Shown: one piece after another, positions 1-64,000 of the stretch | Numbering within the stretch: the stretch's first letter is position 1 | How the letters are laid out: each line of letters opens with the position of its first letter | Assembly (NCBI GenBank): GCA_010909725.1 | Contig: JAACMV010000011.1 | Span: forward strand, 558,001-622,000 | Length of the DNA: 64,000 nucleotides | Source: Picochlorum sp. 'celeri' | Taxonomy: Eukaryota > Chlorophyta > Trebouxiophyceae | Direction: 5' to 3' | Translations under genes and position numbers: made by a program | Notes under the pieces: generated by a model | Told to the model about the DNA's origin: nothing | The model's input: the letters and a program-made list of their open reading frames with translations, nothing else | The model's database searches: none

Positions 1-89
1 TTTTATTTCTATTCTTTGATTCTTTCTTTTGATTGTAAGAAGAAGAGTATTTGGAAGAAGAAAAAGAAAGAAAGAGCGTTGCATGCCTC

Positions 90-1737
90 ATGGTGAGACG
101 ACGGAGAAAACAGCCTCAGCAACCATTGCAGGTGGGTCGTACAGGATTTTACTGATAGATAAATACTTATTTTTTTAATGTGCTAGATCTAGCATGGGGT
201 ATGTCTAGTTTGAGAAGAGGGAAGCATTGAAAAAGAATTTCCTCACAATGCCCATGCTTGTGTGGTTTTTTTTAATAGTCTTCTCTATATATAGCGATTC
301 ATATACCCTCAATATACACATATAAAACCATGGATGAATGAATATCTGTCTGTGCAGAAGGCGAAGAAGAAATCGCAGACCAGCAGTGGTTCCACTGCTG
401 CTCCTCAAGCAAGTGGTGCTCCAGCAGTTCCTTCGGTATGGATGCCAGCAACGGGAGGGGCGTTGCAGGAGGATGAAGAGTTGCAGTATGATCCTACAGC
501 ATACGATTGTATGGCGTCTTTGACGTTGGAATGGCCGAGTTTGAGTTTTGATATTATGAGGGATGGGTTGGGTGATGATCGGCGAGAGTTTCCTCATTGC
601 TTGAGTTTTGTGGCGGGGACGCAGGCGGGGTCTGCGAAATTAAATCATCTTGCGGTGGTTCGAGTGACCAATTTACACAAGAGTAAGGCTGCAAAGAAGA
701 ATGAAGAGAATGAAGACGAAGAAGATGATGATGTGGTGATGATGAGTGAGGATGAGGATGAGGAGGATGAGGCTGTGGATGCGGTGCTACATGTGAGAAA
801 GATTGCGCATACTATGGGTGGGATTAATAGAGTGAGAGCCATGCCCCAGAATGGGTGTATTGTGGCGTCCTGGTCGGATACTGCACAGGTGCAGACATGG
901 GATGTGTCATCATTGTATGAAGAACTTGTGCAGGAAGGTACTGATGATGCGGGACAGAATAATGCAAAGAGTAGAATGAATTCGCTTCGTGCGCTCCAGG
1001 TACATGGTCATGCTATGGAAGGGTATGCGTTGGATTGGTCGCCATGTGTGGCTGGGCGGTTGGCCAGTGGGGATTGTCGTGCTGGGATTCATGTGTGGGA
1101 GCCTGTGAATGGTGGTAAATGGACTGTCGGTGGAGCTATTAAAGGACACACGGCATCTGTTGAAGATATTCAGTGGTCACCAGGAGAGCCTACGGTGTTT
1201 GCGTCAGCATCTGTGGATAAAACAGTGAAGATTTGGGATACAAGGGACACATCTCGTGGGGCCATGATTACCTTTATGGCACACGATACTGACGTGAATG
1301 TGATTTCATGGAATAGACAGACAATGTATATGTTGGCATCAGGAGGGGATGATGGGACGATGCGGGTATGGGATTTAAGAACAATGTCGCAGTCACAGCA
1401 GGAGACACCATCCCCACCTGTTGCCAACTTTTCTCACCACAAAGGCCCAGTCACCTCAATAGAATGGTGTCCATATGAGGCATCGATGCTTACAACAACA
1501 TCATCAGATGATACGCTTGCAGTATGGGATTTAGCATTGGAGAGAGACCCAGAGGAGGAAGCTGCCTTGGCTCCAGACACAAATGTGGCCACACCAGAAG
1601 ACTTGCCACCCCAACTGCTCTTTGTTCACGCAGGGCAGAAGGATATGAAAGAGGCACATTGGCATGGACAGATCCCTGGAATGATTCTGTCAACTGCCTC
1701 TGATGGATTCAATATATTTAAACCGTATAATGTGTAA
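90..1737 (+). CDS. GRWD1: GRWD1/RRB1-type WD40 ribosome-assembly protein
   Basis: This is a glutamate-rich WD40 protein of the GRWD1/Rrb1 family, which chaperones ribosomal protein L3 and acts in nucleolar 60S assembly. The preferred model has exons 90-131 and 358-1737 (473 aa). The intron runs from GTGGGT to TGTGCAG, and exon 1 begins MVRRRRKQ, like the basic MVRS start of plant homologues. The protein shows the family CAF1C/H4-binding-like N-terminal segment (LSFDIMRDGLGDDRREFP), an acidic Glu/Asp run near residues 130-155, then five to six WD repeats ending in the typical SGFxIF tail. An unspliced start at 334 is possible but would replace the conserved N-terminus. It lies 252 bp upstream of a second ribosome-biogenesis WD40 gene on the same strand. 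Confidence 0.92.
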
Positions 1738-1989
1738 AGAGTAGATGCTGCTCAAGTGATTTTAAACTGCTCAATTTGAGCTTGGCCAAGCATGCCATCT
1801 ACTATAGATGACAAAGAGAACAGATTGGGCAGTAAATATCATTCGTAATTCTTCTCAGTTGTATCCCAATAAGCAATTATTTTATACCAAATTTACATAG
1901 ATCAAATAGAGAAGCGACATTATTGTATCTCCTAGCTTTTTCTTTTGGTGCATGGCATTCGGCATTGAGCAGAAAGAAACACAAACAGC

Positions 1990-4870
1990 ATGGTCAAGGC
2001 GTACCTGAGATACGAATTAGCCGATACGTGGGGTGTTATTGCCAGTAGATCAGATATATGCCACGATACGTCAGGGAAATGTGTGTTTACAGCGTCTTTG
2101 GAGCGTGTTGCTGTGTGGGATGTCAAACAGGCAGTCTTGGTATGTTGATGCTTGGTGAATATTTTAGTATTTTCGGTATTCTGATACCTTTTTTGAAAAT
2201 TTTGAATGTAGTTGAGAACGTTGGATCCTCCTGAGACGCTGTCTGTGGGGAAGCGTCGACCAGTGACATGCATGGCAAGGTCACCAGTGTCTGAGCACTT
2301 GGCTGTGGGATATGGAGACGGATCGGTGCGTGGTTTTTTAATGACATAGAAATACACGTGTAGAGATCATCAATGACCTATTCGTTGTGCAGATTCGGAT
2401 CTGGAATACGGCACGGTGGGAGTGTGAGTGTACTCTGACTGGCCATACAGGGGCTGTGACGTGTTTAGAATATTCGGGCAGTGGGGATCGGTTGGCATCT
2501 GGCTCTCAAGATACTGATATAGTTGTGTGGGATGTGTCTGCGGAAAGTGGGTTGTTTAAATTGAGAGGACACAGAGGTCAAGTCACTGGGCTTGTATTTT
2601 TGACTGGGTCGAGTTACCTTGTGACGGTGTCAAAGGATGAACAGATTCGGGTTTGGGATTTGGATTCAGAAAGATGTGTTCAGACGGTTGTATGTCATGG
2701 GGGTGAATTGTGGAGTGTCAGCTTTGATAAAGAGAATGACAGGCTAGCTGTTGGTGCGTCTGATAGTCAGCTTCGAATTTTCAAGGTTGATGGTTCGAAT
2801 GCGAGTCGTGTTTTGGAAGAGTATGGGAGTTTGAAACGCTCTACAGGGGATCGTGTGGCAAAGTGTGAGTACGTGGGAGGCGGTGACGCTGTATTTTTGG
2901 TCTGCCAAGGAGCAGGTAAAGTTGTTGATATCTGGAGGATTCGGTCAGAGAAGGAGGCAGAGAAGAGGAAGAAACGGCGAGAGAAGCGAAAGGAGGAAAA
3001 GAAGAAGAAAAGGAAGAATAGTAACAAAGACAACAAGGAGGAGGATGCCGATGACGAGGTACCGAAAGCAGAAGAAGAACATGAGGAAGAAGAAGTAAAG
3101 GCCATGGATGAAGTTGAACTGATAGAAACAATCCGATGCAAGTCTAAAGTGGCCAGTTTCTCTGTTGATCCTTCACGTAATAAAAAGAAGTATATATTGC
3201 GAATTGTGTTTGTGACGTCACATAATGCACTCGAGGTATGGGATGTGAAGAAGGTGGACGAGGATATTGAGAGTTCCAAACGTGCCACGATTGATGGTCC
3301 TGGGCATCGATCCGATGTCAGATCTGTAGCGTTGAGTTCGGATGATTCTCTATGTGTATCTACATCGAATTCAGGAGTTAAAGTTTGGAATCCAAAGAAA
3401 GGATTGTGCATTTGCAGCATAGAATCAGGGTATGGATTGTGTTCTTCCTTTGTACCAGGCAATAAACATGCCATCGTGGGAACCAAGGAGGGCACCATTG
3501 AAATCTTAGATATTGGATCTTCTAGTAGAGTTGAAGTAATAGATGCTCATGAAGGACCTGTTTGGTCGATATGCCTCCAGCCTGGTGGCTCTGGTTTTGT
3601 GTCTGGATCTGCAGACAAGACGATCAAGTTTTGGGAGTGGACTGTTGCAGAGGAGGACAGTGGCGCATCTCATTTGTCTATTGAGTGTACTCAGACTCTG
3701 ACCATGTCAGACGATGTATTGCATGTCAAGTTCACACCGAATGGAGCTCTGTTGATTGCCTCATTGTTGGATTCAACAGTCAAGGTGTACTTTGCAGACA
3801 CGTTGAAATTTTTCCTCTCCCTCTATGGTCACAAACTTCCTGTTCTTACCATGGATGTGTCATCAGACTCGACACTGCTTGTTACTGGATCCGCTGATAA
3901 AAACATAAAGATATGGGGGTTGGACTATGGTGATTGCCACAATTCAATATTTGCACATGATGATAGTGTCATGTCTGTGGCGTTTGTCCCGGGAACACAC
4001 TATTTCTTCACTGCTGGGAAAGATGGATTGATAAAATACTGGGATGCCGACAAATTTGAACATCTGTTGGATTTGCCAGGTCACCACAGTGAGGTTTGGG
4101 CCATTGCTGTGTCGTCTTTGGGAGATTTTATTGTGAGTGGATCACATGATAGGTCGATTCGACGATGGGAGAAAACTGAAGAGGCATTTTTCGTAGAGGA
4201 AGAAAAAGAAAAGAGACTTGAGTCGCTGTTTGAGGAAGATCTTGAAAGGAAACCGATAGGCGAGGAGGAAGAGCCACCTCCAGAGGATGGAGTATCAACA
4301 GTGGCTGGTAAAAAGACATTGGAAACTGTCAGTGCAGCAGATGCAATAGTCGAGGCTCTTGATATGGCTGCTGCGGAAGAAGAAAGAATCCAGGAATCAA
4401 GAAAAGCACTTGCAGAAGACGATTATGTCCCCAATCCTCTCCTTCTGGGCCTGTCTCCATCAGACTATGTTTTGAGGGCTGTAGGCCAGGTTCGAGGTGG
4501 CGATCTCCAACAAGCTCTTTTGCTCGTCCCATTCCTTGATGCATTACGATTGTTAGAGTTCTGCTGCGACTGGCTCAAGCAATCGTCCAATGTAGAACTC
4601 CTCGCTCGTGTCACCATTCTTCTATGCAGGGTCCATATGCACCAGCTGATGGCAACGCCATCAGCAAGAGCGACTCTCCTGCAACTCAAAGACCTACTTC
4701 ACTCTCGTCTAGTAGATCTGAAAGATACATGGGGGTACAATTCAGCGGCTATTGAATTCCTCAAGCGCCACATGCAGAATAACAAGAGGGGATCAATTGA
4801 GCTTGCCACCACATTGGAAGACCAACAGGCACACTTGGCTGCTGCCTTGAAACAAAGAAAAACATCATGA
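1990..4870 (+). CDS. UTP12: UTP12/WDR3 small-subunit processome WD40 protein
   Basis: This is the UTP-B subunit Utp12 (WDR3, Dip2), a double beta-propeller nucleolar protein of the SSU processome that binds the 5' ETS of pre-rRNA. Exons are 1990-2139, 2212-2325 and 2393-4870 (913 aa, close to the usual 900-950). The N-terminus MVKAYLRYELADTWGVIAS matches the family signature, which fixes the start and both introns. About twelve WD repeats follow, interrupted after the first propeller by a Lys/Glu-rich insertion (around residues 265-320). The C-terminal Utp12 domain (about 730-860) contains PFxDALRLLEFC. Its stop is only 14 bp from that of the convergent PPR gene. Confidence 0.96.
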
Positions 4871-4884
4871 GGATATGAATATAA

Positions 4885-5676
4885 TTACACGAGTTTTTTT
4901 AACATGGATCTCAACGACTTTCTCTGACGGACAGCCTCAAAGGACATGTCATTTGGCACAACCCCAGCATCCTGCATCCTGTCAATAATCTCCACTCCCC
5001 TCTCTTCATCATTAGTCTTACTACAGACCTCTAACAGAGTATTAAATGTCAACACGGTCGGCACTATTCCATATGTATGTTCCATTGTCGACAGCATGGT
5101 GGCGATGGATGTCCACCGAGGAGGGTACTCATCTCCATATCCCCGTATCAGAACCATGAATGCCACCTCATCCGGTACCAGCAGCTCTCCGAACAACTCA
5201 TCAAAGACATTCTCTGCCATTTCAATTTTATTTGATTTCACGCATGCATCCACCAACGCCGTCGCAGACAACGTATCTGGCTGCACACCCATCCGAGCCA
5301 TATTTGCTAATTCTTTGACAGCATCCTTCACCTTGCCCTGCCTTCCCAAATTCTTAATCCTCCGCGTCACCTCTGCTCGAATTCGAGTCATATTCTCATC
5401 GTCATCAACGCTGACATCATTCTGTGACAGGGATCTCGCCATCACATCAATTCTTGTGGTATTATGTTGTAGTTTGTATGGGCAACTAAAAGCCGATGAG
5501 CAACTCACGTGTCCATGGATATGCATTCGCATCCATGCTGAAGAAGTTTTATTCTTCATAGGCTGGATCATGGAATCGCTAGAAGAATGCTTGGAGCAAC
5601 TTGCCCTTGTCGTCAGGACATGCACGTGTGGTTGTGGCTGGACATTCCAGCCACACTTGGAAGAGCAAGAGGGCAT
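4885..5676 (-). CDS. Pentatricopeptide repeat protein, probably organelle-targeted
   Basis: This 263-aa protein has at least three to four degenerate pentatricopeptide repeats between about residues 115 and 245. Visible repeat helices include GKVKDAVKELANMARMGVQP and TFNTLLEVCSKTNDEERG, with the common TP/VxPNxxTF-type links. PPR proteins bind organellar RNA in a sequence-specific way. The first 110 residues are rich in Ser, Thr, His and basic residues and lack acidic ones early on, so they look like a chloroplast or mitochondrial transit peptide; the compartment is an inference. The C-terminal KSLRSMLKKLV is basic. It is short for a PPR protein, and no partner domain such as E, DYW or SMR is present. 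The RNA target cannot be told. Confidence 0.85.
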   Translation of the reverse strand: MPSCSSKCGWNVQPQPHVHVLTTRASCSKHSSSDSMIQPMKNKTSSAWMRMHIHGHVSCSSAFSCPYKLQHNTTRIDVMARSLSQNDVSVDDDENMTRIRAEVTRRIKNLGRQGKVKDAVKELANMARMGVQPDTLSATALVDACVKSNKIEMAENVFDELFGELLVPDEVAFMVLIRGYGDEYPPRWTSIATMLSTMEHTYGIVPTVLTFNTLLEVCSKTNDEERGVEIIDRMQDAGVVPNDMSFEAVRQRKSLRSMLKKLV

Positions 5677-6095
5677 TCTTCTGACCCACTATATGTATTA
5701 ATGTAGTAGTTTTCTTTAAATTTAATGCCATAGGTTGGTCTGATCGTGGCTTGTGTCCGAGTATGTGACGAGATGGGTACCCATGAGACACAGTGTCCGG
5801 TCAATTGGTCTGTCGAGCGACTGTGCTGCTTTCAATGGAGTTTACAACATGGATGTTTCTTTGCCACTTCAGGCAATCTGGAAACATACAAAAAAGATCA
5901 ATACATGCTTGGTGTTTGGTACAACTCATACAATGTGAGAATGCCTTGGTCAATACACACAATTGGATTCTTCTTCTTCTTCTTTCAAGCTGGTCTGTTG
6001 AGATGAGGGAAATCCTCTTCAAAGGTACAGTGTTCGTCTAGTATACAAGATCTATGACGAGAGTCATACTGGTGATCATTTGAGAATGTCAAAGA
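5677..6095. other. Intergenic gap, no gene seen
   Basis: This lies between the PPR gene start and the amidase stop, both on the minus strand. It must hold the PPR promoter and the amidase 3' end. Short open frames here lack domain signals or codon support. A CTT-repeat tract is seen near 5970-5985. Confidence 0.5.
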
Positions 6096-7993
6096 TCACA
6101 CAAAGGCCATGATAATTGTGGCAAGAGCAGTAGCCACAGAAGAGGCCAATATAGTTGATGCCCCACTGGCAGCTGCCGTTGCATCTGTGGACTTGACTTG
6201 AGTTGTAGCTCCGACGGTTGGTAAACCAAATGTAGCCTTTGGAATAGATGCATGGACACCCCAGTTTCCATCCACCACCTGCGTGATGGCAAAGTCCACG
6301 GCTACAGTAATGGCTGTAATGGCCTGATCTTCTGTCATGTTCAATGTGTTCATCATCCAGTCTCTGGTGTTGTTGTAGGCTACCGTCATCGCCTTGTCAA
6401 TGGAAGATTCGCCGTAAATAGTTGACATAGGATCTTCCAATTCCTCCAAATAGTCGGCATATGTGTAACCTTGGACCACCCATGTATCAGCTGTTTCGAT
6501 CAATGGATACTTCAATTCTTCCACAATGACAGGAAGGTCATCCTTTTTATGGAGAGTCAGCTTGAATTTACCATTGATGCTGGTCTCGATACCTGTACCA
6601 TCCAGTTCGGAATCTCCTTGGGCAGTGTGTGCATCACCAGCTGAAAGGAATGCCCCGGCTACTTCCACTGGAAGGAACAGCGTACTTCCGATACCGATTC
6701 TGCGGTTGTCCATATTCCCTCCAGTCACCAAAGGTGGGACCGAGTCCACAGTTGAATCATACTTTGGAGCCAAACCAATGTTACCAATGTGGAAATTGGC
6801 CGGTACTTTGAACAGACCTTTGATGGATGAATCTTCAGTGCCTGTTGGATGGGATGTAATCAGTCCAGGATAGTCATACCTCTCCCATGTTTGAGTTCCA
6901 TTGATACATGGAATTTCATTTCCACTGAAGATTTGATCTGGATTACTCCAATCGAACTCGAATCCTGGAGCCGCTTCAGGCAAGGACCCATTCAGGGTTG
7001 CACATGGGGTTGTGGGTCCTGGATACCCAGTTGGACCCCCAGCAAATCTGAATTGATAGTCTGGCACCGCATAGTAGTCTCCGTCTTCCTCAACGACTTC
7101 ATAAATTGTGATGACTTCACGTGGATCGCCATCCAAAAAGCCCGCACGGAACTGATATCCCCACCATGCAGCAGCATTTGATCCTGGAGACATACGTCAC
7201 ACGCAAAATGCATCAGTTGTTGATCTTTTCATGCAGCATTCTCATACATCACATGACTGTATATATTCAACATACCGTAGGTCTTTCCTGTCGAAGGATT
7301 TGCTCGTGGCTTCAAGTCCAAGATGTCAATTTGAAGAACATCTCCTGGTTCAGCTCCACAGACATAAATTGGGCCAGTCATAACATGTACACCATCTCCA
7401 GAGCCAGACTTGCCCCTCATATCAACATTTTGACCCGTTGATGCCCACTACACTCAAAAAAATAACACAACGGGTGAATCAGTATCGAATGTTAGAACAC
7501 CAATGCCTGACAGGCACATCAGTACTATGACATACCTTGTAAATATCCTCAACACCAGGATCTCCTTTGATCATCTTGTCATAATCATCTCCAGCATGGT
7601 GTGTGATCATTTCAATATCAATGATATCTCCCGAGGACGCCACAAGATTCGGCTCCACCCCATTGAAGAAATACCCCCAGTGTACTGTACTGGCATTTGC
7701 CACCAGAGAAAGCTCTTGACCTCCACTGATGTCCTTGCATGATTCTGGAACATCAATATCACTGCAAAGAATATCAAAAATGATATCAAGATACAACAGG
7801 TGTGAATTCGTAGTAGGGTGTACATGGTTGCCCTAGGGCAACCACAGGCCTGTGACCCTAGGGTCTAGGTGTTAAGATTCATCAACGTCACGTACGCTGT
7901 AAACCCCGGTGATAGTAACGATGCAAGAAGACAAAGTCTCCAAAAGAGTTTGGGAACTTGCACCGCCTGAAAAACTCGACTGGCGGGAGACAT
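6096..7993 (-). CDS. Acetamidase/formamidase family protein, predicted secreted and GPI-like anchored
   Basis: Four exons on the minus strand (7896-7993, 7536-7761, 7276-7447, 6096-7183) give 527 aa. All junctions are GT-AG and the phases add up. The body is an FmdA/AmdA acetamidase-formamidase, which hydrolyses formamide or short amides to ammonia. Seen here are VHWGYF near the N-terminus, the metal-site-like block ITHHAGDDY, GPIYVCGAEPGDVLQIDILD and AGDAHTAQGDSELDGTGIE. Exon 1 encodes a clear signal peptide (LFWRLCLLASLLSPGFTA). The C-terminus is a small-residue stretch followed by a hydrophobic tail (ASSVATALATIIMAFV), like a GPI-attachment signal. Family members are usually cytosolic, so the combination is unusual. 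The natural substrate is unknown; scavenging of nitrogen from external amides is an inference. Confidence 0.9.
7827..7864. repeat. Three abutting perfect palindromes in amidase intron 1
   Basis: Three perfect palindromes follow each other with no spacer: GTTGCCCTAGGGCAAC (7827-7842), CACAGGCCTGTG (7843-7854) and ACCCTAGGGT (7855-7864). The first and third share the core CCCTAGGG. They lie inside the first intron of the amidase gene (7762-7895). Each could fold as a hairpin in RNA or serve as a dimeric protein site in DNA. Confidence 0.9.
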
Positions 7994-8728
7994 GATGGAA
8001 AATTTTGCACTAGAGCAACCCTAGAGAGACTTGAGACTGGTAGTATGATCCTTTGATTTTGAAGACCACAACAAAGTTTTTGGAATCAATATGATTTTCT
8101 TTTTCAGGAAAAACCCAAGCTGAATGAATATTAATATGAACAATTAATTAATGTAATGCTGTGTCACCATCGGTGGCAGCAATCTGTCATCAAGATTTGA
8201 TTGAGCAGGGTCCCTTGGATGCATGGCTAGCCATGTGATCATGTTCTTCTTCTTCTTGCTCCTTGGATTGGCAGTATTATGGATTTCAAGGAGAGATTCT
8301 TCAATCGTGTGTATCCAATGAAAGGAAAAGAATAGACGAAACAGGAGCATCGTCACAAGATATAGATACATAGGCCAGACACATGCCCAATTGGGTGTGA
8401 GGAATAAGGACGCTTAAAAAAACAAAGGGATATCACTCCATCAGAAACACATCCGCCAGTACTCCATGATGGCCTCGATCCCTCTTCAACAGACCAATTA
8501 TTATTTAAAAACATCGAAACCAAGAGATCTTCACCGTACTATCAACGGTGAGGAACGCCATCGGATTCGCACATGTCTGTGCATGGTTGAAATTTGTTCT
8601 AGTTGTCGCAGTCCTCTTGTGCAAATACCACATCATACCATTCGCATTACATTTTCAAACAAATCATATCTGTTTGAATTAATGGCCCTGAGTATAGAAT
8701 AGGGTGCGTTTCGAAGCGACAACAAAGC
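7994..8728. other. Long intergenic region; only weak small ORFs
   Basis: This divergent spacer between the amidase and the FAM210-like gene holds two weak ATG-started frames. The minus frame 8144-8371 (75 aa) begins with a hydrophobic stretch (MYLYLVTMLLFRLFFSF) and has a KKKK block, so a tiny membrane protein is conceivable. The plus frame 8466-8702 (78 aa) has no recognisable feature. Neither is called as a gene. The region otherwise looks AT-rich and non-coding. Confidence 0.4.
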
Positions 8729-9082
8729 ATGTCATTCTTCAGTGCAGCCAGAGTCAAGGAACTCTTCAGAAAGTACGGTAAAGTAGCATTAGGGGTACAC
8801 ATTGGTGTCTATACCACATTTCTAGCAGGATGTTATATAGCAGTGGATCAAAAGGTGGATGTACGAAGCGCTCTGATTCATATGGGGCTTATGAGGGAAC
8901 CTCAAGAAGGTGAGGAGCCAGGATGGCTGGATAAATCTTTGTCGGGAGGAGGATCCACCATCGTCTTGGCAATCATCTGTAACAAGGCCTTGTTTCCTAT
9001 CCGTACGCCTTTAACTCTCGGCCTAACCCCCTATGTAGCCAGGTTTTTGAGACGAAAAGGGATGATCAAGCCACACGCATAG
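8729..9082 (+). CDS. FAM210-like (DUF1279) membrane protein
   Basis: This 117-aa protein matches the DUF1279/FAM210 family: a short basic amphipathic start (VKELFRKYGKVALGVHIGVY), a first hydrophobic helix (HIGVYTTFLAGCYIAV), a variable loop, and a second hydrophobic helix leading to a conserved TPYVARFLRRKG tail. Animal FAM210A/B act at the mitochondrial inner membrane, and related plant proteins are organellar; the compartment here is not evident. It has a single exon and a clear ATG. The C-terminal Arg/Lys-rich end is typical of the family. Confidence 0.8.
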   Translation: MSFFSAARVKELFRKYGKVALGVHIGVYTTFLAGCYIAVDQKVDVRSALIHMGLMREPQEGEEPGWLDKSLSGGGSTIVLAIICNKALFPIRTPLTLGLTPYVARFLRRKGMIKPHA

Positions 9083-9429
9083 TAGTAACAATGTATAGTT
9101 TCTTTCTTCATCCTTCATATGTGATGATGATGTGACAACAATGTAAAGATGAATGATCTTGCTTTATTTTCCTGTTCAGCATATATGCAACCATGACGAT
9201 GGTATTGAACAGTGTGTTGTATTCTACATGAAGAGTGCTTTCCAGAAGACTCGAGCCTCTCTCTCTCTCCTTACTATTATTACTACTTTTGGCCATGATG
9301 AAAAAAAAAGGGAGGCAGTCAACATCGGCGATCATGTTGAAATGATTTACACCGTGTGTACATTCATATCATATCATAATTGTTGAGTTTAATTTGTAGA
9401 ATACAAGCAGGATATCGGAGTAGTGTATC
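9083..9429. other. Intergenic gap, no gene seen
   Basis: This is the spacer between two plus-strand genes. It contains a CT-rich run (about 9257-9272) and an A9 tract (about 9301). No supported coding frame or RNA gene was found. Confidence 0.5.
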
Positions 9430-10262
9430 ATGGCAACGGGTTTTGGTCTTTTTCAGCAGCAAGGAGCAGCAACTGCAACTCCTTCAGAGGGAGGCAATGC
9501 TGACAAAAAGGCCAAGCTTGCGGCAAAAATCACCGCATTAAATGATCAGTTTTTAAAGTATGTCCTATCAGAGTGAGATCTCTGCTGTGTGCGCCTTTTC
9601 AACGATTCTTCTTGTGTTGCAGATGGGTGCAGGATCAGAATACGAAGGAATTGTGGCTGGATGGGGTGGAAGACTATATAGAATACGCTAAAGAAATTAC
9701 GAAAGAATTCAAGGATGTGATTGATGGCAAAGAACCAGAGAAGAAGCCTGTGACTAGTGGCTTTTTTGATTTTACTGCTCCTCAAGCAAGTGGTGCTCCT
9801 CCGCCTACAATTGATACTGGGGCGACAACTCCTAGTACTGCTGATAACGATGATGAGCAACAGCAGCGGAATGAGGATGAGGACGAGCTGGTGGTGGACA
9901 CCAGTAAAGCAGATGTTCTCTACTCCATGAAACTACACCTTTTAACGCAGGATGCAGCATCCAAGAAGTGGAAGGATAAAGGGACAGGAATATTCTCTCT
10001 TCGACAGAGCAAGCCAAGTAGTGAAGGGGAAAAGGCAGTGTCGTACATTGTGTTTGCTGCCACATCAGGCAAGGTGTTGATTAATGCACCAGTGGTGAAG
10101 GGGTTGAAGCCAATGATCAATCCAAAGTCGCCTGCCAATGTCGTCATGTTCTTGATATCAAAAGAGGAGGATGGAAGTGAGAAGAAGGAGATGCATTTGT
10201 TCAAATGCGGCAGTCCTGACGTGGCCAAGGAGGTGGTGGCAAAAGTGAGCGAACAAGCATGA
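9430..10262 (+). CDS. NUP50: NUP50-like Ran-binding nucleoporin
   Basis: Exons 9430-9557 and 9623-10262 give 255 aa. The N-terminal half carries the helical segment LNDQFLKWVQDQ followed by a PLxD-like region, typical of NUP50 nucleoporins. The C-terminal half (about 145-250) is a Ran-binding domain: LYSMKLHLLTQDAASKKWKD, then GTGIFSLRQ and the VSYIVFAATSGKVLIN strands. NUP50 sits on the nuclear-basket side of the pore and helps release import cargo by binding importin-alpha and RanGTP. FG repeats are nearly absent, apart from GFGLF at the start. A 25-base stretch here (9775-9799) is identical to one in the GRWD1 gene. Confidence 0.85.
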
Positions 10263-10348
10263 TGAGTACAATGATGATTTTTTTCTTGCCCTCCATGCAT
10301 TTATCTATGTAATAACTGATATTAAAAAATCATTGTATACATATTTAA

Positions 10349-11185
10349 TTACTGTTTCAGTACCCGTGCAAGTCCTTTGGCAGAGCATTGATATGTTGCC
10401 AAGACATTGATTTCTGTGACTTGTACATGAGGAGGTCTTGTTGCAGCATACAAGACATTATCTGCGATATCCGCGGCTGTCAATGGATGAATACCCTCGT
10501 ATACCTGATCTGCCTTATCCTCATCTCCTTTATAACGTACAACACTAAACTCTGTCTTGACAGCACCAGGAGAGATGGCAGTGACCCTAATATCTGTGTC
10601 CACAAAATCATGTCTCGCAGCTACTGTAAGAGCATCCACCGCATGTTTTGTCCCACAATATACCCCTCCTTGCTTATATGATTCATGTGCAGCAACAGAT
10701 GATATATTTATAATGTGCCCAGAGTTTCTCTTCTTCATGGATGCAGAGACAACCTTGGTCAAGGCAACAACAGAGGTGATGTTTGTATTGATCATTTGAA
10801 TTGCATCCTCAATATCCACTTCATCCGTGGTATAGGTACCCAATGCCAATCCCGCATTATTCACAAGAATATCAACATCTCTAAACTCTGCTGGAAGAGT
10901 CTCTGGAAGCCTGACAAGCTGTTCTGTATCCCTGACATCCAATATAATTGAGTGCACAGGGACTGTTGGATAGGTTTGTTGAATATCCCGTTTCAACGCT
11001 TCCAAACGATCAGCTCGTCTTGCTAGGATGATAAGTTTACATCCTGCATCTGCAAATCTCCAAGCACAGGCTTCACCAATGCCAGAAGACGCCCCTGTGA
11101 TTAGGACAACCTTGTCCTGGATGCTGTAGGGCTTGTAAGGCTGTCTCACAGAACTGCCCAGCTGTTGCGATTGTTCCTCAAGCAT
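10349..11185 (-). CDS. Classical short-chain dehydrogenase/reductase
   Basis: This 278-aa single-exon enzyme of the classical SDR family has a Rossmann nucleotide-binding motif TGASSGIG (30-37), NNAG (109-112), catalytic Ser162/163, and Tyr176-xxx-Lys180 in YCGTK. The ARRADR segment after beta-2 favours NADP(H). The overall pattern, including SPGAVKTEFSVVRYKGD and LTAADIADNVLYAATRPPHV, is that of the YdfG/YMR226C group of serine or 3-hydroxy-acid dehydrogenases. No targeting signal is evident, so a cytosolic location is likely. Exact substrate cannot be read from sequence. Confidence 0.92.
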   Translation of the reverse strand: MLEEQSQQLGSSVRQPYKPYSIQDKVVLITGASSGIGEACAWRFADAGCKLIILARRADRLEALKRDIQQTYPTVPVHSIILDVRDTEQLVRLPETLPAEFRDVDILVNNAGLALGTYTTDEVDIEDAIQMINTNITSVVALTKVVSASMKKRNSGHIINISSVAAHESYKQGGVYCGTKHAVDALTVAARHDFVDTDIRVTAISPGAVKTEFSVVRYKGDEDKADQVYEGIHPLTAADIADNVLYAATRPPHVQVTEINVLATYQCSAKGLARVLKQ

Positions 11186-11421
11186 TGTTGACGATGCGTG
11201 CCTTGTCTACCTTGACGTGTTTTAAATATGTAAATGTCCGTATCGATTGGGCCTAAGGCGTCGTGTGGATGATCATCGCCCATCTAGAAGAGGCAGAGAG
11301 TCCGTAAATCAAACAATAAAAACAGCAGAGATCCCTTCAAGCACAAACTGGTTGATTTGTTTTCTCTTCCGCCATCGGACGTTGACTTGATCGCACATTG
11401 ATTTTTTTGATAGATTATAGG

Positions 11422-11958
11422 ATGGAAGGATTATATAGACAATGCATGCGAGTAGGCATGCGTTGTATCGAAGCAGGTAAAGGAGGAAACAGTCTTGTCC
11501 CAACGCTTCCAGTCGAGTGGCATCTGACCCGATCTTTTGCAGCAAAAGCGAATAAAAGTAGCTCTAGTAGTAGCAGTAAAGACGATTTCAGTGATAAAAA
11601 GGGGAAAATGCAGGTTTTGATAGATGCGCTCTCGCCCCCACAGACGAAGCGGGAGTTTACTGAAGAGGAACTGTTGGATGCGGCTGCAAGGGCCAAGGAG
11701 TTTAGTAGGCAGAAGATGAGACAGCATAGAGCATGGCAGGCGCAGTTCATGGCCAAGGTGAAGCTTCGGGATGCGGCTGTCGCAGCACTGCCAAACCAGA
11801 GGCTTCGAGATGCAGCCATGACGATGGATCTTACACCATTTCCGTCTAATCGACAGGTGTGGGTGGAGACTCCTCCTCTAGAGACTGATGATTTGAAAAC
11901 TATGGAGAAGGAGAGTTCTCAAAAGAGAAGACGGAAGATAGGAACGAAGAATTTATAA
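11422..11958 (+). CDS. Conserved organellar protein, possibly a mitochondrial ribosome component
   Basis: The start is set at the first in-frame ATG (11422), giving 178 aa. The N-terminus (MEGLYRQCMRVGMRCIEAG) is basic and lacks acidic residues apart from Glu, like a mitochondrial presequence, and a Ser-rich linker follows. The core has helices LLDAAARAKEFSRQKMRQHR and LRDAAVAALPNQRLRDAAM and a conserved-looking block DLTPFPSNRQVWVETPP. I recall similar small helical proteins in plant mitochondria, but cannot name the family with certainty. The C-terminus is strongly basic (SQKRRRKIG). Its stop lies 59 bp from that of the convergent PGM gene. Confidence 0.7.
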   Translation: MEGLYRQCMRVGMRCIEAGKGGNSLVPTLPVEWHLTRSFAAKANKSSSSSSSKDDFSDKKGKMQVLIDALSPPQTKREFTEEELLDAAARAKEFSRQKMRQHRAWQAQFMAKVKLRDAAVAALPNQRLRDAAMTMDLTPFPSNRQVWVETPPLETDDLKTMEKESSQKRRRKIGTKNL

Positions 11959-12017
11959 GAAGAGTTGCATGTGATGTCATGTGACATGAGGGGACAATAG
12001 AAAAAAATGACTCGTAT

Positions 12018-14065
12018 TTATGTAATAACAGTTGGTTTATCCCTTCCTGTGAACTCTTGCAAACGAGATGTTTCGAGTGCAGCATTGATAATATCTTTGA
12101 GGGCATCCTGGGCGTCCAACTCGAACTTTGAAGCATCCTTGGTGTATGTCTCAATGTACATGCGAATGGTTGCACCAGCAGATCCGGTTCCTGAGAGTCT
12201 AAAAATGATTCTTGATCCATCCTCGAACACAAATCTGATACCCTGGTTCTTTGCCACTGATCCATCGATTGGATCTGTGTAGGTGAAGTTATCAGCGGTA
12301 TCAATCTTGAATCCGCAGATGGCATCACCCTTGTTTGCCGAGTCCACAATCTGCTGGAGATGGGCCATCATTTTATTGGCAGACTCGCTCTCAACTCCCT
12401 CATAATCATATCTACTGTAGAAATTGCGACCAAACTTCTTCCAATGATCGTTCACAATGTCTTTAATAGATACCAGACTGCCTTCAGGTGCATTTTCATT
12501 CTTCTTGGCCAGAATAGACAACCATGCAAGAACAGCCCAGAGTCCATCCTTTTCTCGTACGTGGTCCGCGCCGGTTCCGAAACTCTCCTCTCCACAGATG
12601 GAGCATTTATCAGCATCCATGAGATTGCCGAAGAACTTCCATCCGGTTGGGGTTTCGTAGAATGGAATGCCCATGTCGTTGGCAACATTATCCAATGCAG
12701 CACTTGTTGGCATGGATCGTGCAACACCCTTCAATCCATTCTTAAAGTATGGAATGCACTCCTGTGCATTCGCAGCAATGACAGCCACAGAGTCGGAAGG
12801 TGTAACGAAGAAATTATTTCCCAAAATCATATTTCTGTCACCATCTCCATCGGATGCAGCTCCAAAGGTTGGAGCATCACTGGAAAACATGATATCTACC
12901 AACTCCTTGGCGTATGTCAGATTTGGATCTGGGTGGCCTCCTCCAAAATCTTCCAATGGAACACTGTTTCGAATGTTGTCGGCAGGGGCACCAAGAGCAT
13001 CCACAAACAATGGTTCTGCATAAGCTCCAGTGATGGCATGCATAGCATCAAAAACAAACTTGACATCAGACCTGCTCACAAACTTCTTCAGAGCATCAAA
13101 ATCAAAGACCTCCTTCAAGGTATCAAAATATTCCTTTGTATAATCCACCACCTCGACCTCAAAATCTCCAAAGCGAGTCACACCAACAGATGACAAGTCA
13201 ATATCTGGAATATCAGCCATCATGAGTTCAGAAATGGACTGGGTGAATCCAAAAATCTTATCGGTAATCTTCTCTGGAGCTGGTTCTCCTGAAGAGTAAT
13301 TAAACTTGATTCCCCAATCTTCATCAGGGCCAGCAGGATTGTGAGATGCACTCATAATCAGCCCTCCATACAATCCTCGCTGCCTGATCAATGCAGACAT
13401 TGCTGGAGTTGCCATGAAACCATTCTGTCCAACCACAACCTTCTTTACTCCGTTTCCAGCTGCCAGCTTCAAGATAATCTGAACAGCTTGTTTATTGAAG
13501 TAGCGCCCGTCGCCTCCCAGACCAATTGTTTGGCCCTTTGCTTCATCACCAAGAGCCAGGAAGAGAGATTGAATCCAGTTGGCCAGATAATTCTCTGACA
13601 TGAACACATTCGTCTTCTTACGAAGACCGCTTGTTCCAGTCTTCTGCCCATCAATTGGTTTGGTGGCAACCTTGTTGACAGTAAAGGTATCCATAGCAGC
13701 ACGACACAATACACCACCAGCAAGTCTTTGTTGTTGGTCAGAAGAAACACCACGCTGTTGCAACGATTTCTTTTGATATCTGCAGTACATTGTTGAAATT
13801 GTTGGTTAAAAGTGTCATCAAATCGATTGTATTCTGCTATAAACGCGTATGTAAGGGTTGATGGGTCTGCCCAAGGATCACGCCAACTCGGATGATCCCA
13901 AGAGCCAAGCCTGGTAGAACGACCCGAGCATGCAGATTCCCCACAAACGCACCTTCTAGAGCGATGGATCGATCCAAACTTCTGATTTAATGATGATACA
14001 GTAGCAGTTGTACGTGTAATACCAGATGATGACCTGTTGGGTACAAGAGTAGACAGATTCGACAT
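12018..14065 (-). CDS. PGM: Phosphoglucomutase, probably plastidic
   Basis: Exons 13953-14065 and 12018-13779 encode 624 aa. The alpha-D-phosphohexomutase hallmarks are all present: the phospho-serine loop SASHNP, the metal loop DGDGDR, the sugar-specificity loop [17 protein letters not shown] and the phosphate loop [13 protein letters not shown]. It interconverts glucose-1-phosphate and glucose-6-phosphate, feeding starch synthesis or breakdown. The catalytic core starts near TSGLRKKT, about residue 90, so about 60-70 extra N-terminal residues remain. These are rich in Ser, Thr and Arg ([20 protein letters not shown]), typical of a chloroplast transit peptide. The intron (GTGCGT to GCAG) lies inside this region. 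A start at the ATG at 13790 would be within the intron and is rejected. Confidence 0.94.
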
Positions 14066-14234
14066 TGAAAGATAAGGGTCTACCGCAAACAGCGTATTAG
14101 TACCTCAGTGAGGTCGAATGTTGTTAATAATACCGCTACAATGAATTCTAATTGATTCTTAATGCTCCACGATTGGTCTATTCCCGTCCTAGATCAGGTC
14201 GTCAATGCACCAAACCTGATCATGATAGATCTAG

Positions 14235-14708
14235 ATCTCTAAAGATCTCATAGATGGTTGTCTATGCATTGTATGGTCAATAATAAAAGGCAGTCAATCA
14301 CAGACTCGCAGCACTCTACTCGGCGGAATATGGTACAAGAACTTTGCTTGGATACAACCTGAGAGGTCCGTTGCAACAGTTCATGAGCAGAATTCATGCA
14401 GCATCGACCCATCCAAGCCACTCTCCTGCAAAGATTTCAAGCACATTTGTACCAACATCCCTCCAGCCGCACTATTCTTCCCGTATGAGATGATCAGATA
14501 TATTCTAGGAATATCAAGAATGCAGAGAGAGCATCCGGTCGTTGTATACGTCGTCGGAAAGAAACTGTCGCACCAGATTATGTCAGCATCCGCGTTTGGA
14601 CGAGAACTGCCGGTCGGACCAACGCATCATCAGGAACTGACCTCCCCTCAGTTGCAGATGCCACTAAACTGCGTCATTGTTTTAGGTTACAGCCATAAGG
14701 TACACTGA
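14235..14708 (+). other. Open frame without early ATG, possible 5' exon of the downstream gene
   Basis: This frame is open for 158 codons after a TAG (14232-14234); its first ATG is at 14490 and it ends with TGA at 14708. The translation looks protein-like (for example FFPYEMIRYILG and HPVVVYVVGKK). A good donor (AAG then GTACAC, 14700) and a pyrimidine-rich acceptor (TTTCTTTCAG, ending 14758) would remove a 59-bp intron. That join reads in phase 0 straight into the ATG at 14786 of the secreted PAN-like gene. No family is recognised. It could be a missed upstream exon, a separate small gene starting at 14490 (72 aa), or chance. Confidence 0.35.
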
Positions 14709-14785
14709 ATAACTACCAATTACTTTATACTTTTTATGGCAAAGGAAATTTCTTTCAGGAGATACGCATTCATTCGATATCAATC

Positions 14786-15684
14786 ATGCAGGACGTGATA
14801 ACGGGCACGTACGTCAGAGCGCTGGTTTCTTTACTTCTTTCTTCTTCCATCTTTGGTGCTGGGTACGCCTGTTTCACTTGATAATCGTCTTATGTATCAA
14901 TAATGTATTTATGGTTTTGACAAACCTGACGATATTCTGGGCAATCATGTGCCCTTTGCGAATCGACCGACGATTGGTAATCCTTTTGTGCAGTGCAAAC
15001 GATTGCTCAGGTCAAACAGGAAGGGTTGTGGTTCCAAAAAAGAGCGGAGAGGATATCCTGTACACCTGGTCTTCAGAGCTTCTGTATGATTCATTTTCGG
15101 AGGCAAAGAGAAAATGCTGCGAGATGTGCGAGTTGTACAGGCCTCCTTGCACCACCTATCACGTGATCCAGCTGGAAGAGGAAAAAGACAACTATGCTTC
15201 AGGCCGAGCGCAATGCCTGCTCTACCAAGGAAAGCCAAGGATTCAAGAATGTAGTTCTTCGGGCTGTCCAGTGACGAATGGAGCAAACGGGTTGTCTTCA
15301 AGTACATCAAGATCCGCCAACTATGTTGGAACAATGGATGGAAAGGAACCCAAATGTGGGTATGCTGTGTTTCCCACAGACAGTGATTACGAGTTTTTAG
15401 GCTATCGAGGAAATAATGGTTTTGCCTACAAAGAGTTCAAATCCAGAGGGAATTTACACAAGGTGGCAAAGAATGTCCGATCTGTTAAAAGCTGCTTTCA
15501 AAAATGTGTCAATGATGATGACTCTGAGTGCGAGTCGTTTACCTATGATACAAAGAAGAAACGGTGCAGGATGAACAAGGGAGGATACATCTATGTCAAA
15601 GGTGAAGATGAAGAGTTCTTGAGCAAATTTTGCGAGTCTTCCGAAAGATATGTGTCAGGGTACATTGTGGATGAGTATGAATGA
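14786..15684 (+). CDS. Secreted Cys-rich protein with PAN/Apple-like modules
   Basis: Exons 14786-14862 and 14994-15684 give 255 aa. Exon 1 supplies a signal peptide (VRALVSLLLSSSIFGAG). The mature part carries two Cys-patterned blocks. The first is around KCCEMCELYRPPCTTYHV followed by AQCLLYQG, and the second around SCFQKCVNDDDSECESFTYD followed by KKRCRM. The pattern C-xxx-C-x(n)-C-xx-F-x-Y-x(n)-C is that of PAN/Apple-type adhesion modules, which bind protein or carbohydrate. No C-terminal membrane segment is seen, so the protein is probably secreted to the wall or medium. The upstream ATG-less frame may extend it. Its function is otherwise unknown. Confidence 0.75.
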
Positions 15685-15866
15685 CGAGGACTGCTTGTAG
15701 TCCTGTCTGCATCAATGGCAGTCATCCTCCACGACGTGATCATGAGAAGCGAGCCCAGACCTACCATGAACAACATAAATGTAATATTTTCAGTACATAT
15801 AACAGAAGATCCGCTCGACGAATGACCATGTGAACACAATATTCCCGTTTTAAATCGCAGAAACAA

Positions 15867-17250
15867 ATGTGCTGTCGTGAATTGCATCCTGTACTACGCT
15901 CAGGTATCCAATTTTGTATGAGACATAGATTATATACAAGTAGAAGACATTGCCTTGCCATGAATCAATACAAGCAGAGGAGGAATTCAGGATTCAGTAC
16001 GTGGGGCCGCTCGGCGTGTGGTCGACACCCTCCTGTTGGAGCGATTCAAACAAAAAGACACAGTCAAAGGACATTCAATAGAACATTTGCATCATTTGTT
16101 GAAGAAGCGGTGCTTGTTCAGGAACAGGAGGAGTTTGTATATCGATACCAAGGTGCTCAGCACTTGTCAGAAGAAGACTTGGTTTTATACCCAGAGGCAC
16201 CCAGTGTACAGCAACAGTGCGCGTTACGGCTAGGGTATACCTGTGACAATCTTCTATTGAAGAGGACCAAAAAGATTCATACGAGTCGGGGCTGTATCAA
16301 AAAGACATTTGAGGAAAAGGGGTTGGCTCATGTGAGTCAATTGGCCTTGGCCAATTGTTTGGATCTGCTGGAATTGCTCGCGTGGAATCACGCGCATGGT
16401 ATTCATCTGTATAGGATGACAAGTAAACTGTTTCCATGGGCTGGCCATTATGAATTAGAAGAGCTTCCCGAGTATGAATTGATTTGTGCAGCATTGAGTG
16501 CTGCTGGGGAGGTGGCCCGCGCAGCTGATCAGAGGATTACAAATCATCCATCACATTTTATCAAATTAGCATCATCAAATGAGAATATTATTGATTCGAG
16601 TATTAAAGATTTAGAGGTTCAGTCCCGCGTGTTTGACCTGATGGGATATGCACCCTCACATTGGAACAAGGTATGTGTGTGTGAAAGAGTCTCTCTCTCT
16701 CTATATATATAGGATACAAGGAAAAGAAAACCGTGTTTAATGAGTGGGCATCGATACATGTATGCAGATTAATATTCACGTTGGTGGTGTGTATGGGAAC
16801 AAGAAGAAAACATTGGATAGATTTGCAGAAACATTCCATGAGAGACTGAGCGACTCGTTGAAAGCAAGGCTTGCCGTAGAAAATGATGACGTCTCTAATA
16901 GTTACAGCGTAGATGATTTACTACTTCTCCATAAAAATACAGGAGTCCCGATAACATTTGATTTTCACCATCATCAGTTCTGTCCTGGAACCATGTCACA
17001 GAAAGAGGCGTTTGAAACTGCCATGTCAACATGGCCAGAAGGCATCAGGCCTGTGGTGCATTGGAGCGAAATGCCAGAATGTCCACAGCGCCGGAAGACA
17101 CATCCTCACTCTCACTCTAATTTTATATACGGACCTATCGATCTATACGGGTATGAAGACCATGTAGATGTGATGATTGAGAGTAAAGCAAAGGAAGCTG
17201 CATTGTTATTGTACAGAGATAAACTGCATCATCTTCGGCGACATGCGTGA
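15867..17250 (+). CDS. UVE1: UV-damage endonuclease UVDE/Uve1
   Basis: Exons 15867-16670 and 16768-17250 give 428 aa. The C-terminal 300 residues are a TIM-barrel UVDE nuclease: RLGYTCDNLLL, LAWNHAHGIHLYRM, LFPWAGHYELEELP, HPSHFIKLAS, INIHVGGVYGNK, RLAVENDD, FDFHHHQFCPG, VVHWSEMPEC and a final VMIESKAKEAALLLYRD. The His, Glu and Asp residues that hold the metal cluster are all in place. The enzyme nicks DNA just 5' of pyrimidine dimers and other lesions to start alternative excision repair. The first 90 residues are Arg-rich and variable (MRHRLYTSRRHCLAMNQ), which could target an organelle or the nucleus; a later start at 15960 is possible. The intron contains a (CT)n-TATATA tract. Confidence 0.93.
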
Positions 17251-17275
17251 TACTGTAAAAACACTGAAATCATTA

Positions 17276-18060
17276 CTACACGCTGTTAGAGTAGCGTGAT
17301 TCTCCCATTGAGGATGGCATCACTTGCTCCTTTGGACTTGCAGTGTGTTTTGAAGAGGCCCACATTTTTGAATTCACGGATGTGACCTTGGCACGGCCAA
17401 CACCAGTACCATTTTTTTTCTGCTTTTTTCTTTTTGGCAATGCGTCATTTACATCTCTGCTTTTACGACGCATATAGTGACATACCTTTCTTGCAACACC
17501 ATCAAGAAATGCATGACTTGCCATCTGCCGTGCCAGTTGTGATTCCAAGCGACGCATTACAATCTGCTGTGAAACGTGCGCTCGTGCAGCACAATACTTT
17601 TCACTCTCATCAATCTTCTTCACAAGATTGTCAACTTTTTCACACAGTGCATCCAGCTTTTCCTGAAACTGCTCAGACTGTTTGCTCCCAACACCATGTG
17701 AGTCTGGAGATGACACCATGGAAGGGTATGGTGCCACTTGAAAATTTTGCAACAGCTTGCTCGCAATCTGAAATATATCACAAAATATGAACTGGAAACA
17801 GATGAATCCAAAAAGCGCTTGCATCGCCACGCAACCTCACACACCTGCTGTGACCCTTGACTGTACTGGAGACTCGACTTTTGCATATCCATCTCAGTCT
17901 CCTTCTGCGTACCAATCTTGGAAAAAGGAGATGCCCATTTCTGTCCCATTAGAAACGATTTCTGAGACCCGTTTCCATCACCTGAAGCGTTGGCCGACTG
18001 CCAAGGTGCCGAAAACGCTCTCTGCTGCGTCTTTGACGCCATTGTCCCAGGAGCAGGCAT
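17276..18060 (-). CDS. Unknown protein with short coiled coil and nuclear-type basic stretch
   Basis: Exons 17845-18060 and 17276-17767 encode 235 aa. I do not recognise a family. The N-terminal third is low in structure and rich in Ser, Gln and Lys. A heptad-like helix (EQFQEKLDALCEKVDNLVKKIDESEKY, about 105-130) is probably a coiled coil. A second helical block (RRLESQLARQMASHAFLDGV) follows, and a basic cluster (LPKRKKQKK) resembles a nuclear localisation signal. It is convergent with the UVDE gene (25 bp between stops) and divergent from the secreted protein at 18346. An open minus frame at about 18140-18297 could be an extra 5' exon, but this is weak. Confidence 0.65.
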
Positions 18061-18345
18061 CTTCCTTGATTGATTGATTGAATTTTAGAGTTGAATATAG
18101 TATGAATTTAATCTAAAGCAAGGTGGGACTGTGGGGATGATACCTGATACTACTTCAGCTCGAACGTGCATGAGGTCATGCAATCCCATTGTCTCTCGTC
18201 CCATCCACACTTTGGCTAAAGCATCGGCCTTGTCCAAGAAAACCTTGAAACGCGTCAATCTCAAATGAACCAACGGCAACCCAGAAACACATTCCAATAA
18301 AGATACAAACAGTTGTAGTAGTAACCAGCGTAGATATATTCCGTC

Positions 18346-18777
18346 ATGGGCCGTTCATCTCTGTTCGTGGCACTCTGTGTGTTTGCCTGTTCGACCTTGC
18401 TCGTCAACACGGCTGTTGCTCTCAAAGACCCACAGTACATCTGCATCAACGGTGTCTGTGCTGTCTGTCCGAAAGCATGCGAGAATATCAGTCTCGGAAA
18501 CGCACCGCTGAATGTATCTGACCCATCCTGGTACAGTACATGTGTATGCTCAGGGTCCTGCGAACCTCAGGAATGCAACGTATCTGATACAATCATGTCC
18601 AAAGTATCTGATGCACTAGGTGCAGCTGCAGATGCTACGAAGAGTGGGCTTGAGACGGCTGTCGATGCAACAAAGAAGGGGGTGGGAGTGGCTGTGAATG
18701 CAACAAAGAATGGTTTGGAAACTGCTGCCCAGAAGACTAGCGATGTCTTTCAGGATGTCTCGGACTTTTTTGGATGA
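18346..18777 (+). CDS. Small secreted Cys-rich protein with 11-residue amphipathic repeats
   Basis: This 143-aa single-exon protein has a clear signal peptide (LFVALCVFACSTLLVNTAVA, cleavage near 25). The next 55 residues hold eight cysteines (33, 38, 41, 45, 66, 68, 72, 77), probably four disulfides, and several N-glycosylation sequons (NIS, NVS). Residues 94-137 are four tandem 11-mers (AADATKSGLET, AVDATKKGVGV, AVNATKNGLET, AAQKTSDVFQD) of the type seen in group 3 LEA and apolipoprotein-like helices. Such repeats form amphipathic helices that bind membranes or protect against drying. I know no family joining these two halves. No membrane anchor is seen. Confidence 0.75.
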   Translation: MGRSSLFVALCVFACSTLLVNTAVALKDPQYICINGVCAVCPKACENISLGNAPLNVSDPSWYSTCVCSGSCEPQECNVSDTIMSKVSDALGAAADATKSGLETAVDATKKGVGVAVNATKNGLETAAQKTSDVFQDVSDFFG

Positions 18778-19220
18778 TAGAGTGAGATTCTGATTCTAGT
18801 CTCACTATCAATTTATTATATGATTGCATGATTCGAAAGCCAAAAGTATACATCAAAGTACTGACACAGATACATGCATGTATCTTCCCCTTCTTCCAGA
18901 AAACAATTGTGATCACACTATCATCATACCATCGTTGTAGAACACACTATGTAACTCATGAAAATAACAGCAAGAAGAAGAAGACGATGGCGTCGCACGT
19001 TGCAATTTCTAGAGAAAAACCCACCGGTGGGTACCAGTCAAAAATGGTGCCATCATCGAAAGAGGGTTCAAAAAAAAAAAATCTCTCGTCTCTCCATGCC
19101 ATTCTTCACACATGCGCCTGTACCTCATCTGCACAGATGAGAAATTGTAAACATTTTTTGAAAAGCACTGGTAGGCATTCGAATACTACAACCATGTGCG
19201 AATAAACCACAAGGTACAGA
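18778..19220. other. Intergenic gap, no gene seen
   Basis: Between two plus-strand genes. An A11 tract lies near 19070. Open frames here are out of frame with any recognisable domain. Confidence 0.5.
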
Positions 19221-20042
19221 ATGACCCACCTCCGCCAATCTGTCTTTGGGTCGTATGGTGGGCACCTTTGTTGCCGTTCATGTCACTATCAAAAAACATT
19301 TGATGCATCAAAGAAGAATTCACGCGCAAGATATAGAGGTGTTAGGTCATTGAGCTCTAGGACGTCTCGGCGCCATTTTTGTCGAGCGAGTGTGACTGAT
19401 AAACCGGTCCATGCACCTTCTGCTTCAATAGAATACGGTCAAGTGACTATAACGTTTAGAGTGTATAAATGCTGTGAGTTTGGGAGTGGAGTGTGTGTTG
19501 TGGGGAACCTGCCAGGTCTGGGGCAGTGGGATGCTGAGCAGTCCCTCAGCCTAGAATGGAACGATGGTCACGTGTGGACGGGTCATGTGCACGTGCCTCT
19601 GGATAGATTACTGTCGGTGTCACCAGGTGTAGAATATAAATATGTCGTGCGATCGCACGAGGCCATGGGAGGTGTGGAGTGGATGCCTGGAGAGAATTTG
19701 CATATTCCTCAGGTGGAATATGGCACTACCGCTCTCACCGTCCATGATACGTGGGGCATTGGGTACCGAGAAATACAGGTAGAAAGACTAGCAGAAGAAC
19801 GTATGCAAGAAATGATTCGACAGGAAGAAAGGACGACTCGGAAAGCACTGGATGGCATGGTGACAAATGCAATCCGGGAACTATCAGAAACTGCAACCTA
19901 CTGTGAACGCATCTTGAATTCAACCGACGATATTGCATGTGATATTGTACTTGATGCAGATCGAGAATTAGCGGCGTGTTCCAACAGGGCAACACAGCTG
20001 CTTCGGGCAAACAATGCCTTGTTCTATTTGGACAGTGTATAA
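19221..20042 (+). CDS. Plastid starch-binding (CBM20) protein
   Basis: This 273-aa protein has a CBM20-like starch-binding domain at about 74-170. It runs from VTITFRVYKC through GSGVCVVGNLPGLGQWDAEQ, WNDGHVWTGHVHVP and VEYKYVVRS to a GGVEWMPGENLHIPQ tail. The Gly-x-Leu-Pro-x-Leu-Gly-x-Trp block and paired Trp residues are what bind glucan chains. The first 60 residues are rich in Arg, Ser and His, with almost no acidic residues, and fit a chloroplast transit peptide. After the CBM a long helical segment (ERLAEERMQEMIRQEERTTR) may be a coiled coil. There is no catalytic domain, so it is likely a scaffold or regulator of starch metabolism rather than an enzyme. Confidence 0.85.
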   Translation: MTHLRQSVFGSYGGHLCCRSCHYQKTFDASKKNSRARYRGVRSLSSRTSRRHFCRASVTDKPVHAPSASIEYGQVTITFRVYKCCEFGSGVCVVGNLPGLGQWDAEQSLSLEWNDGHVWTGHVHVPLDRLLSVSPGVEYKYVVRSHEAMGGVEWMPGENLHIPQVEYGTTALTVHDTWGIGYREIQVERLAEERMQEMIRQEERTTRKALDGMVTNAIRELSETATYCERILNSTDDIACDIVLDADRELAACSNRATQLLRANNALFYLDSV

Positions 20043-20130
20043 CCATTATAACTATTACAAAGATACATCATGCAATCACATACTAATAACGAAATCAATC
20101 TCCTCTCACCATCAAGATGATCCAATGCTC

Positions 20131-20577
20131 TTACATTCCTTCCGTCATCTGTACAACCTCATCAATGGTAATCTCCTGCTCATCTCCTCTAAAATCGTTA
20201 TCCTCTGTCAAGAACAACATGCAATGGCACTCTTTTCTCTCTCTCATAGGAACGCATGGGCAATTCCAGAATCCCTGGTCAGCCTCAGCCTGCTTGTCAT
20301 CATAATGCCTGCAAGGACACAATGGGGCACCCAACTCATCCTTGTGCTCTGCTAATCCTTTGATAACCACAGCCGTCACGGACTTGTCCATACAAAAGTA
20401 TGTGCCGGATCTCTTTGCATACTGCTCTGAAAACTTGCGCATAATTTCGAGGGACTTGGAGGTTGTCTCCTGAGACATGGCTCTGACGGAGACGAGCGAC
20501 CGACCACGCCTCGTCTGTGCTCGCCTGCCTCCGACCACAGGCAAAGCCGTCACTGGTGCTACCATAGACATCATCAT
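20131..20577 (-). CDS. FTRC: Ferredoxin-thioredoxin reductase catalytic (beta) chain
   Basis: This 148-aa protein is the 4Fe-4S catalytic subunit of plastid ferredoxin-thioredoxin reductase. The family Cys set is complete: Cys62, Cys87-Pro-Cys89, Cys106-Pro-Cys108 and Cys117-His-Cys119 within CPCRHYDD, FWNCPCVPMRE and ECHCMLFL. These hold the cluster and the redox-active disulfide that passes ferredoxin electrons to thioredoxins. Residues 1-33 (ALPVVGGRRAQTRRGRS) form a chloroplast transit peptide. This subunit is plastid-encoded in red algae and many red-derived plastids but nuclear in the green lineage, which supports a green alga. Confidence 0.97.
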   Translation of the reverse strand: MMMSMVAPVTALPVVGGRRAQTRRGRSLVSVRAMSQETTSKSLEIMRKFSEQYAKRSGTYFCMDKSVTAVVIKGLAEHKDELGAPLCPCRHYDDKQAEADQGFWNCPCVPMRERKECHCMLFLTEDNDFRGDEQEITIDEVVQMTEGM

Positions 20578-20889
20578 TACTATATTCCTGCTGCGAAAGT
20601 GTATAATAAAGAGAATGTGTTCTTCACTGTCGACTCGAGTGGACTACAAGAGCAACAAGTCACACGGGAGCCCTTACTTAGAATACAACAAGACGTGATC
20701 TCTCTTGTCGCAAAAATCGTAATGTAATCTTACACGCAGATTTCTTTTTAAATTTTTAGAGATGCGAGCGCGTATCAACGGAATGAATGCATCCATCGGG
20801 ACTCTCCTCATCCAGATACCATCGATCATTGTGGAATCTCATCCCATGAAAGACGACCTTGGATAGGGCTATAGTTCATCTACCATCGG
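20578..20889. other. Intergenic gap, no gene seen
   Basis: This holds the upstream region of the FTR gene. A short frame starting ATG 20762 (34 codons) has no support. No RNA gene motif was recognised. Confidence 0.4.
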
Positions 20890-21375
20890 ATGAGTCCTTC
20901 GATAGGACTTGGTAGACTGTACGAGTTCAGCCGGCAATCGGCTCAATCTCACGGCACCGGAAGGGGTTCATACCCTCGGGCATCCTGGCCCTGGGTCCAT
21001 AGCCTAAACGATTGGTTGTATTTCTTTCAGTTAATAAACAAAGGCAACACGCCTTTCGAAGAGGCTTGGTAGCCTACTTTGGAGAGCGCTACAGTGTTGT
21101 GTTGTGTCCCGAGGATTTCACCATTCTTTGGATCAATTCCACTTCTGTGAATAGGTATTGGTGTAGGAGGCAGTTCATAGAAGCTAAAAAATATACTCAA
21201 AAGGTATGTATGAGGTGCTATATCCGATTGTATGAGGAGAATGATGAAACCGTGGACGGTGGTCTGCGCCAGCGTGGTTGAGTTTGCTGGCACGCCGGGC
21301 CTACTACGATAATTGGGTGCATCTTACCCTCATTGCGGTGTATTTTTGTAGGTTTATTCATATATAAGCAAATAA
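20890..21375 (+). CDS. Possible small three-exon gene
   Basis: A tentative model joins 20890-20911, 21031-21203 and 21352-21375 (72 aa). The middle exon is the strongest part. It lies between a good acceptor (TTTCTTTCAG) and donor (AAG then GTATGT), and reads LVAYFGERYSVVLCPEDF, then TILWINSTSVNRYWCRRQF. Exon 1 (MSPSIGL) and the short last exon fit in phase but are weak. The proposed stop lies two bases before the ATG of the next gene, so the last exon could instead be part of that gene's 5' leader. No family is recognised. Confidence 0.3.
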
Positions 21376-21377
21376 AT

Positions 21378-22667
21378 ATGTCTGCGATTGTTGACGTGAT
21401 AGATAAGACGGAGAAGGCAGACGCACAGGAGATGCGCATGGGTGGTTCTCTGGCACCGGGAGGGTTGCGTGTGGCACAGGGTGACTTAATTGTGGATGAG
21501 ATGAAGAATTTGGGTATACAATCTATTCAGGATGTGAATGGGTCGGTTGAAGGTGGGCAGGATGCGTCTCATATGGCATCCTTGTGGGGGGGACCAGATG
21601 TGTTTGTTCCTCTCAGCAGTGACGGGCTGTTGTTCTCGTCTATTGGTGGTCTGAGCAATGAGTCAGAGAAAAGTAGTGATTTGAGTGCCTTTAGTGCCGA
21701 GTTTAATCCTGTGCTTCCTGCTCCTGAGCATCTGGATTCGTTTGGTGGGGCAGGAAAGAAGAAGAAGGAGAGAAAAGTGTTGCCTAGAAGGCGCCATGGC
21801 TCTGCTTCTGAGGGAGTTGCGTTGTCAACGAATAAAACAAAAAATAAGAAGGAGAATAAAGAGAAAGTGCCAAGCAGTGGTGATGTGGATGCAGTGGATA
21901 AGGTGAAGAGAACTGTGTATGTGGCAGATGTTCATCATCAGGTAACAGAGCAGGAGCTTGCACGGTTTTTCAGTGATTGTGGTCCAATTGTCGATTACAG
22001 GATTTGTGGTGATACGAATACAGTGCTTCGATTCGCTTTCATCGAATTTCACAGTGTTGCGGCGGCGAAGGAAGCATTGTCACTGTCTGGGAGTACGCTT
22101 GGGGAAAGTACTATTCGGGTGAGCCCCTCCAAAACTGCCATCATTCCGGTGAAAGACCAGTTTCTGCCACGATCTGAACGTGAGAGAGAAGCTGTGGCGA
22201 GAACGGTGTATGTCGCGAATATTCACAAGACTGTGGAGCGGGATGTGCTGAGGCAATTTTTCCAAATGGTGTGTGGACCTGTGAGTAAAATACGCCTTTT
22301 GGGGGATGCCCAGCATGATACCAAAATTGCATTTGTTGAATTCGCTTCTAAAGAATATACGAACGCAGCATTGAGATGTACCGGGGCCATGTTGGGACCT
22401 TTGGCCATTCGAGTGAGTCCTTCAAAGACACCAGTCAGGACAGATGCCAGGCGCCGAGTAGCTTCAGATGTGAGCCATCTTTCTCCAGATGCAGCGAGCG
22501 CTGCTGCAAAATTAACACAACAGCTTAAACAAAGCCTTAGACAGGGGACGATCCGTCAGAAGAAGAGTAACGTAAAGCCACAGGGTGGATCAGGTGCCAC
22601 CCCTGGAGAGGATACGCTTGCCTCACCAACAATCATATCATTGCTCGAAGGCATTTTGAGTGATTAG
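21378..22667 (+). CDS. CID8/CID11-like two-RRM protein with PAM2-like motif
   Basis: The start is set at ATG 21378 (429 aa). Two RRMs, about 190-265 and 285-360, show TVYVADVHHQVTEQELARFF, YRICGDTNTVLRFAFIEF, TVYVANIHKTVERDVLRQFF and RLLGDAQHDTKIAFVEF. Each ends in RVSPSKT, as in plant CID8-13 proteins. Upstream, DLSAFSAEFNP fits a PAM2 motif, which binds the MLLE domain of poly(A)-binding protein. A basic KKKKERKVLPRRRH block between them may be a nuclear signal. The family joins poly(A)-binding protein to RNA in plants; the exact target RNAs are unknown. A TATA-like TATATAAG lies just before the ATG. Confidence 0.93.
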   Translation: MSAIVDVIDKTEKADAQEMRMGGSLAPGGLRVAQGDLIVDEMKNLGIQSIQDVNGSVEGGQDASHMASLWGGPDVFVPLSSDGLLFSSIGGLSNESEKSSDLSAFSAEFNPVLPAPEHLDSFGGAGKKKKERKVLPRRRHGSASEGVALSTNKTKNKKENKEKVPSSGDVDAVDKVKRTVYVADVHHQVTEQELARFFSDCGPIVDYRICGDTNTVLRFAFIEFHSVAAAKEALSLSGSTLGESTIRVSPSKTAIIPVKDQFLPRSEREREAVARTVYVANIHKTVERDVLRQFFQMVCGPVSKIRLLGDAQHDTKIAFVEFASKEYTNAALRCTGAMLGPLAIRVSPSKTPVRTDARRRVASDVSHLSPDAASAAAKLTQQLKQSLRQGTIRQKKSNVKPQGGSGATPGEDTLASPTIISLLEGILSD

Positions 22668-22700
22668 TAGGTACACTTTTTTCCACGAAACAGTATTCAA

Positions 22701-23730
22701 TTAATATTTTGAGCATTTGTTCAGTACATGATCAAGAGATGTGGATATAATCCTGGATACAGGCCCAGGCACTGAGAAGGTATGGCGCCATGGCACAAGT
22801 CCCCATACATTGTTGGTCAGACACGCAATTTCTCCAAGCGCCTGTAGTTTCCTCAAGCTGCGTTTTCCAAGAAAAAATACGTTTAATTGCCTGACGTTTC
22901 TTCCCATGATACGTAAAATAAACTCGACACACGTTGTAATATATTGAAATGTCATACCTATTGGTCAAAAATGCTTCCCTCCACAGATGTCTCTCTGAGA
23001 CATTTGGACAGACACTGTATTCGATAGGAATCCCTGCGTGTTTGCATGCTTCAATGACTCGAGCCCTCATGGTCCCTGGGAGCACACCAGCTTCCACAGG
23101 AGCTGTTTGTACAACCATATCTCCAGACTCCTTTTCGACAACAATGAAAAGATTCGTGATGAGTCCTTCGAGTACATTGCCCTCTTTTGTACAAAGGAGT
23201 ACATCAATGGCATCTGTAGGTGCCATCTCCTCCAGGTACCTCCTGTCTGCCACCCATGTTGTATCCTTCATCATGGGATTTTTGCGTGGAGGCCCGAGAA
23301 TGTACGCTGTCCCACCATGTCGAACTGCATGTGATACATCATATGGAGACATGTAGATCTTCATCCAATCGTCGCTGTCCTCTCCATCACGTGGCTGTTG
23401 AAGAATCACCACCACCATCATCAAGCCAGCAACTTCTCCAAAACAGTCCTTACCACGCGGGATAGCTTCTTGAATCCGTAACCGTATCTTTGAACGAACT
23501 ATATCTCTTTGATTGTCATCATCGATGCGCGATAGAGTATCCTCCTCGGAAGAAGAGACTGCAACCTGAGAAAGCCTGTCCACATGGCTTGAAAGGTCAG
23601 TAACACGTAACTTCTCACCACACACATACATTGTCGTATAAATACACCCAGGATGATTTAACAGCAAATTTTTAATGCTACTGTCATCATGAATAATGAT
23701 GGTATCCCCTATTTCAACTATTCTACCCAT
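22701..23730 (-). CDS. Class IV (fold type IV) PLP aminotransferase-like protein
   Basis: Exons 22958-23730 and 22701-22857 give 309 aa; the start is the first true ATG. The fold-IV aminotransferase core is visible in EGLITNLFIVVEKESGDMVV, QTAPVEAGVLPGTMRARVIE and SVCPNVSERHLWREAFLTNS. It most resembles the plant D-amino-acid aminotransferase-like group rather than branched-chain enzymes. I do not see the usual catalytic lysine block clearly; the candidate is in NPMMKDTTWV. Activity is therefore uncertain. The 100-bp intron interrupts the conserved TNS motif. No clear targeting peptide. Confidence 0.8.
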
Positions 23731-23834
23731 GGTTTGGAATTCCACATGTCATGTCGTCCATTTTTTAATACCTCTTCTCTAGCGTACTCCCATTCATTCT
23801 TACAACAATATTTTTAAACTATTTTTAACGACTC

Positions 23835-24829
23835 CTACAGGGTCGATCGGAGTAATTTGAGAAACACCATGGGAGCTGCCACTCGTACATGGACTTCGGC
23901 AATATCAATATCATGCCCCCCCTCAACAAGACCCCACTGTTCAATCTGATGGTCTTCTTCCACTCTGGACGCTTTCAATAGATCCTGTATCGAAAACGAT
24001 CCTTCAACGCCACCAATAGCCATGCACACGGATTTGCAAGCCGATGATAGTTGTTCAAATGCACTCCTCTCCCATGGACTCAACCCTGTATACAGTAGTA
24101 AAACATTCATCCATGGGTCACAATGCAGCCATCAACAATCGGACTGGAAACTTGCATACCTATAATGTATTTTTGAACCTTGAGAAGATCTTCTTCCGAC
24201 ACAGGTGCGCCGAAAATGCTGGACGATGTCTCCAGCACAAGACCAAGTCTCTCCCGGGCCAATTGTAAAAATGGTTGCATCACATCCTCTTGCTTCTTGA
24301 ACAGCTCGGGATCTCTACTCTCTTCTACACGACATAACACAGGATCTGTAGATAAAAATCCTGCGGTATTTTGCGCGACGACAGCGGGGCTTTGCGGCTC
24401 ATCAATTGCTGTTGCTGCCAACGACATGAGGGGCATGGTGTTTGGATCTATCCGCGAGCCTTGCCAGTCCCATTCGGCAGCTATTCCATGCGCTAACGCT
24501 TTCGTAGGAAGCACTAATGGTTTCTTTGCTGGAGACTTGAGTGTAAACCTATCCAATGTAATTTCGTACCCACGGCAGGGGGCTGTTGACAATGAACCAG
24601 AAGAATCATCAGCTGGTGCCTCTCTCACGCCAACAGATGAATAAAACTTGACCATACCAGTCTTCGACTCCTCACTCCTGTCAGATACTCCATGTGTTGC
24701 ATAGCATCGCCTCGATTCTACATCTTTCATAGACTGAAACCATCTGCATTTCTCGAAACAGAGTTGCTCCACTCTCTCAGGAACAGCAAGACCTGTTTTG
24801 GATAGTGCTCTGAGAACCGATTGCATCAT
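23835..24829 (-). CDS. ATP12: Mitochondrial F1-ATPase assembly factor ATP12
   Basis: Exons 24160-24829 and 23835-24085 encode 306 aa. The ATP12 domain begins near YEITLDRFTLKSPAKKPLVLPTKALAHGIAAEWDWQ, followed by PLMSLAATAID, ELFKKQEDVMQPFLQLARERLG and the final LSPWERSAFEQLSSACKSV block. ATP12 binds the F1 alpha subunit in the mitochondrial matrix and helps build the alpha3-beta3 hexamer. The first 40-50 residues contain an amphipathic basic helix (VLRALSKTGLAVPERV), in keeping with a mitochondrial presequence. It is divergent from HCF164, with a 16-bp palindrome in between. Confidence 0.93.
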
Positions 24830-24975
24830 GCATTCAAAGTTGAAGTAGCATCAGAATAAGAAGAATAATTATTGAGTTATTGAATACCGTCAAGGCACAG
24901 CCACCGCCATTCAATCATCTGGGGGTAAAAAAATGAAAAGTTCCGTAATATGATCACAATGTCGACAAATCTACT

Positions 24976-24991
24976 GAAACGCATGCGTTTC
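24976..24991. promoter_or_regulatory. Palindrome GAAACGCATGCGTTTC in a divergent promoter
   Basis: This perfect 16-bp palindrome is in the 239-bp spacer between ATP12 (minus) and HCF164 (plus). Its inner 10-mer ACGCATGCGT recurs at 61579-61588 in another divergent spacer, so a shared dimeric regulator site is plausible but unproven. Confidence 0.5.
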
Positions 24992-25068
24992 GTTCACATG
25001 CTTTATATTTTTTAATTACAGTAGGTATTCTGAACACATATTCAATTCTCATATCACAGAGAGTAGCC

Positions 25069-25809
25069 ATGCTTCATTCCATGACGATGATGCAAAAGAG
25101 ACATGCGTGTGGACTGTGTCTCAGCGCTGCTTCTGTTGGCCATGCGCCATCCTCACGTGGTACTCGGACCCCTGGTGGTAGAGTTCCATTCAGATGTAGA
25201 GCGACAGACGACGGAGAGACCTCTGTGTCGGAGGAACCGACCACGGCTTCTGCACCAGCTGTTGGGGGAGGAGGAGAGGAGGCACCTTCATCAAAGGGCT
25301 TGTTGGCTGGTGGTGCTGTCGGTTTGGGAGTTGCTCTGTTTATCGTTGGAAAGATTGGTTTAGGTGGTCCTTCATTTGCTGCATTGGAGGCTGGATCTCT
25401 TCCATTGGACGAGGCACTTGGGAATGGAAAGCCAACCGTGTTGGAATTCTATGCAGACTGGTGTGACATGTGTAAGGAGCTTTTGCCGTCCACTTTGGAG
25501 GCTGAGAGGGAATACCAAGGTCGAGTCAACTTTGTTATGATGAATATTGATAATAGTAAATGGGCGCCGGAGATGGAAGAGTATAATGTCAAGGGTATTC
25601 CAGAGTTTGTGTTTTTGGATGCATCAGGAACACCACAGGCTGCTGCAGTTGGAAAAGTACCGAAAGAAGTTCTGGCAGCCGACGTTGCAGCTCTTGCTGA
25701 GAATAGAAGCCTTCCGTATGCGCGCATTCGAGGAGCGGCGTCCGATACAACGCGCCCAGATAGTGCTGGGGCAGTGGCAAAGAGCACCATGCCACGAGAT
25801 CATGCCTAG
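25069..25809 (+). CDS. HCF164: HCF164-like thylakoid thioredoxin
   Basis: This 246-aa protein has a plastid transit region (1-45), a Gly-rich single membrane span (about 78-97, [20 protein letters not shown]) and a thioredoxin domain with the active site WCDMC (131-135) in [23 protein letters not shown]164 faces the thylakoid lumen and, with CCDA, carries reducing power across the membrane for cytochrome b6f assembly. The downstream pattern [23 protein letters not shown] contains the cis-Pro. The order of transit peptide, anchor and thioredoxin matches the plant protein. A tail of about 40 residues after the fold is poorly conserved. Confidence 0.93.
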
Positions 25810-25883
25810 ATGATGAGCTTTTTCTTTTTGCCCTCATGTTCTTCTTCTTCTTCTTTATATTACATGTATGTTTATTCATTCAT

Positions 25884-26765
25884 TTATTCATAATGAGGTC
25901 TCCCTCCATATCGAAGTCGTTGTTGTCGCTCGTACGCAAGTCTACGCTGCTGCATATTGACAAATGATGCCGTCGTGTAGATGACTGCAGCGCCTGAAAA
26001 GTACAGGAGGGCTAGGTATGCTGCAATCAGCGATACTGCTGCAACTGATGCTACAGCAAAAAACAAGAGGCCACTCGGGAAGCTTGTTGCATAACTCGAA
26101 ATGAACGATGGAAGAGAGAATATAAACGTCACCACTGCCATGATGCCACCCACAGTGTAATTCACGAGCGCAGTGAGCAACAAATTTACCAGCAGAGACA
26201 CCCAGTCTCTATCCCGTGCCCTCAAAATAGTAAACAGACTGTCCCAAAATGTCTGCCTTTGCGCAAACACTTTTCCAGAGTCAAACGACGTCCATAACAT
26301 CTTTCTAGATTCTTCTATCCCAGCGTCAGACCAGATTCCCAAATTGGACTTGGCCTCTTTCAGCATTGCATCCCGCTCCTGTTGAAGCGCACGTACTCGA
26401 GTCTTTGCATCTCGTATCTCTGGATCATGAGCTTTCACTTTCTCTCTATACTCTGGTCTAAATCTCCAAAACCAAACTTTGTGTCGACGAGCCCTCATAT
26501 CTGCCTCGAGATAGGACCGTTCTGCTGCTGCAAGCCTGTCCTCCACTTTATGAGCTTGAGCTATACTATGCCGAAAATTGGCCAATTTTTCATCCGTAAT
26601 TTTGACAGGAGCGGGTGCAAAAAATACTGCAAAAAGTCCAAATAACCATACGAGCCCAATAGACACGCGTTTCTTTGTCGCATGTCTTGAAATGATGGAC
26701 AATGCTCCTCCTCCCCCGGAAGAGGAGTTGCGAGGCCTCACAGCACGTTGACGGGATGAATCCAT
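25884..26765 (-). CDS. Conserved green-lineage membrane protein
   Basis: This 293-aa protein starts at the ATG at 26765 (an upstream in-frame ATG at 26786 also exists). It has one N-terminal span (SIGLVWLFGLFAVFFAPAPV), a charged helical region (about 70-145, VWFWRFRPEYREKVKAHDPE and VRALQQERDAMLKEAKSNL), then three further spans: LLVNLLLTALVNYTVGGIMA, then FISSYATSFPSGLLFFAVAS, and LIAAYLALLYFSGAAVIYT. The GKVFAQRQTFWDSLF segment is one I associate with uncharacterised plant transmembrane proteins. Location and role are unknown. The ATG is 35 bp after the stop of the G-patch gene on the same strand. Confidence 0.8.
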   Translation of the reverse strand: MDSSRQRAVRPRNSSSGGGGALSIISRHATKKRVSIGLVWLFGLFAVFFAPAPVKITDEKLANFRHSIAQAHKVEDRLAAAERSYLEADMRARRHKVWFWRFRPEYREKVKAHDPEIRDAKTRVRALQQERDAMLKEAKSNLGIWSDAGIEESRKMLWTSFDSGKVFAQRQTFWDSLFTILRARDRDWVSLLVNLLLTALVNYTVGGIMAVVTFIFSLPSFISSYATSFPSGLLFFAVASVAAVSLIAAYLALLYFSGAAVIYTTASFVNMQQRRLAYERQQRLRYGGRPHYE

Positions 26766-26800
26766 ATATCTTTTACTACAAAACAATTAATTTTATTTAA

Positions 26801-28093
26801 TTAATGGCTATTATGCTGTGACAGAGACACTATTTTCCCTTTGATGGCAAAGACCGAGCCCTGCTGTGATTCTAGACACTGGGTGATTTGGACTTTGAGA
26901 CGTTTGGATTTCGTCGTGATGGTGGCATCCTTTTGTAAGTGCTTGACAGCACCTTTAATCAGAGACTTCATTTTCATAGACTTGCTCGTCTCCTGGGACA
27001 ACAGATGCTCCAGTATGCCTGCAATGTCCTGGTTTGACGTGTCACCTGATTGTCGTGCCTTCTTTTTGGGTGGCATCACAATCTTAATCTGCACATCATC
27101 GTCGTCATCATCCGTCGATGAACATTCTTTTTCATTCTCCTCTTGCTCATTATCGGAATCGTCATCCAAGCGGGTCTTGGTGCCCTGCCATCGCACACCT
27201 GCAACCTTTTTGGGCATGGAGGACCTGCCAAGGCCAATCCGGCCAGTCGTGGCACCATCATGGGCAGACGTGAAAAGATTCTCCTGATCCTGTTCAGAAA
27301 ATCCTTTTGTTTTGCGAATGCTACTCTTTTCTTTTTTACTCCCTGCTCTCGGTCCCCGAACAAAGTAGTTGGACCACCATCTGTCCTCTGGAACAACATA
27401 CTCATCCTTGTTCGACTTTGATTCTACGACTACAGCTATTTTCTCTTCTTCTATATCTTCTTCATGCGACGAGCTTTCTTGCTTGGCGTTGCCGTCAGCA
27501 TCAGTTCCCCCCTGTGCCATCAACTCTGCCTGCTTGGAAAATGGATCCTCCCCAAGAATAGCCGCAAGATCACTCGACGAATACCCTTTCACCATTTTGG
27601 CATGTTCTCGCCGTTTAAATCTACCAATATGTGAGGCTTTCTTCTTTTCTTCCTTCTTGCTATCCTTTTTCTTATCCTTCTTCTTTCCAGCTTTCTTCTT
27701 CTTCCCATCCTTTTTCTTTTTACTCTTTCTTGCCTCGCCCTCTGCGGACTTGCTCTTTTTGGGGGAAGCAACAACAGTATCATCATCGTCTTCTTCAGAA
27801 GATGACGACGAACTCCCAGCATGCTTTGACGTAATCTCACTCAGAGAACTCAAAACTCTGTGAAACTCTGACATATTATTCGACCAATCTCGTGCCCGAT
27901 CATGAGACTCAACAGCCCCCACACCCCAATTTTCAAACTTTTTCTTCACTCGTATATGCTCCTTAATGCCCTGTTTGGACGCACCCAGCCCCTCGCCTTC
28001 GTTCCAACCCATGCTCTTGAGCAACTTGTATCCCGCCGACTCCTTCTGAACTCCCTGATATCGAGTTCCAACCATATTTGCTTCTGAACCCAT
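26801..28093 (-). CDS. G-patch nucleolar protein, GPATCH4-like
   Basis: This 430-aa protein has a G-patch at about 16-60 (GYKLLKSMGWNEGEGLGASKQGI, then IRVKKKFENWGVG). G-patches bind and stimulate DEAH helicases such as DHX15. Behind it lies a Lys-rich tract (KKKDGKKKKAGKKKDKKK) and a second block, EDRWWSNYFVRGPRAG, like the WW-FVxGG segment of plant GPATCH4-type proteins. Strong acidic and basic runs fit a nucleolar ribosome-biogenesis factor. The last 60 residues (LLSQETSKSMKMKSLIKGAV) look helical. The gene has a single exon. Confidence 0.88.
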   Translation of the reverse strand: MGSEANMVGTRYQGVQKESAGYKLLKSMGWNEGEGLGASKQGIKEHIRVKKKFENWGVGAVESHDRARDWSNNMSEFHRVLSSLSEITSKHAGSSSSSSEEDDDDTVVASPKKSKSAEGEARKSKKKKDGKKKKAGKKKDKKKDSKKEEKKKASHIGRFKRREHAKMVKGYSSSDLAAILGEDPFSKQAELMAQGGTDADGNAKQESSSHEEDIEEEKIAVVVESKSNKDEYVVPEDRWWSNYFVRGPRAGSKKEKSSIRKTKGFSEQDQENLFTSAHDGATTGRIGLGRSSMPKKVAGVRWQGTKTRLDDDSDNEQEENEKECSSTDDDDDDVQIKIVMPPKKKARQSGDTSNQDIAGILEHLLSQETSKSMKMKSLIKGAVKHLQKDATITTKSKRLKVQITQCLESQQGSVFAIKGKIVSLSQHNSH

Positions 28094-28433
28094 GTATTTA
28101 TTTATTTATGTATCTAGAGTGATGATCTTGATGTCTTTCAGAACGCTTCAAATCCCTCGGCAAGGATTTACACATGCATGGCGACAGAGAAAAAACTTCT
28201 CTAGAATCGATATATTCTCTGATGTAATGCTTTTTATACTCTTAAAATCTCTAAAGAAATGCGCATTTGAAGAATTGATCAATCGCATCTGTGTCAATGC
28301 AGACGTCGTGATATGGAACAATCCTTCTGATCAAGTCCCACAACTATCTATATTTGGAAATGATGAGCGCTACAGTTTGTACGAAGGACTTCATCGTACA
28401 TACGTCTGAATCAAAGCATAACGTTGCGTTCCA
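28094..28433. other. Intergenic gap; one doubtful plus-strand ORF
   Basis: A plus-strand ATG frame from 28092 to 28409 (105 aa) overlaps the G-patch start codon by two bases. Its C-terminal half (FEELINRICVNADVVIW) looks protein-like, but no family, splice site or codon signal supports it. It is left uncalled. Confidence 0.35.
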
Positions 28434-29289
28434 TCAGATGATCATGACCGCAATGACAGCAGTGGCCAATACAGCTGTAGGCAGAGGCACCCCACTTGCT
28501 TCTGGCACTGGAGATGAAGACGTGTCTTCTTCTTCTTGTGCTGGAGATGCAGCAGAGGGTGTGGAAGACATGTCTTCTTCTCCAGTAGCAGGAGAAGACG
28601 TACGGTTCGTGGCTTGGAGAATCTGTTGCACTTGTTTGTATGCATTCTCATAATCCGGACCTGGTTTTGGGCCTGTGCATTTGTCAATCATCTCTCCAAA
28701 TGCCTGTCCCAAGGCATCATCTGTTGTGTCCTCAGTCTCTTTTGCATCATCATCAATCGTCTTTACCAAGGATGATTTACATGCTTGCGCAAAAGGACAT
28801 CCATTTGTGAAGTTGATCTGAGGGATCACGGCGAATGGAATGTTTCCACTGAATGTCCCTTGAGATTGGCGCTCCTCATCACTACCAGAGAACCTAGGTT
28901 TGTTGAAAGCTGTCTTGACAAATGCTGCGAGGCATGCGTCACAGCCTTTGTTTGTATCAAAGTCAGCTGCAATGAAGAAAAGATACGAATGGTTATTATA
29001 TATACATACAAAGAGAGAGAGAGAGAGAAAGTCTTGTACCAATCCATAGGGTATGTGAGAACGCACCACCAATACAGGAGGCCACCATATCCTCATAATC
29101 ACCAGGTCCAAAGAAGTCTCCCACATTCTTCTCAAACATAGGAGGGCATGTGATATTGTATGGTTTACCATCTTTCAATTGGATCTCGACGATACCTGGT
29201 GCGATGAGTTTTCCAGGTGTGGCTCCGAAACCAACAGCAGCAAGGTTGGCCAGTGCCGCAGCAAGTAGGGCATTGTGATATGCGCGCAT
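28434..29289 (-). CDS. Secreted protein with GPI-like tail
   Basis: Exons 29040-29289 and 28434-28966 encode 260 aa. There is a signal peptide (ALLAAALANLAAVGFGA). The mature part has three Cys-containing blocks (NITCPPMF, GCDACLAAFVKTAF, GCPFAQACKSSLV), sequons (NITC, NFTN, NRTS), then a Ser/Thr/Glu-rich stalk and a hydrophobic end (ASGVPLPTAVLATAVIAVMII). That layout is typical of a GPI-anchored surface protein. The CxxC-containing segment is saposin-like in spacing, but I cannot assign a family. The intron carries a (CT)n and TATATA tract. It shares its domain order, but not sequence, with the amidase at 6-8 kb. Confidence 0.75.
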
Positions 29290-29594
29290 GGTAGATGGAG
29301 AATAGTGATAGGAAATTATCAATCTTGTTGTAAAATATATCTAATTATGAGGGGAGGAGGCGGAATATAAGAGGGTATATGTATGCTTTGCGATGTGATT
29401 GATGTCGCCGACAGTAGCAGTACGAAGCGATTACGCTACGCGTAGAGAGTTTCGGCTGTACGGCCACAGCGCCACCTTATCTATCAAGGAAACAAAACCA
29501 TGTGTCTCTGTTCTCGCGGGTAATAATAGTATGTGATACGATATTATGTGTGACATTACAGTAGTACAGCATATGAATACGAGATATATTCATG
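29290..29594. other. Intergenic gap, no gene seen
   Basis: Spacer between two minus-strand genes. It contains a palindrome-like TACGCTACGCGTAGAG segment near 29430 and otherwise no supported feature. Confidence 0.45.
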
Positions 29595-31664
29595 CTAAAA
29601 CTTAAAGTCAGGCTCAATGTCCATGGCCCACAAAAACTTGTTCAGTAAACTCTTGTTGAACACTTTTTCAATGGGAACCTCATTCCTTTTGCACCAGGCA
29701 ACTGTGATTCTCGGATCCAAATAATTGATTTTGGATGTGCCAAGGGCAACTGTTTTCAACTCTTCTTTATTTTTTGCTGTAATTTCCTGCTTTACTATTT
29801 GAGCCCGTTTACGCTCAATTCTACCCTTGATGACATCCTCCTTGATCATCTTTCCATTTGAACATGGCTTTCCTGCCTTGGCCAATTTCAGATCTTTCAT
29901 CAGATCCTTCATCTCCTTCTGTAAATGGGCCATTTTGGCCTCCATTCGTTCCATTTGAGCTCCATGAGTCTTTGGAACAGACCGCTGATGGTTACACAGA
30001 ATGGCAACTTCCTTGTTTGCCCTGTCATACTCTGCCTTCCTGCCATCAATGGTGTCTTCCTTACTGGGGTCTGAAAGAAGCGTGTCAAGCGTAATGGATG
30101 CATTATAGGTACGGAACACTTTCACGCTCAATCCATCCATCAAACTCTTCAGCCTCACATTCAAATCCTGAGCATCAAATTCATCAAACAGCTGATCATT
30201 TCCAGTCTTTCTCCGGCCAGCGCCATCCACCTTGATGAAATTCTCAATATTTTTGTACACAGTCTCTTCCACCTCGACGGCATTCTCATATCTGATGGAA
30301 TCCTTACCCAGAAAGTCAAACCTAATAGTGCAGGGTGGCATGCACTCAATGTTCTCACACTTGAGAGTACAGCAACCAACCGTCTCGGCTTCATCCTCAT
30401 CCTTCTCATGCCCAGCACGAAGAGCCAATCTGTCAATAAAGTACAATGCCGTGGCCATCTGCCGTTCTCTGCGCTCAACAGAAGACCAATTCTTTGTATA
30501 TGTACTGCGTATATCATCAATATAATCCTTCAATTTTCTAGCCTTCTCATACTTTTGCAAATCCGACTCACTCTTCCACGACGACGTTGCTGCCATCATA
30601 ACATACTTGAAGTCCTTTGGACTGATTGGATCCTTCCAGAATGCCAACCATGTTACTGTATTATCATGCCGGATTTCCTTCCAGTCCTGACCAGGGAATG
30701 GATGCGTCGGTATTGGAGCACCTTTGCTAATATTTATAGTGATATCTCGTGGATAAATTCTCTTTTTAATTTTACCCATCTTTGGATGCTCTCCTCTCCC
30801 TCGGAACAAGCCTGGTGGCTCCACCCTGAAATTCCCAACTGGCTCCTTCTTCCCATCAATCAACGCATACTTGAAAGGAGCTTCCTTCTCTTCCTTCTCC
30901 TTTTTCAATCTCTCCTTCTCTTCTTTCGGAAGATTCTTCTTCCGCTCCCTCTCAGCCATATGCCAATCGTAGATTGGAGTAAAATCACACTTTTCCAGAC
31001 ACTGGATCCTATGATTCGGCCCAAGCACACCTTTAAACCCCTCCCAAAAGTTCTCCAAAAATATAGACTTTTTCATATAATCCGTCTCCTTCATCACCGC
31101 GAAAAACGTCGCCACCTCTTCCTGCTCCGGTGTCAAGTCCACAGGGACCCCATCATACAACATCTTCACACCATGAGGCTCATACTCTGGGGGAAACAAC
31201 ACACCATGATGCTCCAACGTTTTCCATCGAATCTCTGCCGTACTCTCCTGAGTCTTTTTCGCTCGCTTCTGCACAACACGCTCCTTTTTCACACCCTCAG
31301 CAGACGCTCTCTTCCTCGGAGGAGCTTCACCATTTTCCTTCTTCTTCTTTTTCTTCACCTTGATCGTCGTCGCAACCGCAGCAATCCTCTTAGACAATGG
31401 AACATCATCATCACTATCATCACTCGAAGACTCCTCCTCTTTCTTCACAACGCCGACTCCATTGTCCGCGACATGTCCCGTGTCATTCGGACGTTGAACG
31501 GGATTCCCACCGCCCCCACTCCCACCATTCCTCACAGCCCCTGTGTCATCTTTTTCTTTTTTCACTGCAGGTTTCTGTTCAGACTGAAGCGTCGCTGCGA
31601 CATTTGATTTGAGCTGCGACAGTGGGATGTCGTCGTCACTGTCGCTGTCGATGACAGTCCTCAT
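29595..31664 (-). CDS. TOP1: DNA topoisomerase I (type IB)
   Basis: The preferred ATG at 31664 gives 689 aa. An acidic and Lys-rich N-terminal domain with repeated SDDD(V/I)PLS motifs leads into the core (WKTLEHHGVLFPPEYEPHGV, IYDWHMAERERKKNLPKEEK). The core continues with YPRDITINISKGAPIP, the catalytic Arg region LRAGHEKDEDEAETVGCCTL, and the C-terminal Tyr648 in SKINYLDPRITVAWCKR. The enzyme nicks one strand through a 3'-phosphotyrosine and relaxes supercoils ahead of replication and transcription forks. All catalytic blocks are present. It is nuclear by family. It sits 5 kb from topoisomerase III-beta. Confidence 0.97.
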   Translation of the reverse strand: MRTVIDSDSDDDIPLSQLKSNVAATLQSEQKPAVKKEKDDTGAVRNGGSGGGGNPVQRPNDTGHVADNGVGVVKKEEESSSDDSDDDVPLSKRIAAVATTIKVKKKKKKENGEAPPRKRASAEGVKKERVVQKRAKKTQESTAEIRWKTLEHHGVLFPPEYEPHGVKMLYDGVPVDLTPEQEEVATFFAVMKETDYMKKSIFLENFWEGFKGVLGPNHRIQCLEKCDFTPIYDWHMAERERKKNLPKEEKERLKKEKEEKEAPFKYALIDGKKEPVGNFRVEPPGLFRGRGEHPKMGKIKKRIYPRDITINISKGAPIPTHPFPGQDWKEIRHDNTVTWLAFWKDPISPKDFKYVMMAATSSWKSESDLQKYEKARKLKDYIDDIRSTYTKNWSSVERRERQMATALYFIDRLALRAGHEKDEDEAETVGCCTLKCENIECMPPCTIRFDFLGKDSIRYENAVEVEETVYKNIENFIKVDGAGRRKTGNDQLFDEFDAQDLNVRLKSLMDGLSVKVFRTYNASITLDTLLSDPSKEDTIDGRKAEYDRANKEVAILCNHQRSVPKTHGAQMERMEAKMAHLQKEMKDLMKDLKLAKAGKPCSNGKMIKEDVIKGRIERKRAQIVKQEITAKNKEELKTVALGTSKINYLDPRITVAWCKRNEVPIEKVFNKSLLNKFLWAMDIEPDFKF

Positions 31665-32085
31665 GAATGCATGCACACAACGTCGATTTGTAACTACAAC
31701 TACTGAAATCAATTCGATATATGGGTATTGGATATGAATCTGAACCTCTCATGCACATGGATTGCTTCCATGCTCTTTTCAGATGTTTTCTAATATCGAT
31801 ATTAGGGAAGTAGACATCCTTCTCGACCTGATCGGGAGATGCGATGAATCAACCCTGAATAGTTCCATCTGTCGGAGATGTTGCAGATTGGAAAGGCCAG
31901 TGTCATAGACTCGCATGCATGGTATACCATGCATGCTCATGATTTGTTCACACATGCATCTTACTCCTCAACATGGATCTCTCCTCTCAAGTATTCATGC
32001 ATTGCCGATGACGTATACATTGTATCAACCATATATGGATGTACTTCTTCACGAGAATTCTCGTTTTCGAAAACGTTGACAGAAG
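31665..32085. other. Divergent intergenic region, no gene seen
   Basis: Holds the promoters of topoisomerase I and the multi-pass membrane protein. Short inverted repeat-like stretches occur (CATGCATGGTATACCATGCATGC near 31914-31936). No coding frame is supported. Confidence 0.5.
31914..31936. repeat. Imperfect-centre palindrome with arms GCATGCATGGTATACCATGCATGC
   Basis: In the divergent spacer between topoisomerase I and the next gene, arms CATGCATGG and CCATGCATG surround TATA. The resulting palindrome has the plant RY-like core CATGCATG on both sides. A regulatory role is an inference only. Confidence 0.5.
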
Positions 32086-33183
32086 ATGGCACGCGTTGGA
32101 CCACTACCCCCGAAGAACCACACACACGTTGGGGCAGGGCAGGATACAAGAGTTGTCAAAAAGAAGAACTTGATAGGAAAGAAATTCTCAGAATTGAAAT
32201 GGACGACGCCACATATGATCCTGCCCCATGGGATTAGTGGGCTCGGTAGCTGCCTGCTGGGTATTCTGTTAACCTTGACGACACTGGTGACGGGCAGGAA
32301 AGAACCAAGAGTACTGCTCACGACGCATCTCGACAATGGTGAGAGGCATTCATCTCTGGATACTCTTCTTGTACAGATATATCTCATATTGACCATGTGC
32401 AATTCTTTGAGTGCATTTTTTGTGCTGAACAAGGCACCAAAGTCGAATGGGTCCAGGACCTTGTTTCGCATTTCAGCCATATTTCAGACCTGTCTAGTAT
32501 ACTTTGCGTGGAGATTTTTCGACGCTGAATCTCTTCCTACCAACTATACGCGTGTGTTGAGTTACATATATCAACCTCATGGTCAACCGACGGAATTCAC
32601 AGTGCTCCTCAGTGGTATACCAACCATGGTTGACAGGGGCATGGCATGCCTCATGGTGGCGACCTTGTTCTCCTTTGGCCTGGCTATTTGGAGAAACAGA
32701 ATGATTGACACGGGTATCAAGATTGGATGTTTATGTGGCATCGGTGCGCTCACGCTCCTGAGTGGGTATCCATTGCAGTATGCATTTGGATCCTCCATGG
32801 ACTGGTGGAACAGAGTGCTGCTCAAGTACCCGCTCCAAGCAAATGCGCTCGTGTACTTTGTCTACATTCCCGCATGCTGCGTCGTATCAATCATCATGTT
32901 TGCTGCGACTCTGTATAATAGAAAGATACTGGGAACAACATCATTTGCCTTGCTCGTGTTCTGCAGTGTGTTTGGAATACTACTGACAACAGTCTTGTCA
33001 CAAGAGCTTTATATTCCGTGCGTCTCGACACAGAAACTGTTGATTGATGTAGAAGGACATGGAAGAGTTTTTGGAATACCCACAGCCTATCTTGATACGA
33101 GCAAAGCTGCCCAAAGAATGTGGGCAACGTTATTTCCTGCTGTTGATTTCCAATTCTATGATTGCTACTACTCAGTAGATTGA
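32086..33183 (+). CDS. Unknown seven-span membrane protein
   Basis: This 365-aa protein starts with about 45 basic hydrophilic residues (RVVKKKNLIGKKFSELKW), then has about seven hydrophobic spans. They include ISGLGSCLLGILLTLTTLVT, LLVQIYLILTMCNSLSAFFV, CLMVATLFSFGLAIW, GCLCGIGALTLLSGYPLQYA, YFVYIPACCVVSIIMFAATL and FALLVFCSVFGILLTTVLS. The last 60 residues are soluble, with CVSTQKLLIDVEGHGRVFGI. I do not recognise a family; receptor or transporter roles cannot be told apart. There is a single exon and a clear ATG. Confidence 0.7.
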   Translation: MARVGPLPPKNHTHVGAGQDTRVVKKKNLIGKKFSELKWTTPHMILPHGISGLGSCLLGILLTLTTLVTGRKEPRVLLTTHLDNGERHSSLDTLLVQIYLILTMCNSLSAFFVLNKAPKSNGSRTLFRISAIFQTCLVYFAWRFFDAESLPTNYTRVLSYIYQPHGQPTEFTVLLSGIPTMVDRGMACLMVATLFSFGLAIWRNRMIDTGIKIGCLCGIGALTLLSGYPLQYAFGSSMDWWNRVLLKYPLQANALVYFVYIPACCVVSIIMFAATLYNRKILGTTSFALLVFCSVFGILLTTVLSQELYIPCVSTQKLLIDVEGHGRVFGIPTAYLDTSKAAQRMWATLFPAVDFQFYDCYYSVD

Positions 33184-33410
33184 ATTCTGTACATCATTTT
33201 GAATGAGGATGACATCCGTCATTGTTTCTCTTTCTCTTTCTCTCACATGTACACGGCATATAAACCATATCACGTATATGAGATGGTTTATATATTGTAT
33301 TGAACAAGGAAAAAAGGATGGTGAAGATCTTCCTTGTTGGCATAATAGAGTCAATGTGGAGGAGAAAAAGGACAGTCCTTCCTTGTCGTATTTGAAATTG
33401 TATATGTAAA

Positions 33411-34233
33411 ATGTCAAGATATATACTGTGTTTGACTGTATATATAGCCCTGTGTGCGCAAGAATCGCTGGGGAACTATGTGCAACGGGATTTTGTTCAA
33501 ATGTCTATGCGACGGCAGATGAGCAAGGTATGGGACCATCCATTCTCATTTGAAAACTTTTAGTCATTCATATCTCATATATATTGTTTTACAGGCTGTA
33601 AAGACGGACTGGACGGACCTGACTGGGGCACACTGCCCAAAGTTTGGGGTTCAAGGCCACGCCTTGTTACCTCTTCCTGGTACATCTTCTGATGATGGAA
33701 CTCTGCAGAATGGACCGTATAATGTTCAGCTGAGCTTTGATGGGGGAAGGATTGTGACGCAGTGGCTTGGATTGAAAGGACACAAGGCTCCAAAGAATCC
33801 TGTGATACATGTCGAGTTGATTAGATCTGGTGGGGCTTTGACACGGGTTCGGGCGCGTGTGATTGAGCATCATGCGAAGAATAGGCATGAATTCGGTATA
33901 CATGAGTCTGAAAAGGTCATGGGAAAGGTGATGAGGGAATTTCATGATCCCAAGGTATGGCCAAAGCATGTTTTGATCAAGTATACGTGGAAGGCAAGGC
34001 ATGAGACGGATGTGGATGCTGCCCTGATGGCTGTGCTTACGCTTGGGGTGGTGGGGACGGTGTTGATGGGGATTCGGTCGATGGCATCGTATAAGAAGCA
34101 TTTGGTCGAGTTCTTTAATGATGTGGTTGATGAAGCAGAGGTCAGCAGTAGCAGTCATAGTAGCAGCAAGTATTATCAGCAGCAGAGGCCAATGGTGACG
34201 CCTCCGCGACTATTTAGTGCCAAGGCTGACTGA
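33411..34233 (+). CDS. Unknown type I membrane protein with signal peptide
   Basis: Exons 33411-33527 and 33595-34233 encode 251 aa. Exon 1 gives a signal peptide (RYILCLTVYIALCAQESLG). The lumenal or outer part has a beta-rich look (YNVQLSFDGGRIVTQWLGLK, PVIHVELIRSGGALTRVRAR). One membrane span (AALMAVLTLGVVGTVLMGI, about 185-205) leads to a 45-residue Ser-rich tail. A 67-bp intron separates the signal from the body. The layout fits an ER or plasma-membrane type I protein. No family is recognised. Confidence 0.7.
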
Positions 34234-34335
34234 CCACCTCGCGTCAAAATATATATATACCTTGGGTGTTGTTGAACTATGAAATGAATATGTAAACTTG
34301 TTGATGAGCGTTACAGTGGCATATATGTTAGAGCA

Positions 34336-36986
34336 TTAGAATGCATGGAAACTCAAGAGTGGGTCAACGCGTTGATGGCGACCACGTCCTCGTCCACGGC
34401 GCCCTTTTCCTCGTCCTCGACCACTTCGTCTTTTTACGTATGACTTTGCGTGTTTGACCTCACACAGGCTCGATATAGCCTCATCACAGATGATGCATGC
34501 CTTTGTTGGAAGTGTCTCTGACTCTGTTGATCCTTTTTTCCAATCAAGTACAACTAATGATGCTCCGCACGAGTCGCATACTTCTCCTCGTGCAATTTTG
34601 GCTTTATGGAGAGATTTTGGAAGGTACATTAAAAAGTCACACAGTGGACAATCGACTCTCCATGAGGGTGCGCTGACTGGATCCAAGACCAGGGTTCCAT
34701 TGTCACATTGAGGGCAGCTTGCAAGGCCTTGTCTGGCTGGAGAGTGTCTGCAGGTTGGGTGAAAACATGTTGTACACGGCATCCCACCAGATGCTTTATC
34801 TCCAATCTTCACTGCATCTTCGAATGGGGGGTTATTGTAACAATATGGACACAATGGTGTGTTCTTTCCATCAGATCCACCAAGAGAGAACAAGACCAGC
34901 TGAAAATCATCCAGTGGACAGGTCAGCTCCTTGTATAGTTTGATACTTCCTCCTTGCGGCATTGCATACACTTCTTCACAAGTTGAACAGTACAGTCTTG
35001 ATGGACGAGACGGAATCAGTTTCATGTATCTATTGCACTTTCCGCATTTCGAAAGAACTTTGCCTGTTGACGACAGAGGAGAGAAGGATGCCTCAAACAG
35101 CGAATCCATCTTTGTAATATGGTCCACAAAGTATAAGAACTTTTGACGAAACTGGTCTAAACAATGCTCCACAACAGCCTCTTTTTCTGCACCACCTTTG
35201 GCAATCAGGTTTATTTGCTTCTCGACATAAGCCCTGACAAATGGCTTGCAAAGTTCTGGGTCAATGCTCTGATAGCCTCTAACAAGGGTGATGCCGAGTT
35301 CGGTTGGCACAACTCGTCGACCAGATTCGATCGATACAAATCCTCTCTCACAGATATTGTTAATATGGACTGGGATTGATGCATCTGTTCCGATTCCATT
35401 CTCCTCCATGAGACCAATGAGTTCTGATTCTGTAAGATAGTCAGGAGGTCCAGTTTTTCCTGACGTCATTTCAATATCTTTCACTGGAACAGAGTCACCT
35501 TTTTGGACACGTGGGAGGATTTTCGGGGAGACGGCTTTCCAGTGCATGATGGTTGTGAATCCCGGGCTGACAACTGATGTTCCGTGTGCAGAAAAGGTTT
35601 CATCCCCAGCTTTCAGAACCATCTTGGTGCTCTTGGTTATACAATCTCTCGATAATGATCCCAGAAAACTCCTGCATACAAACTCGTACAGACGCCACGC
35701 ATCTCCACCCAGCATATCTTCTGTTGCTCCTCTGACCGGAGTAATTGGAGGATGGTCACCAGCATCAACACCTCCTTTTGTTCTGATGGTTCCCTGAAGC
35801 AATGATGACGCATACTCTCCCCAGATAGGATTACTACACTGTCCTACTAATATTTCTTTAAAGTTAAAGTTTGGCGGATATGCTGAACTCTCTGTTCGTG
35901 GATATGATAGGAATCCACTGGTGTACAGCCTCTCCGCCACCTGCATGCAGTGCTGGGGGCCCATGCCAAGGCTAGAAGACGCTGCCTTTAATAACGCTAC
36001 TGTATTGAGCCCTGGAGGTGCTCCCTTCCTCTCCTCCTTTTCCACAACGTCAATCACCTTAAAATGTGGGTGCTCTAACAGAGTTCTTCTGAAGTACTCG
36101 CACACCTTTTCATCAAATATTCGTCCTCTAGACCATTCCAAAGCAACGGGTTGTCCAGAGCACATGACGCGCGCATGAATCGTCCAAAACATTTCAGGCT
36201 GAAATGTCTGAATGGCTTGATGGCGTTCGACACAAAAGTTCAATGTCGGGGTCTGACATGGACCATACGAAATGACACTAGAATCCAAATTTCCATACTT
36301 TGATTGGAAAAATCTACTCTGATACCTAGTAAATGCCACGCCAACCTTTAAATCTAGTTCTTGGCGCGCATCGACAGCCAATGATTCATTTTTGTTTGGC
36401 TCTACCAGCTTTTTCATGGCACCTTGAATCTCTTGAGCACTGAGTGCTGAGAACTTTGCTCGAAAGATCCTTTGCTTCTTCAAAGCCGGTACACTGGGGG
36501 GAGCGAGATATCGAGCTGTATTATCGATCACTTCAAAGCAAATATTCTCCCCCTCACGATCGCAATCCAACCATAAAATGAGTGCATCCATCCCTTTTGC
36601 CTCTGTTTGCAAGTGCTTGCACACTCTAGCTTTTGGATTCGCCTCATTCTTTACTGTTGGGGCATCAAACAACGTAACAGGATCTGTCTTTTCCCAGTTC
36701 TGATACTCTTTAGGAAAGTCAATCGACAAAACATGCCCAATCACAGATGTCATTTTGAACAGACATGATTGGCCAAGGAATGTACCCTCGAAAGTATGCA
36801 CATCCAGATTTGTATTCCGACTATGATACTGCAAGCATACTCAAAATTTGTTGTCTTCATTGAACCATTCATCACTGTTTTGTGTCGAAATCAGACCCAA
36901 CCAACCTTGCCGCGACTCAAATGCTCTGCTATGGATTTCGCTAGACTTGGCTTTTCAGCCACCATGAGGATTTTTAATTGACCCAT
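34336..36986 (-). CDS. TOP3B: DNA topoisomerase III-beta
   Basis: Exons 36906-36986 and 34336-36828 give 857 aa. The Toprim domain (LMVAEKPSLAKSIAEHLSRG, ILWLDCDREGENICFE) supplies the Mg2+ site Asp-x-Asp. The active-site Tyr336 is in GFLSYPRTESSAYP, the same position as in human TOP3B. The FKMTSVIGHVLSIDFP block is also III-beta-like. The C-terminus has several CxxC zinc motifs (CGKCNRYMKL, CPLCDFLMYLP, CDSCGAS) and an Arg/Gly-rich stretch (RRSGRGRGKGRRGRGRGRH). TOP3B decatenates single-stranded DNA and, with its RGG box, acts on RNA in animals. The RGG-like tail hints at the same, which is an inference. Confidence 0.96.
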
Positions 36987-37024
36987 TATGCAGATCCGTA
37001 ATTATAACATTGTGTTGAAAATAT

Positions 37025-38449
37025 TTAATGGGATTCTGATTTGATTCTTTTGCCTGAGGAGTACGACTTATTGGGTGGAGTCTCAATCTTGAGGTCTTCT
37101 TCATCACTCGTGTACCAACAGTCATCCTCATCAGATGATGACGACACCGCATCTCGCTCTCTTAGTTTCTTCTTCACACTAGCCAACTCTGATATGAACA
37201 GAGTATTATGAGCCCATCCCGCGTATTCTCCAAACCGCTTGACAAACGCCTCTTGAACCTCTGGGTGGTACTTTGGGCTGTTTGTCTTACCACGAAGATG
37301 TGGCGTGTAATGCTTCAGAGAAAACTGCCATACATGTGTGTCGACTGGAATGGAACTGTGTTTGTCCAGGGAAAAGAGCGCAACGCAAGCAGCGACTTTT
37401 GGGCCCACACCAGGCAAGATGCATAGTTCCTCAATGGCCTCATCAAAGCCCACATTCCGCAGTTGTAGGAGCCATTCTCGACCTCCCTCTGGCATATCAC
37501 GCAACGTCTGCACAGATCCTTCGATAAATTTTGCTCGATATCCAAAACCTGCGTCTCTAAGATCGTCTTCTCGCGCACGTTGCAAGTCATCGAGAGAGGG
37601 AAAGGCGTAAAAATCACTTGAACCATACAATTCCTTGTATGTTCTAATCTCCTCTGCAGACTCATCAACATGCAACTTTGTCCCATACATGGACGCCATT
37701 TTATTCACCATACCGTGAATTCTTGAGATGTGGTTATTTTGGCTACAGATAAATGAAAACAGGCATTCCACAGGATCCTGCCTCAGCATCCGTGCTCCTG
37801 GTATGACATTGTACATTTTCCTGAATATTGGATCTACAAGACACCATTCCTCGCTGAGGGCCGTCAACGGTACCCTTCCTAAATTAAAGTAGTCTTCAAT
37901 CAGTTCTGCGATATCCGGTTGACCCCCATCCTTGTTCAATACTTTGTACCAAACTTCGTCATCAGACTGTTTCAGTGCCAACACATGCTTACCCAGTACA
38001 CCCACATACTCACGATCGTCTGGAGAGATACTTCTCCATCGGAATGACTGACCAATATTCATGGTAAACTCTAGCGTGAGCTCTGTCCTTGGAGTCCCCA
38101 ATGGTTGCCACGATGGCGGGGCAGAACTATTTCCTATACTTGGCTCACCCTTTGTTCCGAAAGCATGACAGCACTGTGTCGCTGGATCCACCTTGATCCT
38201 CTTCCTTCTCATTCTCTCCGGTGTATATCTTTTATTACTGCTATTGGTTGTCCCCGTGGGAGTTGCGGGGATTGGAAAATCAAGTCCAAATGTGAAAAAG
38301 CGTTCAAATGGTTGCCGCCAAAACCGGATGCTTGGAACGACTCTAGGAGTTTGATGGCTGCATAAATGATGTATATGTAGCAACATAGTATGATTTATGG
38401 TGCGTATAGGACGATATCTACAACTATAGCGATGGAAGTGCAAACGCAT
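37025..38449 (-). CDS. OGG1: 8-oxoguanine DNA glycosylase/lyase
   Basis: This 474-aa protein is an OGG1-family HhH-GPD enzyme that removes 8-oxoguanine opposite C. The N-terminal OGG domain contains LTLEFTMNIGQSFRW. The hairpin-helix-hairpin has LCILPGVGPKVAACVALFSLDK, with the catalytic Lys351 (human Lys249), followed by IPVDTHVW with Asp370. The 19-residue spacing of Lys and Asp is the same as in human OGG1. The first 100 residues are rich in His, Arg and Ser and may target an organelle. The C-terminus is acidic then basic (DEEDLKIETPPNKSYSSGKR). The whole gene is one exon. Confidence 0.96.
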   Translation of the reverse strand: MRLHFHRYSCRYRPIRTINHTMLLHIHHLCSHQTPRVVPSIRFWRQPFERFFTFGLDFPIPATPTGTTNSSNKRYTPERMRRKRIKVDPATQCCHAFGTKGEPSIGNSSAPPSWQPLGTPRTELTLEFTMNIGQSFRWRSISPDDREYVGVLGKHVLALKQSDDEVWYKVLNKDGGQPDIAELIEDYFNLGRVPLTALSEEWCLVDPIFRKMYNVIPGARMLRQDPVECLFSFICSQNNHISRIHGMVNKMASMYGTKLHVDESAEEIRTYKELYGSSDFYAFPSLDDLQRAREDDLRDAGFGYRAKFIEGSVQTLRDMPEGGREWLLQLRNVGFDEAIEELCILPGVGPKVAACVALFSLDKHSSIPVDTHVWQFSLKHYTPHLRGKTNSPKYHPEVQEAFVKRFGEYAGWAHNTLFISELASVKKKLRERDAVSSSSDEDDCWYTSDEEDLKIETPPNKSYSSGKRIKSESH

Positions 38450-38553
38450 GTCCCTAAATAAGGCTTTTGTGTACCGAGATCGACGTTGATATACGTGGCA
38501 TCGTGGAGCGATGACCCATTAAGTTACATATAGTATCATTTTTCTAATTCTTC

Positions 38554-41430
38554 ATGTCGAGGACGGCTCCTCAAGGCGACTACCGCCCGTGTACTGGGCC
38601 ATGCTTGTACACTTGGTGCCTAGTTCTGTTTCTCCTCAGCTTTCTGAGGCCTCTGAATGCATTATACAGAGACCAGGATGGCAAATATAATTGGATTAGT
38701 CAGCATATTGGGCAATATAAGGCTGTTGCAGCGTGTGGGAGCCGCATGGCTGTCATGACTGATGACGGTGTTCTGGCTAGCTTGAATCCACGCGATGGAC
38801 AGATATACTGGCGGAAAGTATTTGAGGACGGTGAGAAGATCCATAGTATATCTTGTGCCCGGATGGCGGTTGTTGCAGTGACATCGAATGCGCTTTCCTC
38901 GTCTCGAGTGCGAGTTTTCTCAGAGCAAGGAGCTCAAATGTGGGAGCATATATATGGGCCTTTGTCGGGGAGCTCAGCGTTGCGAGCTGTCCTTGTGAAT
39001 GCTTCAAATGGATATAGCGTCGTGGTTGGTGCGCCAGGGTTATTGCAATCCAGAGCTTTACAGACTGGTGCTTTGGAATGGGAGCATGATCAGGTGACTG
39101 CAGGTGCACTCGAGGTGTTAATTCAAATCTCGGAAGCCGATAGTATTCTTGTTGGATTGTACACAAAGAATACAATGGCATTGAACAAAGTGAGGATATC
39201 AGATGGAGGGATTATTGAGACAGAGTTGAGTAGGGATTTGCCAACAGCGTTGCGGATTGGAGAAGCAGTTTTGACAGATGTAGGGCTTGCAGCATTGTCG
39301 GCCGATGGTGCCAAGATCTGCCATGCCTCTTTTGGCAATATGAATGGGGGTTGTGTGCCTGTTGGAGATGGGGGTATTAAAGAGGTGAAAGCAGGTTGTG
39401 GTGGGACGCTGGTTACAAGGACCTCCACAGGTACAACTGTACTCCAAGTGTCACATGATGGAAAAAAGCTCGACGCAATTTTCTCGACGCTTCATCGAGG
39501 ACCGATTTCAGAATGTGTTGAGAGTAAAGTTGTGATTGCTGTCGAATCGGGTGAAGGGTTATTCGTGCTGCAGTTTGATAACTTGAAGCAGTCTGAGCTT
39601 GTGCGACTGGAAGCCTCACCACGGTATTATGATGGAGTACGAATGCAGCCGTCTTTGGTGGGTTTGCACAAGAACTCCCGATGGTTTGTTCAATTTGATG
39701 AAGGAACGACACTTTCTGGGTCCATGGAAAGTAATGCAGCAGCCCTGCACCTAGAATGGAGCAGATTTGATGGGTTGGCATACACAACTGACTCGATGTT
39801 TGCAGACTTGCCAGAGCCAAATGCGGCAAATGAGGAAGAATGGCAAAAACGACAGCCATCACTATCAAAGAGACTTTTCGCACAGCTGGTCATTCTGAAG
39901 ACGCAGCTTGGGATGGGAACCCCAAAGGACATCCAGTTGATCAATGAGCACAAGGCAGTCACCAGCAACCTCTTGCGGCCAACAATGGATGTAGATGGGT
40001 TTCGACGACAGATTATTGTCACGTGCAGCAATGGAAAAGTAGCATCTTTACATTCTGGAGATGGAAGAGTACTGTGGGAAACGAATTTCCCAAGGACTGA
40101 TGGAGTTGAATTCAAAGTGCATCCATGGTTTGAGTCTGAGGCTGAAAGTGTGTTGGCAGTTTTTGCAATTTCAAAAGACAGTACTCACGTATACTTGATA
40201 GACACATATAGTGGTCATCTTGTGGAAGATTATGCAGAGATTAAATCGAATGGTTCCCCGCTGAATGTCGTTCCTGTGGAACCCATGGCCAAGAATCATG
40301 GAGAGCAACATGTATTTGCTCTTGTCGATATCTCTGACAACGTCATTGATGTAGCGCCGATGAATGACCCCTCGGCCAAGCAACATTTTGAAACCAAGTC
40401 GCAGTCCATGGTCAAATGGGGGGTTTCACAGGATAAAAAGAGCGTGTATGGAGTTAGACTGACATCATCTGGACCATCTCCAGTACTATGGAAGTTCCGA
40501 GCAGCACCAACTGATGACGTAAAGATTCTGGACATTTCTTCTCGAGACAAATCCGAGGCAATATATTCAGCAGCAAAACCAATATATGGAGGAGGCGTAC
40601 TCATCAAGAATGTGAACCCCAACATGCTGCTTGTGATCACAGGGACAGACACACCTACCTCAAAGATCACTGCCACCGCTCTAGATGCCATCAGCGGCAA
40701 AATTTTATACTCTCAAGAGCACAAGAGGGCCACAGGACCAATAAAAAGTATTCTATCTGAACACTGGGCAGCGTACAATTACTGGAATGAGGAACAGGGA
40801 AGATGGTACATTGGCGTGATTGACACGTATATTGCCCAACCAGCTGATCTCACTGCAGCCAGTCTTCTCCTGTCATCACACCACGGAAATAATACAGTGA
40901 GCGCATACGATGAAATGCCAGAACTCATCATAGAATCGCAGAGTTTTAGGACAAAGTATGGTGCATCATGTCTATCAGTCACACAAACAGCTCATGGAAC
41001 AGCAGCAAAGATGCTCTTGTTTGGAACCACATCGGGTCAAATCATGTCCATAGATCGACGAATGATTGACCCTAGAAGACCAAAAGTTCTTCCTGGTACC
41101 AAACCCACACCACAACAGGCGTATGAACGACTCCCTCCATTCCATCCAGAACTCCCAGTCAATGGACCATCATTCATCACCCTGTACCACACAATAGAGA
41201 GGTTGAAGAGCATAAAGGCAGCAGCAGCTATATTAGAATCATCTTCTTTAGTATTTGCCCATGGCCTTGACTCGTATTTCATTCGCTTACAACCATCTCG
41301 AGGATTCGACATGGTTCCAGATGATTTCCCTCATGCTCTCCTCGTCTTCATGGTCCTCTTCTTGGCAGCAGCCTTGGCCATTCTCAGAGCAATCATACAA
41401 AAGAGGACATTAAAACTAAAATGGCAATGA
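38554..41430 (+). CDS. EMC1: ER membrane protein complex subunit 1
   Basis: This 958-aa protein has the EMC1 layout: a signal-like N-terminal hydrophobic stretch (YTWCLVLFLLSFLRPLNAL), a large lumenal beta-propeller region of PQQ-like type (NWISQHIGQYKAVAACGSRM, YSGHLVEDYAEIKSNGSPLN), and a DUF1620 C-terminal domain (TATALDAISGKILYSQEHKR, SIDRRMIDPRRPK, NGPSFITLYHTIERLKSIKA). It ends in a span and basic tail (FMVLFLAAALAILRAIIQKR). EMC inserts tail-anchored and multi-pass proteins into the ER. Length is close to the 980-990 aa of plants and animals. It is one exon, 55 bp from the convergent p47 gene. Confidence 0.95.
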   Translation: MSRTAPQGDYRPCTGPCLYTWCLVLFLLSFLRPLNALYRDQDGKYNWISQHIGQYKAVAACGSRMAVMTDDGVLASLNPRDGQIYWRKVFEDGEKIHSISCARMAVVAVTSNALSSSRVRVFSEQGAQMWEHIYGPLSGSSALRAVLVNASNGYSVVVGAPGLLQSRALQTGALEWEHDQVTAGALEVLIQISEADSILVGLYTKNTMALNKVRISDGGIIETELSRDLPTALRIGEAVLTDVGLAALSADGAKICHASFGNMNGGCVPVGDGGIKEVKAGCGGTLVTRTSTGTTVLQVSHDGKKLDAIFSTLHRGPISECVESKVVIAVESGEGLFVLQFDNLKQSELVRLEASPRYYDGVRMQPSLVGLHKNSRWFVQFDEGTTLSGSMESNAAALHLEWSRFDGLAYTTDSMFADLPEPNAANEEEWQKRQPSLSKRLFAQLVILKTQLGMGTPKDIQLINEHKAVTSNLLRPTMDVDGFRRQIIVTCSNGKVASLHSGDGRVLWETNFPRTDGVEFKVHPWFESEAESVLAVFAISKDSTHVYLIDTYSGHLVEDYAEIKSNGSPLNVVPVEPMAKNHGEQHVFALVDISDNVIDVAPMNDPSAKQHFETKSQSMVKWGVSQDKKSVYGVRLTSSGPSPVLWKFRAAPTDDVKILDISSRDKSEAIYSAAKPIYGGGVLIKNVNPNMLLVITGTDTPTSKITATALDAISGKILYSQEHKRATGPIKSILSEHWAAYNYWNEEQGRWYIGVIDTYIAQPADLTAASLLLSSHHGNNTVSAYDEMPELIIESQSFRTKYGASCLSVTQTAHGTAAKMLLFGTTSGQIMSIDRRMIDPRRPKVLPGTKPTPQQAYERLPPFHPELPVNGPSFITLYHTIERLKSIKAAAAILESSSLVFAHGLDSYFIRLQPSRGFDMVPDDFPHALLVFMVLFLAAALAILRAIIQKRTLKLKWQ

Positions 41431-41485
41431 ATATCTTTTTACTATAGTATGTTATTATTATATTATATCAAGACGTTCATGCATG

Positions 41486-42544
41486 TTATTTTTGAAACAC
41501 CACAGCACCTGCCAATCCAGCATGCTCAATAGTCTCATCGACATCCACCAAATCTTTCGTCGGAAACGATGTTGTCAGCCTAAACGCATTCCCTAATTCC
41601 GGACGCGTGCTCATCAAGAACTGCCGAATGTTCCCAACCGTCTGCGTCAGGTTGAACTTGGCAACCAACCTGCTCCCATCTGCCAACCGAATTTGAACAG
41701 AGGTTGTTGGCTTTGATTCATCCGGGCCTTTCCACATACCCTGCGGCACATCAACAGCAGGAGCTTTCTCTTCCTCTTGATTTGAGGCAGCAAGCGTGTG
41801 CCCCGTGCCTGCAAACGCCCTATACTTGGGCTCTGCTGGAGGCTCATAGTCTTCCTGCTTCCTGACCAAATTAATATTAATAGCAGTCCGTGGATCCTCT
41901 GGGATCAATTCAGGAGGACACTGTCCCTCCATAATAGATTTCATAAACATGGCATTCGCAGGATCCTGTATCTGACGAGGCTCCCCATCATTCACAGTAA
42001 ACACACCATTTGCATAAAATGTAACTGTGGCTGTCACCTCTCCAGGCCCCTCGGCCTGTTCACTCGCCGGTGCCCCCACTGGTATCCCCGACAATGTCTG
42101 CCCCCTTCCAGTAAACGACTGAAACCCTCTCTGAGCTGAAGACGACATCAAATCACTCTCTCGCCCCAACTCTGCCCCAGCTTCCCTCGCCTTTTGAAAC
42201 AGCGCTTCCAAGTCACCACCCTCCCCAGGAGGTCCTCCTTGCACAATCTGACCACTCTTCTCCCCTCCCACATAGTAATCATTCCCTTCCTTGTTCCTAT
42301 CGTCCCCACCATCCCGCAGATCATTCAGACTCGCAATACCTCCAGAACGCTGACGATTCCCAATTCCACGAGAACCTCCTGGCGCCCCTGTGGCACCACC
42401 GCTCGTCCCAGCACCCTCAGTGTTATAAAATTCTGAAATAGCACTCTCGATATCCCCGTTTGCTTTTGAAAGACACCGTATTGCTGTCGCTCTGTTTGAA
42501 TTCGTTATACTGATGAAATCGGCAATATTCTTCTCATCCGCCAT
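41486..42544 (-). CDS. p47/Shp1-type UBA-SEP-UBX Cdc48 cofactor
   Basis: This 352-aa protein has the three p47 domains: UBA (about 3-45, ADFISITNSNRATAIRCLSK), SEP (about 165-240, ATVTFYANGVFTVNDGEPRQ) and UBX (about 272-352, VQIRLADGSRLVAKFNLTQT). It binds the AAA ATPase Cdc48/p97 and ubiquitin, acting in membrane fusion and protein degradation; plant PUX4/5 are the homologues. The linker is Gly-rich (GGATGAPGGSRG). The divergent TPR gene starts only 76 bp away, so the two share one short promoter. Confidence 0.95.
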   Translation of the reverse strand: MADEKNIADFISITNSNRATAIRCLSKANGDIESAISEFYNTEGAGTSGGATGAPGGSRGIGNRQRSGGIASLNDLRDGGDDRNKEGNDYYVGGEKSGQIVQGGPPGEGGDLEALFQKAREAGAELGRESDLMSSSAQRGFQSFTGRGQTLSGIPVGAPASEQAEGPGEVTATVTFYANGVFTVNDGEPRQIQDPANAMFMKSIMEGQCPPELIPEDPRTAININLVRKQEDYEPPAEPKYRAFAGTGHTLAASNQEEEKAPAVDVPQGMWKGPDESKPTTSVQIRLADGSRLVAKFNLTQTVGNIRQFLMSTRPELGNAFRLTTSFPTKDLVDVDETIEHAGLAGAVVFQK

Positions 42545-42620
42545 GATTATTATTAGCCTGATTTACATACAATTCTGATGTATTAGTAATACAGAGCTGG
42601 AATTTTTCAGTATTTTTTAA

Positions 42621-43790
42621 ATGGCTCATCATGGACATGTCTCGGAGACCACATGGTCGTCGTTTGCTGTTGGGATCTTTGAATTGCGCCCACGATCGTG
42701 GGTGCTTGCAAGACAAATGTCGACGTCGGTATGGAAAACCCAGGGATTCATTACATACTTTATAATGGTATCGCAAGGTTTTCATTTTTTCCAGCTTGGT
42801 AAAATCGCTAGGCACTCCCACAAGAGACGGTATAATACTACGAGTAGAGTAGAGTTCCAGAACAACACGTGTGGTCCTTTCCCCGTTCTGCAAGTTGCTG
42901 CTCGGAACACGAGAAACGACGAGGAGAGCATTCTGGACACCCGACACCAGGAACTGATTGCTCAGTGTGTTGTAATCTCTGCCATCGTGGCGTGTATTCA
43001 ATACGTTCCTGGAGTGCAGGCGTATGAGAATGTTCGAGTTGAAGATGTTGAGAATGACATCTTACAGGCTGGATTGTTGGCTGCCGAGGCAAAAAACTAC
43101 GAGGCTGCTGAGCGTTTTTTTCAGACGTATTTGAAGCAAGAAGATCCTACTAGTGCATCTGGGTATAGTAATCTAGGGAATGTGCATATGCAAATGGGCA
43201 AGACAAGATTGGCATTGGAGGATTATAATCATGCTGTTGCATTGGCACCAGAGGCTGCTGTGCCGCTGCTGAACAGAGGGTTGGCGTATGAGCAGCTCGG
43301 AGTGCAGTATGAGGCATCAAATAACATGTCAAAGGCGAATGATGCATGGGAACAGGGAAGGTTGGATTTGAAGACTGCAATTCAATTGGATCCTCAAGAG
43401 TTTGCGGCATATTATGATTTAGGTTTGATTGAAATGCGGTTGCAGCGTTATGATGATGCATCGGTACATTTGCAGCAGGCAGCGGATTTAGCTCCTGGTA
43501 TTGCAGGGTACAGGGTGCGATCAGCAGCGTTGCTTTTCCAGACTGGAGATGATCAAAAGGCTGCCTCTCAGCTCCGTGGGGTTGTCCGCAAGTATGGAAA
43601 TTATGCCGAGGCGCATGCTGCATTGGCATCTGTTTTAAAGTCTCAGGGAAAGTTTGGGCAGGCTGAGGAAGAGATTGCCAAGGCTGTTGAGTTGGATCCA
43701 TTGTGGGCAGACCCAGTTGAGGTGAAGAAGAACACTCGCTGGCCTCCAAAGCTGTATGCAGCGCATGAGCAATTGATCAACATTTCGTAA
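42621..43790 (+). CDS. TPR protein, probably plastid (thylakoid-lumen-like)
   Basis: This 389-aa protein has five to six tetratricopeptide repeats (about 150-375), for example GYSNLGNVHMQMGKTRLALE, AAYYDLGLIEMRLQRYDDAS and AHAALASVLKSQGKFGQAEE. The end NTRWPPKLYAAHEQL resembles plant plastid TPR proteins. The first 110 residues are rich in Ser, Thr and Arg, followed by a hydrophobic stretch (CVVISAIVACIQYVPGVQA) that could be a second, lumen-targeting signal ending in A-x-A. Lumenal location is therefore an inference. The stop codon is 4 bp from that of the convergent OEP61-like gene. Confidence 0.85.
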   Translation: MAHHGHVSETTWSSFAVGIFELRPRSWVLARQMSTSVWKTQGFITYFIMVSQGFHFFQLGKIARHSHKRRYNTTSRVEFQNNTCGPFPVLQVAARNTRNDEESILDTRHQELIAQCVVISAIVACIQYVPGVQAYENVRVEDVENDILQAGLLAAEAKNYEAAERFFQTYLKQEDPTSASGYSNLGNVHMQMGKTRLALEDYNHAVALAPEAAVPLLNRGLAYEQLGVQYEASNNMSKANDAWEQGRLDLKTAIQLDPQEFAAYYDLGLIEMRLQRYDDASVHLQQAADLAPGIAGYRVRSAALLFQTGDDQKAASQLRGVVRKYGNYAEAHAALASVLKSQGKFGQAEEEIAKAVELDPLWADPVEVKKNTRWPPKLYAAHEQLINIS

Positions 43791-43794
43791 CATA

Positions 43795-45180
43795 CTATAT
43801 TATACCCTTGTATCGTAAATATACTGCTATGATGAGTACAATGATGGCAAATACCATGGCAGGATTCTGACGGATGTATGTTTTTAGGCGTTGGTAATAG
43901 GACACGGCAGTGCCAATCACATTGGCAACCTTGGCTAATCGCTCCACTTGGGTATCACTCAGAGATGAGAGCTGATCTTGCATCTTTTTCGCTTGTTCTG
44001 GAGAAACATTGACACCAGCTGATTTCATCATGGTACAGAGAGACTCTGGGTCCATTCCTTTCAGCATCTGCTGCATGTGCTTGAGCATTTCTGGGTTCTG
44101 TGCCATTGTTCTCATATCATCCATCGAAGAGGGCATGGTTGGAACACCTTGAGTTGTTGGACCATTCGACGAGGACGATGTAGAAGATGCAAATGCGCGT
44201 GACATATCTTGCATGCGCTGGATATCCTCCGCAGACATATTCTCCATCATCTTTGCTGCCATTTTCAACTGCTCAGGGTCCACAGTCATCCCAGGTGGCG
44301 CCCCAGACATTTTCATCATTTGCTCCACCGTTTCGGGATCCATATCTTGTAACATTTTTGCCGCGTTTTTGATACTCTCTGGATCTTTCACAAACATATT
44401 TTGCTGATATGCCGCCCCGGCAGTTGTTTCAGTACCATGTACTGTCTCTGTTGTAACTGCTTCAACTACAGTCTCTTCTTCCACCGCACCATCAACTTCC
44501 TCAATGATGGTCTCCTCCACCATATCAACTTCTTCAATCACCGTCTTTTCTACTTGGACGTCTAATGCCTTTGCTATCCGCATTTTTTCTTCAATGAGAA
44601 CCCCATCTTCTGGCCCCGCCAAGACGAGAGCCCTCTCCAAGTCTGCTACAGCATTGCTCTTCTTCTTCAGCCCAATATAGGCCTGTCCTCGCCTATACAA
44701 AGCCTTCATATTACGCCCCCCATCAATATCCAATACAGTATTACAGTGACCAACACACTTGGACCACTGTTCCAAATGCAAATAACAGCTCGCCAAATTC
44801 GAGTGACAACTCTTCTTCACCAGGCCACCACCTTCACCAGTTGCTACATTCTCAAGAGCCCTCTGGTACTTGTTCACAGCCTCAGCATACCGCCCAGATT
44901 TAAACAGTGCATTCCCTTCATTTTTCAATTGCTCGGCAGCATTCGTCTGCTGCGCAGACACGTGAGCCTGAGACTGCCTCAACAAATCGTCAGGATTCGA
45001 CTCCTTGGCCATTCGTTCCACCTGCGCTCGCTGTTCAGGGGTCATATTCTTCATGGTGTCCATAGCTTGCTGTACTTGAGATGGATTCAACTTGGATGCT
45101 TGTTCCTGCATCTGTCTGATTTGTTCTGGAGACATTCCAGCCATCATGTCCTGCGCTAATTTCACCATTGACGGATCCAT
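43795..45180 (-). CDS. OEP61: OEP61/TPR7-like Hsp70 docking protein
   Basis: This 461-aa protein matches the OEP61 (TPR7) family of chloroplast outer envelope and ER docking proteins. It has an N-terminal Met-rich STI1-like region (MVKLAQDMMAGMSPEQIRQM), a clamp-type TPR domain (about 85-210, AAEQLKNEGNALFKSGRYAE, KALYRRGQAYIGLKKKSNAV) and a C-terminal tail anchor (AMVFAIIVLIIAVYLRYKG). The TPR clamp receives Hsp70-bound preproteins. An insert of repeated EEVD/VEET-like acidic motifs (about 225-260) and several Met-rich STI1-like helices lie between the TPRs and the anchor. The extra Met-rich blocks make it longer in the middle than plant sequences I know. Confidence 0.9.
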   Translation of the reverse strand: MDPSMVKLAQDMMAGMSPEQIRQMQEQASKLNPSQVQQAMDTMKNMTPEQRAQVERMAKESNPDDLLRQSQAHVSAQQTNAAEQLKNEGNALFKSGRYAEAVNKYQRALENVATGEGGGLVKKSCHSNLASCYLHLEQWSKCVGHCNTVLDIDGGRNMKALYRRGQAYIGLKKKSNAVADLERALVLAGPEDGVLIEEKMRIAKALDVQVEKTVIEEVDMVEETIIEEVDGAVEEETVVEAVTTETVHGTETTAGAAYQQNMFVKDPESIKNAAKMLQDMDPETVEQMMKMSGAPPGMTVDPEQLKMAAKMMENMSAEDIQRMQDMSRAFASSTSSSSNGPTTQGVPTMPSSMDDMRTMAQNPEMLKHMQQMLKGMDPESLCTMMKSAGVNVSPEQAKKMQDQLSSLSDTQVERLAKVANVIGTAVSYYQRLKTYIRQNPAMVFAIIVLIIAVYLRYKGII

Positions 45181-45621
45181 GGTGGCTGTGGTTTATTGTG
45201 GTTACTGAAGTATATGTCAAAAAATAATGAACTGCAGGTATGGCCCCGATCATGTTGAGGACCCAGTCGTCGTTGTCATTTTTTGATGCATTCCATGAAG
45301 ACATTTAAACGTGGCCTCCTCATACACAGCATTGTTTTTAGGCATTCAGCCCTGCGTATATGCATCTGATCAATCCACTGAACGATTTTTCACTCGATAA
45401 AACATAGTTTGATGAAGGGATAATGCCGAAAATCGTTGAAACTGTGGTGTGCATGCATGCATGGTCCTTGTGTCTCATGGCTGCTTGTACTGTATGTACT
45501 GTGAACCTTCATGGCAGATTCTTGCACAAGTTCCAAGAAAAGATGCCCCAGATGGCTGGGTTTCGAGCAGAATTGCTAGGTATAAGAAGATACTGCATTC
45601 TATACGCGCTCTTCACGAATA
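45181..45621. other. Divergent intergenic region, no gene seen
   Basis: Between the OEP61-like start and the Cys-rich secreted protein. A CATGCATGCATGG stretch lies at about 45451. A plus-strand frame beginning at 45423 has no support. Confidence 0.45.
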
Positions 45622-47661
45622 ATGAAAACAATGGTTCGAGTAAAGTATACAACAATTCTGATTTTGGTGGCTATTTCCGTCTGGACATGGGGCCAGGCAT
45701 TGGGCTCTATGGAATCTACCTTTGCAGGATCACTTGCTCTTTCTCGAAGGTTGATGCAAGACCCGGACGATTTTGCGTCTGAATCAGGCGAATGTTCATG
45801 CCAAGAGTCTTGTCGAGTGTATGATGGGACGCCCGACGAATGCTTTGAGAATGGAGGGACAGGGTCCTGTCGTGTGGAGAACTCATGCAGCAGGGGCCGC
45901 CGGAGTGGCTTTGGAAGATACCTTTGTTGCCCAGCGCTTGGATCTGAGGAGGATACTGAAGACTTTGCTGAACCAGAAGAATTGGAGGAACCAGAGGAAC
46001 CAGAAGAGCAAACGTTAACATCCTCTGTTGAAAGAGCAGGTTCAAGTGACTTTGCGTCTGAATCAGGCGAATGTTCATGTCAAGAGTCTTGTCGAGTGTA
46101 TGATGGGACGCCCGACGAATGCTTTGAGAATGGAGGGACAGGGTCCTGTCGTGTGGAGAACTCATGCAGCAGGGGGCGCCGAAGTGGCTTTGGAAGATAC
46201 CTTTGTTGCCCAGCGCTTGGATCTGAGGAGGATACTGAGGAAGAGCCAGAGGAACCAGAAGAGCCAGAAGAGCCAGAAGAGCCAGAAGAGCCAGAAGAGC
46301 CAGAAGAGCCAGAAGAGCCAGAAGAGTTGTCAAAGGATGCAGCCATCAGGCAAGTAGAGGAAGAGCTTCAGCAGTCCATCGAAACAATGGTGGATGAGAT
46401 TCTCAGGACGACAGAACCACCTGCCATTCCTCAGCCACAGAAATATGTAAGCTGTAATGAATTGACTAGACAAGGAGTGGATGGCTGTAAGAAATCAGTG
46501 GCATCCATGGTTGATTTCTGCAAAAAGGAGACTGCCAGAGGCATTGACGAGTGCAAGAAAGCACAAGCTTCAGGCATCGACGACTGCAAGAAATTGGTGG
46601 ATCGTGAAGTACAAAATTGCAAGGACAACTTTCCCGTTGCAAACCTTGACATACCTTGCAGTGGTTGCTCATGTTCCAAATGTGGCACCTGGTCAGTCAC
46701 CCCTTGGGACAAAAACTGCAATTGCTGCGCCTGGTCATGTGGCCAAACACTGAAACTTGACGAAGTTTGCAGTGTTGGACAGTTGGCTGTACCAACCTGT
46801 GAGGTTGGTAGAGCTGGGATACCCTTGTGTGAGGCTTCAAGAATTGATGTACCACTTTGCGAGTTGGATAGATTGACGAGCCTGTGCTGTGAGACTGCGA
46901 GGACATTCGCAGAATCAGCTTGCGCTGCATCCGGATCATCAGCTATTGATGACATGCTTACCTCCTTCCAGACGACATGTGGCCTTGCGACTGGCTTTGC
47001 AAAGTCAGCGCTGAAGTCATATGCAACTGGCCAGGTGATGGGAGCTTTGGCATCTGCAAGCGATGTCCTTGAAGTTGGAGAAGCTTTCGATCAACTGAAC
47101 ACATTAAAAGAACGAGGTGAAAAACTGGTCGAAACAGGTGAAGGTATCTTGGCAGCTGCTGATGGCGATCTGAGCTCTGCATCCTCACTTTTGAGCCAGG
47201 CTGCTGTAGAGTTTGACATCCCCGAACTGAATTCCTTGTCCAACGGAATTGATACATTCGTAGGAATTGAAGCGTCCATCAATGGAAACACAGACAGACT
47301 ACTCAAACAAGCTACTGAAGCTATTTCGAGCATCAAGGAACTGGATGAAGTTGCTCAGGTGGCCTCTGACCTCAACGAACTCTATCAAGACTTCAAAGTA
47401 GGCAGTGCCACCCTTGAAGACTTGCGACAGGAAGCAGAAGCATGCTCTCGAATTCAAATTCCAGATTTCAGTGATCTCACTGGCAAACGTTTTGGAATCC
47501 GAAATGCAGAAGACGTTATGGAGGCGTATGCCGAAGCTCAAGAGAGAATTGAAGAAGAAAAGCAGCGTATTGCAAAAGAAGTGTCCGACTGCCGAAGGGC
47601 ACAGAGAAGTGCCGAGATGTTGCTCACCGTTGGAGCAGAGCAACTTGGAGCTTCGTCATAA
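45622..47661 (+). CDS. Large secreted Cys-rich protein with internal duplication and EEP repeats
   Basis: This 679-aa single-exon protein starts with a signal peptide (TILILVAISVWTWGQALG). Two copies of a 62-residue Cys module follow (SGECSCQESCRVYDG, DECFENGGTGSCRVEN, SGFGRYLCCPALG), encoded by 188-bp repeats at 45772-45959 and 46051-46238. The repeats differ at three sites, all synonymous. A run of nine Glu-Glu-Pro units links to a section of evenly spaced Cys (GCKKSV, FCKKET, ECKKAQ, DCKKLV, NCKDNF), then more Cys (TCEVGRAGIPLCEASRIDVP) and a long helical tail. No membrane anchor is seen. I know no family; a cell-wall or surface-matrix protein is an inference. Confidence 0.8.
   Translation: MKTMVRVKYTTILILVAISVWTWGQALGSMESTFAGSLALSRRLMQDPDDFASESGECSCQESCRVYDGTPDECFENGGTGSCRVENSCSRGRRSGFGRYLCCPALGSEEDTEDFAEPEELEEPEEPEEQTLTSSVERAGSSDFASESGECSCQESCRVYDGTPDECFENGGTGSCRVENSCSRGRRSGFGRYLCCPALGSEEDTEEEPEEPEEPEEPEEPEEPEEPEEPEEPEELSKDAAIRQVEEELQQSIETMVDEILRTTEPPAIPQPQKYVSCNELTRQGVDGCKKSVASMVDFCKKETARGIDECKKAQASGIDDCKKLVDREVQNCKDNFPVANLDIPCSGCSCSKCGTWSVTPWDKNCNCCAWSCGQTLKLDEVCSVGQLAVPTCEVGRAGIPLCEASRIDVPLCELDRLTSLCCETARTFAESACAASGSSAIDDMLTSFQTTCGLATGFAKSALKSYATGQVMGALASASDVLEVGEAFDQLNTLKERGEKLVETGEGILAAADGDLSSASSLLSQAAVEFDIPELNSLSNGIDTFVGIEASINGNTDRLLKQATEAISSIKELDEVAQVASDLNELYQDFKVGSATLEDLRQEAEACSRIQIPDFSDLTGKRFGIRNAEDVMEAYAEAQERIEEEKQRIAKEVSDCRRAQRSAEMLLTVGAEQLGASS
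45772..46238 (+). repeat. Direct 188-bp coding repeat pair
   Basis: Unit 1 is 45772-45959 and unit 2 is 46051-46238, separated by 91 bp. They differ at 3 of 188 positions (one TGC/TGT, one GGC/GGG, one CGG/CGA), all third-codon synonymous. Both code for the same Cys module. Confidence 0.95.
46240..46326 (+). repeat. Nine-base minisatellite coding Glu-Glu-Pro
   Basis: Nine units encoding Glu-Glu-Pro, mostly GAAGAGCCA, form a coding minisatellite. The last seven units are identical at DNA level, so length variation between strains is likely. Confidence 0.9.
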
Positions 47662-47874
47662 TCGTCATATAGGCTATATGTCGACCACCATTGTACAATA
47701 CATGGTCAGCAGCAGTCCTCTCACAGACATCTCTGAGAGAAATTTCAAAACCACCTTGAAAGTGTGATCAAGGCTCGATTAATCATCAACCATCAATCTC
47801 TCCCATCCTTTTCAATTACTTCAAGACATTCTTTACAAAAAAGTTAACAACAACAATAGTACCATGCTGTATGT

Positions 47875-49107
47875 ATGAAGAAGAGAATCCTTACCACATT
47901 TGGCAACGGAGATTGTGGTCGCCTTGGCCATGGCACACCCTGCACGTCCATCGAAATCCCGAAGCAGGTATCTGCGCCTATTTTAGAAGGGTTTGAATAC
48001 ATCCAAGTTGCTTGCGGAGGAGCACATACCCTTGCATTGAGTAGAGAAGGTTCTGTCGTCTCTTTTGGACTCAACGACAAAGGACAGCTGGGTCATAGCG
48101 AAAGCGAGGCATGGGTGGCAGAGCCAATCGATGTCCCCATCCCAGAGGATGTGGTTCATGTGGCAGCTGGACATTATCACTCGTTGGCTGTGGACAGGAA
48201 TGGGGGTGTGTGGGCATGGGGACAGAATGGGTCTGGTCAACTTGGACTGGGGCAGGAGGTTCATACAACATGTGATCCGAGACTGGTGGCTTCCATCAAG
48301 GATAGTGATATAGTATATGCTGCAGCTGGGGCTGCTCATTCGCTTCTTGTGAGCTCTGCAGGGGAGTTGTATACGTGTGGAGATGGAGCACATGGGAGGC
48401 TGGGTCATGGAACAGCTGGGTCATCATCTATATTTCGGTACATATCGACGCAGGGGGAGTATATTCCTAGAAAAGTGAGAGCTTTGGAGGCGAAAAAGAT
48501 TGTGGCTGCAGCCGCAGGGCATATGCATTCTGCGTGCATAGACTCTGATGGGTTTGTATACACCTTTGGAAATGGGAGGCATTTGCAGCTGGGCACTGGG
48601 ACTCGAGATGATTCGTCCGTTCCTATTAAAGTTCAAGGATTAGAATCCGTTGGATCGCTGGCGTGCGGTGGGTACCATTCTCTGGCATCCACGCACTATG
48701 GAAAGACCATGGTGTGGGGTGCTGAGCAGCAGGGATGCTTGGGGTTGGGTAGCTCTGTCCCCCATGGAGTACTACGCCCTCAGCCAATACCAGACTTTCA
48801 GTCGATATCCGTCGCAGCCGGTTGGAAACATTCCGCAGCCATAGATGATAGGGGGTGGGCTCACTGCTGGGGATGGGGAGGATCTCAGGGCACTGCCATG
48901 AGCATGGATCATGGAGGCAGTGGAGGTGGGCAATTAGGTGGTGACGACTGTGATGCATGGTCTCCCCGTAGGATTGTTACCATCGAGATGGCAGATGGAC
49001 TCGAGGTGCCCCAGTCCCAGTCACAGGGACATCTCATCTGGAAGGCAGTGAGCATGTCTTGCGGACTTAATCACACAGCCATGATTGTTGAACTTGTCAA
49101 TGGATGA
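47875..49107 (+). CDS. RCC1-repeat (UVR8/RCC1-like) beta-propeller protein
   Basis: This 410-aa protein is a seven-bladed RCC1 propeller: FGNGDCGRLGHG, SFGLNDKGQLGHSES, AWGQNGSGQLGLGQ, TCGDGAHGRLGHGT and TFGNGRHLQLGTGT, with the ACGGAHTLAL / AAGHYHSLAV / AAGAAHSLLV / AAGHMHSACI blade pattern. Related plant proteins range from Ran exchange factors to the UV-B receptor UVR8. A GWKHS motif is present once (VAAGWKHSAAIDD); UVR8 has GWRHT several times with a Trp triad and a C-terminal VP motif, neither of which I see. It is best left as RCC1-family of unknown partner. One exon. Confidence 0.9.
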   Translation: MKKRILTTFGNGDCGRLGHGTPCTSIEIPKQVSAPILEGFEYIQVACGGAHTLALSREGSVVSFGLNDKGQLGHSESEAWVAEPIDVPIPEDVVHVAAGHYHSLAVDRNGGVWAWGQNGSGQLGLGQEVHTTCDPRLVASIKDSDIVYAAAGAAHSLLVSSAGELYTCGDGAHGRLGHGTAGSSSIFRYISTQGEYIPRKVRALEAKKIVAAAAGHMHSACIDSDGFVYTFGNGRHLQLGTGTRDDSSVPIKVQGLESVGSLACGGYHSLASTHYGKTMVWGAEQQGCLGLGSSVPHGVLRPQPIPDFQSISVAAGWKHSAAIDDRGWAHCWGWGGSQGTAMSMDHGGSGGGQLGGDDCDAWSPRRIVTIEMADGLEVPQSQSQGHLIWKAVSMSCGLNHTAMIVELVNG

Positions 49108-49326
49108 TACATACATAAACCAGTATATATATATGAAATAAAATAATATATGTGAAGAATGTATTGTTAAAAATGGCCAAACCCTGAGTTTGATACAATA
49201 ATTGCATGTTTTCTTGTATTTCTGCCTTTCGAACGATAGAGAATTTCTGCATAGTAGATTCTGGGAGAATTGCTCATAGCAATACTAGATATTAGAAGGA
49301 TTTGGTTGGTCTAGAAATATTCAAGG

Positions 49327-51729
49327 ATGAATGCGTCGCTCGTCGTGACGATTTGTATGCACTTGGTGTTCCAGGGTGGGCTGTTTTACTGGACCCTGTC
49401 TTCGCTTGCAAAAGCAAAGCCATCATGGTTTACTCTCAAATCTCTCTGGAAAGAGTATTCTGTTGGGAACTCAGGATTAGATATACCTGTGTCAGTTCTT
49501 GTATACTCGATTGTGCTGGTCCTATGCATGGTATGGGCGAGGTATCGGTTGAATAGGTTGGTGAGAATGTTTCAAGTACCAAGGACTGATGCACTTGCGC
49601 TCAAGGCACCACGCACCTCTATCTATGTGCTGACGAGTGTGTATCACATTCTTTTGTTGGGAAAGGCTGTGGTGGTAGCTATATTGAGTGATGAGGAGCC
49701 GTGGCCGGTGGATAGATATCATTCTGGGTTGGTGTGCATCTACACGGGGGTGGTGGTGGCGTTTGTGGTGACGCAGTTTCAACAGCATGTGTGTATGCGG
49801 GCGATTGATAGTCTGGCGAAGAAAAAAGCAATGGAAGTACGGGCGTCTTCGTTATATCAGCCTTTGGTGGCTGATAGCGAGGAACACAAGGATGATGGAG
49901 AGGAGGAGGTTCGGCATGCGACGATATTGGGGTTGTTGGGTTTTGCTGCGCCTGATACGCTCTTGCTGACGGTTGCGTTTCTGGCTGGATCGCTTGCGGC
50001 GTTGGGTCAGGCTCTGATACCGTATTATACGGGTAAAATTATAGATTATGCGTCGATTGATCCGGATAGAGCATTGTTCAAATACACTATTGTCAAGTTG
50101 TTGCTGGTGGCGTTTCTCTGTGCTATATTTACTGGTATACGTGGAGGATTGTTTACGTATGCCATGACCCGGATGAATGTGAGGCTTCGTATGAGACTGT
50201 TTAGTTCGTTGTTGAGACAAGATTGTGGGTTTTTTGATCGGAATCGAATTGGAGATATTACTTCAAGGTTGTCAGCAGATACAACGACCGTGTCGGATCA
50301 GATTTGTCTGAATTTGAATGTTATGATGAGATCCATTACGCAGGCAGCCATGGTTCTCGTGTTCATGTTCAAGTCGTCATGGAGGCTGTCGGTGGTGACA
50401 TTTGTCATGGTGCCAATCGTGATTATTGTCTGCAAGGTGTATGGAGCCTATTACAGAAGAATGTCAAAGACGGTTCAGGCGCGGTTGGCAGAGGCGAATA
50501 GTGTCGCCGATGAATCTCTATCATCCATATCTATCGTCAAGTCTCATGCGGCTGAGGGAAGTACGGAATCTGCGTATGAAACAAAGCTGAGGGAATTTTA
50601 TTTCATTCAAGTGAAGCAGGCGCTTGCATATTCCCTGTATATGATCAATAATACGTTTTTGACGGCTGCAGTTATTGCTGGTGTCCTTTTCTATGGTGGA
50701 ACTTTGGTGTTGAATGACGCGATGAGTGCTGGATCGCTCGTGAGTTTTATGCTGTACCAGCAAAGTCTGAGTGCATCTTTCCAGTCGTTAGGAGATGTGT
50801 TTTCCGCCCTGTCTGCTGCAGTAGGAGCTGCTGATAAGGTGATTGAACTTATCAACAAACCACCTGCTTTTATTGAGAGTGGAACAGAGAAACCAGATAG
50901 GGATTTGGTGGGGAGTATTGAATTCCGTAATGTGTCCTTTAGCTATCCTGCCAGGCCTGGTATCACCATTCTGGAAAACTTTTCCCTCTCTATTCGCCCT
51001 GGTGAGGTTGTCGCATTGGTTGGGCCTTCTGGTGGTGGTAAATCATCGATTGTTAAGCTGTTAGAACGCCAATATTTGCCATCAAACGGCGCTGTATTGA
51101 TTGATGGAAGAGATATTGGATCATATGATAAAAAGTGGCTCAGGCAGAGGGTTGCGTTGGTGGGACAAGAACCCGTCTTGTTTGCACGAAGTATAAAGCG
51201 AAATATAATTTATGGAATGGAAACTGATGATGGGCTGCCCGAAGAGCAGGTGCCTGATGATGATGAGATTGAACTGGCATCAAAGCTGGCCAATGCGCAT
51301 GAATTCATCAGTCTGTTGCCAGAGCAGTATGAAACAGAGTGTGGTGAAAGAGGTGTGCAGCTCTCTGGAGGTCAAAAACAGCGACTTGCAATTGCTCGAG
51401 CGCTTGTTAGGAAACCGTCAATCTTATTGCTTGATGAAGCAACGAGTGCATTGGATGCAGACAGTGAGCATGTTGTGCAGGAGGCATTAGACAGGACCAT
51501 GGTGGGTAGAACGGTGTTGGTCATCGCTCATAGGTTATCGACAATCCAAAATGCAGATCGAATATGTGTGGTTCAGAAAGGTGCGGTGGTCGAGATGGGT
51601 ACACATGAGGAATTATTGGAGAGGCAAGGTATATATGCAAAGCTTGTTCGCCGTCAATTGGCACGAAGTGAATCATCAGCCAGTTTGCTTGGCATGACTC
51701 CTTCTACATCCAGTGCTAAATTAGCATAA
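49327..51729 (+). CDS. ABC-B half-transporter, TAP/TAPL-like
   Basis: This 800-aa protein has four extra N-terminal spans (from MNASLVVTICMHLVFQGGLF), a six-span exporter domain (about 205-500) and one nucleotide-binding domain. In the NBD are Walker A GPSGGGKSS (about 566), Q-loop LVGQEPVLFARS, signature LSGGQKQRLAIARAL (about 678), Walker B ILLLDEATSALD and H-loop VIAHRLST. Extra TMD0-like spans and one NBD point to the TAP/TAPL (ABCB9-like) group, which works as a dimer and moves peptides or lipids in endomembranes. No targeting peptide is obvious, so a vacuole or lysosome-like location is an inference. One exon. Confidence 0.94.
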   Translation: MNASLVVTICMHLVFQGGLFYWTLSSLAKAKPSWFTLKSLWKEYSVGNSGLDIPVSVLVYSIVLVLCMVWARYRLNRLVRMFQVPRTDALALKAPRTSIYVLTSVYHILLLGKAVVVAILSDEEPWPVDRYHSGLVCIYTGVVVAFVVTQFQQHVCMRAIDSLAKKKAMEVRASSLYQPLVADSEEHKDDGEEEVRHATILGLLGFAAPDTLLLTVAFLAGSLAALGQALIPYYTGKIIDYASIDPDRALFKYTIVKLLLVAFLCAIFTGIRGGLFTYAMTRMNVRLRMRLFSSLLRQDCGFFDRNRIGDITSRLSADTTTVSDQICLNLNVMMRSITQAAMVLVFMFKSSWRLSVVTFVMVPIVIIVCKVYGAYYRRMSKTVQARLAEANSVADESLSSISIVKSHAAEGSTESAYETKLREFYFIQVKQALAYSLYMINNTFLTAAVIAGVLFYGGTLVLNDAMSAGSLVSFMLYQQSLSASFQSLGDVFSALSAAVGAADKVIELINKPPAFIESGTEKPDRDLVGSIEFRNVSFSYPARPGITILENFSLSIRPGEVVALVGPSGGGKSSIVKLLERQYLPSNGAVLIDGRDIGSYDKKWLRQRVALVGQEPVLFARSIKRNIIYGMETDDGLPEEQVPDDDEIELASKLANAHEFISLLPEQYETECGERGVQLSGGQKQRLAIARALVRKPSILLLDEATSALDADSEHVVQEALDRTMVGRTVLVIAHRLSTIQNADRICVVQKGAVVEMGTHEELLERQGIYAKLVRRQLARSESSASLLGMTPSTSSAKLA

Positions 51730-51775
51730 TGTCATTTTACATCAGTGTTTTGATACGATAGTAGTGTGTAAAAAT

Positions 51776-53329
51776 CTATGATGACGCTTCTGAAGGCAGT
51801 AGTGTCTCAGGTATGATTGGCGTCCGAGGACTGCCATAGATTGTACTGAAGCATTCCACTAAAAACGGTAGCTGTACCGAAGCGACAAGACTGTAAGCTT
51901 TGTTGAACACCTCCAACTCATCTGCATCTACATTCATCATTCGCCTCTCTTCCAATGCTGCAGCCAACTTTTGGAAAGATACCCTAAGGCATTCAGCCAC
52001 CCTATCCTTTATAGCAGATGGTGCACAATGTCTGAGCTCATTAAACCCTGCCAACAGACCATTGGTATACACAGCCAAGGGTGGGTGCTCAACCAAAACA
52101 ATCGGTGGCTCGATGCCTTTTGTCAACACCTTTGCTGACTCCTCCTCCTTCCCATCCTCCTTTTGATTCTTGCTCATTTCCATCGCTCTATTCAGCACTG
52201 AAGGAATTGAAACCCATCTGTGCGTTGCAATCATCTCTTGAAACACCTCATCTGCCACCTGCACCAGCCTCTCAAAGTTGGCATACGCCGCATCTTGGAA
52301 CATTGGAAACACAGTGGGTCTAAAATCAAGCCCCACCCGAGCTAATGCTTTTCCACAGTACATGCAATGATCTAAAACTGACGCCAGACTACCTCCATCT
52401 TCGATTAAAGGCAGATTGGTCTGCATTTCTGCCAAGTAAAACACCATTCTCTTGTATGACCACGAAAACGATGGATCATTCACATCAAACACTGCACCGT
52501 CCTTTGAATAAAATATAGCACGATACTGCATGAGAATATCAAACATCTGCAGCCTATATATATCCGTTATTTTCTTCAAGTACTCGTACGGAGGCAACGA
52601 ATCTCCCAACTCCCTCAAAGACGCATCAATCCAGCACCCCCTCCTTTCCAGAAACTCCTTCTTCAATGCCACAGCATCCGACGGGAACGCATTCATCCTT
52701 TTCAGATACCCCACAACCTTTAAGCACTCGGCAAGCTGAATACTGGACTGCAGCTTCTCCAACAACTGCTCCACCATCACCTCCAAGACAGCCTCAATGT
52801 CCCGGGACAGCATCACAACCACAGGAATGTCTCCATGGATCATCCTCAACCTCCTCCCAAACGATTTCAACTCCAACGCTTCATCATAATTACCAGCCCT
52901 TACACACGTATCCATCAACGAAGGAATCTCTAAAATATCCAACAACATGCCCTGATGAGAATACACGTGGCGAAGCGCCTCTCGAGTCGAATTCTCCTGC
53001 GATGCCTTCTTCCGAAACTCATTCGCCTGCTCTTGCAGATCCGGAACATCAACATCCTCAATCTTCTTCAAACATTCAGAACAATCTCGCAACACACCAC
53101 CCAGCGACTTCATCTTCTCATGAACACTCAAGTACACATTGTAATGGCTAGACACACAGTCGTCCAACAATTTCTTCCTATCCTCCACATCCTGCACCAG
53201 CTTTGCTGGCTCATGCTTGATCTTGATATGGTCATATTCTAACAATTCCCCAAAATACTCCTGCATTTCCTTGCTCTGATCGTCCTTTCCACGACCAGAA
53301 ACCTCTGCTACGCCAAAATCAAGACCCAT
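51776..53329 (-). CDS. COG8: Conserved oligomeric Golgi complex subunit 8
   Basis: The first in-frame ATG (53329) gives 517 aa. The Dor1/COG8 pattern is clear: YFGELLEYDHIKIKHEPAKL near the start, then EILEIP-like LLDILEIPSLMDTCVRAGNY, YDEALELKSFGRRLR, LKVVGYLKRMNAF and YRLQMFDILMQYRAIF, and FLVECFSTIYG at the end. COG8 belongs to lobe B of the COG tether that brings vesicles to the Golgi. The frame stays open for 38 codons upstream of this ATG without another ATG, which might be a 5' exon; homologues do not need it. Confidence 0.92.
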   Translation of the reverse strand: MGLDFGVAEVSGRGKDDQSKEMQEYFGELLEYDHIKIKHEPAKLVQDVEDRKKLLDDCVSSHYNVYLSVHEKMKSLGGVLRDCSECLKKIEDVDVPDLQEQANEFRKKASQENSTREALRHVYSHQGMLLDILEIPSLMDTCVRAGNYDEALELKSFGRRLRMIHGDIPVVVMLSRDIEAVLEVMVEQLLEKLQSSIQLAECLKVVGYLKRMNAFPSDAVALKKEFLERRGCWIDASLRELGDSLPPYEYLKKITDIYRLQMFDILMQYRAIFYSKDGAVFDVNDPSFSWSYKRMVFYLAEMQTNLPLIEDGGSLASVLDHCMYCGKALARVGLDFRPTVFPMFQDAAYANFERLVQVADEVFQEMIATHRWVSIPSVLNRAMEMSKNQKEDGKEEESAKVLTKGIEPPIVLVEHPPLAVYTNGLLAGFNELRHCAPSAIKDRVAECLRVSFQKLAAALEERRMMNVDADELEVFNKAYSLVASVQLPFLVECFSTIYGSPRTPIIPETLLPSEASS

Positions 53330-53834
53330 CGTATGAACTCTGACCACGGATTCTTCCAATACCGTTACAAGAACCTTTTCAGGATATAAACCGTACAATC
53401 GGCATGCACCCAAATCGTATAATGGGGATAGATCAGAGAACAATCTCTGCTATGTGAAATCGCGACCTAGAAGGTGACGAAACACTACAAATACCTCATA
53501 AGAGCACCCACAATTCCTTTGTGGTGATTATTAAAGTATTTTTAGACTACCATGGCTGCGAATCGACACCAATGAAACCAACATGGTGTCTTTTGGCGCA
53601 TCGAAGATACATTGGCCTATGTGTCCCATCAAAAAGTATATTGGATGGGAGATATGAAAAGTGATACGCGACCGTTACGTTCATTACAGCAAGGGGTCTA
53701 GATTCTCTAGATGGGCCTCAAAATAGTGTTTAAAATAATTCTATAAACTGAAATAATACTATAGAAACGACTGATTTGTTCTGAAACCTACTATCAGCGG
53801 TATTCGGTACGCTGAGGTCATCGATCCAACTACC
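53330..53834. promoter_or_regulatory. Divergent promoter region of COG8 and CAP-G
   Basis: No gene is seen in this 505-bp spacer. TTTTGGCGC at 53591-53599 fits an E2F/DP consensus (TTTSSCGC), about 240 bp upstream of the condensin gene, a likely cell-cycle target. This is an inference. Confidence 0.35.
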
Positions 53835-56800
53835 ATGGTATCGAGAAGAAGACAGGAGCCAGATTCTCCATCTGAGAGCGATGTAACTTTTTCTTCTTCT
53901 ATTTTAAGTATTCCTGTGTTGCTGAATGAAGCTCAAAAGTCTCTTGGGCATGGGCAAGTGCGGTATGCCAATATGCTGTGGGACAGAGTGGAGGAGAATA
54001 TTGAGGATGAGTTGCACCAATTGTGTATTTGCTTGAAATGGATTGTATCCTTGTCAGAGGTAGGTTAGGATGTCGTATCTCATGGTTGCAGTGTGTCGAA
54101 TGACGTTGGAGTCTTGTGTGCAGAGAAATATGTATCATGATAGGTTGGTCAAGTTCTTTGGCATCTTGTCCTCGCTTGCTGCGAATACTGATAGGCTGCA
54201 GTGTGTGGAAGTAATGATTGGGTTTCTCGTGGAATGGTCCCATGCAAAGGAGCCGATGATGCGCTGGAGAGTGTGCCAATTGATTGGAAACTTGGTGAAT
54301 AATATGCCAGAGGAGGCCGATGTTGCAGAGGAGGTTTTGGATGCTGTGCAGAAGAGCATGTTGAGGCTTGTTGAGGATGGAAGGCCAAATGTTCGAACAG
54401 CGGCTGTCAAGGCTCTGCTGCGATTTCCTCAGCCAAATGATGACGGAGACTTTGTGGATTGTCCTGTTGTTGAGAGTTTGCTCAAGGTGTTGAAATCTGA
54501 TAAGAGCAAGGAGGTCAGAAAGGCAGTCATCTCTGTGTTGCCGATCAGTGAGTATACTCTGGAGTTTATGGTGTTGAGAACGCGAGATGAATCTGATGAT
54601 GTGAGGAAGACGACGTATATGACCTTGGCAGAAAAGACAGCGTTATCTGATGTCAATCCCTCTCTTGTTCCGGGGCTGTTGAGCAAAGGTTTACAGGATC
54701 GAGTGGAATCTGTTGTGGATGCTGCGAAAGGCCTTGTCGTATCGTGGTTTGACTCTTGTGGTGGAGAGCCGTTGACGCTGCTGAGAGAAATGAATGGTGG
54801 AGAACATGTGGAGGCAGCCGAGCTGGTCCTCATGGCCTTGTTCACCAGTGAAAGGTTGGATGCTGTTCAGGTTGCACTGCTGGCCTCGAACGAAAAGTTG
54901 GGACTTCGCACAGATTTTACAGTGGATAATCCAAACCTGATGTCGGCTGAGGAGGCGTTATTTTGGCGCGTTGTGTGTGTGCACTTGTCCTCTGAGGCAT
55001 CCTCCCACGGCATTAGGGCTGCCACATCAGGAGGAGCTACTGCCAATGTTGAAGCTGCAACTGCTGGAGAGAGGCTTGAAGCATTTGAAGCAGTCATGCC
55101 AAGTTGCGTCGAGGACCTTGCATTCATCATTCGCCTTCACAAGGATGAGCCACAGACCTGCTGCCAGTTGTTGCTTCTTGCAGCTCAATGTGCTGATTTT
55201 GTCGATGCCAGTGGCCGACGAGCTATCGAAGACGTGATTCGAGAAATTTTGACGTCTGGAGTATACAACAAAAAGCTGTACGATGCGTGTTTTGAGGTTG
55301 TACGTAAGATGTATACATCAGATGAATCCCTGACCGAGGCTGCCTTCCACATTCTCGAGCATGTGTTGACCAAGAAGGATTTGATGCCACTCGACCCACA
55401 AAAAATGCATTCGTTGACATCTGAGGACCAAATTCTCTTGTTAAGTATCATTTCTGGATTTCTGTCCTCTCTCAAATGCCTGGAGATGAGTGAAAGTGCA
55501 TTGCAATGGTCTGACATCTTGCAGCATGTTATTTGGTCTGCATCCACGAGCCCCGATGAGCATGTTCGAGTTATTGCATACACATGCCTTGGATTATACT
55601 TTTTGATCGAGACTGGAAAAGAAACGAGCGCTCTTATTATGAAGGACATGTTCAAGGCACTCATCTCATGTGAAGAGCAGGCAGATGTGAATGCAGTCAT
55701 GATTCAGGCATTGGGCGATGCATGCCTCTCCCGAGGTCCTAAAGCAGTACAACTCATGATCCAAGAGATGGCTCAAGCAGACAACCATGAAGAGACCCCA
55801 ACAATTGTAGACCTGATGCTTCACTATGCCCAAGAATGGCTCGATGCTGACGATGCAGAGGCTCATGCTACCATTGGCGAAGCCGTCGTCGAATGCCTCA
55901 TCAAGTTGGTCTCGGTGAATGAATTAAGGCAATCATCGGACCTGCACCACGAGATGGATACCGCGCTGGAAGATGGAGACATGATCCGAATCCTTGTCAA
56001 ACTGTTTGTGCTCTGCTTTGATGCATGTACACGTGTATCACCAAAAGCAAGACAGAGCCTGCTCGTATTCTTCCAACGATATGCTACATTATCGGTCACC
56101 TCGCAGCAGTACTTGGCTACCGCAATGCTCCCCGCAGTCAGATCCGCAGCAGCCATTGATGTTGCTGCTCGGAGAAAGACAATTGCCTCTGGAGCCATTG
56201 CACCCCAGGTCATTGCATTTGCCACCAAATTGCTCCAAATGCCAGTCATGGATCGTCACGGAGAACGTGAAATGTTTGGACATGAACCATTGGCTGAAAT
56301 ACTCATGGGTGAAATCATAGAATGTGCCCATGCACGGTCAGTACCAAAGCAGTATATGACTGCCATGTGCAAAGCCCCAGCAGCACTACCAATGTATGAT
56401 GCGGGAGATGAGACCAGAGAGACAGTAATGAGAATTCATATATATGCCACCCATGCAGCAGACATCATATCAGATCCTGCGTGTGTCAAGGAAATGGAGA
56501 ATATCCAAAAGCGCTACAAGCCCACTGTCAATGACGATGATGCTCAGCACAAGGATGATTCTCACGTGGACACATTGCTCAACGAACTGAGAGACAATGT
56601 ACATGCATTCTGCACTGGGTTCCCTGAACCATTCAAGAAGGAGGAAGAGGCATGTGACTCTGACATGGATGAAGACTCTTCTCCTTCTTCTTCTTCTTCT
56701 TCTTCCTCCATGGCACAGGGCCAGCGACGCAGGCTGCCATCACGGGTGACGAGAACAACATCAAACATGAATGAAATCTCAGACGACGACGACGATGATG

Positions 56801-56976
56801 ATGAAGACGAAAAGGACAAAGAAGAAGATGATGAAAATGTGTCCCCACACACCAGTCGTGGTGGCATTCATGCCCCCATGCCTGGCCAGACTAGAAAAAC
56901 GAGGAGAAGACAATCCACCGAATCAGTGACTGCCTTGGGAGATGCATTGAATACCAAGGCACGCCTCTCAACCTGA
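53835..56976 (+). CDS. CAPG: Condensin I subunit CAP-G
   Basis: Exons 53835-54059 and 54124-56976 give 1025 aa, close to human NCAPG (1015). It is an all-helical HEAT-repeat protein; visible blocks include HDRLVKFFGILSSLAANTD, MMRWRVCQLIGNLVNNMPEE, RPNVRTAAVKALLRFPQPND and KSKEVRKAVISVLPISEYTL, all hallmarks of CAP-G. Condensin compacts mitotic chromosomes, and CAP-G with CAP-H binds DNA. The last 120 residues are acidic with Ser and Asp runs (DDDDDDDEDEKDKEEDDEN) and likely CDK sites. The 64-bp intron lies after codon 75. Confidence 0.95.
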
Positions 56977-57113
56977 CCATCCATTATTATTAATAATAAT
57001 ACTTTTGTTGTATCAATCAAACATCGACTCGTATTGGTAGAAGATAGATATTTGCTGCCACAAGGGGGAGTGACTGTTATTTTTTCATGCGTTTGGATTG
57101 TGGATGATTGACC

Positions 57114-58479
57114 ATGTTTCTGGATAAACCATTTCACATAGTTGGACTGTTCCTTCTGCTGGTAGTAGCACTGATCCATCCGATTGCAGGAGCGAGTGCA
57201 GGATCAGACAACAAAAAAGTACTCGTCTTGGTGGACGATCACGCCACGACAAAGACCCACAGTACCTTTTTGGATACCATTAAGCGGAAAGGATATGACG
57301 TAACTGTATCACTGGCGACATCAGATGAGGTACAACTGCAAGATGTTGAAACATGGCTGTTTGACAAACTCGTCGTTTTAGGAGGACAATCAAGTACGTG
57401 TTTGGAGAGATTTTTCATCCGATGCCTACAGGAATCATATCATATAGTACATTTTCATATTGTGTGCAGAATATGGTCCTGGTATTACAGCGAGGAAGCA
57501 GTTGGAGTTCTTTGAAGCTGGTCATGACTTGTATGTGGCAGTGACTCCATCTGCCGGATCATCTACTCGGGCGTTGCTCGGGCGATTAGGTGCTGATATC
57601 GAAGATTCTGGATCTACGGTTGTGGATCACTTCAAATATAATGCGAAAATTGATGAGGGAGGGCATACGGCAGTGTTGACATCTATAGATGACAGTCTGT
57701 CTGGAACATTTGCGCCTTCAACAGAGCAGCATGACATCACCTGTCCTCGTAGCATTGGGTTTTCCATATCTCCTGAAGCTTATATGACAATGGGTGTGTT
57801 GCATGGTTCCCCAACAGCGTATTCGGCTCAGAAGGATAGCACAGCTGCCGGCACTGGAAAGGCTGCCTTGGGTGGATACAACCTCAAGCTTGCTGCCCTC
57901 GTGCAGGGAAGAAATAACGCTCGCGCCGCAGTTCTCGGATCTCTAGATATGCTTTCTAACTCTCTTATTAAATCATCGAAAGGAAACGCTGGGTTCGCCA
58001 TTGACTCGTTAAGCTGGGTGTTCCAAGAAAGACACGTCTTGCATGCATCAGCAATTAGGCATAGACTTGTGGATGGGCCATGGAACCCACCATTATACAG
58101 GATCAAAGATGATGTCGAAGTTTTTGTTGATATTGAAGAATGCAATTCTTCTCGATGCCAACCGTTTGATGGAAAGGATGTGCAAGTCGAGTTTGTCATG
58201 CTTGACCCATACATCAGAAAGACCCTGACACACCTTGGCAATGGAACCTTTACTGCCCAGGTCAAAGTTCCAGATGTATACGGCGTATTCAAATGGGTCA
58301 TAGACTATAAGAGACCCGGATATTCGTGGATATATGAGTCAGAAACTGTCCCAGTGAGACCATTCAGGCATTACGAGTACTCTCGATTCTTGTCTCAAGC
58401 ATTCCCATATTATGGGTCTGTCATGGCCATGGTTGTCGGGTTCTTGTTCACTGGTGCCTTTTTCTTATACAGTACATAA
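57114..58479 (+). CDS. OST48: Oligosaccharyltransferase 48-kDa subunit (OST48/WBP1)
   Basis: Exons 57114-57393 and 57470-58479 encode 429 aa. The first ATG is at 57114. The signal peptide (IVGLFLLLVVALIHPIAGA) is followed by a GIFT-like fold (VLVLVDDHATTKTHSTFLDT, WLFDKLVVLGGQ), a lumenal middle region (AALVQGRNNARAAVLGSLDM), and a single C-terminal span with a short basic-poor tail (MAMVVGFLFTGAFFLYST). OST48 is a non-catalytic subunit of the ER N-glycosylation complex and contacts other subunits. Length and layout match plants and animals. Confidence 0.95.
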
Positions 58480-58731
58480 ATAGATATGTGTAAATATGAA
58501 TATATACAGGTATGGACTAGAAATTGGCCTCCTGTGTGATTTTTTGAATATAAACTCCTGTCAGACTCACGGAGGAGGCTATTGTATTTGAAATTGAACT
58601 TTACGTATGCAGCGTCACTCATATTAAAATATAAGGAAATAAACCCACGTACATATAGTCTCTATGGGCGTCGACAATTCTGTTTAAATCCAACAACAAC
58701 AAGAAGAACAAGAACAGCAAGAAGAAAGGAC
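58480..58731. other. Intergenic gap, no gene seen
   Basis: Spacer between OST48 and the lipase. It contains AT-rich stretches and an (AAC)n to (AAG)n tract at about 58690-58725. No supported gene. Confidence 0.4.
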
Positions 58732-60544
58732 ATGCCTTCGTTCGCGAGGGCGTTTGTGTCTGTTGCCTTTTTCCTGCAACAGTTTGTTACAAAACCCATC
58801 GGAGAATTTCTCTCGGGTTCTTTTGTCGGAGTTATTGAAGAATCTGTCAAGGTACGGAGAATAATTCAATCGCCATCTTCCATGTTCCATTCTTGTTGAG
58901 AAAAAACACTCTTCGTGGGAGACCTCGATGTTCATGCGTCAATCAAATGTACTGCAGAGTTTCTTTCGAGAAGCGTTTCAGGCTGGGAGTAGGAGTTGCA
59001 ATGCCGTGTTGAGTTTGATACTCTCTGGAGTGCCTAGAGAAAGCAAGACGGAGGCGACGCAGAGGAAAAAGGCATGGAAAAGCTGGCATAGTTCATCGTT
59101 CTCGTCATTCAACTTTTTGTATGGGTCTGATGATGATGATGCTCGGGCTCCAAGGTCTCTGTCCTCTCGTTTTCAGTCAAACCATGGGTATATGATGTTT
59201 GGAAAGAGAGGAGCTCAGTCTCTGACTGAGGGTCAGTCGTCGAGAGGGTTGTTAGAGGATCTTAGATTTACCTTGGAGGTGTTTGTCTCGCGTGTGTTTG
59301 GGGCTGTGAGGCGGTTTATTCGATGGATATTTCGGTTGGAAGAGGAGCATCGGCTGCACAGTGTCTCTCTTGCCAAGAGGAGGCTGCGGAAATGGAAGCG
59401 GCTGTACAACTTTACAGCGTCAGATGCGATATTAAAAGCTGGGTATCCGTTGGAGGAGTGTTATGTGACCACGGAAGATGGATATGTGTTGCAGATGCAT
59501 CGAATACCGCGGAAGAATTCGAAAAAAGTGGTGTTTTTTCAACATGGTGTGTTGGATACGAGCTTGGGCTGGGTGAGTTTGGGGACTGGTGGCTCTGTTG
59601 CTTTTGCTGCGTATGATGACGGGTTTGATGTGTGGTTGGGGAATACACGTGCAAATCCTCCGCAGAGGAATGCGTTGAAGAAAAAGTCAGAGTATTGGAG
59701 GTGGAGTGCGAATGAGCTAGCCCTATTTGATCTCAAAGCGCAGTTTGAATATATTAAACGTGCGAAAGAGAATGAAGAAATCGGTTCGTATTCCTTACAA
59801 GCGGTTGGCCATTCTCTTGGAGCAGCCTGTCTGCTCATGTACGCTGTGCATCAGAAATCAATCGGCAAAGACCATGGTTTGGATAGGTTGGTGGTCTTGA
59901 GCCCAGCGGGATTTCATCCACGAATCCCATTTTTGATGCGTTCGTTCAAATATTTGATGCCCTTCGCGACGTATATTCTCAATCGCGTGTCATCGACTCG
60001 GGGGATTGGGTTGAGGCTGCCCTCATGGCCACTGAGATGGGTGACATTCAAACTCATGGCTGATGTCAACAGATCGCCAGTGTTCTTTGATTTGTTTTCT
60101 CTAGCATTTCGATGGATTTTTGGTGGCGATTCGTCGGATTGGACCAAGGCAATGTCGCTTCCACACTATAATGCTCAGGCCATGCCTGCAGTGAGTTTGC
60201 ATTTGGCCAATCATTTTGCCCAATGGGCAAAACGGCATGATTTTAGCTTTTACGATTATGGGTCACCACAGAAGAATATGGACGTGTATGGGCAACCAGT
60301 GCCGCCCAGTGTAGCAGGGCAATATGCCCTCTTGGCCGATCTCCCAATTGATATTGCTGGCGGTACATCAGATGGCTTGATTCCGCCAGAAAACGCAGCA
60401 TGCCATGAGTATTATTTACGGCAAGCTCAGGTGCCAGTGACGATGAATTTGTTCGAGTATGGTCACCTCGAGTTCATTTTCGGTGTCGGAAATGAGATTG
60501 TGACGTACATTATGAAATGTTTGAATACTACTAATACAACTTGA
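58732..60544 (+). CDS. Acid lipase-like alpha/beta hydrolase
   Basis: Exons 58732-58851 and 58958-60544 give 568 aa. The catalytic domain is a gastric/lysosomal acid lipase fold: TEDGYVLQMHRIPRK, the oxyanion block FFQHGVLDTSLGWV, WLGNTRANPPQRN, the nucleophile Ser326 in GHSLGAA, the acid in GTSDGLIPPEN and the His in YGHLEFIFG. The first exon and start of the second (IGEFLSGSFVGVIEESVK, then SFFREAF) match the membrane-associating N-terminal extension of plant homologues. A Ser-rich linker precedes the lipase domain. It likely acts on triacylglycerol or sterol esters at lipid droplets or membranes; the substrate is an inference. Confidence 0.92.
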
Positions 60545-60665
60545 TACTACATTGTTGTTTTTCCACACGCACACATTGACATTTAATGTAATCTTGAATT
60601 ATTGCTACTGAATCGAATACAATCGAGCACACGTTGTTGTTGTAATCTGGAAAACGTTGAGACAC

Positions 60666-61403
60666 CTAGGACAAGGCACTGCGAACCTGCTCAGCAACTG
60701 TTTCCTGTGGCTTGTCCGCCTTGATGTGCACAACCTTTTCCCCATAAAACGATACCACTGGAGCAGTCTGTGCATGAAACTCTGCCAAGCGCCTCTTCAA
60801 TGTCTCCGCATTATCATCCTTCCTTTTCACCAACGGTTCTCCTGTCAAATCATCCACCCCTGCAACTTTTGGAGGGGAAAACTTTTCATGATAGCTTCGC
60901 CCTGATGCAGGATGCACCAACCTCCCCGTCACCCTTTCCACCAAGATGGCATCGGGAACGGTAAAGTTCAACACCTTGTCAATACTCTGCCCCCTCTTTG
61001 CCAACATCTCGTTCAACTTTTCAGCCTGGGTCACATTCCGTGGGAATCCATCAAGTACAAATCCTGTCCTGCACTCTGGCTTCTTGGTCGCCTCGGCTAT
61101 CAAACCCACAACGATATCATCCGATACCAATGCACCAGCATCCATTGCTTTTTTCGCCTCCAACCCAAGCGGTGTTTTATTTGCAACAGCAGCTCGAAGC
61201 ATATCCCCAGTTGCTAGGTGACACAAGCAATTATCATTCTTAATCATGGGAGATTGGGTACCCTTGCCACTCCCTGGTGGCCCGATGAGCACCAATCTCT
61301 TTTCTGGTTTATTCAGACATTCCAAACGCCGCTGCATCTCTTTAATGAGAGCATCGGTGGGAATTTCTGATAAATCCGCAGACTGTGGGGCAGCAGCAGA
61401 CAT
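60666..61403 (-). CDS. ADK: Adenylate kinase, plant AMK4-like
   Basis: The first true ATG is at 61403 (245 aa). The P-loop [10 protein letters not shown] (41-50), the AMP-binding segment [19 protein letters not shown], the [13 protein letters not shown] block and the LID domain [20 protein letters not shown] with [17 protein letters not shown] are all present. It converts 2 ADP to ATP and AMP. The sequence is closest to plant cytosolic/mitochondrial AMK4. The open frame continues upstream to 61556 without ATG (beginning GTG); this holds no further conserved segment. It is divergent from SmB, with an ACGCATGCGT site between them. Confidence 0.96.
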
Positions 61404-61578
61404 GTTTGGATACCAACTCAACCCTACACTATGATATCGTGTATTAAAAAAGAACCGTAAAGGTTTTACGCATCGGACCAAGGTTTGCCATCCATGAGGA
61501 GATTCTGATGCCCCAATTGTTGTTTTTAATGTTCTATATAGGGAATGCGTCGTCACGCAGATGCCTTCTGTATGGAAT

Positions 61579-61588
61579 ACGCATGCGT
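61579..61588. promoter_or_regulatory. Palindrome ACGCATGCGT in a divergent promoter
   Basis: In the 411-bp spacer between adenylate kinase (minus) and SmB (plus). It is the same 10-mer as the core of the 24976-24991 palindrome. No other supported gene is seen in 61404-61814. Confidence 0.45.
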
Positions 61589-61814
61589 CCGAGTCATCTG
61601 CATAGCATTAAATTTATAAAGTAGTATAGAATACTAGTCATCCACGCGAAGAAGCAGTCACTCGTCCGTAAAGAGTGCCCTGTACTCGTGTTGTCGTTCC
61701 ATCCTACCGAGTGGGGCTGCTGGGGTATTTTCATCTCTGTTTATTCGTCGTAGAAGGATTTAAATACCAAATAATTTACATACGTTCGAGCAGAGCTGTA
61801 TACAACGGAGAACA

Positions 61815-62493
61815 ATGTCGCTCTCAAAAACTGGGAAACTCTTGCAGTATATAAACTATCGTGCGTGATTATAATCGTATGTCCATGGAGAGACATCATG
61901 GTGATGCTGATGTATTTTTTATCGATGATGTAGGTATGCGGGTAACGATTTACGATGGACGGCAGATTGTTGGTAGATTTATGGCTTTTGACAAGCATAT
62001 GAATTTGGTGTTGGGAGATGCAGAGGAATATAGGCAGCTTCCTCCAAAGAAGGGCGTTCCTGATGATGAGAGAGAGAAGAGGAGGGTCCTGGGGTTGATT
62101 ATACTGAGAGGGGATGAAGTGATTGATATGGTGGTGGAAGGGCCACCTCCAGCGGATGAGGCACGAATCGTGAAAGCAGCTGGCGTTGTGCCGGGCCCTG
62201 GAATGGGGAGGGCTGCTGGAAGAGGAATGCCAATGATGGCGCCAGGTATGGCACCAGCTGGGCTGGCGGGTCCCGCCCCTGGTGTGGGGGCCCCAGCTCC
62301 AGGAAGTATGATGCCGCATGCTAGAGCTCCTCCTCCAGGAGCACGCCCACCTCCACCGGGTATGCCACCGCCAGGTGGAATGCCACCACCACCGGGTGGA
62401 ATGCCTCCTCCGCCTGGGGGAATGCCACCGCCTCCAGGAGGAATGCCACCACCTCCTGGATACAGACCAAATTTCAGGCCTCCGCCGCAATAA
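61815..62493 (+). CDS. SMB: Spliceosomal Sm protein B
   Basis: Exons 61815-61860 and 61934-62493 give 201 aa. Sm1 (MSLSKTGKLLQYINYRMRV, TIYDGRQIVGRFMAFDKHMN) and Sm2 (KRRVLGLIILRGDEVIDMVV, EGPPP) are complete. SmB joins the heptameric ring on U1, U2, U4 and U5 snRNAs. After residue 100 there is the usual Pro/Gly/Met-rich tail with repeated PPPGGM units and some RG. The intron splits the conserved NYR codon in phase 1, with GTGCGT donor. Confidence 0.96.
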
Positions 62494-62553
62494 TATTTGA
62501 CAATGATATACATGACTGGTAACATTTATGTCGCACTACGGATGCATCACACT

Positions 62554-63231
62554 TTATTCGTCTTCTAATCCTTCACTGCCTTGGTTGGTGGTGTCATCAC
62601 CATTGTTTTCCTCCTCGTCTTCCTCATCTGTGAGAGTTGCTTGAAGGATTGTACCATCAAGCTTTTTGAGATGAGGGAGACGTTTCATCATTTCTTGAGT
62701 ATACTCTGCCAAATTATTCTTCTTCTGATACCTTTTATAGAGAGGGTTACCTATGAACAACACATCCGATAGGTGGGGCAGACAACTCAACCTGTCAATT
62801 TCCTGCCAGTCTGAAATCTTGTTGTTTGACATGTACAGTACATTCAGTTTTTGGAGGCACTCAATACCCTCAAGCCGCTCAATAGCATTATAACTGATCC
62901 AAAGCTGTTCCAGGGTTCCTGCGACTGGCTGTATTCCATCCAGCTTGCGAATACCATTCCGTCCCACAGACAAGATTTTGAGGGGCATGGTATCAGACAA
63001 ATTCTGGATCCTATCTATATTGTTCGTGGACAATGATAATTTTTCACACGATGTACAATCTTTGAGAATGCTATCCATCACTTGGATGGGAGGATACTGC
63101 CCGCTGAGATCAATGGCGGTGGCTGCACACTGGTCTGAGAGGTCTCCAAGGTTTGACAGGGCAGAAGCACAGCCTTGTACCTTTTTCTTCTTCGGGGCAG
63201 CGGCGCTCTTCGTGCCCTTTTTCGTCGTCAT
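62554..63231 (-). CDS. LC1: Axonemal outer-arm dynein light chain 1 (LRR)
   Basis: This 225-aa leucine-rich repeat protein closely follows dynein light chain 1: YPPIQVMDSILKDCTSCEKL, LSTNNIDRIQNLSDTMPLKI, LSVGRNGIRKLDGIQPVAGT, LEQLWISYNAIERLEGIE, VLYMSNNKISDW and the cap VLFIGNPLYKRYQKKNNLAE with LPHLKKLDG. LC1 binds the motor domain or stalk of outer-arm dynein and microtubules in motile cilia. The tail is acidic (TDEEDEEENNGDDT), and the head is Lys-rich (APKKKKVQ). Presence of this gene suggests flagellated cells or a flagellated stage. One exon. Confidence 0.92.
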   Translation of the reverse strand: MTTKKGTKSAAAPKKKKVQGCASALSNLGDLSDQCAATAIDLSGQYPPIQVMDSILKDCTSCEKLSLSTNNIDRIQNLSDTMPLKILSVGRNGIRKLDGIQPVAGTLEQLWISYNAIERLEGIECLQKLNVLYMSNNKISDWQEIDRLSCLPHLSDVLFIGNPLYKRYQKKNNLAEYTQEMMKRLPHLKKLDGTILQATLTDEEDEEENNGDDTTNQGSEGLEDE

Positions 63232-63441
63232 TATATTATATTATACGCTGTTGTTTTATAATAGTCAAGATGGATCCATGTATGATACATGTGTTTCCTA
63301 TCATGTGGCAGTGGTCAACATGGGGTGCATGTGTTGTTGACCATCATCATGCATGTATACAACGCACATGGCAATTCAAATAGAAGGCCGTCGGCTATAT
63401 GCGGTACATTCTGTCAGTTCAAGAGGAGAGCGAAGAAAAAC
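63232..63441. other. Intergenic gap, no gene seen
   Basis: Upstream of LC1 and downstream (minus strand) of the tRNA terminator. It has repeated CATG-rich stretches (63280-63370). No supported gene. Confidence 0.4.
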
Positions 63442-63449
63442 AAAAAAAA
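63442..63449 (-). terminator. Pol III T8 terminator after the permuted tRNA
   Basis: On the minus strand eight T follow the tRNA 5' half by seven bases. A T-run of this length is the standard RNA polymerase III stop. Confidence 0.7.
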
Positions 63450-63456
63450 GTTCGAG

Positions 63457-63551
63457 TACGAAGGGCATGCTCTAAGACCACTGAGCTACAGAAGCGTCAG
63501 GTAGAATGTTTTTCGTGCTTCTGGAGAGAATCGAACTCCCGACCCCACCCT
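63457..63551 (-). tRNA. Circularly permuted tRNA-Thr(CGU)
   Basis: On the minus strand the 3' half (63551-63516) comes first: anticodon-stem GGGTG, variable GGGTC, T-arm GGGAG-TTCGATT-CTCTC, acceptor CAGAAGC and discriminator A. A 20-nt linker (63515-63496) follows, then the 5' half (63495-63457): acceptor GCTTCTG, TA, D-arm GCTC-loop-GAGC, A, anticodon stem TGCCC, and TTCGTA. Joined at position 37/38 they give a full cloverleaf with a perfect 7-bp acceptor stem and loop UUCGUAA, anticodon CGU. The anticodon stem has two G-U pairs. The CGTA next to the junction can pair with TACG in the leader. Such genes are known from Cyanidioschyzon and prasinophytes; the precursor is cut and circularised. 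Confidence 0.88.
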
Positions 63552-63574
63552 GTTCCGTACCCATCACTCTACCA

Positions 63575-63624
63575 GCTCACCCTGAAAGGCCCTATCGCGA
63601 TAGGAAAGGCCTTTGTGGGTGAGC
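63575..63624 (-). repeat. Long stem-loop upstream of the permuted tRNA
   Basis: Arms GCTCACCCACAAAGGCC and GGCCTTTCAGGGTGAGC (17 nt, two mismatched pairs) enclose 16 nt with the palindrome CTATCGCGATAG. The stem-loop ends 23 nt before the tRNA 3' half, so it may be in the primary transcript leader. Confidence 0.85.
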
Positions 63625-63896
63625 AAGACGGGACAGCGAGCGAAAATTCGAATTTTTGACTGTACTAATTCAGGTCGAAAACACATTTTGGCTTATACGA
63701 CCTCTAGAGAGGTTAAAAAAGCAAAGTAAAAGGTACCATACGTGACTATAGTGCATCAATATACATGTAGGACAACATGGTGGGGTCAAAAACCAACCAC
63801 GCAATTGGTTGAGGATGGAATTTCATCATTCCACAACACACAGCACATCACCTCCTGTGTGAGAATACCATCACACACGCATGCAGCGTTACATAT
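63601..63896. other. Intergenic gap upstream of the permuted tRNA
   Basis: A perfect 14-bp palindrome AAAATTCGAATTTT lies at 63643-63656. No supported gene, though Pol III upstream elements could lie here. Confidence 0.4.
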
Positions 63897-64000
63897 TTAT
63901 TCCTTTTTATCCGTATTTTTCGGAGGCGGATTTCCACCACTCAACACATTGTAAAACAGAAACAAACTAATGGCCCCACTGGCCACACCAACAATCCCAC
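63897..64000 (-). CDS. C-terminal fragment of a membrane protein, runs off the window
   Basis: The last 104 bases hold an open minus-strand frame ending in TAA (63897-63899). It encodes about 34 residues: a hydrophobic segment (GIVGVASGAISLFLFYNVL), then SGGNPPPKNTDKKE. The pattern is that of a last membrane span followed by a short Pro/Lys tail. The protein starts outside the window, so family and strand use cannot be confirmed. Confidence 0.45.
   Translation of the reverse strand, partial: GIVGVASGAISLFLFYNVLSGGNPPPKNTDKKE

Follow-up and report, generated by a model that had tools for sequence, protein, structure and literature searches.

The closest described systems are the circularly permuted tRNA genes of algae, in which the 3′ half lies upstream of the 5′ half. 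The sections of the 2014 review drawn upon here count 34 such genes in six algae and one archaeon, and give linkers of 1–74 nt, compared with 20 nt for the Thr(CGU) gene described below (PMC3978253). In the red alga C. merolae, 11 of 43 tRNA genes are permuted, including type II genes for Thr(CGT) and Thr(AGT) (PMC3978253). Picochlorum has permuted genes with the same two Thr anticodons, likewise type II with a 37/38 junction and no extra intron, the linkers being 31 and 24 nt in C. merolae and 20 and 14–15 nt in Picochlorum (PMC3978253). The likeness is one of anticodon, junction, intron status and linker length. C. merolae employs types I to IV, whereas all 18 permuted sequences found in the green Picochlorum are of type II, the only type sought by our finder. 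That both Thr genes are permuted in a red as well as in a green alga calls for testing whether they arose by convergence or share an origin.

Within the green lineage, the permuted genes of Ostreococcus, Micromonas and the Bigelowiella nucleomorph are nearly all of type II, as in Picochlorum (PMC3978253); nucleomorph permuted tRNA-Ser genes have also been described separately (PMC4494063). Permuted Cys(GCA) is common to O. lucimarinus, O. tauri, M. pusilla and Picochlorum, and Leu(TAA), Arg(TCT), Ser(GCT) and Ser(AGA) are permuted both in this group and in Picochlorum (PMC3978253). In contrast, the review sections drawn upon list no permuted Thr, Ala, Gly or Tyr gene for the group, all of which occur in Picochlorum, and they give 2 to 6 genes per genome against 18 sequences here (PMC3978253). 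Within the Trebouxiophyceae, to which Picochlorum also belongs, permuted tRNA genes were reported in 2025 for Auxenochlorella UTEX 250-A after an incomplete tRNAscan-SE set; a standard tRNA scan is incomplete in both algae (PMC12636532). The archaeon Thermofilum pendens shares the swapped halves and a splicing-type junction motif, whereas its junction lies at 59/60 and CCA is encoded, as against 37/38 and no CCA in the Thr(CGU) gene of Picochlorum (PMC3978253).

The class is already known. Among the papers listed by searches of the open literature, a scope that takes in few subscription journals, no title or abstract opening concerned permuted tRNAs in Picochlorum, and in PMC13353863 the term "permuted tRNA" occurs in the reference list only. 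As far as seen, what is new is the Picochlorum host, the size of the set, a linker of 128 nt and an upstream AAATTC element common to permuted and linear genes.

The tRNA-Thr(CGU) locus and its recognition

On the minus strand of the window, that is, the whole 64-kb stretch of DNA analysed, a leader is followed by AGGGTGGGGTCGGGAGTTCGATTCTCTCCAGAAGCA (63551-63516), a 20-nt linker, GCTTCTGTAGCTCAGTGGTCTTAGAGCATGCCCTTCGTA (63495-63457), seven bases and a T8 run (Table 1). Rejoining GCTTCTGTAGCTCAGTGGTCTTAGAGCATGCCCTTCGTA and then AGGGTGGGGTCGGGAGTTCGATTCTCTCCAGAAGCA yields a complete 75-nt tRNA with anticodon CGU. An earlier note on this DNA had claimed just such a gene, with the 3′ half upstream of the 5′ half on one strand, a 20-nt linker, a 37/38 junction and a T8 terminator after the 5′ half, and all the coordinates hold. 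The perfect 7-bp acceptor pairing and the complete D- and T-stems that it had read were recovered by our structure finder (7/7, 4/4 and 5/5), and the joined anticodon loop is indeed UUCGUAA with anticodon CGU. The anticodon stem pairs 5/5 with G-U allowed, taking in U27-G43 and G28-U42. The rejoined halves make a standard tRNA with its conserved bases, and the alignment to the covariance model R1 (see below) marks no non-standard pair; CCA is not encoded after A73. The bases G1-C72, C2-G71, G35 and U36 agree with what we take to be the known threonine identity elements. With its 3′ half upstream on the same strand, a junction at 37/38, a short linker free of T runs ≥4 and a T run after the 5′ half, the locus belongs to the type II permuted class, and the reading of it in the earlier note as a permuted gene of the algal kind is upheld.

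Table 1. Features of the permuted tRNA-Thr(CGU) locus (positions in the window)
Feature	Positions	Strand	Basis or remark
AAATTC element	63650..63655	minus	104 nt upstream of A38; 105 in the C19 allele
Long hairpin in leader/upstream region	63575..63624	minus	Fold; C19 allele 1 base longer
Leader segment GGGUACGG and 3-nt bulge AAC, before A38; relaxed bulge-helix motif at the 3′ cleavage site	63552..63562	minus	Predicted MFE fold
3′ half of tRNA-Thr(CGU), positions 38-73, 36 nt	63551-63516	minus	R1 covariance match; ARAGORN on rejoined sequence
Contents of 3′ half: A38, anticodon-stem 3′ strand, 5-nt variable loop, T-arm, acceptor 3′ strand, A73	63516..63551	minus	
Linker (intervening sequence) between A73 and G1, 20 nt	63515-63496	minus	Sequence; without T run ≥4
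5′ half of tRNA-Thr(CGU), positions 1-37, anticodon CGU, 39 nt	63495-63457	minus	R1 covariance match; ARAGORN on rejoined sequence
Trailer, first 3 nt, paired with leader in the same helix	63454..63456	minus	Predicted MFE fold
T8 run, likely RNA polymerase III terminator	63449-63442	minus	Starts 8 nt past position 37; sequence

A 225-aa minus-strand reading frame (62554-63231) starts about 210 nt downstream of T8. Three plus-strand frames of 40-86 aa (63289-63504, 63353-63475 and 63399-63659) overlap the locus on the opposite strand, and no evidence was found of their being genes.

Recognition of the gene relied on R1, a covariance model trained on ten linear tRNAs from this genome, each rotated at 37/38, three of them after removal of introns. 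Each training row carried 10 + 10 nt of its own flanks as linker, with the permuted structure written out (alignment A3), and the training set contained neither a Thr tRNA nor a permuted gene. R1 matched 63551-63457 with 56.3 bits and E 5.4e-17 (the E-values of the tool are rough), its sole match at E ≤ 10 on both strands of the 64 kb. The finder score was 49, against 37 both for the only other match listed in the window and for the reversed window. On the rejoined 75-mer, flanked by CCA and poly-A, ARAGORN called tRNA-Thr(cgt), as it did on the 95-nt stretch treated as a circle. On the linear 64-kb window it found no tRNA, and it was blank at all four Thr loci (two permuted Thr genes on both haplotypes). 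Rfam at gathering score likewise gave no match in the 64-kb window, as is expected from the permuted order. In genomes of this kind, much of the tRNA set can escape a standard scan. A preceding alignment of 13 rotated tRNAs (A2) was discarded: two Glu rows and one Asp row have a shorter variable loop, which displaced their anticodon stems, and the other ten rows were retained as A3; L029 was excluded from the rotated set, its loop reading CCG against the ARAGORN label CCA.

We consider this a working nuclear tRNA-Thr(CGU) gene, circularly permuted, type II, with its junction at 37/38, and put the probability at roughly 0.9. Its transcription, passage through a circle, order of processing and charging are what we infer for such a gene.

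Predicted junction motif and proposed maturation

An unconstrained fold of 63650-63440 gave −72.9 kcal/mol (z −2.05; 5/200 shuffles equal or better). In this predicted fold the leader segment GGGUACGG pairs with positions 33-37 and three trailer bases, the bulge AAC follows, and beyond it the anticodon stem opens with A38-U32. The junction would thereby present one 3-nt bulge and an 8-bp helix, a predicted bulge-helix-bulge in its relaxed form only, with the 3′ cut beside the bulge. The duplex with its own leader was computed at −20.4 kcal/mol, against a mean of −10.3 with the leaders of other genes, which sets this gene apart in the leader swaps. Over 18 loci (both Arg(UCG) copies and L004, which is allelic to L003, were included, L160 was not) the own leader beat the control mean at 13 and failed to do so at 5, the overall means being −10.6 (own) and −9.1 (control); no uniform leader-trailer motif was found over these 18 loci.

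The genome encodes a splicing endonuclease, as judged from a Sen34 homolog (best PDB match E 6.2e-16) and a Sen2 homolog (E 2.6e-14). The Sen2-like reading frame occurs at seven places (G000:C10, C16, C21, C25, C9, C12 and C26, C12 being a 25-kb contig), which we read as a duplicated segment or unplaced assembly pieces.

For the maturation, RNA polymerase III would probably make one RNA comprising leader, 3′ half, linker, 5′ half and trailer, with its end at T8. In this transcript, the acceptor stem would close over the linker while the anticodon stem joins leader and trailer. The Sen2/Sen34 splicing endonuclease would then cut after 37 and before 38, tRNA ligase would seal 37 to 38 to give a circle, RNase P and tRNase Z would excise the linker from this circle, and CCA would be added afterwards. 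The circle pathway has been documented for red and green algal permuted tRNAs (PMC3978253). An inverted order, in which RNase P and tRNase Z remove the linker first and the paired halves are ligated at 37/38 without any circle, is conceivable, since the primary transcript is predicted to fold with an intact acceptor stem and T-arm, the elements that these enzymes read. We regard it as improbable in view of the circular intermediate detected for permuted tRNAs of both algal lineages (PMC3978253).

The second threonine gene and the origin of the swapped order

The search for copies covered 27,412,692 bases in 30 contigs, a phased diploid assembly with partner contigs; the published phased diploid Picochlorum celeri amounts to 27.43 Mb, with 46% GC, divided into two 15-scaffold sets (PMC7225527). 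The GC of the window is 43.5-47.3% in 4-kb steps, and its phosphoglucomutase is 99% identical to the counterpart in Picochlorum sp. SENEW3. A 141-nt stretch with the permuted Thr(CGU) gene recurs identically on C19, the partner of C11, and is thus present on both haplotypes. Two weaker matches of this query, on C18 and C14, revealed a second permuted Thr gene with anticodon AGU. Its 3′ half and linker are related to those of Thr(CGU), with compensating changes such as G28-U42 to U28-A42. The two genes have the acceptor stem in common, their T-arms are near-identical and their linkers are alike (CGAAAAACATTCTACC and CGAAAAAATTCTAT), features which make a single permuted ancestor of both probable. 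No match to the permuted Thr(CGU) gene emerged when viral contigs were scanned for its pattern.

According to the earlier note, a linear tRNA-Thr(CGU) gene elsewhere would speak against its reading. Such a gene was searched for and not found: with the rejoined tRNA as query, a DNA search of the genome at E ≤ 10 yielded nothing beyond the two halves of the permuted gene itself on each haplotype, and the same search for a linear Thr(AGU) returned only halves at the permuted places, two candidates in each case having passed a first look. The sensitivity of these searches is modest, since neither Thr query recovered the other Thr gene. A tRNA-family search of the genome, in which 63 of 866 candidates were scored so that its counts are lower bounds, gave at least 34 matches below 1e-3 at no fewer than 18 loci by our own count, and no linear Thr gene was among them. 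Sixteen of 18 linear tRNA loci counted occur on two partner contigs.

The stems of the permuted set were compared in alignment A4, in which 14 of the 18 permuted sequences were aligned to R1 (L082, L084, L112 and L160 were excluded). In A4, 95.9% of the cells were paired and 18 of 21 pairs had changed on both sides; in the acceptor helix all cells were paired and 6 of 7 pairs had changed on both sides. The covariation score was 0.933, against 0.281 for shuffled and 0.116-0.219 for slid controls; being fitted to the structure, the alignment leans towards it, and in the Leu and Ser genes, which have long variable arms, the placement of the anticodon stems is imperfect. This covariation points to selection acting on the rejoined molecule.

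These results bear on whether the locus could be a silent leftover of tandem tRNA duplication, its outer halves having decayed and the real tRNA-Thr coming from a linear gene. Tandem duplication with loss of the outer halves is a proposed origin of permuted genes (PMC3978253), a remnant could hold its sequence for a while, and the search for linear Thr genes is limited in depth. Against this explanation, neither the DNA nor the tRNA-family searches found a linear Thr gene, every stem of Thr(CGU) is intact, the stems covary across the permuted set, and the leaders and trailers of 18 loci retain no trace of decayed outer halves: leaders scored a mean of 12.1 against their own 5′ half, 11.9 against those of other genes and 12.6 against shuffled ones, and trailers 11.1 against their own 3′ half, 11.6 against others and 11.8 against shuffled ones. 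We therefore think a remnant very improbable and favour the working gene.

Still less credible is a split tRNA, with the halves made as separate transcripts and joined in trans. The halves are not contiguous in tRNA order, as a split tRNA would have it, yet that class draws its halves from separate places with promoters of their own, whereas here they lie 20 nt apart with neither a T run ≥4 nor AAATTC in the linker, and one transcript is the simpler account. That an assembly or sequencing artefact swapped the halves can be dismissed almost entirely, the order being identical on both haplotype contigs and recurring in 16 other gene sequences as well as in Thr(AGU), which lies on a different contig pair.

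The permuted set and its upstream element

The genome-wide set is a more interesting result than the Thr(CGU) gene alone. A partial census gave 18 permuted gene sequences, which cover 16 anticodons and share the 37/38 junction, and 22 linear loci, so that 18 of the 40 tRNA gene sequences found are permuted; as the finder is restricted to the type II (37/38) junction, other junction types would be missed. The set comprises Thr(CGU), Thr(AGU), Ala(AGC) twice, Ala(CGC), Ala(UGC), Arg(UCG) twice, Arg(UCU), Leu(AAG), Leu(CAG), Leu(UAA), Ser(AGA), Ser(GCU), Gly(GCC), Cys(GCA), elongator Met(CAU) and Tyr(GUA). The Met(CAU) is termed elongator as the linear Met gene (L018) resembles the initiator by eye. 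The two Ala(AGC) sequences (L136 and L148) differ from one another and are oppositely oriented, one on C4 and the other at a comparable position of its partner contig C30; each has an exact T-arm motif that is absent from the listing of the other contig. If they are divergent alleles, the count becomes 17 of 39.

The census proceeded through T-arm motif scans, fetched stretches, R1, the structure finder and ARAGORN. Of 126 stretches fetched, mostly one per haplotype pair, 16 hold an accepted permuted gene, and the two Thr genes came in addition from the 141-nt DNA search; one T-arm scan gave 85 places, one of which was read. R1 was run on 106 of the 126 stretches (20 with the two Thr loci, then 86), and the last 20 were assessed by the finder and ARAGORN without a reversed control. 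Accepted permuted genes scored 47-52 with the finder, reversed sequences reaching 36 (148 loci). Within the fetched stretches, ARAGORN output was read by us as linear, intron-containing Arg(ACG), Ser(UGA), Pro(CGG) and Gln(CUG) genes (L086, L109, L137 and L138). The linear anticodons of L029, L033, L062, L086 and L109 were read by eye and differ from the ARAGORN labels; L127, a doubtful case, is left out of the count.

Several candidates were set aside. Those with finder scores of 38-40 (L049, L009, L010, L017, L026, L027, L028 and L127) lie near the best reversed scores of 36 and 37, and none of the eight was counted. Partial R1 matches below 1e-3 in L062 (E 1.6e-4) and L086 (E 6.9e-5) were read as linear genes. 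A linear tRNA-Cys(aca) call by ARAGORN in L045 was dismissed because it uses the T-arm of the permuted Gly(GCC) gene at that place, and the Gly gene has the better stems. L049 (G000:C5:396460-396870) is a weak permuted candidate with anticodon UCC (Gly), its finder score of 40 being near background.

In this partial census Thr, Ala, Tyr, Cys and elongator Met were accepted solely as permuted genes. The cell cannot lack these tRNAs, and since no linear versions were accepted the permuted genes are probably in use, a conclusion weakened by the limits of the search; no His gene was found, linear or permuted, so genes are missing from the census. As far as seen, the set is the largest of its kind when measured against the 11 of C. 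merolae, the comparison being made without the Auxenochlorella number.

Two permuted tRNA-Arg(UCG) copies in opposite orientation (L082 and L084; G000:C8:59143-59573 and 537455-537885) have a 128-nt linker, compared with 74 for the longest in the table of the 2014 review (PMC3978253). R1 misplaced the 5′ half of both owing to this long linker; the finder located it once the limit had been raised to 300 nt. By eye the linker resembles a series of hairpins.

Upstream of the genes, AAATTC was found within 70 nt in 9 of 17 permuted and 7 of 15 linear genes, where 0.31 and 0.27 would be expected from the window, an expectation that is somewhat low as it was computed from the whole, gene-rich window. 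In three further permuted genes, Thr(CGU) included, it occurs at −96 to −105 only, and in five of the 17 there is none within 120 nt. The Thr(CGU) element lies beyond the long hairpin, farther away than in most permuted genes. AAATTC is the most widespread of the 4096 hexamers in the 17 permuted leaders, and the reverse complement is absent from all 17. Downstream of every one of these genes, a T run ≥4 begins within 37 nt. From this distribution, AAATTC is a probable external polymerase III promoter element. If common to linear and permuted genes, such an upstream promoter would account for the tolerance of swapped A and B boxes, an argument also made for C. merolae (PMC3978253). AAATTC also occurs inside the linker in 2 of the 17 (counting one of the two Arg(UCG) copies), so that the idea of a linker retaining the promoter of a second copy is at most weakly supported.

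At slightly better than even odds, these strands combine into a joint reading. Picochlorum would have the most permuted tRNA set so far (at least 18 of the 40 sequences found, covering 16 anticodons and of type II throughout). Permuted genes would be the sole source of Thr, Ala, Cys, Tyr and elongator Met tRNAs, and translation of the whole proteome would depend on RNA circles; an AAATTC promoter common to linear and permuted genes would free them from the order of the A and B boxes and so permit permutation, and the 128-nt Arg(UCG) linker would exceed those of the 2014 review. Our confidence is no higher since this joins several claims, of which "only from permuted genes" and "largest set" are limited by search depth and by the Auxenochlorella figure. 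With nearly half of the tRNA genes found being permuted in a fast-growing green alga, questions such as transcription without ordered internal promoters, the essentiality of the circle and the origin of permutation become testable in Picochlorum.

Two minor observations concern T-arm-like sequences. The T-arm motif GGTTCGAGCCC is recurrent near contig ends (for example C14:4638, C15:4130, C18:4687, C27:4152, C4:1105093 and C30:1116453), and six fetched stretches (L071, L089, L097, L101, L105 and L106) gave weak R1 matches with E 0.007-0.26. The T-arm-like GGTCCCGGGTTCAAA abuts the first base of tRNA-Asn and tRNA-Phe genes (L009, L010, L025 and L028).
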